DNA from: an uncultured Actinomycetes bacterium
Lineage (GTDB): Bacteria; Actinomycetota; Actinomycetes; Nanopelagicales; Nanopelagicaceae
Length of the DNA stretch: 64,000 bases
Direction: 5' to 3'
Assembly: GCA_903843225.1 (NCBI GenBank)
Contig: CAIMOX010000038.1
Coordinates: 62,001-126,000 of the forward strand
Shown: piece by piece, positions 1-64,000 of the stretch
Layout: each line of letters opens with the position of its first letter
Numbering within the stretch: position 1 is the stretch's first letter
The notes under the pieces: generated by a model
Databases searched by the model: none
Seen by the model: only the letters and a program-made list of their open reading frames with translations
What the model was told of the DNA's origin: nothing
Made by a program: the position numbers and the translations under genes

Positions 1-336
1 CTTAGCTACTGGCTTTGCGACTACCTTGACAGGAGGCTTTGGTGCTGGCTCAAGCTTGCGTGCGCCAGAGATAACTTCCTTCAGTGCCTTTGCAGGGAGG
101 AAGCGAACCTTCTTGCTCGCCTTGATCTGGATTGTCTCGCCAGTGAAAGGGTTACGACCCTTACGTGCAGCGCGATCTACCTTCTTGAACTTACCGAAGT
201 CATTAACCATGACATCTTCGCCCTTTGAGATATTGCGAACGATTGAGTCAAAGACGATATCGACAGCGCGAGCTGCCTCTTTCTTGTTATCACCAAAGTG
301 CGGTGCCAAATATGCAATGAACTGGGCCTTGTTCAT
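1..336 (-). CDS. hupB: HU-family DNA-binding protein (3' end outside window)
   Basis: Nucleoid-associated histone-like protein that binds and bends DNA. The first 112 codons are visible; the gene runs off the window edge. The N-terminus (MNKAQFIAYLAPHFGDNKKE) and the DNA-binding-arm motif GRNPFTGETIQIKASKKVRF are typical of HU. After about residue 90 the sequence turns Lys/Pro/Ala-rich (KLEPAPKPPVKVVAKPVAK), the start of the basic C-terminal tail typical of actinobacterial HupB. The ATG at 336 follows a good ribosome-binding site (AAGGGGAG). It is the last gene on the minus strand here and is separated from leuD by a terminator. Confidence 0.93.
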   Translation of the reverse strand, partial: MNKAQFIAYLAPHFGDNKKEAARAVDIVFDSIVRNISKGEDVMVNDFGKFKKVDRAARKGRNPFTGETIQIKASKKVRFLPAKALKEVISGARKLEPAPKPPVKVVAKPVAK

Positions 337-359
337 AAACTCCCCTTATTAAATGGTTT

Positions 360-377
360 GTTAAGCAATTACTTAAC
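360..377. promoter_or_regulatory. Inverted repeat upstream of hupB
   Basis: GTTAAG and CTTAAC form perfect 6-bp arms around a 6-base spacer, about 25 bases upstream of the hupB start codon. It could be an operator or a leader hairpin. The function is unknown. Confidence 0.3.
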
Positions 378-471
378 GTTGTGAGAAATCTACGCAGAGT
401 GGTGATTTATAGGGGTTATAACGCTCGGTGTGTCGCGGTAAAAAATTCGAATCTTTACGCGTAAAAAGTGC

Positions 472-504
472 AAAAAAACCCTCAACGCAATGTTGAGGGT
501 TTTT
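472..504 (-). terminator. Rho-independent terminator of leuCD
   Basis: The stem CCCTCAAC/GTTGAGGG has a 5-base loop and is flanked by an A-run on one side and a T-run on the other, so it can work in both directions. It lies just after the leuD stop codon on the minus strand and insulates hupB. Confidence 0.85.
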
Positions 505-518
505 GGGATTCTCTCTTC

Positions 519-1118
519 CTAAGCGCGAATTGGCAGTGTTTGAGGCTTAAAAGTTGCTCTCTTCGCTTCAAATGCGCTTACCTGGTCGATCTTCTTCAAG
601 GTTAGGCCGATATCGTCGAGCCCTTCCATCAAGCGCCAGCGCGTGTAATCATCGATCTCAAAGGCGTGAATTGCGCTTCCATAGCGGATGTTTTTCGCCT
701 CAAGGTCGACTGTTATCGCAAGCTTTGGATCGTTCTCGATCTGCTGCCAGATCTCTTCAATAACAGACTGTGAAATAAGGACTGTAAGCAGTCCAGCCTT
801 CTGGGAATTACCGCGGAAGATATCTGCAAAACGGCTCGAGAGGACTACCTTAAAGCCATAATTTTGAAGAGCCCAGACTGCGTGCTCGCGGGATGAGCCG
901 GTTCCAAAATCTGGTCCTGCAACGAGAATCGTCGCTCCCTGATAATCACTCTTGTTCAGCACAAACTCTGGATCGCTACGCCAAGCAGAGAAGAGGCCAT
1001 CTTCAAATCCACTCTTCGTCACGCGCTTGAGATATACCGCCGGGATAATTTGATCGGTATCAACGTTGCTGCGACGAAGTGGAATCGCTGTTCCAGTATG
1101 TGAAATAAATTTTTCCAT
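519..1118 (-). CDS. leuD: 3-isopropylmalate dehydratase small subunit
   Basis: Small (swivel-domain) subunit of isopropylmalate isomerase, which with LeuC converts 2-isopropylmalate to 3-isopropylmalate in leucine synthesis. It has 199 residues, the usual family length. Recognisable motifs are the N-terminal [13 protein letters not shown] and [14 protein letters not shown], which lies near the substrate. It follows leuC with an 11-base gap, so the two are cotranscribed and form the heterodimer. A strong terminator follows. Confidence 0.96.
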
Positions 1119-1129
1119 GATCGCGCTCC

Positions 1130-2527
1130 TTACAAATCTGATGGTGATGAGAGTGTTCCACGAATTGCAGTTGCTGCTGCAACGAGCGGACTGACAAGGT
1201 GAGTACGTCCGCCTTTACCTTGGCGACCTTCAAAATTGCGATTTGAGGTCGAGGCTGCGCGTTCTTGCGGCTTGAGTTGATCAGGATTCATTCCAAGGCA
1301 CATCGAGCATCCAGCATTTCGCCATTCACCGCCCGCATCTAAAAAGATCTTATCGAGTCCTTCGGACTCTGCTTGGAGTCGCACCCTCGCAGAACCAGGG
1401 ACAACAAGAAGGCGCACAGAATCTGCAATCTTTTTGCCCTTCAATATATCTGCTGCCGCGCGGAGATCTTCGATTCGACCGTTAGTGCAAGAGCCCAAAA
1501 AGACTGTATCAACTGATACAGATTTCAGTGGAGTTCCTGCTGTGAGCCCCATGTAGGTAAGTGCGCGTTCTGCTGCACCACGCTCTTCAACATCAGCGAT
1601 ATCGGCTGGGTTTGGAATATTTGAGTTGAGCGGGAGTCCCTGCCCTGGGTTTGTACCCCATGTTACAAATGGTTCTAGCTCATCCGCATTGATGGTGATC
1701 TCTTTATCAAAGACGGCATCGCTATCACTCTGTAGGGTCTTCCAGTAAGCAAGGGCGTTATCCCAATCGGCTCCGATTGGTGCATGAGGCTTATCTTTAA
1801 CGTAGCTAAAGGTGGTCTCATCCGGTGCGATTAAGCCAGCACGGGCGCCGGCCTCAATAGACATATTGCAGACGGTCATGCGACCTTCCATAGAGAGCGC
1901 GCGAATCGCTGAACCTCGGTATTCAAGGACATAGCCTTGGCCGCCGCCGGTTCCAATCTTCGCGATGATCGCAAGAATGATGTCCTTAGACGTTACGCCA
2001 GCTTTGAGAGTGCCTTCAACATTGATCGCCATCGTCTTTGGACGAATCAGAGGTAAGGTCTGTGTTGCAAGGACATGCTCTACTTCAGATGTACCAATAC
2101 CAAATGCAAGCGCACCGAATGCACCATGGGTTGAGGTATGTGAATCTCCGCAGACAATCGTCATGCCGGGTTGTGTAATTCCGAGTTGTGGACCGACAAC
2201 GTGAACAATTCCTTGTTCCGCATCTCCGAGGGAGTGAATTCGCACGCCAAATTCTTTGCAATTCGCGCGTAGCGTATCTACCTGCAACTTTGATACTGGG
2301 TCAGCGATTGGAAGATTAATATTTTGAGTGGGCACATTGTGATCTTCGGTTGCGATCGTGAGATCTGGTCGGCTCACGGGCCGTCCGGCGAGACGCAGAC
2401 CATCAAAAGCTTGAGGGCTCGTCACTTCATGAATGAGGTGGAGATCGATGTAGAGCAGATCTGGCTCATTAGCCGTGCTACTTACAATATGATCTAACCA
2501 GATCTTCTCTGCGAGTGTCTTTCCCAT
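1130..2527 (-). CDS. leuC: 3-isopropylmalate dehydratase large subunit
   Basis: Aconitase-family [4Fe-4S] subunit of isopropylmalate isomerase (leucine synthesis). It has 465 residues, full length. Cluster ligands are visible as the Cys in [13 protein letters not shown] and the paired Cys in [13 protein letters not shown]; other family motifs are [20 protein letters not shown] and the C-terminal [21 protein letters not shown] clear AAAGGAGA ribosome-binding site precedes the ATG. It is divergent from the IclR-type gene at 2612, with an inverted repeat between them, so regulation by that protein is likely. Confidence 0.97.
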
Positions 2528-2579
2528 ATTTCTCCTTTTGCCGCCGAGGCTTAACGATAAAAATCTCCTCTAAATCTTG

Positions 2580-2598
2580 CATCTCGAATAGCGAGATG
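2580..2598. promoter_or_regulatory. Candidate operator between leuC and iclR
   Basis: Perfect 7-bp inverted repeat CATCTCG-AATAG-CGAGATG in the 84-base gap between divergent leuCD and the IclR-family gene. In Streptomyces (NdgR) and Corynebacterium (LtbR) the equivalent regulator controls leuCD from this intergenic region, so this is the best candidate site. Binding here is inferred. Confidence 0.5.
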
Positions 2599-2611
2599 GC
2601 AGTATTAGAGT

Positions 2612-3331
2612 ATGGACAAGAAGAATAGCGGAGTTGGCGTACTGGATAAAGCCGTCAAGATTATGGCGACCCTGGAATCTGGACCGCACTCCCTTTCCGA
2701 GCTCGTTGCTGCAACTGGTATCGCCCGCCCTACCGCGCACCGTCTAGCAGTGGCGCTTGAATTCCATCGACTCCTCACCCGCGATCTCATGGGCAGATTT
2801 ACACTAGGTCCACGTGCAGGCGAACTCAGCGCATCCGCTGGCGAAGATCGCCTCCTTGCCGTTGCCACTCCAGCCTTAATCGCTCTTCGCGATGCCACCT
2901 CAGAGAGCGCTCAGCTCTATCGCCGACAGGGTGATCAACGAGTCTGTGTCGCTACCGCTGAACGTATGAGTGGACTTCGAGATACGGTCCCGGTTGGTAC
3001 AGCACTCACGATGCAGGCAGGTTCGGCCGCACAGATATTGCTCGCATGGGAAGAGCCGGAGAAGTTGCGTCGTGGCCTTACTGGCGCGCTCTTCACCCCC
3101 GCATCTCTCTCGGCGGTACGACGCCGTGGGTGGGCCCAATCTGTGGGTGAACGTGAAGTTGGTGTTGCTTCAGTCTCGGCGCCAGTTCGTGGACCAAATA
3201 ATAAAGTGATTGCTGCTGTCAGCATCAGCGGACCGATTGAACGTCTTGGTCGCCAACCCGGACGATTGCATGCTGCACAAGTTGTCGCAACGGCAGCCAG
3301 GCTCAGCGACTATATCGCGCAGGGTAAATAA
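2612..3331 (+). CDS. IclR-family regulator, NdgR/LtbR-like
   Basis: Transcriptional regulator with an N-terminal winged helix-turn-helix (about residues 8-65; LDKAVKIMATLESGPHSLSEL, ATGIARPTAHRLAVALE) and a C-terminal IclR effector-binding domain (about 75-235). It has 239 residues, typical for the family. Its position divergent from leuCD matches NdgR of Streptomyces and LtbR of Corynebacterium, which control leucine genes. That role is inferred from family and position. A symmetrical terminator follows its stop codon. Confidence 0.88.
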   Translation: MDKKNSGVGVLDKAVKIMATLESGPHSLSELVAATGIARPTAHRLAVALEFHRLLTRDLMGRFTLGPRAGELSASAGEDRLLAVATPALIALRDATSESAQLYRRQGDQRVCVATAERMSGLRDTVPVGTALTMQAGSAAQILLAWEEPEKLRRGLTGALFTPASLSAVRRRGWAQSVGEREVGVASVSAPVRGPNNKVIAAVSISGPIERLGRQPGRLHAAQVVATAARLSDYIAQGK

Positions 3332-3363
3332 AAATAACCGAGAGCCTTAACTCCCGGTTATTT
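3332..3363 (+). terminator. Terminator after the IclR-family gene
   Basis: AAATAACCG pairs with CGGTTATTT, with further GAG/CTC pairing after a bulge and T/A-rich flanks. It lies right after the IclR stop codon and also faces the end of the minus-strand tRNA-Glu transcript. Confidence 0.75.
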
Positions 3364-3390
3364 GATTACACACTCTTTATGCAAGATGTG

Positions 3391-3463
3391 TAGCCCCGAA
3401 GGGATTCGAACCCTCGTAGCTGACTTGAGAAGCCAGAGTCCTAGGCCGCTAGACGACGGGGCC
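3391..3463 (-). tRNA. tRNA-Glu(CTC)
   Basis: A 73-nt cloverleaf can be folded by eye. The acceptor GGCCCCG pairs with CGGGGCT, the anticodon stem CTGGC/GTCAG carries loop TTCTCAA with anticodon CTC, and the T-loop is TTCGAAT. The 3' CCA is not encoded. It lies downstream of tRNA-Gln on the same strand. Confidence 0.95.
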
Positions 3464-3533
3464 CTAGTAGTTATTCAGTTATCTTTCCGTAGTACGTGTA
3501 ATAGCTCACTCACCAGTAGGTGATGAACTATCG

Positions 3534-3605
3534 CTGGGGTACCAGGACTCGAACCTAGACTAAATGAACCAGAATCACTTGGGCTGCCAATTACCCCATA
3601 CCCCA
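3534..3605 (-). tRNA. tRNA-Gln(CTG)
   Basis: A 72-nt cloverleaf with acceptor TGGGGTA/TACCCCA, anticodon stem AGTGA/TCATT and loop TTCTGGT (anticodon CTG), a GGTTCGAGTCC T-arm and discriminator G. CCA is not encoded. It lies 70 bases upstream of tRNA-Glu and is probably transcribed with it. Confidence 0.95.
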
Positions 3606-3643
3606 CCAAAATTGACGCTTTCACGCCTATCCCGGAAGGGCTA

Positions 3644-3672
3644 AGGATAGCCGAAGAATCTCAGGGCTAAAA
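3644..3672 (-). promoter_or_regulatory. Candidate promoter of the tRNA-Gln/tRNA-Glu pair
   Basis: On the minus strand a -35-like TTTTAG and a -10-like TATCCT are separated by 17 bases, and the -10 lies about 40 bases upstream of tRNA-Gln. Identified by eye only. Confidence 0.4.
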
Positions 3673-3713
3673 ACCGTCGGCGAGGCGCCACCATTACCGC
3701 GCCGCGTACGGCG

Positions 3714-3738
3714 AAAAAGGCTCTCACTTCGCGAGTGA
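3714..3738 (-). terminator. Possible terminator after the PaiB-like gene
   Basis: Short hairpin TCACT/AGTGA followed, in the minus-strand direction, by GAGCC and five T. It lies about 35 bases past the stop codon of the gene at 3773-4435. Confidence 0.5.
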
Positions 3739-3772
3739 AGAAAATCAGGCTTAGGGTGAGTTTTCCTGCTGG

Positions 3773-4435
3773 TTAGATCTGGTAGAGACGCTTCATCTCT
3801 GATGCAACGGCGAGATCGTCAGGTCCGCCTCTCTTGAGAAGATCCTCCACAATTCTCTCTCGATCCGTCAGAACTTTCTTCTGCTCCATTTTGTATTTAG
3901 CCTCCACAGAACTGATGTGGACAGTGAAACCCACTACATGTCGAACTAGCTCGTTGATAAAGTTTTGATCCGCGGTTGCCAAATCCCAAGGAACTTCACG
4001 ATCCGCCTCATGGTCGCGCTGAAGGTCGCTCACAATCTTCAAAATTTCCAGAGCTTCATGGAGCACCTGGACCGTCCCACGAAGATGAACTGATTGGTAC
4101 ACCCACGTCCCTACATCTTTGCCCTCGACGGATGCCGCTGCGTAATTTGTCGGCGATACATATGCGCCTGGGCCGCTGACAATAATGAGGGCCGGCGCAC
4201 CATTTTCAATCTCTCGCCATTGTTGATTGCTTCGAGCCATATGAGTTGTGGCGACGCCATAACTCTTTACCGGAGCCGCCAAATCTGGCTGGCTTGGATA
4301 CCAAGTAAATGGGAGGGTCGTTGATGCCGGGGTGCCATCTTGATTTACAGTGACGAATTCACCAGCGCGAGCCTGTGAGACAAAGGAGGTGATCTCTTCC
4401 CAGTCCGTAATTTCATAGGCGGGAGGGATATACAT
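3773..4435 (-). CDS. PaiB-like FMN-binding protein
   Basis: A 220-residue member of the PaiB/FMN-binding negative transcriptional regulator family, a flavin-reductase-like split-barrel fold. Family hallmarks are the N-terminal MYIPPAYEI, the THMARSNQQW motif (about residues 84-93), GPGAYVSPTNYA and a C-terminal helical region rich in charged residues. PaiB of Bacillus represses sporulation and protease genes, but many relatives have no known role. It stands alone. A -10-like TAATGT six bases before the ATG indicates its own leaderless promoter. Confidence 0.82.
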   Translation of the reverse strand: MYIPPAYEITDWEEITSFVSQARAGEFVTVNQDGTPASTTLPFTWYPSQPDLAAPVKSYGVATTHMARSNQQWREIENGAPALIIVSGPGAYVSPTNYAAASVEGKDVGTWVYQSVHLRGTVQVLHEALEILKIVSDLQRDHEADREVPWDLATADQNFINELVRHVVGFTVHISSVEAKYKMEQKKVLTDRERIVEDLLKRGGPDDLAVASEMKRLYQI

Positions 4436-4441
4436 AAAAGA

Positions 4442-4447
4442 ACATTA
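4442..4447 (-). promoter_or_regulatory. -10 element of the PaiB-like gene (leaderless)
   Basis: TAATGT sits exactly 6 bases before the ATG at 4435, so transcription probably starts at the start codon. There is no ribosome-binding site. Confidence 0.5.
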
Positions 4448-4542
4448 GCTCACCATCCAAGATCTATCATCATAACTATTGCCATGACTTCCCTGCAGGC
4501 GTAGATTCCAAGAGTTGAAATTCAGCAAATAAAGGGTCACCC

Positions 4543-4823
4543 GTGGCAATCGCAAACGAAGTTTGGGTAGTTGAAGGAGTCGAAGGAAAGACCAGGCGTG
4601 AACAATTGGTTCGGCTTGGCGAATGGAAGAAGAAGTTCCTGGAGGAAGGCGCTAAGGATATTGCTTCTGTGCAGTTGAATGGAATAGCGGTGAGTCCTAC
4701 GGAAAATGGCAAGACACTTACGAGCAGAATAAGGAGTACCAGGCCTGGATCGAAACTGTCTTCACAAAGAATGGGCCGCCGGACTACATGGTCGAGCGAG
4801 AGATCATCCATCTCGTTGATTGA
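4543..4823 (+). pseudogene. Frameshifted small gene, unrecognised
   Basis: A GTG-initiated frame reads VAIANEVWVVEGVEGKTRRE and continues to about 4688. The protein-like sequence then continues in the -1 frame as GESYGKWQDTYEQNKEYQAW to DYMVEREIIHLVD and a TGA at 4821, directly before a strong terminator. The in-phase frame degenerates into Ser/Arg-rich sequence. This points to a single-base frameshift near 4686-4690, or a sequencing error. The intact product would have about 93 residues and could be a small dimeric alpha/beta-barrel protein, but I do not recognise the family. Confidence 0.6.
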
Positions 4824-4858
4824 TAAAAAAGCCCCTCACGAGAGTGAGGGGCTTTTTT
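4824..4858. terminator. Bidirectional terminator between the frameshifted gene and gltX
   Basis: Perfect 9-bp stem GCCCCTCAC/GTGAGGGGC with loop GAGA, an A-run on the left and six T on the right. It serves both the plus-strand frameshifted gene and gltX on the minus strand. Confidence 0.92.
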
Positions 4859-4880
4859 ACATTAAATGAGAAGTGCGACT

Positions 4881-6347
4881 TTACATCGCCGCACGGATTC
4901 GCTCCAACGATTTCTCTGCACCGAGAAGCTCCATCGACTCAAAGAGTGGTGGTGAGATGTGACTTCCGGTGACTGCGATACGCAAGGCGCTGAAGGCGAA
5001 ACGTGGTTTAAGGCCAAGTTCCTCAATCAGAGCTGTGCGCAACACTGCCTCAATAGCTTCATGCTTCCATTCGCCTAGCCCTGACAAGCGCTGCACAGAA
5101 ACGGTAAGAACCTGCTTGGACTGCTCATCCAGGATCTTCTCGCGAGAGTCTTCTGCAATCGCAAAATCCTTGACGAAGAGGAAGTTCAGAAGTCCTGGGA
5201 TCTCACCAAGCGTGACGATGCGCTCTTGAATAATCGGTAGTGCAGCTTTTACGAGAGCTATCTCAGTATCACTCCCCTGGATGGTTCCTGCGCGAGTCAA
5301 GAATGGCATCGCCCAAGTAAAGAACTCTTCGAGTGGAAGGGCGCGAATCTTGTCACCATTGATCGCTTCCAATTTCTTAATATCAAACTTTGCCGGTGAG
5401 CTATGTACCCGCTCGACAGTGAATAACTCAGTGAGCTCTTTCATCGTGACATTTTCTCGATCATCGCCAGGCGACCAGCCAAGAAGTGCGAGGTAATTAC
5501 AAATCGCTTCGGGTAGAAAACCTGCATCGCGATACCATGCAATAGAGGTCTCACCATTGCGCTTAGAGAGCTTCGCATTATCTTGGCCCATCACAAATGG
5601 CAGGTGAGCAAAGAGTGGATAATCATTTGGGTTAACGCCCATCGCATCGTAGACACGTAGCTGGCGAGGTGTTGAAGAGAGTAGATCTTCGCCACGTAGC
5701 ACGTGGGTAACCTTCATCAAGATATCGTCAACTGCTACTGCCAATGTGTAGAGCGGTGATCCATCTGCACGGACAAGAACAAAGTCCGGGACAAATTTAT
5801 GTTCGAAGGTCACTTCTCCACGAATGAGATCGGTGAATGTTGTTGAGCCATCTGGCATACGCATCCGGACAACAGGCTTACGACCTTGCGCGAGGTAGGC
5901 AGCGACTTGATCCGAACTGAGTTCACGACAATGGCCGTTATATCCCGGTGCAACATTTGCTTTGCGTTGATCTTCACGCACTTTTTCGAGTTCTTCAGCT
6001 GAGCAATAACAGTGATACGCATCGCCCTGCGATAAGAACTTCGCAGCCCATTCGGCGTAAATATGAAGACGCTCGCTCTGAAGATAGGGTCCATTCGGGC
6101 CACCCACCTCAGGGCCCTCATCCCAATCAAGCCCAAGCCATGTAAGAGTGTTAAGCGCAGCCTGAATATATTCTGGTGTCACTCGCTCGGTGTCGGTATC
6201 TTCAATTCGGAAAATAAATGTGCCACCAGTGTGACGGGCATACGCCCAATCGAAGAGCGCAGTTCTGATATTTCCAACGTGGAGTTCGCCAGTTGGGGAT
6301 GGAGCGAAGCGAACTCGAACCGCACTTGTTGGGTTATGCGCGGCCAT
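4881..6347 (-). CDS. gltX: Glutamate--tRNA ligase
   Basis: Class I aminoacyl-tRNA synthetase that charges tRNA-Glu, and in many Actinobacteria also mis-charges tRNA-Gln for transamidation. It has 488 residues. The HIGH-type signature is FAPSPTGELHVGNIRTALFDW (about residues 14-34) and the KMSKS-type signature is KLSKRNGETS (about 260). The start overlaps the end of the FAH-family gene by 14 bases, so it belongs to the lepA-hemW-...-gltX run. A strong terminator follows. Confidence 0.97.
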   Translation of the reverse strand: MAAHNPTSAVRVRFAPSPTGELHVGNIRTALFDWAYARHTGGTFIFRIEDTDTERVTPEYIQAALNTLTWLGLDWDEGPEVGGPNGPYLQSERLHIYAEWAAKFLSQGDAYHCYCSAEELEKVREDQRKANVAPGYNGHCRELSSDQVAAYLAQGRKPVVRMRMPDGSTTFTDLIRGEVTFEHKFVPDFVLVRADGSPLYTLAVAVDDILMKVTHVLRGEDLLSSTPRQLRVYDAMGVNPNDYPLFAHLPFVMGQDNAKLSKRNGETSIAWYRDAGFLPEAICNYLALLGWSPGDDRENVTMKELTELFTVERVHSSPAKFDIKKLEAINGDKIRALPLEEFFTWAMPFLTRAGTIQGSDTEIALVKAALPIIQERIVTLGEIPGLLNFLFVKDFAIAEDSREKILDEQSKQVLTVSVQRLSGLGEWKHEAIEAVLRTALIEELGLKPRFAFSALRIAVTGSHISPPLFESMELLGAEKSLERIRAAM

Positions 6348-7128
6348 GAGAGCTCACCGTATTCGTTAGCTGACCAATTCCTTCGATCGAGATCTCGACC
6401 TTATCCCCCGCACCCATTGGGCCAATACCCGATGGCGTACCAGTAAGAATCACATCTCCTGGGAGCAACGTCATAACTGAAGAGACGAAATTGATTATTG
6501 TCGGAATATCAAAGATCATCGATGAGATTGGCTCTGACTGCTTCAGGATGCCATCGACGACAGTCTCAATCCGTTGATTGCCAGGAATGAAATCAGTCTC
6601 AATCCACGGCCCAAGCGGACAGAAGGTATCAAAGCTCTTCGCCCTCATCCATTGTCCATCACGCTTTTGGAGCTCGCGTGAAGTCACATCATTAGCAATC
6701 GTATAGCCATAGATGACATCGGCATACTTCTCTTTCGGAACATCTTTGCACATACGAGAGATGACAATCGCGAGCTCGCCCTCGTAGTCAATGCTCGGCG
6801 CCATCGCCGGCCATTGAATCAAATCTTCTGGCCCAATCACTGAGGTGTTTGGCTTTAAGAAAATAATTGGTTCATCCGGCACGGCCGAACCCATCTCGGC
6901 GGCATGATCGGCGTAATTCTTACCAACTGCAACAACCTTACTCCGCGGAATTACCGGTGCGAGCAGGCGCACATCTTCAAGATTGACTTTGGTCTCCGTC
7001 GGTACGATCCCCGAGTAGATGGGATCTCCTTTGATAACGAGGATCTCGCCCTTATCGTTGAGTACGCCGAAGTGTGGATCAGTGCCTATTCCGGCGCTAG
7101 CAGGTGGGGAGAATCGAACGATACGCAT
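6334..7128 (-). CDS. Fumarylacetoacetate hydrolase-family protein
   Basis: A 264-residue FAH-fold enzyme, likely an acylpyruvate hydrolase or related C-C or keto-enol hydrolase; the substrate cannot be deduced. Motifs are VGKNYADHAAEMG, PIIFLKPNTSVIGP, the metal-binding DYEGELAIVISR, GYTIANDVTSRELQ and LTGTPSGIGPM. It overlaps gltX, an order common in Actinobacteria. TAGGCT six bases before the ATG suggests an internal leaderless promoter. Confidence 0.88.
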   Translation of the reverse strand: MRIVRFSPPASAGIGTDPHFGVLNDKGEILVIKGDPIYSGIVPTETKVNLEDVRLLAPVIPRSKVVAVGKNYADHAAEMGSAVPDEPIIFLKPNTSVIGPEDLIQWPAMAPSIDYEGELAIVISRMCKDVPKEKYADVIYGYTIANDVTSRELQKRDGQWMRAKSFDTFCPLGPWIETDFIPGNQRIETVVDGILKQSEPISSMIFDIPTIINFVSSVMTLLPGDVILTGTPSGIGPMGAGDKVEISIEGIGQLTNTVSSHGRA

Positions 7129-7134
7129 AGGGCG

Positions 7135-7140
7135 AGCCTA
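7135..7140 (-). promoter_or_regulatory. -10-like TAGGCT before the FAH-family gene
   Basis: TAGGCT lies exactly 6 bases before the ATG at 7128 in the short gap after the corC-like gene. It could be an internal leaderless promoter. Confidence 0.35.
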
Positions 7141-7146
7141 CAACTT

Positions 7147-8115
7147 CTAAGCCAAAGGTATTGAATTCGCCTCTTCGCTTCGCTGTGCTAAAACGAAGGC
7201 AATCCGATGGCGACGGCCTACTGGACGTTCTGCAGTTAACTTCCAGCCATCAACAGTAATAGTGCTACCCGCGATTGGGACTCCCCCAAGAACCTTTGCC
7301 AGATAACCACCGAGGCTATCGACATCTTCCTTCTCTTCTTTACTGAGTGAGACTTTGCAGGCATCTTCAAAATCTTCGATATGCAGTCGGGCTGAGAGGC
7401 GCGCCGAGTCATTATTGAGCCATTCAATCTCAGGAGCTTCTAGATCATATTCATCAGCGATTTCTCCGACGATCTCTTCAAGAATATCTTCAATCGTGAT
7501 CAGGCCGGCAGTCCCGCCATACTCATCAATCACTACCGCCATATGGATCTGATCCCGTTGCATCTCCTTAAGGAGTTCGGCTGCCGTCTTCGTCTCGGGG
7601 ATAAATGTTGCCGGTCTTGAGTGAGCATCTACCGATTCAGTTTGTTCTGATTCATGGTGTTCATGTACTCGACGTGCCAAATCCTTGACGTAGGCGATAC
7701 CAATAACATTATCAAGGTTTTCTTTAATCACAGGAATGCGGGTGAAGCCAGAGCGAAGTGCCAACGAAAGCCCTTGACGTACCGTTTTATCGCCCTCAAT
7801 CCAGACCATATCTGTTCGTGGGACCATCAACTCTCGGACTAGGGTATCTCCAAGATCGAAGACAGATTGAATCATCTCTCGCTCAGAATTTTCAACGAGA
7901 CCACGTTCGCTGGCCTCATCAACCATTTCTCGCAGCTCTGCTTCACTCTCAAATTGGCGTACGCCAACTCCTCTGCCAGAGGTGAAGAGTTTAATGATTG
8001 CGCGGATGAAGCGGTCGATTGGGGCAAAGAAGGTATTTATTGCAGTCAGGTACCCGAGGACGAACCCTGCGATGATAACGGCGATCAGAAGCGAAAGACT
8101 AAGGGCGATCGTCAT
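7147..8115 (-). CDS. CBS-domain/CorC-like protein with a shortened membrane region
   Basis: CorC/HlyC (CNNM-like) family, 322 residues from the ATG that overlaps the ybeY stop as ATGA. One N-terminal membrane segment (MTIALSLSLLIAVIIAGFVL) is followed by a helical linker, tandem CBS domains (about 90-215, including MVPRTDMVWIEG and DEYGGTAGLITIEDILEEIVGEI) and a C-terminal CorC_HlyC domain. Most actinobacterial relatives have about 430 residues with a four-helix DUF21 region; here only one helix remains. The role is probably ion transport or membrane-related regulation, as inferred from the family. Confidence 0.85.
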   Translation of the reverse strand: MTIALSLSLLIAVIIAGFVLGYLTAINTFFAPIDRFIRAIIKLFTSGRGVGVRQFESEAELREMVDEASERGLVENSEREMIQSVFDLGDTLVRELMVPRTDMVWIEGDKTVRQGLSLALRSGFTRIPVIKENLDNVIGIAYVKDLARRVHEHHESEQTESVDAHSRPATFIPETKTAAELLKEMQRDQIHMAVVIDEYGGTAGLITIEDILEEIVGEIADEYDLEAPEIEWLNNDSARLSARLHIEDFEDACKVSLSKEEKEDVDSLGGYLAKVLGGVPIAGSTITVDGWKLTAERPVGRRHRIAFVLAQRSEEANSIPLA

Positions 8116-8552
8116 TGGCACTTCTTCCAATCAACAAGGATCTGATCTTGGAGTGCAAACATCACGCGCTCTTCCTCCAGCTCGGCATGGTCATAACCCA
8201 GACAATGCAAGACTCCGTGGATTGTCAGGATGGAGAGTTCATCGGCGAGCGAATGTTTCAGACCTTGTTTCGCGGCAAATTCTGGACAAAGAACAATGTC
8301 GCCGATGATGCCAGGGCCATTGCTTGCTGAATGAGGCAATAACTCATCCATTGGAAAGGAAAGTACATCAGTAGGACCAGGCAGGTTCATCCATTCGATA
8401 TGCAACTCACTCATGCGATCTTCATCGACAATAGTGATACTCAGATCCGACTCGGGGTGAACACCCATTGCATCGATAGCGAAGGCGGCTACTGACTGCA
8501 GGCCAACTTCGTCGCAGACCGCTTTAGACTCGTTTAAAAGTTCTATAGCCAT
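8112..8552 (-). CDS. ybeY: Endoribonuclease YbeY
   Basis: Metal-dependent RNase for 16S rRNA 3'-end maturation and ribosome quality control. The zinc motif HGVLHCLGYDH (H-x3-H-x5-H) lies near residue 112, preceded by MNLPGPTDVLSFPMD. The start was placed at MAIELLNES (8552), giving 146 residues and a family-like N-terminus; the frame is open further upstream but those residues overlap phoH. It sits between phoH and corC, the classic order. Confidence 0.94.
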   Translation of the reverse strand: MAIELLNESKAVCDEVGLQSVAAFAIDAMGVHPESDLSITIVDEDRMSELHIEWMNLPGPTDVLSFPMDELLPHSASNGPGIIGDIVLCPEFAAKQGLKHSLADELSILTIHGVLHCLGYDHAELEEERVMFALQDQILVDWKKCQ

Positions 8553-9552
8553 CGCCCTTGCCCTCATCCGGTTTATCGGTATCGAAACGTCCGTATGCCT
8601 CCACGATGTCGCCAACGAGACGATTGCGAACGACGTCCTCTGAGCCCAGGTGCAAGAAGGAGATATCTTCGACTCCATCAAGGACCGATTGGACGATCGC
8701 TAACCCCGATTTGGCATAATGTGGAAGATCTACCTGTGTGACATCTCCAGTGATGACCATCTTCGAGCCAAAGCCAAGCCTAGTGAGGAACATCTTCATC
8801 TGCTCGGGCGTCGTATTCTGAGCTTCATCAAGAATCACAAACGCATCATTAAGTGTGCGACCACGCATATAGGCAAGTGGTGCAATTTCAATAATCCCAG
8901 ATTGCATCAACCGTGGAATCGACTCTTGATCAATCATGTCGTGCAGCGCATCAAAGAGCGGACGTAAGTATGGATCAATCTTCTCCTGCAAGCTACCCGG
9001 CAAGAAGCCAAGCTTCTCTCCAGCTTCAACTGCAGGCCGTGTCAAAATAATTCGATTCACCTCTTTGGCTTGCAGCGATTGAATCGCCTTCGCCATCGCG
9101 AGATAGGTCTTTCCGGTACCAGCTGGACCAAGGCCAAAGGTGATCGTATTCGTGTCGATCGCTTCAACATATCGCTTCTGATTCGCCGTCTTTGGACGAA
9201 TGCTCTTCCCACGATTACTCAAAATATTAAGTGAAAGTACTTCGGCAGGATGATCAGCTGGAACCCGCTTCACCATCACGACTGATTGCTCAATAAGTTC
9301 TTCTGTCAAAACCTGGCCACCACGCAATAAGACTAAGAGCTCTTTAATCAGCGACTCGGCGGCCGTACATTCTTGAAGATCTCCACGAAGAAAAATCTCA
9401 TTGCCTCGAACGGTGATAACCGAGTTTGGGAAGGTCTTCTCAATAATTCGCAGGAAGGTATCGCCTGGTCCAACAAGTGCGACCATAGGGATGGCGGTCG
9501 GCACAGTGATTGCGGCGGGGATGCTCGGATCTATATTCATTACTTCAATCAT
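8524..9552 (-). CDS. phoH: PhoH-like ATPase
   Basis: P-loop ATPase of the PhoH/YbeZ family, often encoded with YbeY and linked to RNA processing. It has 342 residues. Walker A is FGLGPAGTGKTYLAMAKA (about residues 138-155) and Walker B is FVILDEAQNTTPEQMKMFLTR. An N-terminal KH-like region precedes the ATPase domain. The ATG at 9552 or 9540 could be the start. It lies 4 bases after the HIT gene and overlaps ybeY. Confidence 0.95.
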   Translation of the reverse strand: MIEVMNIDPSIPAAITVPTAIPMVALVGPGDTFLRIIEKTFPNSVITVRGNEIFLRGDLQECTAAESLIKELLVLLRGGQVLTEELIEQSVVMVKRVPADHPAEVLSLNILSNRGKSIRPKTANQKRYVEAIDTNTITFGLGPAGTGKTYLAMAKAIQSLQAKEVNRIILTRPAVEAGEKLGFLPGSLQEKIDPYLRPLFDALHDMIDQESIPRLMQSGIIEIAPLAYMRGRTLNDAFVILDEAQNTTPEQMKMFLTRLGFGSKMVITGDVTQVDLPHYAKSGLAIVQSVLDGVEDISFLHLGSEDVVRNRLVGDIVEAYGRFDTDKPDEGKGDGYRTFKRV

Positions 9553-9556
9553 AGGA

Positions 9557-9892
9557 TTAACCAGGCGGCCATGCGAACGATCGGCCCCCTAAAAGGTGAA
9601 GATGTGCATGAAAGACGCTCTGACCAGCGCTCTCTCCCGTATTGAAGACGGTTCGGTGGCCAGTGAGCCCCTCTTGCGCTGCGAGAGCGGTTGCGACCTG
9701 AAAAAGCTGTGCGAGCGTCGCTGGCTCTGCTACAGCGAGGTGATCAACATCCTCGTGATGGTTGCGGGGAATGATCAAGATATGAGTAGGCGCCTGCGGT
9801 GTCAGATCTCGAAACGCCACAACGTTGGCATCGGCAAAGAGAAATTCAGTACCGAACTCACCAGAAGCAATTTTGCAGAAGATGCACTCCAT
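9557..9892 (-). CDS. HIT-family nucleotide hydrolase/transferase
   Basis: Histidine-triad protein of 111 residues starting MECIFCKIASGEFG, with the catalytic HAHLHLLGG motif near the C-terminus. Such proteins hydrolyse nucleoside phosphoramidates or related nucleotides; the substrate here is unknown. A GTG at 9904 that overlaps the rsmE stop codon as GTGA is an alternative start. It is part of the hrcA-dnaJ-rsmE-hit-phoH run found in many Actinobacteria. Confidence 0.92.
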   Translation of the reverse strand: MECIFCKIASGEFGTEFLFADANVVAFRDLTPQAPTHILIIPRNHHEDVDHLAVAEPATLAQLFQVATALAAQEGLTGHRTVFNTGESAGQSVFHAHLHLLGGRSFAWPPG

Positions 9893-9900
9893 GATCTCGG

Positions 9901-10623
9901 TCACCAATGTCTCATCAGCGCTTGAACTGCTGAAAGTCCTGCCATGCCGGCATGAGCTGAACGCAATACGGGATTTCCAAGCCGAACTACTTTGCCGCCG
10001 ATCGCCGATAGCTCACGTAATTCGTCAACGCTGATTCCACCTTCTGGTCCAATAATCAAAACTATATGGCGCTGGCTAATTGCCGATGGGGATACGACAA
10101 CACTGAGTTTTTCTTGGGCAGATTCATGCAGGACTAAGAGGAGAGATTTTTCGGTAAAGCGCTCGCGGATTCCAGAGAGTGTGATGGGAGTTTCGACCAC
10201 AGGGATTGTGTAGCGCCGGGATTGCTTGGTCGCCGCGATCGCAGCGTTCTGCCACTTTTCGAGCATATCTTCTTTCCACTTAGCAATACAGTGATCTGAT
10301 TGCCACGGAATAATTCGATCTACGCCGGCCTCTACTAGCAACTCGATCGTCTCGCGCGCTCGATCAGATTTTGTCAGTGCTTGAATAACGACAAGCTCTG
10401 GATGATTTCGGGGCGACTCCCCGCGCTCTGAAATTGAGATAGTAAAACTCTTCTTATCAATCGCGCTAATACTCCCTTGGGCCCATGATCCGCGGCCATC
10501 AGTTACTTGGAGTTCTTCACCGATCTCCATTCTCATCACCTTGATTGCGTGGTGCGCCTCATCGCCATCAATGGTGATCTTGCTACCATCGGTGATTTCC
10601 GGAACAATAAAAAGTGAGAGCAT
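9901..10623 (-). CDS. rsmE: 16S rRNA m3U1498 methyltransferase
   Basis: SPOUT-class methyltransferase that modifies U1498 of 16S rRNA. It has 240 residues: an N-terminal PUA-like RNA-binding domain (about 1-70, with DGDEAHHAIKVMRM) and a C-terminal knot domain with IGPEGGISVDELREL and LGNPVLRSAHAGMAGLSAVQ. It overlaps the dnaJ stop codon by one base and is cotranscribed with dnaJ, as is common. Confidence 0.95.
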   Translation of the reverse strand: MLSLFIVPEITDGSKITIDGDEAHHAIKVMRMEIGEELQVTDGRGSWAQGSISAIDKKSFTISISERGESPRNHPELVVIQALTKSDRARETIELLVEAGVDRIIPWQSDHCIAKWKEDMLEKWQNAAIAATKQSRRYTIPVVETPITLSGIRERFTEKSLLLVLHESAQEKLSVVVSPSAISQRHIVLIIGPEGGISVDELRELSAIGGKVVRLGNPVLRSAHAGMAGLSAVQALMRHW

Positions 10624-11744
10624 CAGCGTTGGAAGGCATCCCGGAATCGGCTAAATATTCCTGATTCACTCTTCTCATCACTTCGGTGCACTGAGACAGT
10701 TGCTGAATTCTCCTTACGAAGTTCGGCAAGCTTCTTGATAAGTGCTTCCTCTTCCTTCCCGAGTTTTGTCGGAGTGGTGACCTCAAGGTGACCGATCAAA
10801 TCGCCTCTACCGCCGCCGCGAAGGCGTGACATACCTAGATCTTTTAGGACAACTCGCTGTCCACTCTGCGCTCCGGCTTTGAATGATATTTCACGCTCGC
10901 CATCAAGTGTCTCAATCGTTACGGCGCCACCTAGTGCAGCCGAAGTCATCGGAATAGAGACTGAGATATGTAGGTTGATGCCATCGCGAAGTAAATATGG
11001 ATGGCCACTTTCGACGATTTCAACGTAGAGATCTCCCGCTGGTCCCCCGCCTGAACCGACTTCACCTTGTCCAGTAAGTTGAATGCGATTACCAGTTTCA
11101 ACTCCGGCGGGGATTTTCACATGAATTGTCTTGCGAGCGCGTATGCGACCATCACCAGCGCATTCACTACAAGGTTCTTTGATCACTGAGCCATATCCCT
11201 GACAGCTCGCACAGGGGCGGCTCGTCATAACCTGGCCAATAAATGAGCGTTGCACCTGCTGGACTTCACCGCGGCCTTTACAAATATCGCAGGTTGTTGG
11301 CTTTGCACCATTAGCACAGCCATTTCCTCCGCACTTGCCACACGACGCTGCAGTCTCGACTTCAAACTCGCGCTCGACTCCAAAACATGCCTCTGCCAAA
11401 TCAACTTCTATGCGGATCAGCGCATCTTCGCCGCGACGCATACGACTACGTGGACCGCGACTACCTCCGCCGCCGAAGAAGGCATCCATGATGTCGCCAA
11501 AGCCAAAATTAGCTCCACCTCCACCAAATTGAGAGAACGGATCTCCACCTGAGTCATAGCTCTGTCGCTTCTTCGGGTCGCTCAGTACTTCATAAGCAAC
11601 CGTGACGAGTTTGAATCGCTCAGCCGAGGCAGGATCTGAATTCACATCCGGATGCAACTCTCTTGCTAGTTTGCGATAAGCCTTTTTTATATCGTCGGCA
11701 GAGGCATCTCGGTTCACACCCAGTGCTTCATAATGCTCAGACAC
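10623..11744 (-). CDS. dnaJ: Chaperone protein DnaJ
   Basis: Hsp70 co-chaperone of 373 residues. It has an N-terminal J domain with HPDVN (about residues 31-35), a Gly/Phe-rich region ([12 protein letters not shown]), four CxxCxGxG-type zinc repeats ([32 protein letters not shown]) and the C-terminal substrate-binding domain. It directly overlaps hrcA by one base, the DnaJ2-type arrangement with hrcA in Actinobacteria. Confidence 0.97.
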
Positions 11745-12448
11745 TATCTTCCCTCACTATCAAAGAATTCACTGATGTATCTTGCAACGGCATGTACGGC
11801 ACCCATCGAACCGGAGTAATCCATTCGAGTCGGTCCGAGAATTCCAACCGCTCCTAGCCCTGCCCCCATGCTTACTACCGATGTCGACTGAAGATTGGCT
11901 AGCACTTGTTCTGATCCGATTGTGACATTTATGGAACTTCCAGCTCCAGCGAGCAACTTCAAGAGCACAACTTGTTCTTCGAGCGCCTCCAAGATGGGAA
12001 AGAGCTCTGCTGCGCTTTCGTGATGCGAACGAGCCAAGTTAGCTGTTCCGGATAAGACCACTCGTTCTTGATCGGGGAGTTGAACGATTGCTACCTGTTG
12101 GGTGATCTGAGCCAAAAGCCTTACTGCTCTCTGGGCGATCTCATCAGGGGCTACCGCGCCTGACATGAAATTTTCAATAGCTCGACGCTCGCCACTTGAG
12201 AGCGGTTTGATCTGCGCGATGCGATCGACGAAGAGTCGGTAACCGCCGTTTGTTGGGATTCGACCAGCGCTGGTGTGAGGTTGGGTAATGAGACCAGCAT
12301 CTTCGAGGATCGCCATGTCATTACGAATAGTGGCGGGTGAGACGCCGAGTCCATGGCGTTCAGCAATCGCCTTTGAACCAACTGGTTCTTGGGTGGCGAC
12401 ATACTCGTCCACGATCGCTCGTAAGATCTCTAATTGACGCTCATGCAT
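11744..12448 (-). CDS. hrcA: Heat-inducible repressor HrcA, unusually short
   Basis: Repressor of heat-shock genes that binds CIRCE elements. The N-terminal winged helix is intact ([57 protein letters not shown]), as is the C-terminal part of the GAF-like domain ([47 protein letters not shown]). Family members usually have about 340 residues; this has 234. The deficit lies in one place, around residues 119-133 between VAIVQLP and [11 protein letters not shown], where the inserted dimerisation domain normally sits. The frame is uninterrupted. No CIRCE element was seen near it. Confidence 0.9.
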
Positions 12449-12463
12449 GATCCGCGAACTCTA

Positions 12464-13627
12464 CTAGACCACTAATTCGCGTACGATGCGATCGGCGATC
12501 AGGCGCCCTTGCTGTGTCAGAACTAACGCTCCTTGCGACCAGGCTGCCGGCTCCACATCGCCACTTCCAAGATATGAGCCCACTACCTGCTGCTGGCTAG
12601 AATCGAGAACACTGCGAGGCAGTCCAGTCGCCAGTCGAATCAGCAACATGATCTCTTCACGATTGCGCTCGGCCTCACTCAGAATCTCTTCCTCTTGCAT
12701 TGGTGACGCTGATCTTTCGATGCGCTCACGATAGACAGTGGGATGTTTTACATTCCACCAACGCCTGCCATCAATATGCGAATGGGCGCCAGGACCTGCT
12801 CCCCACCAGTTCTTTCCTTGCCAATACGCAACATTATGGCGGCACGGAGAATCAGATTTAGACCAATTACTTACTTCATACCAATCAAAGCCAGCAGCTC
12901 GCAATTTATTATCAGCGAGGAGGTATTTATCTGCAGTTTCATCATCATCAGGAATGAGAACATCGCCACGCTTTACTTGCGCTGCGAGTTTTGTACCGTT
13001 CTCTATGATTAATGCATAGGCCGAGACGTGAGTAATATCGAGAGCGAGAGCGGCATCCAAGCTCAGCTCCCAATCAGCGAGCGTCTCCCCCGGTGTGCCG
13101 TAGATCAGATCTAATGAAATCTGATCAAATCCAACTTCATGCGCCCACGTAACGACCTTTGAAATGTTCTCTGGATTGTGAGTGCGATCCAAAACCTTCA
13201 GCACATGTGTCGCTGCTGACTGCATACCGATCGAAAGTCGGTTGATCCCTGTTGCTCTATAACCCGCAAGTCGCTCACGAGTCAGGGAGTCTGGGTTAGC
13301 CTCCATCGTGATCTCAACATCATCTGCCAAACTAAAGTTCTTTTCAATTGCCGCGATGACGCGTCCGAGATCTTCTGGCTCCATCAGGCTCGGAGTTCCG
13401 CCACCAAAGAAGATGGTTGGCACGATTGTTGCGTGTGATGCAGCACGAGCCATCGAGATCTCTTCAATAAGGAGGTCGATATAGCCTTGCGACACGTCAG
13501 CGAGGGTCGCATCATCTTTGAGCTCCAACGGCGTGTAGGTGTTGAAGTCACAGTAGCCACAGCGCTTAATGCAATATGGGATGTGGATGTAGAAAGAAAG
13601 CTCCGAACTATCGGCAGATGTAGCCAT
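12464..13627 (-). CDS. hemW: Radical SAM heme chaperone HemW (HemN-like)
   Basis: Radical SAM protein of 387 residues. The [4Fe-4S] motif CIKRCGYC (C-x3-C-x2-C) occurs in YIHIPYCIKRCGYCDFNTY near residue 19, followed by IFFGGGTPSLME and SIGMQSAATHVLKVLDRTH. HemW proteins bind heme and lack coproporphyrinogen oxidase activity despite resembling HemN. It lies between lepA (2-base gap) and hrcA, the conserved actinobacterial order. Confidence 0.93.
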   Translation of the reverse strand: MATSADSSELSFYIHIPYCIKRCGYCDFNTYTPLELKDDATLADVSQGYIDLLIEEISMARAASHATIVPTIFFGGGTPSLMEPEDLGRVIAAIEKNFSLADDVEITMEANPDSLTRERLAGYRATGINRLSIGMQSAATHVLKVLDRTHNPENISKVVTWAHEVGFDQISLDLIYGTPGETLADWELSLDAALALDITHVSAYALIIENGTKLAAQVKRGDVLIPDDDETADKYLLADNKLRAAGFDWYEVSNWSKSDSPCRHNVAYWQGKNWWGAGPGAHSHIDGRRWWNVKHPTVYRERIERSASPMQEEEILSEAERNREEIMLLIRLATGLPRSVLDSSQQQVVGSYLGSGDVEPAAWSQGALVLTQQGRLIADRIVRELVV

Positions 13628-13629
13628 CG

Positions 13630-15495
<1,866 letters not shown>

Positions 15496-15543
15496 GAATA
15501 CCTACCGCCCGTAAAAGTCTAGTCTTAAGAACGATTCGTTGAA

Positions 15544-15819
15544 TTACTTAGAGGCGCTAGAAACTTTGTTGGCCTGCTTAGCAAGCGCTGACTTCTTGTT
15601 CGCTGCAGCGTTTGCATGGATGACACCCTTGGTTACGGCGATATCAAGGCTCTTTGAAGCAACGCGGAGCTCTTCTTTGATCTGTGTGGCATCTCCGGCA
15701 GCAACAGCATCCTTGAAGCGGCGGATAGCGGTCTTCAGGCCTGAGCGAGCTGACTTGTTGCGTGCGTGAGCCTTCTCATTGGTCTTAATACGCTTGATCT
15801 GCGACTTGATATTTGCCAC
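15544..15819 (-). CDS. rpsT: 30S ribosomal protein S20
   Basis: Small basic protein that binds the 5' domain of 16S rRNA. It has 91 residues, starting (V)[20 protein letters not shown] and with the S20 pattern [13 protein letters not shown] and [19 protein letters not shown]. The start codon is GTG, preceded by AAAGG at a longish distance. A non-ATG start is reminiscent of S20 autoregulation in E. coli, which uses a UUG start; whether it matters here is unknown. Confidence 0.95.
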
Positions 15820-15927
15820 GTGAAGATTACCTTTTCCTAAAATTTAGCCAGGCCCTTGTGGGCTGGGTTCCTCGAAGGGGAAAGGCTATCAGTCGAGGGT
15901 GGAAAGGCTCAAACTGGCAAATCTGGT

Positions 15928-16887
15928 CTATCGGGCCGAGCGCGCCCGGGCGATCGCGAGGATGCAGCGCTCCAGGGCATAGATCGGGTCAGCGGATGCG
16001 CCTTTGATATCGGCATCAGTCTGAGCCAAGGTGATCACAGCCTGCGAGAGGGTCAATGGACTCCACCCTTGAAGCTGGCGCCTCGCCTTATCAATCTGCC
16101 ATGGTGGGAGCGCAAGCGATGATGCGAGGTCAAAAGCTTTCACTCCCCTGCTGGCACCAGAGACCTTGGCGAGTGTGCGAATAGATGAGGCCAGCGCTGA
16201 GGTGATAAGTACTGGATCAACTCCAGTCTCTAGCGCGCGACGTAAGGTGATGAGAGCAAGATCGGTCTTTCCATCTAGCGTTGCATCCGCAACATCGTAG
16301 CCAGTCGTTTCGACACGACCTTGGTGAAACTTTGCGACATCATCGACATCAATTGTCTTGCCCGCCGCAACGTCAGCAGCAAGTTGTGATGCTGCACCAC
16401 TCATTTCTCGAAGATCTGTGCCTAAGGCATCAACAAGAGCTTGGACCGCATCGACTGTGATCTTGCGGCCCGCTCGTGAAAATTCATCGTGAAGAAATTG
16501 CGCCTTATCGCCATCTTTCTTGATGAGATCGACAGCGATGATTTCGGGTTTTAGCTTCTTCACCTTATCGAGAAGCGCTTTTCCTTTTACGCCACCTTTG
16601 TGCCACAAGACGAGTTCGACCCCATCATCGGGGTTTTCAAGATATTGCGTTATCTCATCTTGTAGATCTTGAGCTAAATCTTGGATCTCACGCAGGACAA
16701 TGATGCGGTCTTCACCAAAGAGTGAGGGCGAGAGCGCATCGGTAATCGCACCGAGTTCAATCTCGCTGCACTCAAGGACAGTTACGGTGGCTCCAGGTTG
16801 CTCGGCGATGACGCCAGCGATCGCACGATCAGCGAGTATTGACTCGCCACCTTGGATCAACGTCAGCCCCACGAGATATCCCACCAT
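15928..16887 (-). CDS. holA: DNA polymerase III subunit delta
   Basis: Clamp-loader delta subunit, 319 residues. It opens the beta clamp on DNA within the tau/gamma-delta-delta' complex. The N-terminal region (VGLTLIQGGESILADRAIAG) and the conserved C-terminal helical domain (LQGWSPLTLSQAVITLAQTDADIKGASADPIYALERCILAI) match HolA. The listed start overlaps comEC by 25 bases; a slightly later start is possible. The order comEA-comEC-holA-rpsT is common in Gram-positive bacteria. Confidence 0.92.
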   Translation of the reverse strand: MVGYLVGLTLIQGGESILADRAIAGVIAEQPGATVTVLECSEIELGAITDALSPSLFGEDRIIVLREIQDLAQDLQDEITQYLENPDDGVELVLWHKGGVKGKALLDKVKKLKPEIIAVDLIKKDGDKAQFLHDEFSRAGRKITVDAVQALVDALGTDLREMSGAASQLAADVAAGKTIDVDDVAKFHQGRVETTGYDVADATLDGKTDLALITLRRALETGVDPVLITSALASSIRTLAKVSGASRGVKAFDLASSLALPPWQIDKARRQLQGWSPLTLSQAVITLAQTDADIKGASADPIYALERCILAIARARSAR

Positions 16888-19025
16888 TTTCTCTTCTGTG
16901 TGCGCATCCTAAGGTCTTGATCGATAGCTATGGCTCCATCCAGATCAGTTCGAAATACCTTTATTCCGCGATTCTCGAGGTCGGTGATCGTACTAGGTGA
17001 GGGATGACCATACGAGTTGCCCGCTCCAACGCTAATAAGAGCGATCCGAGGATGGAGCGCGTCGTAGAGCGGTGGGTATTGATAGGCGGAGCCGTGGTGG
17101 CTTACCTTCATCACATCTACTCTGTGGAGCAGTCCACTATTGACGATCTCCTCCTGAGCCGGCGGCTCAGTATCCCCTGAGGTGTAGAAATTAATGGCGC
17201 CGATTGAAATTAATAGAGCAATGCTCGAATTATTGATTCCCGAGCCATCTCCCGGAAGCGACGGCAATTTTTCAATCTCTGCTCTTGGCCATAGGACCAG
17301 AATTTTTACCGTACCTCGTGGGGATTGGAATTGGAGTGACTGGCCTTGCTGCACGATAACGTGCGGGATCTTCGCCAAAAGCTGCATCGTCTGCGCAAAC
17401 TCCATTACCGGTGCTGGATTATTTGTCACCCATACCGAACCAATGTGTCGGCCTGACATCGCCCCTGCCAGTCCGTTGACATGATCGGCGTGATAATGAG
17501 TCAGAATCAATAACGGGATTTCATGAATGTGAAGTTGGTTAAGGCAACGATCCATTGCAGCGGAATCGGGTCCAACGTCGATAACGATTCCAGAGTTGTT
17601 TCCGAGATTGATGACAGCCCCATCACCTTGCCCAACATCACAGTTCACAATGACCCAGTTCTCCCCCGGCCAACCCGACGCCATTAAGAGATGTACGGCT
17701 ATTGCGACCGCAAGAAGAGTCGCGATCGTTCGCCACTTCTTCGCGGCGATCAGCATCAGTGCCGTGAGGGCAATAGCTGCTCCAATGAAACTCTTGGGTA
17801 CTAGGAGTACGGGGAGAGCTCCCATGTAATGAGCCACTAACACCACCCATGCTGAGAAGGGTTTGCAGACCAACATTAAAATATGGGCCAGGCTGAGTGA
17901 GAGTGGCGATATCAGCGCTGCTATAAAGCCGATAACTGTCACGGGACCAACAACCTCAGCGACCAAGAAGTTCGCCGGTAATGCCACCAGGCTAAATTGG
18001 CCCGAGATCGCCATGATCAAAGGAGTGCAGAAGATTGTGGCAGCGATGGGGATCACCAGTAGTTCGACAAATTTTTTCTTCGTTGTATATCTCAAGAAAT
18101 ATTGCGTGAGAGTCGGGCCAAGAAGCAGGATTCCTGCCGTCGCGCTCACAGAGAGGGCAAAGCCTGGATCGATCGCCTGAAAGGGATCAGCAAGGATGAG
18201 GAATCCAATCGCAAGACCTAATGCAGGCAAGGGGGAACTTCGCTCCCCGCGAGCCTTCCCCACCAAGAGCACGGCTGTCATGACCGAGGCGCGCAGAACT
18301 GATGGGGATGGCCGTACCAGGAATATAAAGGCGACCAGAATAATTGCAGTGATCACTAATCGGATTCGCAATCCTCTGATCAGAAACTGCAGAAGCCAGA
18401 GTAGAAATGCGGCGATAATTGCAAAGTTTTCTCCACTCACTGCGGTGAGATGTGTCAGCCCAGCACGGCGCATATCCGTAACAAATTTTGCGCTCTCCAA
18501 TGAGGTATCACCGATCACCAGTCCCGGGATCAGCGCACCACTCTGCCCGCCAATAGCGATTGCGCTCCTACGAAATGCAGAGCGAATCCTTCCGGCAATT
18601 GAATTTATGGGATCTGTTGGCGAAAATTCAATTAAGGTCTTGCGGGCTGAGATCAACGCAGCCACTCGCCTCTCGCTCGTCGCGAAAATTGTTCCTTCAC
18701 CACGAATCTTCGAGCCTGGTAGAAAGTGGACCTGCCTCGTACTCGAAATTCGGACTGGTAGATGTAACGCATAAGGTTTTCCATCGATGAGCCCTTGATC
18801 CAATGTGGCGAGGAAGGTAGTACTCGCCTGACGAAGATGAGAACCGATCACCTTGGGGCTTCCGACCACTGGATCGCTCTTAACAGTCGCCTGAAAACTG
18901 ATGGTTTTAGCGCCTCGAAGCGGGGAGTGAGAGAGGGCGACTAGGCGAAGTGAAGCATCTGCACTACCAACTAGCAGCGCAATGGCTAAAAGAATAAGAG
19001 ATTTGCGATTGCTGCTCCTAACCAT
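16863..19025 (-). CDS. comEC: ComEC/Rec2-type DNA uptake protein
   Basis: Membrane channel protein for uptake of single-stranded DNA during transformation, 720 residues. It has an N-terminal OB-like region, a multi-helix competence domain (about 165-450, including LTHLTAVSGENFAIIAAFLL) and a C-terminal metallo-beta-lactamase domain with LILTHYHADHVNGLAGAM and MKVSHHGSAYQYPPLYDALH, complete with metal ligands. It follows comEA by 25 bases. No pilus genes are in the window, so a functioning competence system cannot be judged. Confidence 0.94.
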   Translation of the reverse strand: MVRSSNRKSLILLAIALLVGSADASLRLVALSHSPLRGAKTISFQATVKSDPVVGSPKVIGSHLRQASTTFLATLDQGLIDGKPYALHLPVRISSTRQVHFLPGSKIRGEGTIFATSERRVAALISARKTLIEFSPTDPINSIAGRIRSAFRRSAIAIGGQSGALIPGLVIGDTSLESAKFVTDMRRAGLTHLTAVSGENFAIIAAFLLWLLQFLIRGLRIRLVITAIILVAFIFLVRPSPSVLRASVMTAVLLVGKARGERSSPLPALGLAIGFLILADPFQAIDPGFALSVSATAGILLLGPTLTQYFLRYTTKKKFVELLVIPIAATIFCTPLIMAISGQFSLVALPANFLVAEVVGPVTVIGFIAALISPLSLSLAHILMLVCKPFSAWVVLVAHYMGALPVLLVPKSFIGAAIALTALMLIAAKKWRTIATLLAVAIAVHLLMASGWPGENWVIVNCDVGQGDGAVINLGNNSGIVIDVGPDSAAMDRCLNQLHIHEIPLLILTHYHADHVNGLAGAMSGRHIGSVWVTNNPAPVMEFAQTMQLLAKIPHVIVQQGQSLQFQSPRGTVKILVLWPRAEIEKLPSLPGDGSGINNSSIALLISIGAINFYTSGDTEPPAQEEIVNSGLLHRVDVMKVSHHGSAYQYPPLYDALHPRIALISVGAGNSYGHPSPSTITDLENRGIKVFRTDLDGAIAIDQDLRMRTQKRKWWDISWG

Positions 19026-19050
19026 AAGGAAATTCCAATAACTAGGAGGG

Positions 19051-19659
19051 CTAGATCCTTAACTGCGATTTCACGATTGCTAATTTTGATTTTCCAAATC
19101 CCGGGACTTTGGCCAGGCCATCAACTGAGGTGAACTTCCCATGTGTATTTCGATAGGCGATGATCTTTCCCGCCATCACTGGACCAACGCCTGCTAAGAC
19201 CTGAAGTTGAGTAGCCGTAGCAGAATTAATATTGACGACAATCGTGCTGCTCTTCCCATGTCCCGAGGTGCCCTTGGAAGAACTGATAACTACTGGTGGT
19301 GCGCCAACTACTATCTGCTCACCATCCACCACCACATGGGCAAGATTGATATCAGTTAACGAAACCCCTTTGAGCGCACCACCGGCAGCTGCGATTGCAT
19401 CGGCCGCTCGCGAGCCAGTCGGTAGTGTGTAAATATTGGGATGTAACACCTTTCCGGCAACATCAACGACCACTGTTGAAGCTATAGGTGATGCCGATGC
19501 AGTTGGCGTGAGTGCTCCCATAGTGATCGAAGGCTTCGGTGATGGTGAGGCATTTCCCTGAGCGAGCGAGAAGAAGAGTGCACCGATTGCTAGGGTGCTG
19601 CCAAAAATAATGTAGAGCAGGCGACGCGCAGTATCTGAAAATTGAGGCAAAGTAAGCAT
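19051..19659 (-). CDS. comEA: ComEA-like helix-hairpin-helix DNA-binding protein
   Basis: Membrane-anchored DNA receptor of the uptake machinery, 202 residues. There is one N-terminal membrane helix (LLYIIFGSTLAIGALFFSLA), a Ser/Pro/Thr linker, a SLBB domain (about 65-125; VVDVAGKVLHPNIYTLPTGS) and a C-terminal HhH pair (INSATATQLQVLAGVGPVMA, DGLAKVPGFGKSKLAIVKSQ). It is paired with comEC. TACCTT lies six bases before the ATG, suggesting a leaderless promoter. Confidence 0.93.
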   Translation of the reverse strand: MLTLPQFSDTARRLLYIIFGSTLAIGALFFSLAQGNASPSPKPSITMGALTPTASASPIASTVVVDVAGKVLHPNIYTLPTGSRAADAIAAAGGALKGVSLTDINLAHVVVDGEQIVVGAPPVVISSSKGTSGHGKSSTIVVNINSATATQLQVLAGVGPVMAGKIIAYRNTHGKFTSVDGLAKVPGFGKSKLAIVKSQLRI

Positions 19660-19665
19660 GGCGGC

Positions 19666-19671
19666 AAGGTA
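19666..19671 (-). promoter_or_regulatory. -10-like TACCTT before comEA
   Basis: TACCTT is placed 6 bases before the comEA ATG with no ribosome-binding site, as expected for a leaderless transcript. Confidence 0.45.
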
Positions 19672-19717
19672 TATCGGCTCACAGGATGCGATCTGATCAG
19701 AGTTGAGCTGGTGTTAA

Positions 19718-22180
19718 TTAAATAACGATGTTAACAAGTTTTGGAGCGCGCGTAATGATCTTCTGAATCGTTGCCCCTGCGAGCGCCGCCGCTACCTGTG
19801 GATTAGCGATCGCCAACTTCTCGAGATCGACATCAGAGATTGTTGGTGGTACTTCGATCCGATCTTTGATCTTGCCATTAACCTGCAAGATCGCAACGAG
19901 CGCTTCCTCTTCTAAGAGCGCTGGGTCGATCACTGGCCAGCCAGCTAAAGCAACAGAAGGTTGGTGACCAAGAACTGACCACATCTCCTCTGCTGTGAAT
20001 GGTGCAACGAGAGAGAGCGAGATTGCGATCGCCTGCGCCGCTTCGCGTACCGCTGGATCGAGACCTCCACAGCCGGTGTCGATCGCCTTTCGAGTGGCAT
20101 TCACAAGCTCCATCGTGCGAGCTACAGCGACATTGAACCGGTAGGTCTCAACAGCTAAAGAGATATCCCGCAACGATCGATGTATCGCTTTACGAAGAGC
20201 GAGATCGCCAGTGGTGAAATCAACGCCAACCTTGCTCTCAACATCTTTCGAGATGCGCCAAGCCCGGTTAAGAAATTTCAGTGAACCTGATGGAGATACA
20301 TCTGCCCAATCAATGTCATCTTCTGGCGGACCAGCAAAAATTAAGGAGACGCGCACCGCATCGACGCCATGAGTATCGAGTTGCTCAGAGAGTCGAACGA
20401 GATTGCCGCGGCTCTTCGACATCGCAGAACCATCCATCTGAACCATCCCCTGGTTGAGAAGGCGCGTGAATGGCTCAGTGAAATCGAGTAGCCCCATGTC
20501 ATGGAGTGCTTTTGTGAAAAAGCGTGAATAGAGCAGGTGAAGGATTGCGTGCGTTACTCCGCCAACATATTGATCGACTGGTGCCCACTCTTTAACCAGC
20601 GCGGAATCGAAGGCTTGCGCTTGATCGTTCGGGTTGGTGTATCGCAAGAAGTACCACGATGAATCTACAAAGGTATCCATCGTGTCAGCATCACGCTTCG
20701 CTGGCTTGCCACACTGTGGGCAAGCAATATTCACCCAATCGCTCACCGCTCCTAGTGGCGATGTGCCAGCTGGTTTGAGGTCGATACCTTGAGCACTTGG
20801 TAGCTCAACTGGAAGTTCGCTCTCTGGGACAGGAACTTCACCGCATGCATCGCAATGAACGATCGGAATCGGTGTTCCCCAGAAGCGCTGGCGAGAGATC
20901 AGCCAATCGCGAAGGCGATAGTTCTTAGCGGCGCAACCAAGGTTCTGCTTCGCCAATTCCTCAGTAATGGTTGCAATCGCGGCCTCTTTAGAGAGTCCAT
21001 TTAATGAGGCTGAATTAACGAGGGTGCCCTCACCAACCGTTGCAATACCACTCTCATTCGGATCAGTTTCACCGGTATCTACGACAACCTTTACAGGCAA
21101 CTTCATCGCCCTTGCGAAATCTAGATCGCGCTGATCGTGCGCTGGTACAGCCATGATCGCGCCAGTTCCGTAATCAGCAAGGACATAATCTGAAGCCCAG
21201 ATTTGTAGCTTCTCCCCGTTGACTGGATTGATGGCATAACGATTGAGAAAAATTCCACTCTTTGGTCGGTCTGTGGCAAGTCGATCGATATCAGAAGCGG
21301 CTTTCACAGAGTCTCGATATTGCGCGAAAGCAGATTCGACTCCACTCCCCTCAACCAGTGAGGCAGCGAGTGCGCTATCGACAGCAACAACCATAAAGGT
21401 TGCGCCATGAAGTGTGTCTGGACGGGTTGTGTAGATTGTGATTGGTTCGGTTGCGCCTTCAATCTCAAACATCACTTCGGCACCGATTGAGCGGCCGATC
21501 CAGTTGCGCTGCATCTGGAGAACTTTCTCAGGCCACTTACCCTCAAGTTGATCCATATCGTCGAGTAAGCGATCTGCGTAATCAGTGATCTTGAAATACC
21601 ACTGATTCAATTTCTTCTTAGTGACTGCGGTATCACAACGTTCGCAGAGTCCTCCTACGACTTGCTCGTTAGCGAGAACTGTCTGGCAATGTGGGCACCA
21701 GTTAACGGGTGAATCCTTGCGATATGCCAGCCCCTTTTTATAGAGCTGCAGGAAAATCCACTGATTCCACTTGTAATACTCAGGATCACTGGTGTGGAGT
21801 ACTCGATCCCAATCGAATGAACATGCGTATCGACGCATCGATGCCTTCTGAACAGCAATATTCTCGTAGGTCCACTCGCGCGGATCGGAACCACGCTTGA
21901 TGGCGGCATTCTCGGCAGGTAACCCAAAGGAGTCCCAACCGATCGGATGCATTACATTGAAACCTTTTTGAACCCAATAACGAGCAATCACATCACCCAT
22001 CGCATATGCCTCGGCATGGCCCATATGTAAATCACCTGATGGGTACGGAAACATATCTAAGACATAGCGCTTAGGGCGTGCATCATCGGCTCGACCTGAT
22101 TTAAAGGGCTCAATCTTGTCCCACACCGGAAGCCACTTCGCCTCTACCCCGTGAATGTCATAAGCCTCGTGTTCAGCCAT
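19718..22180 (-). CDS. leuS: Leucine--tRNA ligase
   Basis: Class Ia synthetase of 820 residues that charges tRNA-Leu. The HIGH motif is [20 protein letters not shown] (about residue 50) and the KMSKS motif reads AMSKSRGN. A zinc-knuckle pair ([21 protein letters not shown]), the editing domain with [14 protein letters not shown], and an anticodon-binding C-terminus are present. It lies 9 bases after the SDR gene. Confidence 0.97.
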
Positions 22181-22189
22181 GGCGCAACC

Positions 22190-23074
22190 TTAACCTTCCC
22201 ACGTAACGCCAGTGAGCTCTTCGCTCACTTCCCAAAGATTTCGGGCGAGCGTTTGATCGTAGGCAAGAGCCTTACCGTGAGTGAACTTTGGAGTGCCACG
22301 CATCTCCCCTAGACCTCGCGGCCCAAGATAGGCAGCGCCAAGAATCTGTGGGTAGGTCGCAGCAGCCAAGATTGGGTAAGCACCTTCAAGCGGCGTTTGG
22401 GCGAGAAGTGCACTTGCCGCAATCATCGCCTTTGATTGGAAACTTCTCCCGGCCTTCATCGGTGCAATCTTGAGAAGGTTGGTATTTGCCCAACCAGGGT
22501 GTGCTGCTACTGCAATGAAGCTCCACTTTTGATGGAGCCTTCGGCGCTCAATCTCATTGGTAAATAACAAGTTCGCAAGTTTACTATCGCCATAAGCGGT
22601 CCATGGTGAGTACTTACCTTTGCCGAGCGCGCGGTTACGAATCTCTTCTTTACTACGATCACCAAACGTTCCGAGTCGATGCGCTTGAGATGAAATGGAG
22701 ATCAGACGATCTTTGATCTGATTCTTAATAAGCCCGGCAAAGGCGAAATGTCCAAGGTGATTTGTACCAAGCTGCATCTCAAAACCATCGGCTGACAAGC
22801 GATATGGGATAGCCATTACGCCAGCGTTAAGAATGACAACATCAAAGGTAGTAGTGATCTTCGCCGCGCATTCACGCACTGAAGCTAAGTCTGCAAGGTC
22901 TAATTCAATGAGGTGAGCAGCTCCGCTCTCTTCTTGCGCTCTCGCACCCTTCTTCATATCGCGTGCGGTAATAGTTACTTCTCCACCTTTTTCAGTGAGT
23001 GCAGTTGCGGTGGCCAGACCCAAACCACTTGTGCCACCAGTGATGAGAAAACGTTTTCCGCTCTGGTCGCCCAT
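22190..23074 (-). CDS. Short-chain dehydrogenase/reductase
   Basis: NAD(P)-dependent oxidoreductase of the SDR superfamily, resembling the retinol dehydrogenase/oxidoreductase group. The cofactor motif is TGGTSGLGLATA, followed by NAGVMA, and the catalytic YGDSK (Y-x3-K) is preceded by SISSQAHRLG. The substrate is unknown. I placed the start at MGDQSGKRFLITGG (23074, 294 residues). The frame is open to 23131, next to tRNA-Ala, but those residues do not fit the domain and neither start has a good ribosome-binding site. Confidence 0.85.
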   Translation of the reverse strand: MGDQSGKRFLITGGTSGLGLATATALTEKGGEVTITARDMKKGARAQEESGAAHLIELDLADLASVRECAAKITTTFDVVILNAGVMAIPYRLSADGFEMQLGTNHLGHFAFAGLIKNQIKDRLISISSQAHRLGTFGDRSKEEIRNRALGKGKYSPWTAYGDSKLANLLFTNEIERRRLHQKWSFIAVAAHPGWANTNLLKIAPMKAGRSFQSKAMIAASALLAQTPLEGAYPILAAATYPQILGAAYLGPRGLGEMRGTPKFTHGKALAYDQTLARNLWEVSEELTGVTWEG

Positions 23075-23135
23075 GTTGACATGTGTCCAGGCTGACGGGA
23101 TTTGAAAGCCAGAGTCGCGGTATCTGTTCATAGAG

Positions 23136-23208
23136 TGGAGCTGAGGGGACTTGAACCCCTGACCCCCTGCATGCCATGCAGGTGCGCTACCAGCTGCGCC
23201 ACAGCCCC
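23136..23208 (-). tRNA. tRNA-Ala(GGC)
   Basis: A 73-nt cloverleaf with acceptor GGGGCTG/CAGCTCC, including the G3:U70 wobble pair that identifies tRNA-Ala. The anticodon stem CCTGC/GCAGG carries loop ATGGCAT (anticodon GGC), and the T-arm is GGGGTTCAAGTCCCC. CCA is not encoded. Confidence 0.96.
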
Positions 23209-23242
23209 GTTTCTCCCGTTAAGGACGAGGAGCCGACCTTAT

Positions 23243-23884
23243 CTAACTAGTGCTCTCGTTGCCAAAGACAGGCTCAGGGATCGAACCGGCGTTATGTTCT
23301 GCGAGCGACCAGTTGGCGATCGAATTCTTCTCTAGTACTGACCAGGATGCGTTAGAGAGGCCACCAAGAGCGCCCCAACTTTCAAAGGGAAGTCCAAGCA
23401 TCGATCCAAGGATGCAGCGCGCTGCTCCCCCGTGGGTCACAAAGATCACCGTCCCCGATTGATCGACCATCTCACGTTCGATGACTCTTCGAGTTCGTTT
23501 GGCGACTTCAGAGCGACGCTCACCATTTGTTCCTGCTGGAATATCTGCACCGTGCAACCAACCAAGAAAATTTTTCTCATCATCACGTCGATTCTCAGCG
23601 CCAGTTCTGCCCTCCCACATTCCGCCATTCGTCTCACGAAGACCACTATCTGTGTGAACCGGAAGACCGGTTAACGAAGCCAGTGCACCGGCAGTCTGCT
23701 GAGTGCGCATAAGGTCACTTGAAACAATTTTGATGGGGTTCATGCCCAGAAGAATCTTGGCTGCATGTTCAGCTTGGAAGTGGCCAACCGCATTGAGTGG
23801 AATATCTGTATGTCCTTGAAAGCGATTCTCGATATTCCAATCGGTCTGACCGTGGCGCCAGAGCACAATGCGTTGAGTACTCAT
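23243..23884 (-). CDS. Histidine phosphatase-family protein
   Basis: Phosphoglycerate-mutase-like phosphatase, 213 residues. The catalytic RHG motif is in IVLWRHGQTDWNIENRFQGHTDIPL (His about 11); a second His is in VTHGGAARCIL. A gene in this place after rsfS often encodes a glucosyl-3-phosphoglycerate phosphatase or similar in Actinobacteria, but the substrate cannot be settled from sequence. It is the last gene of the mnmA-ligA-nadD-rsfS run and is followed by tRNA-Ala. Confidence 0.88.
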   Translation of the reverse strand: MSTQRIVLWRHGQTDWNIENRFQGHTDIPLNAVGHFQAEHAAKILLGMNPIKIVSSDLMRTQQTAGALASLTGLPVHTDSGLRETNGGMWEGRTGAENRRDDEKNFLGWLHGADIPAGTNGERRSEVAKRTRRVIEREMVDQSGTVIFVTHGGAARCILGSMLGLPFESWGALGGLSNASWSVLEKNSIANWSLAEHNAGSIPEPVFGNESTS

Positions 23885-23905
23885 ACTAAATAATCTGCGC
23901 GAGCG

Positions 23906-24277
23906 TTAGCGAGTCTCATTGATCACGATTGGCAGGCGAGGGCAGTCGTTCCACAGACGATCGAGCATATAAAAATTGCGAAGCTCTTGGGTCTGGATGT
24001 GTACGACCAGATCTGAGTAATCGAGCAAGATCCACTGACCCTTGCCCTCACGACGAATTGGCTTCTCACCAGTCTTCGCGAGCGCTTCAAAGACACCATC
24101 GGCAATCGCTTCAGCTTGGCGATCTGTTGATGCTGTCGCAATCAGAAAGACCTCAGAGAGAATCATCTGTTCGGTCATATCAAGTGCCACGATATCGGTA
24201 CCTAGCTTCTCAGAGATCGCATCTGCTGCTAATTGTGCGAGATCACTGACTGCTTTACTTGCTGCCATATAAGCCAT
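23906..24277 (-). CDS. rsfS: Ribosomal silencing factor RsfS
   Basis: Binds ribosomal protein L14 and blocks 50S-30S joining under starvation. It has 123 residues (or 120 from the ATG at 24268). Family motifs are DIVALDMTEQMILSEVFLIA, STDRQAEAIADGV and the C-terminal WILLDYSDLVVHIQTQELRN. It overlaps the end of nadD by 23 bases; nadD-rsfS-phosphatase is a widely conserved order. Confidence 0.94.
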   Translation of the reverse strand: MAYMAASKAVSDLAQLAADAISEKLGTDIVALDMTEQMILSEVFLIATASTDRQAEAIADGVFEALAKTGEKPIRREGKGQWILLDYSDLVVHIQTQELRNFYMLDRLWNDCPRLPIVINETR

Positions 24278-24827
24278 TTTCTTTGATGTAGGTACGAACT
24301 GATGGTGAGAGCATTGGGGCTACATCTGATCGCTTCGCGACTGCATCACGGACCTGTGTTGCGCTGATATCCAGCGCCTTAATCTCAACCTCAGGAAAGG
24401 CTGATTTCGATTGTCCAGGGCGCTTTACGACGAGAATTTCGACAATCTTCAGGAGCGCATCTGATCGATACCACTGGTCAATCTTCTCGGCTGCATCACT
24501 ACCAAGAATCAATGTGAAGGTATCTCGTGGGTAGATCATGCGAAGTTGATTGATGGTGTCGATCGTGAAAGTTGGGCCTGTGCGATTTACTTCAAGATCG
24601 AGAACGGAGACCTTCTCCTGCAAAGAGTCGGGAAGATCGCCGAGAGCTGCGATACACATCTCCACGCGATGAGCGCCACTAGCGCCGGGCTTATCGGTGC
24701 GAAGACGTGGCTGCCCCGAAGGAATGACGAAGAGTGAATCAAATCGTGACTCAACTGCGGAGAGGATGCGAAGGTGTCCTAGATGAATCGGGTCAAAGGT
24801 GCCACCAAGAATGCCTATATGTGCGAT
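24255..24827 (-). CDS. nadD: Nicotinate-nucleotide adenylyltransferase, apparent AUC start
   Basis: Converts nicotinate mononucleotide to deamido-NAD. The nucleotidyltransferase motif GILGGTFDPIHLGHLRIL is encoded at about 24762-24815, followed by FVIPSGQPR, GSDAAEKIDQWYR and ISATQVRDAVAKR. In this frame there is no ATG, GTG, TTG or CTG between the upstream stop codon (about 24847) and the catalytic motif; the first GTG is at 24665, after it. The codon where ATG would be expected is ATC at 24827 (I-A-H-I-G-I-L-G-G-T), 4 bases after the stop of the upstream small ORF. I therefore infer an AUC start; a point mutation or sequence error is the alternative. About 190 residues. Confidence 0.85.
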   Translation of the reverse strand: MAHIGILGGTFDPIHLGHLRILSAVESRFDSLFVIPSGQPRLRTDKPGASGAHRVEMCIAALGDLPDSLQEKVSVLDLEVNRTGPTFTIDTINQLRMIYPRDTFTLILGSDAAEKIDQWYRSDALLKIVEILVVKRPGQSKSAFPEVEIKALDISATQVRDAVAKRSDVAPMLSPSVRTYIKENGLYGSK

Positions 24828-24831
24828 GAGA

Positions 24832-24966
24832 TTACTCGCGGTCTAAACGAAGAACGAGGAAGAGCAGGAAGCTCAAGACCCCGAAGGCAAAGAGTCCGAA
24901 GAAGACTGGCGAAGCGGGAAGGTGACGAGCAACGCCCTCAGCGTGAATATGAAGTGATCTGAACAT
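24832..24966 (-). CDS. Small single-helix membrane protein
   Basis: A 44-residue ORF, MFRSLHIHAEGVARHLPASP followed by one hydrophobic helix (VFFGLFAFGVLSFLLFLVLR) and LDRE. It fits in the 148-base gap between ligA and nadD, 9 bases after the ligA stop codon, and its stop is just before the presumed nadD start. Small single-pass proteins occur next to nadD in other Actinobacteria. The function is unknown, but the hydrophobic segment and tight spacing support a real gene. Confidence 0.7.
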   Translation of the reverse strand: MFRSLHIHAEGVARHLPASPVFFGLFAFGVLSFLLFLVLRLDRE

Positions 24967-24975
24967 GCGAGAACT

Positions 24976-27006
<2,031 letters not shown>

Positions 27007-28083
27007 TTACTTCGTTGCGCTCACGGTCGCCGATCCCACCACGCGATCTTCATCGTAGATAACAAGACCCTGACCTGTGGCTAGACCTAGTAGCGGCTGA
27101 TCTAAAAGAACTCTGATCTGCATGCCGTCGGTCGAATATGTACATGCGAGCGCTTCACCATGCGCGCGGATCTGCGCATAGCCACGGTGCTCCTGACCAG
27201 CTTGTGGCACGGGGCCACACCAGATCGCCTTCTCGCCTTCAATCTCACTGACTGCTAGCGACTCTTTCAATCCAACAACGACTGTGTTGGTAAGAGGCTC
27301 AATCTTTAACACGTAGCGCGGCACTCCCCCGGCGGCAGGAACTGTCAGATTTAAACCACGTCGTTGTCCGATTGTGTAGGTGTACGCACCCTGATGCTCG
27401 CCAAGTTTGGTACCAGCTTCATCAACAATAGGCCCAGCCTCAGTTCCTAATCGGTCGTGAAGCCAGCCAGCATTATTGCCCGATGGAACAAAACAAATAT
27501 CGTGGCTATCTGGTTTATTTGCGACATAGAGTCCACGACGTTTTGCTTCACGCCTGACTTCTTCCTTGTGAGTATCACCCAGCGGAAAGATTGCGCCATC
27601 AAGTTGCGATTTATTGAGTACCGCTAAAACATAACTCTGATCTTTGAGTGGATCTTCGGCGCGGTGCATCGTCCGACCGAGTGGAGTCTGCCTCATCTGG
27701 GCATAGTGACCGGTGGCTACTGCATCGAAACCTAACGCCTTGGCGCGATCAAGCACAGCTGCAAATTTAATCTTCTCGTTACAACGCAGGCATGGGTTTG
27801 GAGTTCGACCAGCGGCATACTCTTCTAAGAAATTCTCTACTACGCCTTCATGAAATTCTTCTGCCATATCCCAGATGTAGAACGGAATACCAATGACATC
27901 GGCAGCACGCCTGGCATCATGCGAATCTTCAATGGTGCAGCAACCGCGTGCGCCAGAGCGGTACTTCTGCGGATTACTCGAGAGCGCAAGGTGAACACCA
28001 ATAACTTCATCGCCAGCGTCGACCGCGCGGGCAGCGGCGACCGCCGAATCAACCCCGCCTGACATTGCTGCAATGATTTTCAT
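27007..28083 (-). CDS. mnmA: tRNA-specific 2-thiouridylase MnmA
   Basis: Thiolates U34 of tRNA-Lys, -Glu and -Gln. It has 358 residues. The PP-loop is AAMSGGVDSAVAAARA, and the two catalytic cysteines are in NPCLRCNEKIKF and HDICFVPSGNNAGW. The ATG follows an AAAGG ribosome-binding site. It lies just downstream of the cysteine desulfurase that probably supplies its sulfur, and directly upstream of ligA, an arrangement conserved in Actinobacteria. Confidence 0.97.
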   Translation of the reverse strand: MKIIAAMSGGVDSAVAAARAVDAGDEVIGVHLALSSNPQKYRSGARGCCTIEDSHDARRAADVIGIPFYIWDMAEEFHEGVVENFLEEYAAGRTPNPCLRCNEKIKFAAVLDRAKALGFDAVATGHYAQMRQTPLGRTMHRAEDPLKDQSYVLAVLNKSQLDGAIFPLGDTHKEEVRREAKRRGLYVANKPDSHDICFVPSGNNAGWLHDRLGTEAGPIVDEAGTKLGEHQGAYTYTIGQRRGLNLTVPAAGGVPRYVLKIEPLTNTVVVGLKESLAVSEIEGEKAIWCGPVPQAGQEHRGYAQIRAHGEALACTYSTDGMQIRVLLDQPLLGLATGQGLVIYDEDRVVGSATVSATK

Positions 28084-28101
28084 GGTTGCCTTTTCTCGTT
28101 T

Positions 28102-29265
28102 CTACTGCCGGGATAGCGCTGCTCGCGCGCGCTCGACAACAGAGGAAATAACAGAGCTGAGCTGATCGATTTCAGCTCGAGTATTGCTTACTCCTAATGA
28201 GAAGCGTAGCGATGATCGAGCATCTCTCTCCGATAACCCCATTGCCAGGAGAACATGGCTTGGGCGCGGGACCCCGGCACTGCACGCTGAACCAGTAGAA
28301 GATGCGATTCCTTCGGCATCGAGCAATAAGAGAAGTCCGTCGCTCTCAGTCCCTGGGAAGGTGAGGTTTGCGATTCCGGGGAGCGCAGGCTCGATATCGC
28401 CGTTGACGACGATATCTGGAACCACGGCAGTGAGTGAATCAATTAAATACTGACGCAATTCACGGAGATAGATATATCTCGCTTCGCGATGAATCTGCCC
28501 ATCGGTGGCTGCGGCAGCGAATGAGACGATCGCCGGCGCATTGAGTGTGCCGCTACGAATATCGCGCTCTTGTCCTCCACCATGCAAGATCGGGGTGACA
28601 TCAATTCCACGACGAAGCAGCAGAGCTGCAACACCGAGTGGTCCTCCGACTTTATGGCCGCTAATCGTCGCCGAGGTAACTCCGAGCTGGGTAAAGTCAA
28701 AGGCGACTTTGCCAAAAGATTGCACCGCATCGGTATGCACTGGGATATCTCCCGCGATCGCAACAACATCCATAATCGGCTGAATTGTTCCGATTTCATT
28801 ATTGGAGTGCATGACAGCAATGACGGCAATACGTTCGCGATTTTTATCAACGATATCTTTAAGCGCTTCGAGGTCGACAACACCTTCGCGTGTGACCGGA
28901 ATTTGAATAACGTGTGCACCCTCGTGCTCTTCCAGCCATTCGACCGGATCTAAAATTGCATGGTGTTCGAAGGCAGAGATCACTATGACGTTTCGATTCT
29001 TATCTTCACCCAGCCGCTTCCAATAAAAACCCTTGATTGCAAGGTTGTTAGATTCGGTCCCTGAACCTGTAAAGATCACTTCTGAAGGTGATGCGCCGGC
29101 TGCACGTGCAATAGCTTCGCGCGCTTCTTCTACTCGCTTGCGGACAGATCTTCCCTGCGTATGAAGGCTTGAGGGATTTCCTAACTGCTGGATCTGCTCT
29201 GTGAAAGCTTCGATCGCAGGTAACGACATGGGAGTCGTTGCAGCGTGATCAAAGTATGAAGCCAT
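28102..29265 (-). CDS. Cysteine desulfurase (NifS/IscS-like)
   Basis: PLP enzyme that takes sulfur from cysteine for tRNA thiolation or Fe-S clusters, 387 residues. The PLP lysine is in ISGHKVGGPLGVAALL and the catalytic Cys in STGSACSAGVPRPSHVLLAM. Other motifs are FDHAATTPMSLPAIEAF, GSGTESNNLAIKG and HTDAVQSFGKV. It is followed by mnmA after 18 bases. TACACT lies six bases before the ATG. Confidence 0.94.
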   Translation of the reverse strand: MASYFDHAATTPMSLPAIEAFTEQIQQLGNPSSLHTQGRSVRKRVEEAREAIARAAGASPSEVIFTGSGTESNNLAIKGFYWKRLGEDKNRNVIVISAFEHHAILDPVEWLEEHEGAHVIQIPVTREGVVDLEALKDIVDKNRERIAVIAVMHSNNEIGTIQPIMDVVAIAGDIPVHTDAVQSFGKVAFDFTQLGVTSATISGHKVGGPLGVAALLLRRGIDVTPILHGGGQERDIRSGTLNAPAIVSFAAAATDGQIHREARYIYLRELRQYLIDSLTAVVPDIVVNGDIEPALPGIANLTFPGTESDGLLLLLDAEGIASSTGSACSAGVPRPSHVLLAMGLSERDARSSLRFSLGVSNTRAEIDQLSSVISSVVERARAALSRQ

Positions 29266-29271
29266 TGGCTT

Positions 29272-29277
29272 AGTGTA
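29272..29277 (-). promoter_or_regulatory. -10-like TACACT before the cysteine desulfurase
   Basis: TACACT is placed 6 bases before the ATG at 29265, in the 28-base gap after etfA. It is consistent with a leaderless promoter separating etfBA from the sulfur-transfer genes. Confidence 0.45.
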
Positions 29278-29293
29278 GATCTACTTCAGGCAT

Positions 29294-30238
29294 TCAGCCT
29301 TTCTTGGCAGTGACCGCTTCTGTCACCTGCGGCAATACTGCAAAGAGATCGCCGATGACGCCGAAATCTGCAACATCGAAGATAGGTGCATCAGCATCTT
29401 TGTTCACAGCAACGATCGTCTTCGAGGTCTGCATGCCGGCGCGGTGTTGGATCGCTCCCGAGATACCTGCTGCGATATAGAGCTGTGGGCTCACCGTCTT
29501 GCCAGTCTGTCCGACCTGGAATGAATGTGGGTACCAACCAGCATCGGTTGCAGCACGTGAGGCGCCAACTGCTGCGCCGAGCGCATCTGCGAGGCTCTCA
29601 ACTGGTGCGAAGTTGCCATCAGTTCCCTTACCACCAGAGACGATGATTGATGCTTCGGTAAGTTCAGGGCGACCACCTTTAACTGCTGGCGCGAGCGATG
29701 AGACAACTGCCTTATCTGCACCGTCGTAGCTCACTGGGAAATCTTCGTGCGTAGGAGTTGAGCTTCCGACAATCGCCTCGATTGAGTTCCCGCGAATCGT
29801 AATAATCGGTGTTCCGTGGGTAACACTTGAATGCACGGTAGTTGAGCCACCAAATACTGATTGAGTTGTGATGAGATCTGCGTCAAGATCAATGGCATCG
29901 GTGATGATTCCAGATTCGCAACGCACTGCTAACCGGCCTGCGATCTCTTTACCTCGCGCCGTGGAAGCAATAAGTACTGCTGAAGGTTTAATCGAATTCA
30001 CTACTTCAGCAAGGGCTGCAGCAGTAGCTCCAGTTGAGTGCTTCTCGAAGTCAACGCCAGTGCAGGTGATGACCTTATCGATTGCCATAGTAGAGAGTTG
30101 CGGAAGAAGAGCTGCGCTATCACTGCTACAGATCACTGCAGTAACGCTGCCAACCTTCTTTCCAAAGGTTGCGAGCTCTGCTGTTGCTTTGCTGACCTTT
30201 CCCGCGACGCTATCAACAAGAATAATTACTTCGCTCAT
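29294..30238 (-). CDS. etfA: Electron transfer flavoprotein subunit alpha
   Basis: FAD-binding subunit of ETF, which carries electrons from acyl-CoA dehydrogenases to the quinone pool. It has 314 residues. The C-terminal FAD domain is clear: [60 protein letters not shown] and [20 protein letters not shown]. It overlaps etfB by 4 bases (ATGA), so translation is coupled. Confidence 0.96.
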
Positions 30239-31041
30239 ATCAACTTCCTCTCTGCAAGGAAGGCAGCTAATTGCGAGCCACCATCTCCGTTATCAGTAAC
30301 TTTGATTCCTGCACCACGTGGCGGACGAGGGAGTGAGTCCTTCACGCAAGACCAGGCGGCAGAGCTGCCCACATCTGCGGCTGCAATATCAACCTCAGCG
30401 AGTGACTTAATCACAAGTGGCTTCTTCTTTGATGCCATGATTCCCTTAAATGATGGGTAGCGAGGTTCATTAATCTTTTCCACCACACTCACGACAGCCG
30501 GGAGTTGTGCGCTCATCTCCTCGACGCCAAATTCGGTCTGACGAGAAATTTTTACGGTACTGCCCTCCAGGCTGATTGATGCAGCGAAGGTGAGCTGTGC
30601 AAATGAGAGACGCTCAGCGAGCATCGCAGGAACAACGCTCATGCGTGCATCAGTGGATTCAGTGCCACAAATAACGAGATCAAAACCACCGGCGGTGATC
30701 GCCGTTGCGAGTACCTTTGAGGTAGCGAGCGCATCAGATCCCGCCAAGGCTTCATCACTAATAAGAATCGCATCATCAACGCCCATAGAGAGCGCTTTAC
30801 GTAGCGCCTCAGTTGCTCGCTCTGGTCCCATCGAGATCACGGTGATGGAGTGCCCACTCCCTTCACCGGCTTCACCGGTAGGTGAGTTCGCTTCAACGAG
30901 TTTGAGAGCGGACTCAATGGCGTATTCATCGAGGTCATTGAGAACGGCATCAACGCTAGCGCGATCGAGCCGACCATCGCTGCCCATCGTCTTCTGAGCC
31001 CATGAATCAGGGACCTGTTTGATACATACAGCGATCTTCAT
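30235..31041 (-). CDS. etfB: Electron transfer flavoprotein subunit beta
   Basis: AMP-binding subunit of ETF, 268 residues. Motifs are the N-terminal MKIAVCIKQVPDS, NDLDEYAIESALKL, VISMGPERATEALRKALSMG and the ETF-beta pattern near FGVEEMSAQLPAVVSVVEKINEPRYPSFKGIMASKKKP. It heads the etfBA operon. A leaderless promoter (TAACAT six bases before the ATG) overlaps a perfect 14-bp palindrome. Confidence 0.96.
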   Translation of the reverse strand: MKIAVCIKQVPDSWAQKTMGSDGRLDRASVDAVLNDLDEYAIESALKLVEANSPTGEAGEGSGHSITVISMGPERATEALRKALSMGVDDAILISDEALAGSDALATSKVLATAITAGGFDLVICGTESTDARMSVVPAMLAERLSFAQLTFAASISLEGSTVKISRQTEFGVEEMSAQLPAVVSVVEKINEPRYPSFKGIMASKKKPLVIKSLAEVDIAAADVGSSAAWSCVKDSLPRPPRGAGIKVTDNGDGGSQLAAFLAERKLI

Positions 31042-31047
31042 AGCCCT

Positions 31048-31053
31048 ATGTTA
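31048..31053 (-). promoter_or_regulatory. -10 element of etfBA (leaderless)
   Basis: TAACAT lies 6 bases before the etfB ATG. Its first bases fall inside the palindrome at 31051-31064. Confidence 0.5.
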
Positions 31054-31064
31054 CTCATGAGTAA
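31051..31064. promoter_or_regulatory. Palindromic candidate operator of etfBA
   Basis: TTACTCATGAGTAA is a perfect 14-base palindrome that overlaps the etfB -10 element, where a bound dimeric repressor would block transcription. The size and symmetry fit TetR-type or similar regulators. No regulator gene is adjacent. Confidence 0.55.
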
Positions 31065-31149
31065 GCGATCTCCTACGTTCACCTGACCTTCAACGACACG
31101 TAACCTCAACCCCTCATTGAGGCTTCCTCACTCCCTCACTCTTTCTCCT

Positions 31150-32286
31150 ATGAGAGTCGGGATCGTCACAGAGAGCTTCCTGCCCCAGATCAATGGGGTA
31201 ACGAACTCTGTCCTTCGAGTCCTCGAATACCTGGAGAGTGAAGGCCATCAGGCGATGGTGATCGCACCAGAGAGCGCTGGCGGTCCAACTCAATATCACG
31301 GACACCAGATCAAGCGCGTACCAGCCCTCCCAGTTCAATCACTCCTCCCTATTGGGCTTCCGATCGCTATGCCGACCAAGCGCCTTGAATACCTGATCGA
31401 TGGCTTCTCACCCGATGTGCTCCATCTTGCTTCGCCCTTTGCACTCGGTGGCTACACCGCCCGAGTCGCCAAGCGCATGAGTATCCCAACAGTTTCGGTA
31501 TACCAAACCGATTTAGCAGGATTCGCCAAGCATTACGGTGGTGCGATCGCCCACGGATCGCTGCGTAAAATTGTTGGAAAGATTCACTCAAATACCAATC
31601 GTACGCTCGCGCCATCTCGCTCAGCTTGTGATGAGCTGCTCTCACAAGGAGTCGAGAATGTTCACTTGTGGCGTCGCGGAGTCAACACCACTCTCTTCAA
31701 TCCACTCCAGCGCAACCTTGAGCTTCGCAGTCGCTGGGGCGCGAATCAGAAATTGATCGTCGGATATGTTGGCCGCCTCGCTAACGAGAAGCGCATCTCT
31801 GATCTCGCAGTCCTTGATCAAGATCCACGGATTCAACTCGTGCTCGTTGGAGAGGGTCCAGCACAGAGCAAGTTGGCTCGCGAATTACCGCATGCAACCT
31901 TTACTGGCTTCCAGAGTGGAAGTGATTTAGCGGCACACTATGCAAGCTTTGATCTCTTCATCCATCCAGGCCCCAATGAAACTTTCTGCCAAGCGGTCCA
32001 AGAAGCGCTGAGCTCTGGCGTGCCATGCATCGTGCCAACAACAGGTGGCCCAGCAGACCTCGTTACTACACAGGCGACTGGCTACATCCTTCATACCGAT
32101 CGTCCAGCATCACTCATGGCAGCCGTCAATCACTTTATTGATCGCGATGATCGGATTGAGATGCAGCATATGGCCAGAAACTCAGTCGTTGAGCGCACCT
32201 GGTCAAAGGTCAATAGCCAGCTCATCACTCACTATGAGGCAGTTATTCGTGAGGGTGTCGCACGCACAGAGATTGGTGTCGCATGA
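31150..32286 (+). CDS. GT4-family glycosyltransferase, MgtA-like
   Basis: A 378-residue GT-B glycosyltransferase from the ATG at MRVGIVTESFLPQINGVTNS; a TTG at 31117 is possible but adds a non-domain leader. Motifs are VGYVGRLANEKRI and the nucleotide-sugar site HPGPNETFCQAVQEALSSGVP. Similarity to GDP-mannose-dependent alpha-mannosyltransferases of Actinobacteria (MgtA, glycolipid synthesis) is from memory. The next gene overlaps by 4 bases. Confidence 0.85.
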   Translation: MRVGIVTESFLPQINGVTNSVLRVLEYLESEGHQAMVIAPESAGGPTQYHGHQIKRVPALPVQSLLPIGLPIAMPTKRLEYLIDGFSPDVLHLASPFALGGYTARVAKRMSIPTVSVYQTDLAGFAKHYGGAIAHGSLRKIVGKIHSNTNRTLAPSRSACDELLSQGVENVHLWRRGVNTTLFNPLQRNLELRSRWGANQKLIVGYVGRLANEKRISDLAVLDQDPRIQLVLVGEGPAQSKLARELPHATFTGFQSGSDLAAHYASFDLFIHPGPNETFCQAVQEALSSGVPCIVPTTGGPADLVTTQATGYILHTDRPASLMAAVNHFIDRDDRIEMQHMARNSVVERTWSKVNSQLITHYEAVIREGVARTEIGVA

Positions 32287-33455
32287 GAATCGTTCACATT
32301 GCTAACTTCTACGGGCCAAACTCGGGTGGAATTAAGACCACGCTCCATGAACTTGGTCGCGGATACCTGCGTTATGGCCACGAATTTATTTATATCGTCC
32401 CTGGAGTTACTAACCATAGCGAGATGACCCAGTATGGCTACAAAATAACTTTGCCAAGCATCATGCTTCCTGGCAGCGGTGGGTATCGTATTATTCGAAA
32501 CAACCGTGAGCTCAAGAAGATTGTTGAATCACTAAACCCTGATGCGATCGAGATTTCAGATCGCTTTACACTACGCGGCATAGGACTATGGGCAAAGCGC
32601 CATCAGATTCCCACCGTTGTCTTTAGCCATGAGACGCTCCGCGGTTTAGCCTCACGATTCTTACCGAAATGGCTACCGCTTCGATCAATGGTTGACTGGC
32701 ATAACCGAAGACTTGCTCACTCTTTTGATCACGTCGTTGCCACCACCGAGTTTGCCGCGAGAGAGTTCCGCGAGATCGCAGTCGATAATATTGTCAAGAT
32801 TCCGCTTGGCGTGGATCTCGAAACCTTCACTAATGAGAATCGATCACTCACTCTGCGACGAGATCTCTTACAAGGTGCACAACTACTCCTTGTGCATTGC
32901 GGCCGCCTCTCCCCAGAAAAAGAACCGCAGCGAAGCATTCAAGCACTTGAAATTCTTCTCAAGCGCGGCGTCGATGCTCGCCTAGTAATTATCGGCAATG
33001 GGCCAATGTGGGCGAAGTTGCGAGAACTATCTGAGGGTTTGCCAGTCGAGATGTTGGGGTACGTTGCAGATCGCAAGCGGGTTTCAGCGATTCTCGCATC
33101 GGCTGATATCTCACTTGCACCGGGCCCGCTCGAAACTTTCTGCCTATCAGCCTTGGAATCTCTCGCTAGCGGTACTCCAGTTGTCGCATCGAGCAGCTCA
33201 GCCGTTGGTGAATTCCTGCGTCATGCACATAAGAATCCAGCTGGTGCGATCGCTGGCGATAATCGCTTCGCATTTGCTGATGCGATTGAGTCACTCGCCT
33301 TCAGGCCACGGCTTCGTACGATTGCTCGTGACGCGGCGGCCAGACTCCCATGGGATTCGACCGTTGGATTGATGATGGCCCTCCACGGTATTGAGGGAAT
33401 CGGACAACAAGCTCCACATGCCTCAACGAAGCGAAAGCTCAAGATCGCATCATGA
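32283..33455 (+). CDS. GT4-family glycosyltransferase
   Basis: Second GT-B glycosyltransferase, 390 residues. The start MRIVHIANFYGPNSGGIKTT, the central LLVHCGRLSPEKEPQRSIQA and the sugar-nucleotide motif APGPLETFCLSALESLASGT are typical of GT4. It is translationally coupled to both neighbours by ATGA overlaps. With the MgtA-like gene before it, sequential glycosylation of a lipid or polymer is a reasonable inference. Donor and acceptor are unknown. Confidence 0.85.
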   Translation: MRIVHIANFYGPNSGGIKTTLHELGRGYLRYGHEFIYIVPGVTNHSEMTQYGYKITLPSIMLPGSGGYRIIRNNRELKKIVESLNPDAIEISDRFTLRGIGLWAKRHQIPTVVFSHETLRGLASRFLPKWLPLRSMVDWHNRRLAHSFDHVVATTEFAAREFREIAVDNIVKIPLGVDLETFTNENRSLTLRRDLLQGAQLLLVHCGRLSPEKEPQRSIQALEILLKRGVDARLVIIGNGPMWAKLRELSEGLPVEMLGYVADRKRVSAILASADISLAPGPLETFCLSALESLASGTPVVASSSSAVGEFLRHAHKNPAGAIAGDNRFAFADAIESLAFRPRLRTIARDAAARLPWDSTVGLMMALHGIEGIGQQAPHASTKRKLKIAS

Positions 33456-34231
33456 GCGTCATAACCCCTTCACTGACATTTACAGTGATCGGCGATAGCG
33501 CAGCTTTCGGTACTGGCGATCTCGATGAGTACGGTAACCCGCGAGGTTGGGGACATTACCTCTCTCAGGTTTTTAAAGATCCTACTTCTTACTTCAACTA
33601 CTCACGTCCCGGTGCAAAATCAACAGAAGTCCGTGAGGTTCAGCTAACGAAGGCGCTGGAATCTGAACCGGATATCTGTGCTGTCATCTGCGGTGGGAAC
33701 GACATGCTCCGTAATGGCTTTGATCCTGAGCTGCTTCACGCAAATCTTGTTGCAACATGTAATGAATTAATGATCCGTGGCTCTGAAGTAATCATGATCC
33801 AATTGCATGATCCCAATCAACTCCTCCGCTTGCCCCGACTACTAAAGCGCGTCTTGCGCCGCCGAGTCGATGCAGTAAATGCTGTCTACGAACGCGTTGC
33901 TGCCGAGCTTGATGTCGTACTGATTCGGACGAGAAATATTCCAAATGTGCATGACCTTCGGAACTGGCACATTGATCGCATGCACCCAGGTCCATTTGGA
34001 CATCAACTCCTTGCCCGCGAAATGGCTTACGCACTGCAAGTGCGCGGCTGGGATCTCGCACTTCCAGAAATCTCCGCCAGGGATGTCGAATCTCGCAAAG
34101 CGAAGATCATCTGGCTCATAAAAAATGGCACACCGTGGTTCTTGAAGCGCTCTGTCGACCTGCTCCCGGCTGCCCTCATCCTGATGGCCTGGGAGCTCTG
34201 CAAGGTAATCCGCGAGTTAGCAACCAAGTAA
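33452..34231 (+). CDS. SGNH/GDSL-family hydrolase
   Basis: A 259-residue esterase or acyl hydrolase. Block I with the nucleophile Ser is FTVIGDSAAFGTGDLDEYGN (about residue 13), block III with Asn is CGGNDMLRNG, and block V is IDRMHPGPFGHQLLARE with the catalytic Asp and His. A hydrophobic C-terminal stretch (SVDLLPAALILMAWEL) may contact the membrane. Placement after two glycosyltransferases suggests it acts on an acylated glycan or glycolipid. No signal peptide is seen. Confidence 0.87.
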   Translation: MSVITPSLTFTVIGDSAAFGTGDLDEYGNPRGWGHYLSQVFKDPTSYFNYSRPGAKSTEVREVQLTKALESEPDICAVICGGNDMLRNGFDPELLHANLVATCNELMIRGSEVIMIQLHDPNQLLRLPRLLKRVLRRRVDAVNAVYERVAAELDVVLIRTRNIPNVHDLRNWHIDRMHPGPFGHQLLAREMAYALQVRGWDLALPEISARDVESRKAKIIWLIKNGTPWFLKRSVDLLPAALILMAWELCKVIRELATK

Positions 34232-34315
34232 CCACTGGGCCACACCTCGTTCATGAGGGGGGCAAATTCACAGCAATAAACTCAGGAATACTCGGTAGTA
34301 GTAGCCACCGATCTC

Positions 34316-34321
34316 TAAACT
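34316..34321 (+). promoter_or_regulatory. -10-like TAAACT before fabD
   Basis: TAAACT ends 7 bases before the fabD GTG. There is no ribosome-binding site, so a leaderless transcript is likely for the FAS II operon. The rest of the 97-base gap shows nothing clear. Confidence 0.5.
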
Positions 34322-34328
34322 TTCACAC

Positions 34329-35276
34329 GTGCTAGCAGTCGTCGCGCCCGGACAGGGCTCCCAGACCCCAGGGTTTCTCACACCGTGGTTTGAATTCTTC
34401 GACGCCCAAGGCTCTTTCTCAGCAGAGCTCGTTGCAGGCTGGTCCCAGCGTGCTGGTCTTGACCTGCGCCACCTAGGAGCTGACGCTGATGCCGACGAGA
34501 TCCGCGATACCGCTAAGGCTCAACCGCTCCTCGTACTCGGTGGCCTAACTGGCGCTGGCGCACTCTTTGCCGGAGATACATCAGCTATCTCACTTGTAGC
34601 TGGGCACTCGGTCGGTGAAATTACCGCGGCCGCTTTCGCCTCAGTCATAAATCCTGATGATGCCATCTCACTTGTTGCAGCTCGTGGCCGCGAAATGGCA
34701 GAAGCCGCACAACTCTCTGACACTGGAATGTCTGCCGTGCTCGGTGGAGATCGCGAAGTAGTCGTCGCACATTTGCTCTCCCTCGGATTAACCCCAGCAA
34801 ATGAGAATGGGGCTGGTCAGATCGTTGCTGCAGGTTCAGTCGCAGCACTAGCCGCCCTTGCTGAGAATCCCCCAGAAGGGTCACGTGTTCGTTCACTCGC
34901 TGTATCTGGCGCGTTTCATACATCAGTTATGGCGCCTGCAGTGTCAGTGCTGGCAGATCTTGCCTCACAGCTAACGGTTCATGATCCAGCAATTCAGATA
35001 CTTTCTAATAAAGATGGCGCGGTCGTAAGCGATGGCCGTGACGTCCTGGACCGAATCGTTGGGCAGATTGCCGGGCCGGTTCGCTGGGATCTCTGCATGC
35101 AGACGATGGCTGATCTAGGTGTCACTGGAGTAATCGAAATGCCACCTGCCGGAACGCTGGTAGGACTCATCAAACGGGCACAGCCACAGATTGAAACCTT
35201 CGCGCTCAAGAGTCCAGAAGATCTCGATGCAGCTCGTGAATTCGTTGCGCGCCATGGTGTGAAAGTTGGAGGCTAG
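34329..35276 (+). CDS. fabD: Malonyl CoA-acyl carrier protein transacylase
   Basis: Transfers malonyl groups from CoA to ACP in type II fatty acid synthesis, 315 residues. The oxyanion loop GQGSQTPGF is near residue 8, the nucleophile Ser is in VAGHSVGEITAAAFA, and the catalytic His is in SGAFHTSVMAPA. The start is GTG. It opens the fabD-fabH-acpP-fabF cluster as in Streptomyces, though no fasR-type regulator lies next to it. Confidence 0.96.
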   Translation: MLAVVAPGQGSQTPGFLTPWFEFFDAQGSFSAELVAGWSQRAGLDLRHLGADADADEIRDTAKAQPLLVLGGLTGAGALFAGDTSAISLVAGHSVGEITAAAFASVINPDDAISLVAARGREMAEAAQLSDTGMSAVLGGDREVVVAHLLSLGLTPANENGAGQIVAAGSVAALAALAENPPEGSRVRSLAVSGAFHTSVMAPAVSVLADLASQLTVHDPAIQILSNKDGAVVSDGRDVLDRIVGQIAGPVRWDLCMQTMADLGVTGVIEMPPAGTLVGLIKRAQPQIETFALKSPEDLDAAREFVARHGVKVGG

Positions 35277-35278
35277 AA

Positions 35279-36298
35279 ATGACCTTGATTAATAATCCGG
35301 CGCCGCAGAACTCTCGCATTTTCTCAGTCGGTGCCTATCGTCCCGAAAGAGTTGTGCCAAACTCTGAGATCGTGGATCTCATCGACTCCACCGATGAATG
35401 GATTCAGCAACGTACCGGTATTGAAAGTCGCCATCGCGCCGCAGCTGATCAGTCGCTGGTTGACATGTCAGTTGAGGCATCAATAATTGCGATCAAGCGC
35501 GCTGGCATTACCGTCGATCAGATCGACTCCATCATCTTTGCCACCATCTCTTACCCTTATCAGGCACCAAGCGCTGCTACGGAGTTGGCCGCGCGTTTAG
35601 GTGCAAACACCGCCGCTGCGTGGGATATTTCAGCAGCCTGTGCCGGTTTTTCCTATGGTGTCGGCATGGCGGCCGATTTAATTCGCGGTGGTACCGCTCG
35701 CTATGTACTTGTCGTTGGCGGCGAGAAACTCTCTGACTTCACTGATCCCACCGATCGCGCGACCGCATTTATCTTCGCCGATGGCGTTGGTGCAGTTGTG
35801 ATTGGTCCATCTGAAAATGTTGGTATTGGTCCAACCATTTGGGGGTCGGATGCATCCAACCGCGATGCGATAACGCTCGAACCATCCTTCTTAGAATTCA
35901 AAAACGGCAAACACGTTTCTGATGTCGGTTGGCCAAATATTGCACAAGAAGGACAGCGAGTATTTCGTTGGGCGGTCTATGAGATGGCGCCTGTTGGTCG
36001 CAAAGCGATTGAAGCCGCCGGGATTACACCCGATCAGCTGGCCGCTTTTATCCCCCACCAGGCAAATGAGCGCATTATCGACTCACTGGTAAAGTCGATG
36101 GGCCTACCTGATACCGTAGAAGTTGCCCGAGATATCCGTACGACAGGGAATACCTCATCGGCATCGATTCCACTCGCAATGGATCGACTACTAGCCGAAC
36201 ATCCTGAACTTCATGGCAAGAACGCTTTGCTCATCGGTTTTGGAGCTGGGCTGGTATTTGCCGCTCAAGTGGTGGAACTACCACCGAAATGGTCTTAA
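35279..36298 (+). CDS. fabH: 3-oxoacyl-ACP synthase III
   Basis: Starts fatty acid chains by condensing acyl-CoA with malonyl-ACP, 339 residues. The catalytic triad is visible: Cys in SAACAGFSYG, His in FIPHQANERIID and Asn in TTGNTSSASIPLA. It lies 2 bases after fabD. Primer preference (straight or branched) cannot be deduced. Confidence 0.96.
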   Translation: MTLINNPAPQNSRIFSVGAYRPERVVPNSEIVDLIDSTDEWIQQRTGIESRHRAAADQSLVDMSVEASIIAIKRAGITVDQIDSIIFATISYPYQAPSAATELAARLGANTAAAWDISAACAGFSYGVGMAADLIRGGTARYVLVVGGEKLSDFTDPTDRATAFIFADGVGAVVIGPSENVGIGPTIWGSDASNRDAITLEPSFLEFKNGKHVSDVGWPNIAQEGQRVFRWAVYEMAPVGRKAIEAAGITPDQLAAFIPHQANERIIDSLVKSMGLPDTVEVARDIRTTGNTSSASIPLAMDRLLAEHPELHGKNALLIGFGAGLVFAAQVVELPPKWS

Positions 36299-36372
36299 AG
36301 GTTTCAATACGTCAGAAGCAGTAATAAAGTAAGTGAGCAAAAGCTCGCCCAACAGAAGGAAAGAGAAGAACA

Positions 36373-36621
36373 ATGTCAGTAACACAAGCAGAAGTACTTG
36401 CAGGAATTAAAGAGATCGTTGTTGAAGTAGCCGGAATTGATCCAACAACAATCGAGATGGAGAAGCGCTTCAACGAAGATCTCGAAGTTGATTCACTCTC
36501 TATGGTTGAAGTAATCGTTGCTGCTGAAGAGAAGTTCGGCGTGAAGATCCCTGATGAAGAGGTCACCAAGATGGCAACTGTTGCCGATGCGGTGAACTAC
36601 ATCGTCTCAGCTGCTAAGTAA
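36373..36621 (+). CDS. acpP: Acyl carrier protein
   Basis: Carrier of growing acyl chains, 82 residues and acidic. The phosphopantetheine Ser is in EDLEVDSLSMVEVIVAAEE (DSL). A 74-base gap separates it from fabH and a purine-rich ribosome-binding site (AGAAG) precedes the ATG. It sits between fabH and fabF. Confidence 0.97.
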   Translation: MSVTQAEVLAGIKEIVVEVAGIDPTTIEMEKRFNEDLEVDSLSMVEVIVAAEEKFGVKIPDEEVTKMATVADAVNYIVSAAK

Positions 36622-36656
36622 GTAATTCTGACTCTTCTCACATAAACGAGGAATTC

Positions 36657-37895
36657 ATGTCAAAAACACGCGTAGTTGTCACAGGGCTCGGAGCAACCAC
36701 CCCGCTGGGTGGAGATGTTGCGAGCACATGGGAGGCTCTTCTCGCAGGTAAGAGTGGCGTTCGCTCTCTCACTGAAGAGTGGGCGCTCGATGCCTCTGTG
36801 CAATTTGCTGCGCGTGTAGCGGTCGAACCTTCTGAGGTGATGGAGCGCGTAGAGATGCGCCGCCTAGATCGATCAGAGCAGTTCGCGCTCATCGCCGCTC
36901 GCGAGGCATGGAAAGATGCTGGCTCTCCTGATGTCGATAAGACCAGACTCGGAGTTGTCGTCGCATCTGGTATCGGTGGAGTCATCACCCTCCTCGATCA
37001 ATATGACATTTTAAAGACGAAGGGCGCTCGTAGCGTCAGTCCACACACGGTTCCGATGTTGATGCCAAATGGTCCATCAGCAAATGTTGGGCTCGAATTA
37101 CAAGCAAAGGCTGGTGTTCATACGCCAGTAAGTGCCTGCGCATCAGGTGCTGAAGCGATCGGTTACGCCATGGAGATGATTCGCACTGGGCGCGCAGATA
37201 TTGTCGTTACTGGTGGAGTCGAAGCGGCAATCCACGCCCTCCCAATGGCTGGCTTTGCATCCATGAAGGCTCTCTCTACGCGTAACGATGCACCCGAGAA
37301 GGCCTCACGACCTTACGATAAAGAACGCGATGGCTTTGTTCTTGGTGAGGGCGGTGGCGTTATCGTCATTGAATCCCTTGAGCACGCCCAAAAGCGCGGT
37401 GCAAAGATTTATGCAGAACTCGCTGGCCAAGGCCTCACATCCGATGGCTATCACATCGCTGCCCCAGATCCAGAGGGCGACGGCGTTGCTCGTGCAGTGA
37501 AGTTCGCGTTAGAAGATTCTGGAGTTAATCTCTTAGAAGTTGTGCACCTCAATGCACATGCAACTTCAACACCTGCTGGTGATGTCGCGGAAGCTCACGC
37601 ACTCGCTGCAGCGCTCGGTGACGATATTTCACATGTCGCAGTATCCGCGACAAAATCCATGACAGGGCACTTACTTGGTGGCGCAGGCGCGATCGAATCT
37701 ATCTTCTGTATCTTGGCGCTGCATCACCGGATGGCTCCCCCAACGATCAACATTGAGAACCTTGATGAGGCTGTGATGTTGGATGTCGTTCGCGATCAGC
37801 CTCGAGCACTTCCGGCAGGACCGATCGCAGCAATCAATGACTCATTCGGATTTGGCGGACATAACGTCGTGCTGATCTTTAAATCCTACGAGTAA
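36657..37895 (+). CDS. fabF: 3-oxoacyl-ACP synthase II
   Basis: Chain-elongating ketosynthase, 412 residues. The active site Cys is in TPVSACASGAEAIGYAM, the two His in NAHATSTPAGD and KSMTGHLLGGAGAIES, and the C-terminal loop reads NDSFGFGGHNVVLIF. It is the last gene of the FAS II cluster and converges on the SIMPL-domain gene with a 9-base gap. No terminator was seen between them. Confidence 0.97.
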   Translation: MSKTRVVVTGLGATTPLGGDVASTWEALLAGKSGVRSLTEEWALDASVQFAARVAVEPSEVMERVEMRRLDRSEQFALIAAREAWKDAGSPDVDKTRLGVVVASGIGGVITLLDQYDILKTKGARSVSPHTVPMLMPNGPSANVGLELQAKAGVHTPVSACASGAEAIGYAMEMIRTGRADIVVTGGVEAAIHALPMAGFASMKALSTRNDAPEKASRPYDKERDGFVLGEGGGVIVIESLEHAQKRGAKIYAELAGQGLTSDGYHIAAPDPEGDGVARAVKFALEDSGVNLLEVVHLNAHATSTPAGDVAEAHALAAALGDDISHVAVSATKSMTGHLLGGAGAIESIFCILALHHRMAPPTINIENLDEAVMLDVVRDQPRALPAGPIAAINDSFGFGGHNVVLIFKSYE

Positions 37896-37904
37896 AGCTT
37901 CTCA

Positions 37905-38648
37905 CTACTTCGATACTTTAAAGCTCACGCTCACAGTGACTGAGACTGTCTTCGGAATTGTTGACGTATCGTAATAACCGCCACCTGAAGCATCGGTTGA
38001 ATCCTGGGTTGTGACTTGAACCGGACCGCTTGTTACTGAGATGACAGATCCAACTTTTCCTCCGACAGCAGATGTGATCGACTGCGCGCGAGCCTTGGCA
38101 TCCTTCATCGCATCAGCGAGAAGCTGAGGACGAAGTGAAGAGAGCGTTGATACGAGGTACTGCGGTCCATTATTTTGAACGTTAACACCAGTCTGCAACA
38201 GTGTGCCGATTCCGTTTGTTAACTTCTTAATAAGCTCGACATCTTTGCTGCGCACGATTGTTGTCTGCGATGCATTGTATGAGAGGACGCGTCCTGTGGC
38301 ATTGCCGTTGACATACTCGTTATTTGGGTACGAAGAGATTCCGCCGACCTCGATACCGGATGAAGGAAGGGTTCCATCGACGAGATATTTCGCTAGAGCC
38401 GCTGAACCACTCTCAACCTTCTTCACTGCACTGGCAGCAGATTGACCGCTCTCTGAAACGGTGAGATTCCAGACCACGTTATCTGCAGTCGCTGAAGTCT
38501 TAGCTGAGCCAGTGACTGTAATTGCGTTACCAGCCTTTGCCGCTAAGCCCGATCCAATGAGTGATCCGCCGTAGCCCAGACCCGCAGCGATAAAGATCGA
38601 ACCGACGATGAGGCCAAGTGGACGTGAGGTGGTCAAGGGAAGTTTCAT
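37905..38648 (-). CDS. SIMPL-domain (DUF541) exported protein
   Basis: A 247-residue protein with an N-terminal signal or anchor helix (RPLGLIVGSIFIAAGLGYGG) and a SIMPL domain (about 40-245): AITVTGSAKTSATADNVVWN, VGGISSYPNNEYVNGNATGR, DAKARAQSITSAVGGKVGSV and a C-terminal strand VSVTVSVSFKV. Family members lie at the cell surface or periplasm; some affect stress tolerance, but the molecular role is poorly known. TAGATT lies six bases before the ATG. Confidence 0.85.
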   Translation of the reverse strand: MKLPLTTSRPLGLIVGSIFIAAGLGYGGSLIGSGLAAKAGNAITVTGSAKTSATADNVVWNLTVSESGQSAASAVKKVESGSAALAKYLVDGTLPSSGIEVGGISSYPNNEYVNGNATGRVLSYNASQTTIVRSKDVELIKKLTNGIGTLLQTGVNVQNNGPQYLVSTLSSLRPQLLADAMKDAKARAQSITSAVGGKVGSVISVTSGPVQVTTQDSTDASGGGYYDTSTIPKTVSVTVSVSFKVSK

Positions 38649-38654
38649 GCCAAC

Positions 38655-38660
38655 AATCTA
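38655..38660 (-). promoter_or_regulatory. -10-like TAGATT of the SIMPL gene
   Basis: TAGATT is 6 bases before the ATG at 38648, indicating a leaderless transcript. Confidence 0.45.
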
Positions 38661-38732
38661 CTCCGCGCCCCGCTTTCGCGCTTGACTGACCGGTGGATCA
38701 CGCTCAATTGGGCCCATCTCCCGGTTCCCACT

Positions 38733-38759
38733 TTGGGTGATTGGCGTTACACTTATAAC
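38733..38759 (+). promoter_or_regulatory. Candidate promoter of the cold-shock gene
   Basis: TTGGGT and TATAAC, 15 bases apart, lie about 130 bases upstream of the csp start codon. The spacing is short of the ideal 17. If used, it would give a long 5' leader, typical of cold-shock genes. Confidence 0.35.
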
Positions 38760-38813
38760 TAGTCCGACGCTTGGCAGTACCCGTTTTAGCTATTGAGTAA
38801 TCAGTGCTTTCCC

Positions 38814-38889
38814 CGGTAAATCTGTACAGAGGAAGACCGGTTCTTAAGGAATTCTTAAGAGTCACATTTACCGTAAGGAAAAAAGTTAC
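38814..38889 (+). promoter_or_regulatory. Structured 5' leader of the cold-shock gene
   Basis: CGGTAAAT (38814-38821) pairs perfectly with ATTTACCG (38866-38873), which directly abuts the ribosome-binding site TAAGGA. Inside this stem are CTTAAG-GAATT-CTTAAG (a 6-bp hairpin) and the palindrome CTGTACAG. Such a leader could modulate ribosome access with temperature. Confidence 0.5.
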
Positions 38890-39093
38890 ATGGCAACAGG
38901 TTCAGTTAAGTGGTTCAACTCTGAAAAGGGTTTTGGTTTCATTGCTGTTGATGGTGGCGGACAAGATGTCTTCGTTCACTACTCAGCTATCCAAGGCAAT
39001 GGTTACAAGTCTCTCGAAGAGGGTCAGGCTGTGACTTTCGAAGTCGTACAGGGTCCTAAGGGTCCTCAGGCTGATGCAGTTAACCCTGCGTAA
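38890..39093 (+). CDS. Cold-shock protein
   Basis: Single-stranded nucleic-acid-binding protein and RNA chaperone, 67 residues. The CSD motifs are [20 protein letters not shown] (RNP1) and DVFVHYSAI (RNP2). The ATG follows TAAGGAAAAAAG. It is monocistronic, with a long structured leader and a strong terminator. Confidence 0.97.
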
Positions 39094-39110
39094 TAATCGC
39101 TAACAGTTAA

Positions 39111-39141
39111 AAAGTCCCACTCGAAAGAGTGGGACTTTTTT
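39111..39141 (+). terminator. Terminator of the cold-shock gene
   Basis: Perfect 10-bp stem AGTCCCACTC/GAGTGGGACT with a GAAA loop, followed by a T-run. An A-run upstream allows use from the minus strand too. Confidence 0.92.
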
Positions 39142-39179
39142 ATTCTCTTCTTTCATAAAAATTTCACGGTAAGAAATTA

Positions 39180-39779
39180 CTAGTACCCGCTCTGCTTCGG
39201 AATCTCACCGAACTTCTTTCTCAGCTTTGCAACTGATGACGCCGGTGAGAGATCCTTTCCGGCCTTCCATGCATCTAAGAATGGCCATGGATAAAGCTCA
39301 CCGCGGCGCACCCACCAGATATTTGTGGCAGAGGGCGTTGGCCAACTGATTCCAAAGTGAAGATGTGGGGTCGTTCCACGTGCATCACCAGAATTTCCAG
39401 TCTTACCAAGGAGATCACCTGGTGCGACTCGAAAGCCAGGGACGATATTTGATGGAATCGCTGAAAGATGAGAGCCGTAATAACGAACACCATCGTCGCC
39501 AATCATCGAGATAGAGAGTCCGCCACGATCTGCGCCTTTATTCGTCTTCCATGAGAAGCGGTCAACACGATTCACTTCATCAATCACGCCAGCGGTTGGA
39601 GCTACAAAGCTGCACCCAATATGGGTCAAAATATCGGTCGCAGGATAATTGTGATGTGCGCGGGCATATGTGTAGGTACAGCCGGCGATTGGAAAGGTGT
39701 AATTCGGGGCCGCGTACGCAGAGAGATCCGCGCCAATTAAGGCAACGAAAGCCACGAATACGCTCAAAAATTTTCTCAT
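39180..39779 (-). CDS. Exported M23-like peptidase (LytM fold)
   Basis: A 199-residue protein starting MRKFLSVFVAFVALIGADLS, a signal peptide probably cut after SAYA. The LytM-type domain has a candidate His/Asp pair in HHNYPATDILTHIGC, YYGSHLSAI, and the metal-binding HLHFGISWP. This suggests peptidoglycan cleavage or a related cell-wall role. The ATG at 39779 is preferred over a TTG or other start at 39794 because it gives a clean signal peptide and follows a GAGG-like site. Confidence 0.82.
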   Translation of the reverse strand: MRKFLSVFVAFVALIGADLSAYAAPNYTFPIAGCTYTYARAHHNYPATDILTHIGCSFVAPTAGVIDEVNRVDRFSWKTNKGADRGGLSISMIGDDGVRYYGSHLSAIPSNIVPGFRVAPGDLLGKTGNSGDARGTTPHLHFGISWPTPSATNIWWVRRGELYPWPFLDAWKAGKDLSPASSVAKLRKKFGEIPKQSGY

Positions 39780-39820
39780 CGTGCCTCGTAGCATAGACTG
39801 CGGATCTGTAAAAAACCCTT

Positions 39821-39894
39821 GGGGCGGTAGCTCAGTTGGTTAGAGCCCGGAACTCATAATTCCGTCGTCGTCGGTTCGAGCCCGACCCGCCCCA
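39821..39894 (+). tRNA. tRNA with CAT anticodon, probably elongator Met
   Basis: A 74-nt cloverleaf with acceptor GGGGCGG/CCGCCCC, D-arm GCTCAGTTGGTTAGAGC, anticodon stem CGGAA/TTCCG with loop CTCATAA, T-arm GTCGGTTCGAGCCCGAC and discriminator A. CAT may be Met or lysidine-modified Ile; it lacks initiator features (it has a G1:C72 pair and no GC-triplet run). Its first two-thirds overlap, antisense, the 3' end of the hydrolase frame on the minus strand. Confidence 0.92.
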
Positions 39895-40574
39895 CGTAGC
39901 ACTAGCTGAAAAATCGAATCTACCCTTGGATCAATCACTTCAAAGTGACCAATATCCGCAATCTCGATGTACTCCACATCCCGGAATTTTTTGGCAAATT
40001 GCTGTGCAAACTCGACCGGCACGCGTATGTCATTCACGCCATGAAGGACTGTGACCTTTGCATGCAGCTCTTCCAACATCATTGGATCGAGATCGGGGCG
40101 ATTAGTAGCGTCTTCTCCAAGAAAGAGCTGGACCCCGCCATCGTCTAAGTTAAGTTCTGCACCGCGTACCAGATCCGTCACGGGTGCGAGTGCAACAACG
40201 CTCTTCACTAATGGGAGCTTTGATGCGAGCAAGGCGAGATGTCCGCCCGCTGAATGCCCCACGAGTGCACACTCTCCGATTACCTCTACTGCTGCTCTTA
40301 TGTCATCGATGTAATTATCCGGAATACCAAGAGTTCTACGGTACTCAATCAGATAAGTTTCAAAACCTTCTTCGGCACATCGTGCCGCAAAGGGGCGCAA
40401 ATAGGAGAGATCATATTCCGGGCGCCAATATCCGCCGTGAATGATGCCAAGTTTCTTCGCGCTCACACTAGAAGACGGGAAAAATTCAATGAACTGATCT
40501 GGGTGATCACCGTAGGAGATCGCCTTTACAGAAGGAGGTGCCGGAATATCAAATACTGAACGATCTTCGCTCAC
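39840..40574 (-). CDS. Alpha/beta hydrolase, kynurenine-formamidase-like
   Basis: A 244-residue alpha/beta hydrolase with the oxyanion motif IIHGGYWRPEYDL (HGGxW), nucleophile elbow LVGHSAGGHLALLA, catalytic Asp region LHGVNDIRVPVEF and His in IGHFEVIDPRVDS. The substrate is unknown. The start is GTG with AGGAG nearby. There is no stop before the tRNA gene at 39821-39894, so the last 18 or so residues (GAGRARTDDDGIMSSGL) are antisense tRNA sequence. The natural C-terminus may have been lost, or the overlap is tolerated. A 10-bp tandem repeat lies immediately upstream. Confidence 0.83.
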   Translation of the reverse strand: MSEDRSVFDIPAPPSVKAISYGDHPDQFIEFFPSSSVSAKKLGIIHGGYWRPEYDLSYLRPFAARCAEEGFETYLIEYRRTLGIPDNYIDDIRAAVEVIGECALVGHSAGGHLALLASKLPLVKSVVALAPVTDLVRGAELNLDDGGVQLFLGEDATNRPDLDPMMLEELHAKVTVLHGVNDIRVPVEFAQQFAKKFRDVEYIEIADIGHFEVIDPRVDSIFQLVLRGAGRARTDDDGIMSSGL

Positions 40575-40580
40575 GGCACT

Positions 40581-40670
40581 CCTAATCCAAGTTAATCCAA
40601 GTTAATCCAAGTTAATCCAAGTTAATCCAAGTTAATCCAAGTTAATCCAGGTTTATCCAGGTTAATCCTG
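40581..40670. repeat. Tandem array of a 10-bp unit, nine copies
   Basis: The unit GTTAATCCAA repeats with exact 10-base period. One degenerate copy (CCTAATCCAA), five perfect copies (40591-40640) and three diverged copies (GTTAATCCAG, GTTTATCCAG, GTTAATCCTG) fill the gap between the katG stop codon and the ribosome-binding site of the hydrolase gene. Divergence is one-sided, as expected for expansion by slippage. Confidence 0.95.
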
Positions 40671-40675
40671 ATTTA

Positions 40676-42841
<2,166 letters not shown>

Positions 42842-42910
42842 TCTACATTTCTCCACACGTTCACCACGAGATCATCGGCAAGGCGGTCGTAGGCCTATCT
42901 CAACCTCGCA

Positions 42911-42916
42911 TATTCT
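42911..42916 (+). promoter_or_regulatory. -10-like TATTCT of the gene at 42924
   Basis: TATTCT ends 7 bases before the ATG at 42924, supporting both that start and leaderless transcription. Confidence 0.5.
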
Positions 42917-42923
42917 TGGATCT

Positions 42924-43202
42924 ATGAGCTCTGAGACGGAACTTTCCTTAGAATCGCTCAAAGGGATCTGGAACCAGGTGCTCGACCGCCTCTTAGACCA
43001 AGACCGAATCGCCTGGCTAGCCTTCTTCGATGCCCGCTTAGTCGCCCTATCTCATCAGACCTTGACCTTGAGTTTCGTCGATGTAACAAAACTTGGTGGC
43101 GATCACAATTTCAGCATGGCTCGCAATCCACGGCACATAGCACTCCTACAAAGTGCGATCCACGAAATAACTGGAGCCAACCTAGAAATCGCTGAAGAAT
43201 GA
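42924..43202 (+). CDS. Small protein resembling the DnaX C-terminal domain
   Basis: A 92-residue protein. LESLKGIWNQVLDRLLDQDR, IAWLAFFDARLVALSHQTLT and LTLSFVDVTKL, ending NPRHIALLQSAIHEITGANL and EIAEE, resemble the domain of DNA polymerase III gamma/tau that follows the AAA+ clamp-loader core (W-x-x-VL, AW, a beta-strand pair, then an amphipathic helix). It is here a stand-alone gene. The assignment is from pattern only. It overlaps the GH25 gene by 4 bases. The start is supported by a -10 hexamer 7 bases upstream. Confidence 0.6.
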   Translation: MSSETELSLESLKGIWNQVLDRLLDQDRIAWLAFFDARLVALSHQTLTLSFVDVTKLGGDHNFSMARNPRHIALLQSAIHEITGANLEIAEE

Positions 43203-44515
43203 GACGCGCTCTAACATTTCTGGCGGCGTTCAGCACGCTCCTTCTGATGACGACCACCGCATTTGCCTTCATGCCAGTCAGATCTACATCGCGGGCGCTC
43301 ACGCCGCTCGGCCCAGGTGGGCGCATCGCAGGAATTGATATTAGTCATTGGCAGCATCCGGGTGATGCTCCCATTGATTTTAAGCAGATGTACTCAGCAG
43401 GAGTTCGATTTGTCATGATTAAAGGTGGCGACGCTCAGACGATCGCTGACGCGATGGCACTCAAATACTTGATTCCAGATCGCAAAGCTGCCCAACGCGC
43501 TTCGCTCTATACCGGCTTCTACTACTACGCCTACCTACCAGATAGCTCTGACCCAGCTTTTATTGTTAATGATGCACAGGCTCAAGCTCGAAAGGTAATT
43601 TGGCGAATCGGTCAGATGGGTGGGTATAACAAGCGAGATCTTCCGGTTTCACTCGACTTAGAAAATAATTGTCAGCGCGTGAGTCCGACAGGTTTATGTC
43701 TTAAATACATGTCCCGCGAAAACGTATCGTTATGGGCAAAGAGCTGGCTCGCCGCAGTTGCAGCGAAGACAAGTCGTAAACCAATCTTCTACTCGTACCC
43801 ATCATTCCTAGAAGGCGCGATGGCTCTCGATCCGACCTTACGCCAGTACCCACTTTGGATGGCGCGATATTCATTAGATCCAGCGGTCAATGTTAATCAA
43901 CCAAATATAAAAGGTATTGGGTGCTTTGCACATCCATGGAGTAATGCGAACTGCACAGCACAATGGCAATTCTGGCAATACACATCGTGTGGAATCGCTG
44001 GTAAGTATGGCGTCCCAGGAACTCGTGTCGATCTCAATGTCTTTGCAGGTACTCCGTCAAAATTCCTTGCCTTAATAAAAGGAACATGGGCGCCAGAACC
44101 AAGTGATTCTCTTCCTCAGAATGAACCAACAACAATACAGATCGCTAGCCAAAGTTCTGGAACAACGAATGATCCTATGGTCGTGACGGTAGATGTTCTA
44201 AGACCAGATGGGACACCAGTCGTGACAGGTACTGTTCGCTTTGCCTCGCTTGATTCATTAATGCCGGTTGGAGCGCAAACCCCAGTTCGTTCTGCGACTG
44301 GTCGATGGACGCTCTCAGTCAATGGTCTCGTCGCCGGAAATTACCTTGGCTTGATTCAGTACACCGATCAATCGGGCACTCATGCACCTAGTAGCGCTCC
44401 AATTCAATTCCAGGTAATTGAAGCGCCTACCCCTACTGCATCGCCTGCCGCGCCTAAGCCAGCGAAAAGTAAGGCTCCTAGCGTCGACACCTGCATTGGT
44501 CAGATTCGTAACTAA
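43199..44515 (+). CDS. Secreted GH25-family lysozyme with Ig-like domain
   Basis: A 438-residue exported muramidase-like protein. The signal peptide (ALTFLAAFSTLLLMTTTAFA) is cut near residue 24. The GH25 domain (about 40-285) has the Asp-rich start IAGIDISHWQHPGDAPIDF and central DLPVSLDLENNC with acidic catalytic residues, plus AQWQFWQYTSCGI. A bacterial Ig-like domain follows (about 300-405; DPMVVTVDVLRPDGTPVVTG), then a Pro/Ala/Lys tail. Probable role in peptidoglycan remodelling or lysis of other cells. Confidence 0.88.
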   Translation: MRRALTFLAAFSTLLLMTTTAFAFMPVRSTSRALTPLGPGGRIAGIDISHWQHPGDAPIDFKQMYSAGVRFVMIKGGDAQTIADAMALKYLIPDRKAAQRASLYTGFYYYAYLPDSSDPAFIVNDAQAQARKVIWRIGQMGGYNKRDLPVSLDLENNCQRVSPTGLCLKYMSRENVSLWAKSWLAAVAAKTSRKPIFYSYPSFLEGAMALDPTLRQYPLWMARYSLDPAVNVNQPNIKGIGCFAHPWSNANCTAQWQFWQYTSCGIAGKYGVPGTRVDLNVFAGTPSKFLALIKGTWAPEPSDSLPQNEPTTIQIASQSSGTTNDPMVVTVDVLRPDGTPVVTGTVRFASLDSLMPVGAQTPVRSATGRWTLSVNGLVAGNYLGLIQYTDQSGTHAPSSAPIQFQVIEAPTPTASPAAPKPAKSKAPSVDTCIGQIRN

Positions 44516-44525
44516 GGCTGTGAAG

Positions 44526-44531
44526 TAGAGT
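44526..44531 (+). promoter_or_regulatory. -10-like TAGAGT of galE
   Basis: TAGAGT is placed 6 bases before the galE ATG, just after the GH25 stop codon. Confidence 0.45.
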
Positions 44532-44537
44532 GGCGCA

Positions 44538-45494
44538 ATGAGCAGAGTTCTTGTCACCGGCGGCGCCGGCTATATCGGAAGCATCACGACTGCGCTCCTG
44601 CTCGATCAAGGTTTTGAGGTCACAGTCCTCGATGATTGCAGCACTGGGCATCGTGACTCTGTTCCGGCGCAGGCTCGATTTATCGAGGGCACAATTCTTG
44701 ATGGCGAAATAGTGCGTCGAGCGCTAGAAGGATGTGACTCCGTCATCCACTTCGCAGCAAAGTCGCTCGTTGGAGAATCCGTCGAGAAGCCTGATCTCTA
44801 TCGTAATAACAATATCAACGGCAGCCAGATTCTTTTTGATGAGATGGATGGGGCTGGCGTTACTCGCATAGTTGTCTCCTCCTCCGCAGCCACATATGGT
44901 GATACGCACGAACAACCCATTCTTGAAACCCTTAAGGCTAAACCTGGAAATCCCTATGGCGAGACGAAGCTCGCAGTAGATAACCTCCTTACTGATCTTG
45001 CAGCCGAAGAGAACTTTGCCGCAATTAGCCTTCGCTACTTCAATGTCGCAGGCTCGCTCAAGACCCCGACTCGTTGGCTACGCGAAGAACACGATCCAGA
45101 GACACACCTCATCCCGAATCTCTTAAAAGCAACGAAAGATAGCCCATTAAAAATTTTCGGCACTGATTGGGATACGCCTGATGGCACGTGTATTCGAGAT
45201 TATGTACACGTCCATGATCTGGCAGATGCACATATCCGTGCATTAAATCAGCTGATCGCCGGCCGTCACGAGATTATTAATATTGGCAGCGGAACTGGGT
45301 ATTCGGTCCGAGAAGTAATCGATACCGCTAGTAAAGTTGTTGGATATGAAATTCCGAGCGTTAATGTGGATCGACGCGACGGAGATCCTGCAATCCTCAT
45401 CGCAAGCATCGAGAAGGCTCGCAGCACTTTGGGATGGTCCCCAATGAGAGATCTATCCGCAATGATTTCAGATACCTTTGAAAGTAAGAAGTGA
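44538..45494 (+). CDS. galE: UDP-glucose 4-epimerase
   Basis: Extended SDR enzyme that interconverts UDP-glucose and UDP-galactose, 318 residues. The NAD motif is VTGGAGYIGSITTALL (G-x2-G-x2-G), with SSAATYGD and the catalytic NPYGETKLA (Y-x3-K). DGTCIRDYVHVHDLADAH is a GalE signature. Related epimerases with other sugars cannot be excluded. It probably feeds cell-envelope glycan synthesis. Confidence 0.92.
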   Translation: MSRVLVTGGAGYIGSITTALLLDQGFEVTVLDDCSTGHRDSVPAQARFIEGTILDGEIVRRALEGCDSVIHFAAKSLVGESVEKPDLYRNNNINGSQILFDEMDGAGVTRIVVSSSAATYGDTHEQPILETLKAKPGNPYGETKLAVDNLLTDLAAEENFAAISLRYFNVAGSLKTPTRWLREEHDPETHLIPNLLKATKDSPLKIFGTDWDTPDGTCIRDYVHVHDLADAHIRALNQLIAGRHEIINIGSGTGYSVREVIDTASKVVGYEIPSVNVDRRDGDPAILIASIEKARSTLGWSPMRDLSAMISDTFESKK

Positions 45495-45518
45495 GTGCGT
45501 AAAAGGTAGGTGTACGCT

Positions 45519-45755
45519 TTATAGCGGCTTGATCGAGATGACTTCAACCCCGCCGATGGATGTCAGTACATTGACGAGATCTGTTGTATCTGATCCTGGA
45601 ATCGCGACAATTATCTGATCGTAACCACGACCGTCTTCATTCTTTAATACCTGAAGCCCTCTAATATCTCCACCAGCGAAGCCGATAGCTGAGGCGACAG
45701 CTCCAAGTGAGCCGGGGCGATCTGGGAGAGCAATCTCTAAAGTGAATTGAGCCAT
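45519..45755 (-). CDS. ACT-domain protein
   Basis: A 78-residue stand-alone ACT domain starting MAQFTLEIALPDRPGSLGAV, with GFAGGDIRGLQVLKNEDGRG and a C-terminal strand VEVISIKPL. ACT domains bind amino acids or similar ligands. Ligand and partner are unknown. The start at 45755 is chosen because TACCTT lies six bases before it; a GTG at 45770 is the alternative. Confidence 0.82.
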   Translation of the reverse strand: MAQFTLEIALPDRPGSLGAVASAIGFAGGDIRGLQVLKNEDGRGYDQIIVAIPGSDTTDLVNVLTSIGGVEVISIKPL

Positions 45756-45761
45756 GAGCGG

Positions 45762-45767
45762 AAGGTA
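45762..45767 (-). promoter_or_regulatory. -10-like TACCTT of the ACT gene
   Basis: TACCTT is placed 6 bases before the ATG at 45755 and decides between the two possible starts. Confidence 0.45.
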
Positions 45768-45795
45768 CACCTTTCGGAGCTAAAGAAGTGCAGAA

Positions 45796-46701
45796 TTACA
45801 TTTGAACGATATTGGCTCCTGAGATGGCAACAGAAATCTTTGGAAGGGGAGTCTGCGCTGGTCCAGCAAGTACTGCTCCACTCGTGGAATCGAACTTAGC
45901 GCCATGGCATGGGCAGTTCATTGAGTGCGAGAGCGCAGCGTAGGCAACTGTGCATCCCTGATGGGTGCAGACGGCGCTGTAGGCGAAGACGCCAGCCTTG
46001 GTACGAAAGAGGATTGCGGGGTTGCCATCATTTGCAGTGAACGGCATCGTTGACCCAACTGGGAAATCTGCCGCTTTAACGATCAAGGCGCTCTTCTTCG
46101 GCTTAGGGCGGAAGGCTCCACCAGCAAGTGAAGCAATAATCGCCCCAGCTCCGACCCCAAGGATGCCCATCACTTCGCGACGATCGCGCAAGTTTGGAAT
46201 AAGTCCACCTAGCGCACCCGAACGCGCACGTGTTCCGCTCTTTACATGAGCTTGCCATAAGAAGAAGAGTGCGAGCCATGAGGCCGCAAAGGCGAGATCG
46301 CTTCCTAGGAAATATGGACGTACGTGATAGGTAACAGAGAGCCACAAGATTATCGAGACTGAGAAGCCGCCGAAGATCGCAAGTTGCATTGCAACACCAG
46401 CCAGGATTGCGATGCCGATCGCAAATTCAGAGAGCATTACAAACCATGCGACGAGCGTTGCGTGCTCGAGCATATGTCGAAGGATGAAGGTTAGTGGTGA
46501 GTGACCGATGTAGCCCGTAAGTTGGCCACTAAATGAGTTAGCTCCAGATTTCCTCAAGAATGCGCCGTCGCTGGCCTTAACCCAACCACCATAAACCCAG
46601 GTTCCACCCAACCAAAGTCGGAGGATGGTGATACCAAGTGGTTGATTACGCCATGATGCTATTCCGGGGGTTACCTTTGCCATGGGGAAATTGAACCCCA
46701 T
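45796..46701 (-). CDS. DoxX-like membrane protein fused to a Rieske domain
   Basis: A 301-residue fusion. Residues about 20-155 form a DoxX-type bundle of four helices (LGITILRLWLGGTWVYGGWV, FVMLSEFAIGIAILAGVAMQ, GSDLAFAASWLALFFL). A twin-arginine-like segment (RDRREVMGILGVGAGAIIAS, about 172-191) follows, then a Rieske [2Fe-2S] domain with CTHQGC and CPCHGAKFD providing two Cys and two His ligands. The Tat-like motif fits export of a folded Fe-S domain. The role is probably electron transfer at the membrane; the partner is unknown. A second ATG at 46683 is possible. Confidence 0.85.
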   Translation of the reverse strand: MGFNFPMAKVTPGIASWRNQPLGITILRLWLGGTWVYGGWVKASDGAFLRKSGANSFSGQLTGYIGHSPLTFILRHMLEHATLVAWFVMLSEFAIGIAILAGVAMQLAIFGGFSVSIILWLSVTYHVRPYFLGSDLAFAASWLALFFLWQAHVKSGTRARSGALGGLIPNLRDRREVMGILGVGAGAIIASLAGGAFRPKPKKSALIVKAADFPVGSTMPFTANDGNPAILFRTKAGVFAYSAVCTHQGCTVAYAALSHSMNCPCHGAKFDSTSGAVLAGPAQTPLPKISVAISGANIVQM

Positions 46702-46741
46702 TTACCTGAGAATGTAATGCAGGTAGTGCTTGAAAAACTTG

Positions 46742-46814
46742 CTCCCCCGACAGGCCTCGATCCTGTGACATCTCGATTAACAGTCGAGTGCTCTACCAAC
46801 TGAGCTACAGGGGA
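46742..46814 (-). tRNA. tRNA-Asn(GTT), with A at position 54
   Basis: A 73-nt cloverleaf with acceptor TCCCCTG/CGGGGGA, D-arm GCTCAGTTGGTAGAGC, anticodon stem CTCGA/TCGAG with loop CTGTTAA (anticodon GTT) and discriminator G. The T-arm is ACAGG-ATCGAGG-CCTGT: the loop has A where T54 is nearly universal, while T55, C56 and A58 are kept. CCA is not encoded. Confidence 0.92.
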
Positions 46815-46832
46815 ATGGACAGCAGAATGATA

Positions 46833-48668
46833 CTAAAAGGCCTCCCCGATCGCCAACTCTTTCTGGGCCCGCCGGGCAGCTTCGAGCCCCACGAGGCGTG
46901 TAAAGGTCGCTGTGTACTCCACCTCATTCTCCACTGGATTGAGGCGCTGCAGATCTGACTTAATTTCAACGATCTCTCGACTCATCGCGACTTCACGAAG
47001 ACGAGCAAAGATCGATTGGATATAGCGCTCTGAGATCTCACCATCAGTTCGAATCGGTTCAACCGTGAGTTCAGTGATAAGTGAACGAACCACATCATCT
47101 TCCGTGCGCTCCAACAAATCGTTAATCGAAATATCGGGAGCATCATCGATTCGTGCACGAAGCGTTGCGTAAGGGCCATAGGAAAATGCATTCATCTCGA
47201 GATCTGCCCATGGATAAGCAAGCTCTGGTGCTTGTAACTTCACTTTGAGGACCTCACGCTCGAGCATCAAGATCGGATCCTTCAAATTTACCGACTGCGC
47301 CGAAGATTCGCCCTGGCTCTGATTGTGTGCAGTGCCGCGTGAACCGCTCTTCTTAACGGCAGAACTCACAATATCGATCTCCATGCCGAGCCAAGCCGAT
47401 ACTGAGCGAACATATTCAGGTCGCAGCGATGCATCCTTGATCTTCCCGATCAGAGGCGCAACTTGATTAAGCGCACCAACACGTCCTTCCGGAGTCTTGA
47501 TGTCATAACCAGCAATGACAGATTTCATCGCGAATTCAAAGAGTGGAACTCGGCGGGCAACTAGGTCGCGAACTGCTTCATCTCCACCACTCTGTCGTAG
47601 ATCACACGGATCCATGCCATTGGCAGCAACTGCAACGAAGGTCTGTGCCACAAATTTCTGATCATCATCAAAGGCGCGAAGCGCAGCCTTCTGACCGGCG
47701 GCATCGCCATCAAAGGTGAAGATCACTTCACCCCGGAAGGCATCATCATCCATTAAGAGTCTTCGAATAATTCGAATATGGTCATCACCAAATGCAGTAC
47801 CGCAGGTTGCGACCGCTGTTGTTACTCCGGCTAGGTGGGCAGCCATCACATCTGTATAACCTTCAACAATAACTACTTGGCGCTTCTTAGCAATCTCTTT
47901 CTTCGCCATATCAAGTCCATAGAGTAATTGGGACTTTTTGTAGATAGGCGTTTCAGAGGTGTTTAAATACTTAGGTCCTTGATCTTTATCATCACCTGCG
48001 AGCTTGCGCGCTCCAAAGCCCACAACGTCACCCGAGATATCTTTTACCGGCCAGATAAGACGATTACGGAAGCGATCAATGAAATTTCCGCGTGAACCTT
48101 CCTTGATGAGTCCAGCGGTATTTAATTCAACCTCGCTATAGCCGAGAGCAGTGAGGTGCTTATAAAGAGCATCCCATTCATCCGGTGCGTAACCCACGCC
48201 AAAAGTTTCGGCTGCTTCGCGCGAGAATCCGCGGCCGGTAAGGAATTCTCTTCCGAGTTGTGCCGGACCAGGCTTGCCGAGCTCTTCTTGATAGAACTTT
48301 GCCGCCGCAGTATTTGCCGCTACAAGACGAGAACGGTTGATCCCAGGAGTTGAAGGACCGCTTGAATCGTAGGTGAGTTGATAGCCAATACGCTCAGCTA
48401 ATCGCTCCACCGTCTCGGTAAAGGTGAGATGTTCTAGTTTCATTAAGAAGGCAATGACATCACCGCCGGTTTGGCAGCCGAAGCAATGAAAATACCCCTT
48501 GGATGGAGTTACATGGAAGGAGGGAGATTTCTCATCATGGAACGGACAGAGACCCTTCTTCTGTCCCCCGCCAGCGCCTTTAAGTTGAACGAAATCGCCG
48601 ACCACATCATCGATATGGCTGTGCTCACGCACATACGCAACATCTTCATCCCTAATTCGTCCGGCCAT
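46833..48668 (-). CDS. dnaG: DNA primase
   Basis: Makes RNA primers at the replication fork, 611 residues. The N-terminal CHC2 zinc finger is CPFHDEKSPSFHVTPSKGYF with HCFGCQTGGD; the TOPRIM domain has VIVEGYTDVMAAHLAG and FTFDGDAAGQKAALRAF. A C-terminal helicase-interaction region follows. It lies 18 bases after dgt. TAAGAT six bases before the ATG suggests an internal leaderless promoter. Confidence 0.97.
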   Translation of the reverse strand: MAGRIRDEDVAYVREHSHIDDVVGDFVQLKGAGGGQKKGLCPFHDEKSPSFHVTPSKGYFHCFGCQTGGDVIAFLMKLEHLTFTETVERLAERIGYQLTYDSSGPSTPGINRSRLVAANTAAAKFYQEELGKPGPAQLGREFLTGRGFSREAAETFGVGYAPDEWDALYKHLTALGYSEVELNTAGLIKEGSRGNFIDRFRNRLIWPVKDISGDVVGFGARKLAGDDKDQGPKYLNTSETPIYKKSQLLYGLDMAKKEIAKKRQVVIVEGYTDVMAAHLAGVTTAVATCGTAFGDDHIRIIRRLLMDDDAFRGEVIFTFDGDAAGQKAALRAFDDDQKFVAQTFVAVAANGMDPCDLRQSGGDEAVRDLVARRVPLFEFAMKSVIAGYDIKTPEGRVGALNQVAPLIGKIKDASLRPEYVRSVSAWLGMEIDIVSSAVKKSGSRGTAHNQSQGESSAQSVNLKDPILMLEREVLKVKLQAPELAYPWADLEMNAFSYGPYATLRARIDDAPDISINDLLERTEDDVVRSLITELTVEPIRTDGEISERYIQSIFARLREVAMSREIVEIKSDLQRLNPVENEVEYTATFTRLVGLEAARRAQKELAIGEAF

Positions 48669-48674
48669 GGCTCG

Positions 48675-48680
48675 ATCTTA
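48675..48680 (-). promoter_or_regulatory. -10-like TAAGAT of dnaG
   Basis: TAAGAT is placed 6 bases before the dnaG ATG, in the gap after dgt. Confidence 0.45.
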
Positions 48681-48686
48681 TCGGTG

Positions 48687-49952
48687 TCAGGGCTTGCTCA
48701 GATTGGAAGCTCGGTGAGGGAGAAGTTTGGAGTGGAGCGTGTATGCCCCAGGGTCGGTCAGTGAGGCAATCTGATCGATCGCCACGCGAAGGCGCTGGCT
48801 ATCTGTGTTAGCTGCACGCCAATCATCGATAAAGAAGCTCTCGAGCGCTGCTTCTCCCCCGGCATAGACCATCTCGACAAGTTCTTTAATAACGATCTGC
48901 TGCTCGGCATATCGCTTCTGTGACGATTCGGCGCCGATAACGTAATGCCCAGCCATAGCCTTGATGATCGCAACCTCTACGCGTTGCTCACGAGGCACTA
49001 CCAGATTTGCAGAGTATCGAGTGAGGTCACCGTCACCGTATTGATCGCGGGTTGCAGACTCTGCAGCGAGCGCGAATCGACCGACAAGTTGAGAGGCTAA
49101 ATCTTTTAGCCGAGCTAAATTCCTGAGCGATCCGTCATAGGTAGCCGGCCAACAAGAGAGCTTCTGCAAATTCGAGAGCGCGACTCGAGACTCTTCCTCA
49201 GTAATATCCTCAAGATATCCACTCTTTGCCATGGTGAAGAGTTTGGCGATATCGCCGTCAAGGGCTTCAAGCTTCACTTGACCTGAGACAATGGCATCTT
49301 CCAAATCGTGCACTGAGTACGCGACATCATCAGACCAATCCATGATCTGAGCTTCCATCGACTGAGCTCCAACTGGCGCGCCCTTGCGCAACCAGTAGAA
49401 GATCTCAAGATCATCGTCATAAACGCCAAATTTACGAATCTCACCGGTGCGTGGCCACGGGTACTTCGTTGCTGCATCAAGTGATGCTCGTGTGAGATTG
49501 AGACCTACAGAGTGTCCGTTCACATCAATGGTCTTTGCTTCAAGGCGAATCAAAATACGTAACGACTGAGCGTTTCCTTCAAATCCACCTGCACTAGCGC
49601 ACACTTCGTTCAGTGCATCTTCGCCATTATGCCCAAATGGTGGATGGCCCAAATCATGAGCAAGACAGGCGCCCTCCATCAGATCTGGATCGGCACCCAG
49701 TGCCTGACCAAGTTCGCGGCCAACCTGCGCACATTCCAATGAGTGCGAAAGTCTGGTGCGTGGAAAATCTGAGGCCCACGGGACTTCCACCTGTGTCTTC
49801 GCAGCCAAACGGCGGAGCGCGAATGAGTGGATGATGCGAGCGCGATCACGAGCGAACTCGGTTCGGCCTCCACGCTTTGCGGGTTCATCGAGGAAGCGCT
49901 CACGGTCGTGCGCTGTGTAACCAGTGTGCTCTGTTGCTAATCGAAGTACCAT
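48687..49952 (-). CDS. dgt: Deoxyguanosinetriphosphate triphosphohydrolase-like protein
   Basis: HD-domain enzyme that cleaves dNTPs to deoxynucleoside and triphosphate, 421 residues. Family motifs are TRLSHSLECAQVGREL, EGACLAHDLGHPPFGHNGEDAL (HD metal site) and IMDWSDDVAYSVHDLEDAI. The N-terminal FALRRLAAKTQVEVPWASDF is typical. It lies upstream of dnaG, a common actinobacterial order. TAGAGT lies 9 bases before the ATG. Confidence 0.93.
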   Translation of the reverse strand: MVLRLATEHTGYTAHDRERFLDEPAKRGGRTEFARDRARIIHSFALRRLAAKTQVEVPWASDFPRTRLSHSLECAQVGRELGQALGADPDLMEGACLAHDLGHPPFGHNGEDALNEVCASAGGFEGNAQSLRILIRLEAKTIDVNGHSVGLNLTRASLDAATKYPWPRTGEIRKFGVYDDDLEIFYWLRKGAPVGAQSMEAQIMDWSDDVAYSVHDLEDAIVSGQVKLEALDGDIAKLFTMAKSGYLEDITEEESRVALSNLQKLSCWPATYDGSLRNLARLKDLASQLVGRFALAAESATRDQYGDGDLTRYSANLVVPREQRVEVAIIKAMAGHYVIGAESSQKRYAEQQIVIKELVEMVYAGGEAALESFFIDDWRAANTDSQRLRVAIDQIASLTDPGAYTLHSKLLPHRASNLSKP

Positions 49953-49964
49953 GATGGGCTAACT

Positions 49965-50594
49965 CTACTTCTTGATCTGATCAGTGAGGTGGATACCAAA
50001 CTGGCCAACAGATTTATATGCCAGATAGGCGCCAGTCTCGCGGGCGATATAGCGCCAACCAGCGCTTTTAAGCGAGGCTGGACCGATTAACGTCGGCGCA
50101 CAACTAGCTCTCAGCCCAAGATCCTTCGCTTCGGCCTCTGCCCGGTAACAGTGATACGGATCGGTCACAATAATTATTGATCTGTATTTGTGTGCTCGTA
50201 GGAAGTTTACATAAGCAATTGTGCTGCTCAAGGTATCCCGTCCGATGGGGATTGAAGAGATGACACTTTTAGCAATTCCTGACGTGATCAACGACCTGCG
50301 ACTCGTTGACCCTTCCGTAAAGTTATCGCCCTTGGCATTGCCACCCACGGTAATAATTCGTGGTGCAAGTCCTTCATGGTAGACCTCGCCCGCACGATTA
50401 ATTCGAGCTTGCAAAACATCTGACGGCACACCATTAAATTGTGCCGCTCCAAGAACCACAATGGCATCACTTTTTATTGGATGCGCCCTATGGCCTTCGT
50501 TCCAAATTGAATAAGCGAAATATCCAGGTATGACGATCACTAATAGAAGTGCAAAAGTGATGAGCCTACGAAAGAGACGAAAGAGAAAGATCAT
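49965..50594 (-). CDS. SanA/YdcF-like (DUF218) membrane protein
   Basis: A 209-residue protein with an N-terminal membrane helix (FRRLITFALLLVIVIPGYFA) and a DUF218 domain: SDAIVVLGAAQFNGVPSDVL, RINRAGEVYHEGLAPRIITV, SIIIVTDPYHCYRAEAEAKD. SanA/YdcF proteins are linked to envelope integrity and vancomycin exclusion, but the reaction is unknown. It overlaps dusB by 4 bases (ATGA). Confidence 0.85.
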   Translation of the reverse strand: MIFLFRLFRRLITFALLLVIVIPGYFAYSIWNEGHRAHPIKSDAIVVLGAAQFNGVPSDVLQARINRAGEVYHEGLAPRIITVGGNAKGDNFTEGSTSRRSLITSGIAKSVISSIPIGRDTLSSTIAYVNFLRAHKYRSIIIVTDPYHCYRAEAEAKDLGLRASCAPTLIGPASLKSAGWRYIARETGAYLAYKSVGQFGIHLTDQIKK

Positions 50595-51757
50595 CCGCCA
50601 GAGACCGAGTCATCGATCGTGATTGCGGGGATCTCATCTGGGTCTTTGAGCCATCCATCTGGCAGCGTAGGCGGGCGACCATGAGACTTACGGCCGCGCG
50701 GAGCCTCTGACACCGAAGTTGGATAGGGCTGATCATCAAGTTGTGCCAGTAAATATTCGAGCTCACCCAGCGATGAGACCATCCCGAGAGAGGATCGAAT
50801 CTCGCGAGGAATGGTGAAGCCTTTGAGGTACCAGGCCATATGTTTGCGAAGATCGCGCATGGCACGGCCTTCCGCTTCAAAGAATTGAACTAGGAGCTCT
50901 CCATGTCGAATCATGATCTCGCGCACTTCACCAAGCGTTGGCTCTGATTTCGTACTATCACCATGCATGGATCTGACGAGATCGGCGAAGAGCCACGGGC
51001 GACCTAGGCAACCTCTTCCTACAACTACACCAGCGCAACCAGTCTCTGCGATCATTCGCGCGCCATCAGCACCGCTCCAAATATCACCATTACCTAATAC
51101 CGGAACTCCGGTCGGCTTTAAATGATCAACCAACGTCGCAATCTTCGACCAATCAGCTTCGCCGTCATACATCTGCTCTGCAGTACGGGCGTGAAGAGCA
51201 ACCCACGCAACACCAGCGCGTGCAGCTGCGGTCGCAGCATCGAGATATGTGTGGTGATCGCTATCAATACCGACCCGCATCTTCACAGTTACTGGGACGC
51301 CATAAGGCTTTGCCGCATCCACTGATGCCTTCACAATATTTTCAAAGAGCCTACGTTTGTAAGGAAGTGCGGCTCCCCCACCACGTCTCGTTACCTTTGG
51401 CACTGGGCAACCAAAGTTAAGATCGATGTGGTCCGCTAAATTCTCTTTCATCAACATCTCTACTGCTTTTCCAACAACAACTGGATCAACTGCGTATAAC
51501 TGAACAGAACGAGGTGTCTCGCCCTCGCCCGGGGTAATAAGTCGCATTGTTTCGGGGTGGCGCTCGATCAGCGCGCGGGCAGTCACCATCTCTGAGACGA
51601 ATAGTCCAGCTCCTTGCTCGCGACATAAGGTGCGAAATGCAGAGTTGGTAATTCCTGCCATCGGTGCGAGGACCACAGGTGTTTCAAGCACCACCTCGCT
51701 ATTAGCAAACCCTCCGTTAGAAATCGGAAGGCGAAGTGGCGCAGGTTTTGTTAACAC
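50591..51757 (-). CDS. dusB: tRNA-dihydrouridine synthase
   Basis: FMN enzyme that reduces uridine to dihydrouridine in tRNA D-loops, 388 residues from a GTG at 51757 (another GTG at 51781 overlaps glyS further). Motifs are [60 protein letters not shown] with the usual Cys in the active-site loop (FGCPVPK), and [20 protein letters not shown]. The C-terminus carries a polar tail. It follows glyS and is coupled to the SanA-like gene. Confidence 0.92.
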
Positions 51758-53130
51758 CCGAGCAAGCGTGGAGCTAACCACGCTTGAACCTGATCGATGC
51801 TTATGCGCTCCTGAGCCATGGTGTCTCGATCGCGGATTGTTACTGCATTATCTTCAAGAGTTTCAAAATCGATCGTGATGCAATACGGAGTACCGATCTC
51901 ATCCTGACGACGATAGCGACGACCGATAGCGCCGGCATCATCAAAATCGATTGCCCAATTCTGGCGAAGTTCAGCTGCTAGATCGCGCGCCTTAGGTGAG
52001 AGATCAGCGTTGCGAGAGAGCGGTAAGACGGCAGCTTTGATCGGCGCAAGACGGTGATCAAGCTTCATTACTGCACGCTTCTCCATCTCGCCCTTCGCAT
52101 TAGGGGCTTCGTCTTCCGTGAAGGCATCCATCATGAAGGTAAGCGTGCAGCGATCTACGCCAGCTGCAGGCTCAATAACATAGGGAACCCAACGCTCATT
52201 CTTCTCTTGATCAAACCACGAGAGATCTTTTCCAGAGGCCGCACTGTGCGCCTTCAAGTCAAAGTCGGTGCGGCTAGCAATACCTTCGAGCTCGCCCCAT
52301 TCGGTGCCATTGAACTCAAACTTGTACTCAATATCTACCGTTCGCTTTGAGTAATGCGAGAGCTTCTCTTTAGGATGCTCAAATAGACGTAGGCGATCAG
52401 GGTTGATGCCGAGGCTGGTGTACCAAGCGAAACGAGTATCAATCCAATATTGATGCCACTCTTCATCTGTTCCGGGGACGACAAAGAATTCCATCTCCAT
52501 CTGCTCAAATTCACGGGTGCGGAAGATGAAGTTTCCTGGGGTAATTTCATTACGGAAAGATTTTCCGATCTGACCAATACCAAATGGTGGCTTCTTGCGT
52601 GAGGTCTGCGCGACGTTATCAAAGTTAATGAAGATTCCCTGCGCTGTTTCAGGGCGGAGATAAGCGAGGCCGCTCTCATCTTCTACTGCGCCAAGATAAG
52701 TCTTGAGCAATCCTGAGAATTGCTTAGGCGCTGTGAACTTTCCTTTGTTGCCACAGTTTGGACAGTTCACTTCCTCCATCGAGGTTGGGAGGCGTCCATT
52801 CTTAGATTCAAATGATTCTTCAAGATGGTCTGCGCGATAGCGCTTATGACAGGCGGTGCACTCAGTCAGCGGATCGGTAAATGTCTCCACGTGGCCTGAT
52901 GCTTCCCAGACTTCGCGAGCGAGGATCACACATGAATCGAGTCCAACAACATCTTCACGTCCCTGAACCATCGAACGCCACCATTGGCGCTTCACATTGT
53001 TCTTGAGTTCAACTCCGAGTGGACCGTAATCCCATGAGGCGCGCAACCCACCGTAAATTTCAGATGATGGGTAGACGAAACCTCGACGCTTTGCGAGGCT
53101 TACAATTGTTTCGAGACGGTCTGCGGCCAT
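51751..53130 (-). CDS. glyS: Glycine--tRNA ligase
   Basis: Class II homodimeric glycyl-tRNA synthetase, 459 residues from the ATG at 53130, which follows a strong GGAGGAGA site; an upstream frame to 53181 is open but unsupported. Motifs are [20 protein letters not shown], a zinc-binding pair ([13 protein letters not shown] and [10 protein letters not shown]), [20 protein letters not shown] (motif 2) and the C-terminal anticodon-binding domain. It is divergent from the BenE-type gene. Confidence 0.95.
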
Positions 53131-53230
53131 GATTTTCTCCTCCGGCTGGCTGTCGGCTTGTACTGGTCTTGCGGGCTGCAAGGATCACAATTTTACCTGT
53201 ATTTCAGAGATTCAAAGACCTGACTACGCC

Positions 53231-53236
53231 TAGAAT
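53231..53236 (+). promoter_or_regulatory. -10-like TAGAAT of the BenE-type gene
   Basis: TAGAAT lies 6 bases before the ATG at 53243; there is no ribosome-binding site. Confidence 0.5.
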
Positions 53237-53242
53237 CACCAG

Positions 53243-54481
53243 ATGGCGAGCGATCTTTACAGTGGCACGGCGAAGTTGCCGCCGTTTGCGGCAATCTGGC
53301 GAAACCTTCGAGATCTTCCCCGCGCAATGACCCTGGGTTCTTTCATCTCAGGGCTACTTGTTGTGGTCGTTGCGGCGACCGGGCCGATTGTGATCATGCT
53401 TCAAGCAGCTCACTCTGGCAATTTCACAACAGGCCAAACGGCCACATGGATCTGCTCATCGTGGGCTACCTCTGGGCTCTTTGGGCTCTACCTGTCACTC
53501 AGGTACCGAATGCCGATGATCGGATCGACATCGACAGCCGCGATCGTTCTCTTAGTGACAAGTCTTCAGAGTCACAGTGCTCAAGAAGCTGTCGCCTCTT
53601 ACATGATTGTTGCCCTTCTCTTCATCATTGTCGGCATAACAGACCTGATGCCTCGGATTATGAAGGCTATCCCCCATCAAATCGTGATGGCGATGCTTGC
53701 CGGAATTCTCTTTAACTTTGGAGTCGGAGTGTTCACGAACTTTACCTCGCAGCCCTGGATCGTTGCGGCGATGGTTCTTACATATTTTCTTGCTCGAGTC
53801 TTGAAATTACGCGCACCTGTGATTCCCGTTCTTATCGTCGGAGTCTTAGTCAGTGCACTTCTCCATCGAATTTCCTATAAGGGGGCACACTTTGGCCTTA
53901 CCCACCTGGTCTGGATATCTCCACATTTCACCATTGGGTCAGTAATCAATCTAGCGCTACCAATGTTTCTACTCACTCTCGCGACGCAATTTGCCCCAGG
54001 TTTTGCAGTTCTCAAAAGTAATGGTTACAAGGCTGCGCATAGCGCATCGCTGATCTCCTCGGGCATTATCTCCTTGGCAAGTGCTGGCTTTCTTAATAGT
54101 GGAATAAACACATCAGCGATTACCGCAAGTATTGCTGTTGGCGAGCATGCAGATCCCGATCGGACAACGAGATACTCCGCAGGATTTACTACTGGCCTCT
54201 TCTATATCGCCGCTGGACTCTGTGGTGCATCAATCGTTACATTTTTTGGCGCCTTACCTGCTGCAGCCCTCGCTGCCCTCGCGGGGCTCGCACTTTTTCC
54301 TGCCCTCGCCACATCGATGCATGAAGCTCTAGTCCATTCCGCTAGCCGTGAAGCGGCCCTTGCAACGCTCCTCATTACAATCAGTGGAGTCCATCCATGG
54401 CAGCTTGGGTCACCATTCTGGGGGCTCCTTGTTGGGATCGCTCTTTATGCTTTACCGAACCTGCGTTCGCGCGCTGCGTAA
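53243..54481 (+). CDS. BenE-family transporter
   Basis: A 412-residue membrane protein with about 11-12 helices, of the benzoate transporter BenE family. Visible pieces are [73 protein letters not shown] and [20 protein letters not shown]. Family transporters import benzoate or related aromatics by proton symport. No aromatic-degradation genes are nearby, so the substrate is uncertain. Its 3' end overlaps the convergent uppS by 37 bases. Confidence 0.87.
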
Positions 54482-55215
54482 ATCTCAATCGCTTCCCAAA
54501 GAGTTCTGCGATCTACATCTGGCCATAAGACATCCATGAAGACCATCTCGGCATAGACCGATTGCCACGGTAAGAAGTTGGATGTTCGTTGCTCGCCCGA
54601 AGAGCGTAGAAAGAGATCGACATCTCGCATCTCTGCGTTGTAAAGATGTTTCGCGACTAACTTCTCGGTGATCTGCTCAGGCTTGAGCTTCTTCTTGGCA
54701 ATCTCGCGCGCGATCGCTGTTGTGGCATCGACAATCTCGGCCCGACCACCATAGTTCACACACATATTGAGAGTAAGGATGCGGTTCTTAGCGGTGAGCT
54801 CCTCTGCCTCTTGGAGCTCTTGAATCACCGACTTCCAGAGTCGCTGCTCCTTTCCGACCCAGCGAATGCGAACGCCAAGATCATTCATCTCATCGCGACG
54901 ACGTCTAATGACATCGCGATTAAATCCCATGAGAAATTTCACCTCTTCAGGAGAGCGACGCCAATTTTCAGTTGAGAATGCATACGCGCTAATCTCTTTC
55001 ACGCCGATCTCAATCGCACCATGGACGATATCGAGAAGTGACGCTTCACCAGCTTCATGTCCAGCTGTGCGCGGAAGGCCCCGTTGCTTGGCCCAGCGCC
55101 CATTGCCATCCATCACAATCGCGACGTGAGCGGGAATCTGTTCTGGCTTTAACTTTGGGGGCGTCGCACCAGTTGGGTGAGGTGTAGGGCGAATAGGAAG
55201 GCGAGCCATAGTCAC
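54445..55215 (-). CDS. uppS: Isoprenyl (undecaprenyl-type) diphosphate synthase
   Basis: cis-Prenyltransferase that makes the polyprenyl carrier for cell-wall synthesis, 256 residues. Signatures are [20 protein letters not shown] (catalytic Asp), [33 protein letters not shown] and the C-terminal [20 protein letters not shown]. It overlaps recO by 4 bases (ATGA), the usual actinobacterial pairing. Confidence 0.95.
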
Positions 55216-55943
55216 ATCCTCTCAACTAATGGGAGGGAGCGTAAACCTCGTTCAAGGTGCCACTGCAGGTAGGCAGCGATAAGACCCGATGCTTCGCGCC
55301 GATAACGTAACTCTGATTGATTCGCGAACTCCCAATCTCCTGAGAGAAGCGCTGACATGAGTTCGAGCGATTGCTCCGCCGGCGTCGGTGCAGCCGATGG
55401 CTTGCAGGATGTACAGACCGAACCACCACCAACGAATGAGAAGAATTTATGCGGACCGGGTGCGTCACAGACCGAGCATTGAGAGAGCGATGGTGCATAT
55501 CCGGCGACCGAGAGCGAACGGAGGAGATATGCATCAAGAATCAGTGAAGGGTCATAACTCTCATAAGTGAGGGCTTTTAAGGCTCCTGTGAGGAGCAGAT
55601 ACTGCTGGAGCGCAGGTTCGTGTTCGTTCTGTGTGAAGCGCTCTGCCGATTCAAGAATTGCATTCGCAACTGTCCAATGTTGGTAATTCTCGCTCAGACG
55701 ATCACCGAAGTTCTCGATACTTACTGCCTGTGTCACAGTGTCGAGGGATCTACCAGAATAAAGTTGAAGATCGACATGACTTGTTGGTTCGAGCCTTGCG
55801 CCCCATCGTGATTTCGTACGACGAACGCCTTTTGCAACAGCCTTTATTCGACCATGTTCGCGAGTAAGGAGTGTGATGATGCGATCGGCCTCTCCCAATT
55901 TCTGGGTGCGAAGCACAACTGCTTGATCTCGATAAACCGCCAC
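55212..55943 (-). CDS. recO: DNA repair protein RecO
   Basis: Loads RecA on SSB-covered DNA in the RecFOR pathway, 243 residues. It has an N-terminal OB fold ([40 protein letters not shown]), a central helical region and a zinc knuckle ([12 protein letters not shown] and VCTSCKP). The start codon is GTG, with TACCTT six bases upstream, indicating a leaderless promoter of recO-uppS. It lies 19 bases after leuA. Confidence 0.94.
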
Positions 55944-55949
55944 CCTCAG

Positions 55950-55955
55950 AAGGTA
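55950..55955 (-). promoter_or_regulatory. -10-like TACCTT of recO
   Basis: TACCTT is placed 6 bases before the recO GTG in the gap after leuA. Confidence 0.45.
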
Positions 55956-55962
55956 GTCGTGA

Positions 55963-57696
<1,734 letters not shown>

Positions 57697-57698
57697 TA

Positions 57699-59747
57699 TT
57701 AGAGACCACGACGCTTGATAAGGGGCTCACTCTTAGCATCACGTCCCCTGAAATTACGGAATAACTGCGCGCTGTCGATCGAACCACCACGTGAGAGCAA
57801 TTGATGGCGGAAGTGGTCGCCGTTCGCACGGGTCAAGCCACCAGATTCCTTAAACCAATCGACGGTATCTGCATCGAGCACCTCGGACCACATATATCCG
57901 TAATACCCAGCTGAGTATCCCCCGCCAAAGATATGTGAGAAGTAGGTGGAGCGATATCTCGTCGGAACCGGTGGATAGAGGAGGCCATAATTTTCCAGCG
58001 CTGCCTTTTCAAAGGCGAGCACATCGTCAACTTCTTCACCAGCTGCGAGCTCATGCCAAGCAAGGTCGAGGACTGCTGCTGCGAGATAACTTGTTGTTTC
58101 GAAACCTTGATTGAAGGTCTCGGCTGCATCGAGGCTACTGCGCCAGGCCTGCGGGAATTTCTCACCAGTGATGTAGTGACGAGCGTAGTTATCCAATACT
58201 TCTGGCCAAAGAATCCACATCTCATTTACTTGAGATGGGAATTCTACGAAGTCACGTTCAACACTGGTTCCGGAGGTACGAATGTAGGTGACATCAGAGA
58301 GCAAGCCATGCAGCGCATGTCCGAACTCGTGGAAGAGCGTTGTTGTCTCATCGAGTGTGAGAAGAGTTGGTTCACCTGCCGGTGGCTTAGAGATGTTGAG
58401 GTTATTGCAGACTACCGGCAACTGACCGAAGAGGAAGTTCTGATCGACCAGGTTGTTCATCCATGCGCCACCGCGTTTTGAATCGCGCGTATAGAAGTCA
58501 CCAATAAAGAGACCGAGCTTTGAGCCGTCCTCATTGAAGACTTCAAAGGCACGCGCCTCTGGGTGATAGGTGATGAGGTCTGGCCGTTCTTTAAAGGTGA
58601 GTCCAAATAATTTGTTGGCAGCGAAGAAGACGCCGTCGTGGAGCACTCGCTCGAGTTCGAAATATTCACGCATTGCAGCGCTATCTAGGTTGTATTTAGC
58701 TTGTCGAACCTTCTCGGTATAGAACGCCCAATCCCAACTCTCAATATGGGCCGTTTCGCCTTCGGCCAAGCTCGCAGACATCTGGGTCTCAAGCTCAGCA
58801 GCTTCGAGTTCTGCATTCGCTCTCGCACTTGCTGCAATCGGACGGAGCATCGCATGGATATTTCCCGGATTCTTAGCGGTCTGTGCGCTCGTCACATATT
58901 CGGCATGGTTCTTAAAACCAAAAAGTGCAGCGCGCTTTGCGCGCAAAGTTGCCATCGCAACGAGAGTCGATCTCGTGTCGTTCTCATCGCCCTTTGCCGA
59001 CTTCTTCAGAGAGGTCGCCATGATCTTCTCTCGCAGCGCGCGGTTTGTCAGTGATGCCAGGAGTGGGTGCCCAGAGAAGTTCACCGCAGTGATGAGGTAT
59101 TTTCCTTGGAGCCCTCGGTCGCGAGCTGCCGCTTCACAGGCAGCAATCTGATTATCCGTCAGTCCATCGAGTTCTGCTCGTGAATCAACAACTACCGCTG
59201 ACTCCTTGGAATCGGCGAGTAATTTCTTTGAGAACTGCGCCTCGAGCTTGGAGAGCTCCTCATTAAGCGCCATGAGCGCTGTGCGATCTGATGGAGAGAG
59301 ATCTGCGCCAGCATGAACGAAATCGTTGTAGTACTTATGAAGTAACCAGGCATCCTCTTCGTTGAGGTGAAGTGAATCCTTCTCATCATTGAGCTTCTTG
59401 ATTCGTGCAAAGAGATCAGGGTTGAGGGATATTGAATCTTGGTGTGCAGCAAGCTTTGGAGCGATCTCTTCTTCGATCGCATCGAGCGCGGGGCTAGTAT
59501 CACTTGAGGAGATATTATAAAAAACTCGTAGCATGCGACCAAGAATCTGACCGCTCTTCTCCATCGCCACGATGGTGTTCTCAAAAGTTACCTCAGGCTG
59601 TGCCACGATTGCGGCGATCTCGCGCAGCTGCTCTTCACACCCTGCGTAAAAGGCTGGTAGATAATCTTTATCTGTGATCAACGCAAAAGGTGGCAGCTCG
59701 TATTCGAGAGTGCTGCGGCTAAAGAATGGATTGGTTTCGGTAGACAT
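57699..59747 (-). CDS. M3-family zinc peptidase (Dcp-like)
   Basis: Oligopeptidase or dipeptidyl carboxypeptidase of 682 residues. The zinc site is LFHEFGHALHGLLSDV (HExxH), with the third ligand in the following ERDFVEFPSQVNEMW. The C-terminus has FSHIFGGGYSAGYYGYMWSE and the LSRGGSIDSAQLFRNFRGRD typical of Dcp. It likely degrades small peptides in the cytoplasm. TAAGGT six bases before the ATG suggests a leaderless promoter. Confidence 0.93.
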   Translation of the reverse strand: MSTETNPFFSRSTLEYELPPFALITDKDYLPAFYAGCEEQLREIAAIVAQPEVTFENTIVAMEKSGQILGRMLRVFYNISSSDTSPALDAIEEEIAPKLAAHQDSISLNPDLFARIKKLNDEKDSLHLNEEDAWLLHKYYNDFVHAGADLSPSDRTALMALNEELSKLEAQFSKKLLADSKESAVVVDSRAELDGLTDNQIAACEAAARDRGLQGKYLITAVNFSGHPLLASLTNRALREKIMATSLKKSAKGDENDTRSTLVAMATLRAKRAALFGFKNHAEYVTSAQTAKNPGNIHAMLRPIAASARANAELEAAELETQMSASLAEGETAHIESWDWAFYTEKVRQAKYNLDSAAMREYFELERVLHDGVFFAANKLFGLTFKERPDLITYHPEARAFEVFNEDGSKLGLFIGDFYTRDSKRGGAWMNNLVDQNFLFGQLPVVCNNLNISKPPAGEPTLLTLDETTTLFHEFGHALHGLLSDVTYIRTSGTSVERDFVEFPSQVNEMWILWPEVLDNYARHYITGEKFPQAWRSSLDAAETFNQGFETTSYLAAAVLDLAWHELAAGEEVDDVLAFEKAALENYGLLYPPVPTRYRSTYFSHIFGGGYSAGYYGYMWSEVLDADTVDWFKESGGLTRANGDHFRHQLLSRGGSIDSAQLFRNFRGRDAKSEPLIKRRGL

Positions 59748-59753
59748 GCGCCT

Positions 59754-59759
59754 ACCTTA
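59754..59759 (-). promoter_or_regulatory. -10-like TAAGGT of the M3 peptidase
   Basis: TAAGGT lies 6 bases before the ATG at 59747. Confidence 0.45.
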
Positions 59760-59782
59760 ATGGTGAAACTACGCGAGCAGGC

Positions 59783-60775
59783 TCAGCCCGGGAAGAGCGC
59801 TTCACAGATCTTGGGGTGTAACTCACCCCGCATCTCGACAAATCTCGATGGCGGCCACCCGGCCGCAAAGGCGCGACGCAAGAGTTTGGCCAATGAGTAC
59901 TCAGGATCATCCTCACAGGCACGTTCGAGCGCTCGCATCGCTAGCGCGCCATCACCTACCTCATAAAGCAGCTCGGCATATAACGTTGCGGGGGCGGCTG
60001 CTAGCGGGTGTGGAGCGATACTCGCCAACCAGCGCCACAGCGCCAGTAACTTCTCTCGGTTCTCATCATTTGCCATTCCTAATCCGTAATCACGGATATG
60101 AAGATCGCATAAGCGCACTAATACGTGGGCGGTAAGTTCTACATCAGAGCTCATCCCCTTCTGTGAGAACTCTTGAACGAGATCGTTGAGAGCCATCGCC
60201 CCCGATGCCTGCAAAGCCGAAGCGCCTGGGTCGCTGTAATCGATCTTCTGAACTCCTGCAATAGCGCGAATGAGGTCAGGATTAATCCCTTTGCTGTGGA
60301 GTGAGGATTTCATCTCATCAAGATTTGAGAATGGCAGAGCTCTCCCCTCCACGACTCTCTCGACTGTCACAAGCGAATCCGCTGGGTCCGGCAAGAGATT
60401 TCCCTCCGGTGGGCAGCATTGCTGATCGTGACAGAGAGTGGAACGCCATCGACCATCCTGAACCAGTAACGCCTCACGAACTTCGATCCCGGCACCCGAT
60501 ATTTGATCAGTGACTTCTTGAAGTATTCGCTCTGCCCCTGGATTTTCAGCGCTTGTATACGCCGAGACGAGTGCAGAATCCGCGCCTTCTTGGTAAAGGT
60601 GTTTAATCAAAATATCGATAAGTGCAGGCACTAGCTCAGTTGGATAATCGATCCGCATTGCAAGCCCGATGGAGTTCTCTCGAATCGCAACGATCACCAG
60701 TGAATCGTGCGGGTGATAGCCAATCATGAATGGGACTGCAGCTAATAAGTCGTGTGGATTAGTAAGTGTTGTCAT
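59783..60775 (-). CDS. DUF4192 protein
   Basis: A 330-residue protein of the actinobacterial DUF4192 family. The N-terminal LTNPHDLLAAVPFMIGYHPH and DSLVIVAI, and the late region LLALWRWLASIAPHPLAAAP with ERACEDDPEYSLAKLLRRAF, are the family marks. No function is known; it is a useful lineage marker. I chose the ATG at 60775 (CAATCT six bases upstream) over a GTG at 60796. Confidence 0.85.
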   Translation of the reverse strand: MTTLTNPHDLLAAVPFMIGYHPHDSLVIVAIRENSIGLAMRIDYPTELVPALIDILIKHLYQEGADSALVSAYTSAENPGAERILQEVTDQISGAGIEVREALLVQDGRWRSTLCHDQQCCPPEGNLLPDPADSLVTVERVVEGRALPFSNLDEMKSSLHSKGINPDLIRAIAGVQKIDYSDPGASALQASGAMALNDLVQEFSQKGMSSDVELTAHVLVRLCDLHIRDYGLGMANDENREKLLALWRWLASIAPHPLAAAPATLYAELLYEVGDGALAMRALERACEDDPEYSLAKLLRRAFAAGWPPSRFVEMRGELHPKICEALFPG

Positions 60776-60846
60776 GAGCGCAGATTGCCCGGACACCTCT
60801 CCTCACTACTCTGCATGTTTCGCAAGATGTGGATGAGTTAAAGCTG

Positions 60847-61611
60847 TTAATTGCCAAACTTTGTTGGTGCCGGGAGAACTGTCACCAGCGTCGAATAATT
60901 CTGCACGATCGCACCGCCTACCACTGGATATGAATATCCCCCTGCTACCCAACTGCCCAGCCACGAAACCGTCAGGGTGACTGTGTACCGACCAGCTCGT
61001 GTATATGTGTGTGCCACAGTCTTATCCGGTAGCGGTGCGCCAGGCTCTGTCACTGTGATTAAAGATCCATCACCGAAGTTCCAGGTAAATGAAGGATTGA
61101 GTGTTACGCCTACCCCGACTCCAAGAATGGTGGTCGCGGTGTTGAAGATCGAGTTTGTATCGGTCCAGAAGTAGGTAGGAATCGAAGCAACCGCACCTTG
61201 CGCGGGCTGCACATAAATATTTCGAAGCGGAAGTAATTGTGAGATCTGATCAGCGAGATTCACGGCCGCAACCGCTGGCTGGGCAATAGTCTTCGCCGGC
61301 TTTGGCTTCGGCGGGTGATACACATACGGAACATGACGCACATATGGTCTCGGCGTTGGATTAACAGTGCGCTTCACTGTTGGTTTTGGAGCTACCTTCG
61401 GTACTGGCTTTTTCACCGGTTTGGGCTTTGCCACCGGTGCCGGAGTAGACCCAGGAATAATCTTGGTTGCATCAATAATAACCTTGCCCGTCAAGGGATC
61501 GGTATGGACATCGATACAGACACTCCCCGTGCACTGCGCACCGACTGCACCAGGAGTCATGCCGAAGATCCCAACAACTATTGCTGCCACGATGAGGTTC
61601 CTTGATTTCAT
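60847..61611 (-). CDS. Exported protein with PKD-like domain
   Basis: A 254-residue protein with a signal peptide (NLIVAAIVVGIFGMTPGAVG), a Pro/Lys/Val-rich spacer (about 57-120, with VAKPKPVKKPVPKVAPKP) and a C-terminal PKD-like domain: TLNPSFTWNFGDGSLITVTE, VAHTYTRAGRYTVTLTVSWL. Such domains occur in surface proteins; the partner or enzyme is not visible. TAATCT six bases before the ATG suggests a leaderless promoter. It is divergent from the NUDIX gene. Confidence 0.8.
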   Translation of the reverse strand: MKSRNLIVAAIVVGIFGMTPGAVGAQCTGSVCIDVHTDPLTGKVIIDATKIIPGSTPAPVAKPKPVKKPVPKVAPKPTVKRTVNPTPRPYVRHVPYVYHPPKPKPAKTIAQPAVAAVNLADQISQLLPLRNIYVQPAQGAVASIPTYFWTDTNSIFNTATTILGVGVGVTLNPSFTWNFGDGSLITVTEPGAPLPDKTVAHTYTRAGRYTVTLTVSWLGSWVAGGYSYPVVGGAIVQNYSTLVTVLPAPTKFGN

Positions 61612-61617
61612 GCCGCG

Positions 61618-61623
61618 AGATTA
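61618..61623 (-). promoter_or_regulatory. -10-like TAATCT of the PKD gene
   Basis: TAATCT lies 6 bases before the ATG at 61611. Confidence 0.45.
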
Positions 61624-61676
61624 GAAGTATTCGAAATTTCCTACCGACTCAGTAATGTGCCTTGTGGATAAGGCGA

Positions 61677-61682
61677 TAGATT
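61677..61682 (+). promoter_or_regulatory. -10-like TAGATT of the NUDIX gene
   Basis: TAGATT lies 6 bases before the ATG at 61689; with the site at 61618-61623 it forms a compact divergent promoter pair. Confidence 0.45.
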
Positions 61683-61688
61683 TGATGT

Positions 61689-62150
61689 ATGGCGCTTAAA
61701 GATGGTGATGGCTGGGTTGAATGCTCGTGCGGCAACCGCCATTGGGGACTTAACGGCGCAGCTGGCTTGCTCTTAGTGCGCGATGGAACCATCCTTCTTC
61801 AGCACCGCGCCCCATGGGTCCACAACGGTGATACCTGGGGAATTCCGGGCGGAGCGCGCGACTCCCATGAAGAGATCTTTGATGCCGCGGCTCGTGAGGG
61901 CTTTGAAGAGTGTGGAATCGAAAAAGAGTTGATCAGACCGATCGAGACCTTTGTGGATGATCATGGCGACTGGGCTTACTGGACCGTCATCTGCAAGGCA
62001 TCAGAGGATGTTGAGGCTCATCACGTTAACGATGAAGCGCTGCAAGTCGAGTGGGTTAGATTCGCCGATGTGGTTAACAAAAACCTACATCCAAGTTTTG
62101 CTAAATCCTGGCCGGCTCTTCAGGAAATCCTCAAAGAACTCAATATTTAA
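61689..62150 (+). CDS. NUDIX hydrolase
   Basis: Pyrophosphohydrolase of 153 residues. The NUDIX box is GGARDSHEEIFDAAAREGFEECGI (about residues 55-78), fitting G-x5-E-x7-R-E-x2-E-E-x-G apart from small variations. An N-terminal WVECSCGNRHWGLNGAAGLL supplies a possible Cys pair. The substrate is unknown. Its stop codon overlaps the convergent gene at 62147 by 4 bases. Confidence 0.92.
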   Translation: MALKDGDGWVECSCGNRHWGLNGAAGLLLVRDGTILLQHRAPWVHNGDTWGIPGGARDSHEEIFDAAAREGFEECGIEKELIRPIETFVDDHGDWAYWTVICKASEDVEAHHVNDEALQVEWVRFADVVNKNLHPSFAKSWPALQEILKELNI

Positions 62151-63649
62151 GGTTTTTTGAGAGGGCTCTTTGCGAAGGCCTTTTGAATGGCAGCCAACGC
62201 CGCGGCTTTGGTTGCCGCACTCTTCGCTAAACGCTCATTTTTGATCGCTAAGTTTTTAGCCTCGACTTCTGCATTAAATTGCGTGACTAGATCTGCGATT
62301 TTATCTGGGGTGTTTCGAAGTTCAGGAGAAACCGCAGTGAACTTTGAAGCGAAATCTCTAAGATCTCGAGCGGATACGGAAGTTATGCCAAGGGTTTTAA
62401 GGGTGGAGCTAATCTGCGCAGGTACCGCCACCGTCATGGTAGATAGCGCCACAACCTTGTTTGCGACAACTACCACTTGCTTAATCTCATCAATAGAGAG
62501 CGATGCAGTGTCCTTCTTCGCTAGCAAAGCGTTGAGAGCTACGAGGTTTGTATTGGTAACTGTGGTGACCCCGAGCGTGTGATAGAGAGCAGGGGTAAGA
62601 AGATCAGCTCGACGATCTGGGTCCTTGAGCGCTACCGCTAATGATTCATTCGCCTCAGCTACTTGAGCGATTCGCTTCACTTCTGCGGCCTTCGCAGCAA
62701 CTTCATTGGCTTGTTGTGCAGCTGCGGCCTGTGCAGCTGCGGCCTGTGCAGAAGCGGCCTGAACATTTCCATCCGGGCTGCTCAGCACAGAATCTGAAGA
62801 ATTTTTATCTTTAGTACCCACCACACTTTGCTGCTGAGGATTACCTTCACCACCAGAAGACGTCACCGGCTGGGAATCATTTGTTGGAACGTCATAATTA
62901 ATAATCAAATCGTGGCCGACCGATCCCCAGGTCGCATTTGCAACAGTGACAATGAAACTTCCGTGATCGCCAGGGGCAAAACTGCCCACGGGAAGTCCAT
63001 AGGGTCCAGTGCAGCTAACTCCAAGTGGGGTGCCAGTAGAGCAACTAAAGGTTGGTTGCCCCGTTACATTCGTTAAATATGAGCCAACCGCCTGATAAAA
63101 ATCGTTATCTATGACGACACTTGAGGTGATCGGGTAGGTTCCTGGTGTCTGCAAAAGTTTCCAGTGAATCGTTTTAGTGATGACCGCCGGAGTGGTGCCT
63201 GCATCAGTAGCAATTACGGAGAAGGAGTACGAGCCCGGCGATATATCAGCACTTCCAAAAATTACCCCATCACAACCGATATTGAGAGTCGCGGGCAAAC
63301 CGACGGTAGCCCAGTTGTAATAAGCGCCAATATGTGGCGTCCAGACGGCACAAAGTCCATCGGGCTGAATAATTGTTATTGGTGTGATTGTGGTGGCGAT
63401 CTTTCCTGGCTCAGCCGACAACTGTTCGGCAGTTCTTGTCTCTGATGGTTTTTGCACTCCACCAGTGACGTGAACTTCAAATGTCTGGTTTGAGTGATCG
63501 GTCGTTACAAATTCGTCCCCCGGAGTAACGAAGGCGAAAGGTTCGGTGGCGTGAGCGGCTAGGCCATTGATAGTGCCTGAAGAGAGAGCGAAAAGTGAGC
63601 CGAATAGAAGGCTGAGGCAGAGCAGTTTGGCGAGACGAGATGCTCTCAC
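62147..63649 (-). CDS. Secreted protein, unrecognised, with Ala/Gln repeat
   Basis: About 500 residues. An N-terminal signal peptide (AKLLCLSLLFGSLFALSSGT) precedes a long beta-rich region with a putative-Ig-like flavour (TTIIQ, GSYSFSVIATDAGTTPAVIT, DHGSFIVTVANATWGSVGHD), then an Ala/Gln/Glu-rich low-complexity segment (about 302-330) and a helical, Ala/Lys-rich C-terminus (RLAKSAATKAAALAAIQKAF). I do not recognise the family. The start is a GTG at 63649 or at 63685. Confidence 0.65.
   Translation of the reverse strand: MRASRLAKLLCLSLLFGSLFALSSGTINGLAAHATEPFAFVTPGDEFVTTDHSNQTFEVHVTGGVQKPSETRTAEQLSAEPGKIATTITPITIIQPDGLCAVWTPHIGAYYNWATVGLPATLNIGCDGVIFGSADISPGSYSFSVIATDAGTTPAVITKTIHWKLLQTPGTYPITSSVVIDNDFYQAVGSYLTNVTGQPTFSCSTGTPLGVSCTGPYGLPVGSFAPGDHGSFIVTVANATWGSVGHDLIINYDVPTNDSQPVTSSGGEGNPQQQSVVGTKDKNSSDSVLSSPDGNVQAASAQAAAAQAAAAQQANEVAAKAAEVKRIAQVAEANESLAVALKDPDRRADLLTPALYHTLGVTTVTNTNLVALNALLAKKDTASLSIDEIKQVVVVANKVVALSTMTVAVPAQISSTLKTLGITSVSARDLRDFASKFTAVSPELRNTPDKIADLVTQFNAEVEAKNLAIKNERLAKSAATKAAALAAIQKAFAKSPLKKP
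62715..62759 (-). repeat. 15-bp tandem repeat inside the secreted-protein gene
   Basis: Three tandem copies of a 15-base unit (TGTGCAGCTGCGGCC on the plus strand). Two are identical and the third has two changes. They encode the Ala/Gln-rich stretch QAAAAQAAAAQ. Slippage could vary the copy number. Confidence 0.85.
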
Positions 63650-63700
63650 GGTGCCCCCATTCCCTCGAAGGGAGAAGGATATCACCCGCCCATCTAACCC

Positions 63701-64000
63701 TTACTGACCCTCCGCGGTGAACTGAGCATCTAAACGCTTCAGCGAATCCTTGATGATCTTCGCATCGGATGTACGCCAAAATGGTGGCATCGAGTTCAAG
63801 AGGATTGAGCCATAACGCTTTGTTGTGATTCTCGAATCCAAGATCGCCACAACTCCACGGTCATCGATCGATCGAATCAGACGGCCTGTTCCCTGAGCAA
63901 GAAGTAGCGCAGCCCTTGGCAGTGAGACCTGCATAAAGCCACTACCGCCAGCCTCATCAGCTTCGGCGGCGCGAGCTGCCATTACTGGTTCATCAGGACG
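63701..64000 (-). CDS. DinG-like ATP-dependent helicase, C-terminal end only
   Basis: The last 99 codons of a gene that begins beyond the window: RPDEPVMAARAAEADEAGG through FMQVSLPRAALLLAQGTGRL, IRSIDDRGVVAILDSRITTK, RYGSILLNSMPPFWRTSD. Helicase motif VI (QGTGRLIRS) and DSR are typical of the DinG/XPD-like superfamily 2 helicases found in Actinobacteria. Domain content upstream cannot be seen. Confidence 0.82.
   Translation of the reverse strand, partial: RPDEPVMAARAAEADEAGGSGFMQVSLPRAALLLAQGTGRLIRSIDDRGVVAILDSRITTKRYGSILLNSMPPFWRTSDAKIIKDSLKRLDAQFTAEGQ

Follow-up and report, generated by a model that had tools for sequence, protein, structure and literature searches.

An AUC or AUU codon as the probable start of nadD in several genera of Nanopelagicaceae

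Introduction

Where does translation begin when the reading frame of an enzyme holds no standard start codon ahead of its first conserved motif? This question is raised by nadD, the gene for nicotinate-nucleotide adenylyltransferase, in a stretch of 64,000 nucleotides (the window) from an uncultured bacterium of the family Nanopelagicaceae, whose assembly is a draft of 54 contigs. A preliminary description of the window had proposed that nadD starts at an AUC codon close behind a small upstream open reading frame (ORF), possibly by coupling to its translation, and had named a one-base error, ATC for ATG, as the trivial alternative.

Characterised bacterial start codons other than ATG, GTG and TTG are called very few in the available part of PMC5472188. 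According to the same excerpts, the infC start of Streptomyces is ATC, IF3 acts through the GTC start codon of sigR to repress this gene in Streptomyces coelicolor, and non-standard starts were repressed by IF3 in both E. coli and S. coelicolor. The ATC and ATT codons found at nadD fall in the start class that IF3 discriminates against, that is, codons other than AUG, GUG and UUG (PMC5472188, excerpts). In E. coli, excess IF3 inhibits re-initiation, less so when a Shine-Dalgarno (SD) sequence is present (PMC2268962, excerpts). In S. aureus, AUU and AUA starts yield about 10%, and up to 30%, of AUG output (PMC13009471, excerpts). Among the literature matches listed, from which subscription papers and preprints were largely absent, no title or abstract described a non-standard start for nadD.

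Results

The nadD frame of the window

The genes around nadD lie on the minus strand in the order 676-aa ORF (which we take to be ligA), small ORF, nadD, rsfS and a histidine phosphatase. The features used below are as follows.

24832..24966, minus strand: upstream ORF of 44 residues with one membrane-spanning-like stretch (judged by eye), from the sequence
24843..24845, minus strand: in-frame TAG closing the nadD frame upstream, from the sequence
24828..24831, minus strand: spacer of 4 nt, TCTC, separating the AUC from the stop of the upstream ORF, from the sequence
24825..24827, minus strand: ATC, proposed AUC start codon of nadD, from 27 of 27 congeneric loci and zero codon changes
24255..24827, minus strand: nadD, nicotinate-nucleotide adenylyltransferase, 190 codons plus stop counted from the AUC, from TIGR00482 and PF01467
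23906..24268, minus strand: rsfS, ribosomal silencing factor, from PF02410 (93.8 bits) and TIGR00090 (93.5 bits) on 23906-24277

In profile searches the NadD of the window scored 125.2 bits against TIGR00482, above the cut-off of 112.45, and 66 bits against PF01467. Other nicotinate-nucleotide adenylyltransferase models scored under their own cut-offs (for example NF000840, 136.4 against 150). Three open frames of the genome matched PF01467, with 180, 195 and 293 aa. The frame of 195 aa is nadD, and the other two are presumably coaD and a FAD synthetase. A second copy of NadD was not found in the genome, where the protein matched only itself at E 0.001.

The frame encoding GILGGTFDPIHLGH is closed upstream by a TAG at 24845-24843, a small correction to the position of about 24847 given earlier. 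After the TAG it reads ACC GCG AGT AAT CTC ATC GCA CAT ATA GGC ATT CTT, and then GGT GGC ACC TTT GAC, which is part of the motif. No ATG, GTG or TTG occurs in the window sequence between the TAG and the GILGGTFDPIH motif. The preliminary description had placed the ATC correctly at 24825-24827, and its distance of 4 bases from the stop of the 44-residue ORF was also right, the TAA of that ORF being at 24834-24832. The first standard codon lies 55 codons into the conserved protein in the window genome (G000) and 25 codons into it in the genome G010, and starting there would cost NadD its GGTFDPIH motif in both.

ATC is invariant at the start position within the genus

Genera are referred to by the labels of the search tool (g1, g2 and so on), g1 being the window's own genus, and one genome was sampled per species. 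A nadD match was obtained in 27 of the 32 g1 genomes examined, including 16 of 16 near-complete ones, and all 27 loci were read. Seven loci (L002-L008) on the same contigs as loci with G handles were left out of the counts. In each of the 27 loci an ATC was located five codons ahead of the ILGG position, and a standard start was found in none of them between the nearest in-frame stop and that position. Close relatives, to which the preliminary description had pointed as a check, thus support its AUC start, and the lack of a standard start before the motif, noted in the window, holds throughout the congeners read. Inside the motif, a TTG was present at the Leu of ILGG in three loci (L088, L089 and L106). 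In L091 an in-frame stop stands one codon ahead of the ATC.

The codon alignment of the 27 g1 nadD genes contained 66 columns with an invariant amino acid, 64 of them degenerate and eight of them all-Ile. The start column was ATC in every sequence and showed zero codon changes on the gene tree, while the seven other all-Ile columns had changed codon 9, 6, 6, 5, 7, 11 and 1 times (mean 6.4). The naive Poisson chance of no change at the start column, which ignores rate differences between sites, was 0.0016. Seven of the 64 columns changed at most twice, namely the start column and six columns at the 3′ end (191-193, 197, 198 and 200), where rsfS has its AAGGAG-like site and its start. The all-Ile column with a single change belongs to this 3′ set and lies in the rsfS ribosome-binding site. 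Strong codon-level constraint therefore appears, as judged from the alignment, at the proposed nadD start and at the start of the next gene, and at no other invariant column. The codons ahead of the ATC vary among g1, and the conservation of the NadD protein starts at the ATC. That ATC never drifts while Ile codons elsewhere in nadD do argues for AUC as a selected start.

The downstream gene overlaps the end of nadD. The conserved ATG of rsfS (24268-24266) lies inside it with a 14 nt overlap, and an overlapping ATG was present in all 27 congeners. In 21 of them an AAGGAG is found about ten bases before this ATG, within nadD. The window species and its five closest kin lack the AAGGAG before rsfS and have an extra upstream ATG at 24277 instead.

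A conserved small ORF ends just ahead of the start

Much of the family has a conserved small ORF located between ligA and nadD, with the end pattern FFG...LRLDRD. An ORF with an RLDRD-like ending precedes nadD in 77 of 79 loci. For the 44-residue ORF of the window, no Pfam or NCBIfam match was obtained at E 0.1.

The spacer between the stop of the small ORF and the ATC was 4 nt in 22 of the 27 g1 loci and 12-15 nt in the other five, and the corresponding stop-to-start spacer was 2 nt in 15 of 17 g2 loci. In most g1 and g2 loci the start is thus only a few bases away from the stop of the small ORF, as in termination-reinitiation pairs. This geometry makes it plausible that nadD is coupled to the small ORF by termination-reinitiation.

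The SD energy before the AUC was -2.5 kcal/mol versus a median of -3.6, with an SD no stronger than this in 33% of 344 genes, and no strong SD sequence was found before the nadD AUC. A special RNA fold at the nadD start was detected neither in the window (z 0.64) nor in L088 (z -0.19). Given the unremarkable SD strength, a dependence on coupling is no more than putative, and the spacing, which ranges over 4-15 nt within g1, counts against it. In two g4 loci (L302 and L303), a small ORF ahead of nadD was looked for and not found, and the ATG of nadD there follows an AGG-rich stretch. This would be the expected pattern if ribosomes ordinarily reach nadD by way of the small ORF.

The non-standard start in other genera of the family

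All three g7 loci had ATC and no standard start. In g15 we read nadD in 18 of the 20 genomes that gave a match (all but G112 and G113). By our assignment ATC was present in 16 and ATT in 2 of them, and a standard start was absent in 17 of the 18, the remaining locus (L121) having a TTG four codons after its ATT. In L115 and L116 an in-frame stop directly precedes ATC ATC. The g2 survey covered 17 of the 18 genomes with a match, without G156 and a second site in G170. The junction TAATTAT[TC] was found in 15 of the 17, with ATT 13 times and ATC twice. A standard start was absent in 14; L137 has GTG, and L140 and L142 have TTG and another junction. No standard start was present in the two g12 loci and the two g9 loci read (from four and five matching genomes, respectively). 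Both genera have a TAATT junction whose TAA is the stop of the small ORF, giving ATT at a UAAUU junction.

Across g1, g7, g15 and g2, a standard codon before the motif was found in 4 of 65 loci (L121, L137, L140 and L142), and a few loci of the AUC/AUU genera carry a TTG inside the motif. Six loci scored as lacking a standard codon (L114, L127, L135, L136, L141 and L301) have a frame open for at least 40 codons and were inspected that far. As read from these loci, AUC appears to be the main codon in three genera of Nanopelagicaceae and AUU in others. The non-standard nadD start therefore seems to be common to several genera of the family, an extent that the preliminary description had underestimated.

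Standard codons were found elsewhere in the family. All 20 g16 loci read had TTG (14), ATG (4) or GTG (2) at or beside the same position. The loci L009-L017, all with TTG, probably belong to g16 as well; L009 is on the same contig as L280, which is already among the 20, and the others are outside that count. In g3, g4, g5, g6, g8, g10, g11, g13 and g17, a standard codon was available in every locus read (1-5 each), although in g5, g10, g13 and g17 this codon falls within the terminal part of the small ORF and the true start may be elsewhere. Part of the genomes were read in g16, g17, g4, g9 and g12. That g16 and nine other genera tolerate or offer standard starts counts against reading the nadD codon as a weak start kept by selection.

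A tree of 35 loci was based on 745 columns taken from nadD, rsfS and a portion of ligA. In it g1, g7, g15, g11, g2 and g13 formed one clade (support 97), within which g11 has TTG, and g12 paired with g9 (99) elsewhere; some inner nodes were weak (42-74). Two histories would fit. AUC/AUU may be ancestral to the g1-g7-g15-g11-g2-g13 clade, with a second origin in g12 and g9, or it may be older and have given way to TTG, GTG or ATG in other genera. AUC and AUU were exchanged within g2 and within g15, and no ATG was found at the nadD start position among the loci read of the six-genus clade.

Two observations were made beside this survey. In an actinobacterium from the same class but more distantly related (L310; G062:C1, 463474-463974), nadD has no ATG, GTG or TTG in the 38 codons before the motif; the nearest TTG is at -39, and CTG codons lie close to the motif. 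The locus L010 comes from a public record titled as a Bifidobacterium breve MAG (CAMBGL010000003.1). Its nadD junction is Nanopelagicaceae-like, and the title looks wrong.

infC and the genome-wide comparison

The infC start was ATC AGC in 28 of 28 congeneric matches (L154-L181), and in 16 of the 28 no standard codon was present between the in-frame stop and the ATC. AUC initiation is therefore probably at work in these cells.

From 629 kb of G000 and 951 kb of G010, 411 orthologous and largely overlap-free ORF pairs were drawn for comparison. In 88 of them conservation in both species reached one or more codons upstream of the first standard codon, and in 10 of them 10 or more codons. Six of these 10 overlap a tRNA or a long ORF within the conserved stretch. 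No such overlap was seen for the remaining four, namely nadD, a 416-aa ORF whose stretch measures 14 codons, and two short ORFs of 70 and 84 aa located near contig ends. The nadD stretch was the longest of the four, with 55 codons in the window genome and 25 in G010. This comparison misses genes with a chance ATG, GTG or TTG upstream, the infC of the window genome being one of them. A tRNA scan of 629 kb of the 1.35 Mb genome gave 20 tRNAs, two of them Met(CAT), and no odd one was seen in this part.

Alternative readings of the nadD start

The alternative that survives best is that the AUC start is real and merely weak, lowering NadD output with neither IF3 regulation nor coupling. In E. coli pcnB, a different gene in a different phylum, a weak AUU start reportedly limits synthesis, and this precedent favours such a reading. 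On the other hand, some effect of IF3 would be expected, given its repression of non-standard starts in E. coli and S. coelicolor (PMC5472188, excerpts). A merely tolerated start should also turn to ATG by one change in some species, and none of the 27 congeners has done so. We regard this explanation as possible and short of an even chance.

Translation could also begin at another nearby codon, either CTC, CCC or ACC before the ATC, or ATA/GTA, ATT or the CTG/TTG of ILGG after it. These candidates all lie between the stop and GGTFDPIH, and the Leu of ILGG is a TTG in 3 of the 27 congeners. However, the codon preceding the ATC is highly variable, the codon at +3 is GTA, ATA, GTT or GTC, the next Ile is ATT, ATA or ATC, and the Leu or Phe after it is CTG, CTT, TTG, CTC, TTC or CTA. 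Only the ATC is fixed, and initiation at one of its neighbors is improbable.

If NadD were fused to the small ORF by ribosomal frameshifting or by read-through of the stop, a start codon would not be needed, and the position of this conserved ORF directly ahead of nadD would suit such a fusion. Frameshifting needs a fixed frame relation, yet the frame of the small ORF relative to nadD was +1 in 22 of the 27 g1 loci, 0 in the other five, and +2 in 15 of 17 g2 loci. Read-through fails for the same reason. The frame-0 loci have one or two in-frame stops between the two frames (two in L091 and L093), so the nadD frame does not join the upstream ORF; a joined frame is what the preliminary description had named as evidence against an AUC start. 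Moreover, a conserved slippery stretch was not seen by eye. A fusion is thus very improbable, more so than a start at a nearby codon.

A sequencing or assembly error for a true ATG would take a single base change in a draft assembly, and it is refuted by the relatives: all 27 congeneric genomes, each from a different species, have this ATC and none has ATG there, and ATC or ATT occurs in sister genera, including single-contig g2 genomes (G048, G032 and G059; L136, L146 and L148). Decay of nadD with loss of its start, which the small genomes of the family might suggest, can be dismissed with equal confidence, because 66 columns keep their amino acid in 27 species while synonymous positions are otherwise free to vary, the frame downstream of the ATC is uninterrupted by stops in all 27, and a second NadD is absent.

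Discussion

Taken together, the start of nadD at an AUC or AUU codon is well supported by the sequences. The explanation that we consider highly likely is that this is an old weak start kept by selection, probably used through termination-reinitiation and restrained by IF3. The AUC would presumably be decoded by the initiator fMet-tRNA. Ribosomes that terminate on the small ORF may begin again at the AUC a few bases downstream, or the AUC may be bound directly by 30S subunits. IF3, which disfavors both non-standard starts and re-initiation without an SD sequence, would restrain the AUC. We infer from these elements that NadD would be made at a low level, rising when free IF3 is scarce. Because rsfS is equipped with a separate ATG and, in most congeners, a separate AAGGAG, the outputs of NadD and RsfS need not be 1:1. 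The persistence of a weak start in many species suggests that it is used to limit or control the amount of the enzyme.

Several known systems resemble nadD in part. The AUU, AUC and AUA starts of infC are, like that of nadD, conserved and one base from AUG. However, infC is autoregulated by its own product, IF3, whereas nadD encodes a metabolic enzyme and is located directly behind a small ORF. The actinobacterial sigR likewise has a genus-wide non-standard start (GTC in 32 of 34, GTT in two), and both sigR and nadD overlap a following gene that carries a ribosome-binding site of its own (PMC5472188, excerpts). The two differ in that sigR is a stress regulator starting at GUC rather than AUC/AUU, has an extensive SD sequence (AGGAGGTG) where nadD has no strong one, and has a measured IF3 effect where that on nadD is predicted (PMC5472188, excerpts). 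The S. aureus genes ccpN (AUA) and cvfC1 (AUU) have conserved weak starts that lower output, as proposed for nadD, but their starts come with extended SD sequences and the nadD start does not (PMC13009471, excerpts).

A further idea, which we consider doubtful, is that infC and nadD form a small free-IF3 regulon in one branch of the Nanopelagicaceae, and that the weak start also sets the ratio of NadD to RsfS. RsfS is another factor that keeps ribosomal subunits apart. If the idea were true, scarcity of IF3 relative to 30S subunits would raise AUC/AUU initiation on both infC and nadD, and NAD synthesis would be linked to the condition of the translation apparatus.

The conserved AUC/AUU start of nadD would add to the small known set of non-standard starts a core metabolic enzyme that keeps such a codon across several genera of freshwater bacteria. 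The switches among AUC, AUU and TTG on one tree offer a natural experiment on why weak starts persist, and with nadD the control of a metabolic gene by IF3 becomes open to direct test. Gene finders that accept only ATG, GTG and TTG would misplace or drop nadD, and a gene of the NAD pathway may then look truncated or missing.

Two minor observations concern other genes of the window genome. Its infC (L178, G000:C16) has an ATG four codons upstream of the ATC, and this ATG could mislead gene finders. The 416-aa ORF with 14 conserved codons before its first standard start (G000:C7, 64470 onward, plus strand) has no long-gene overlap and possibly has an unusual start.
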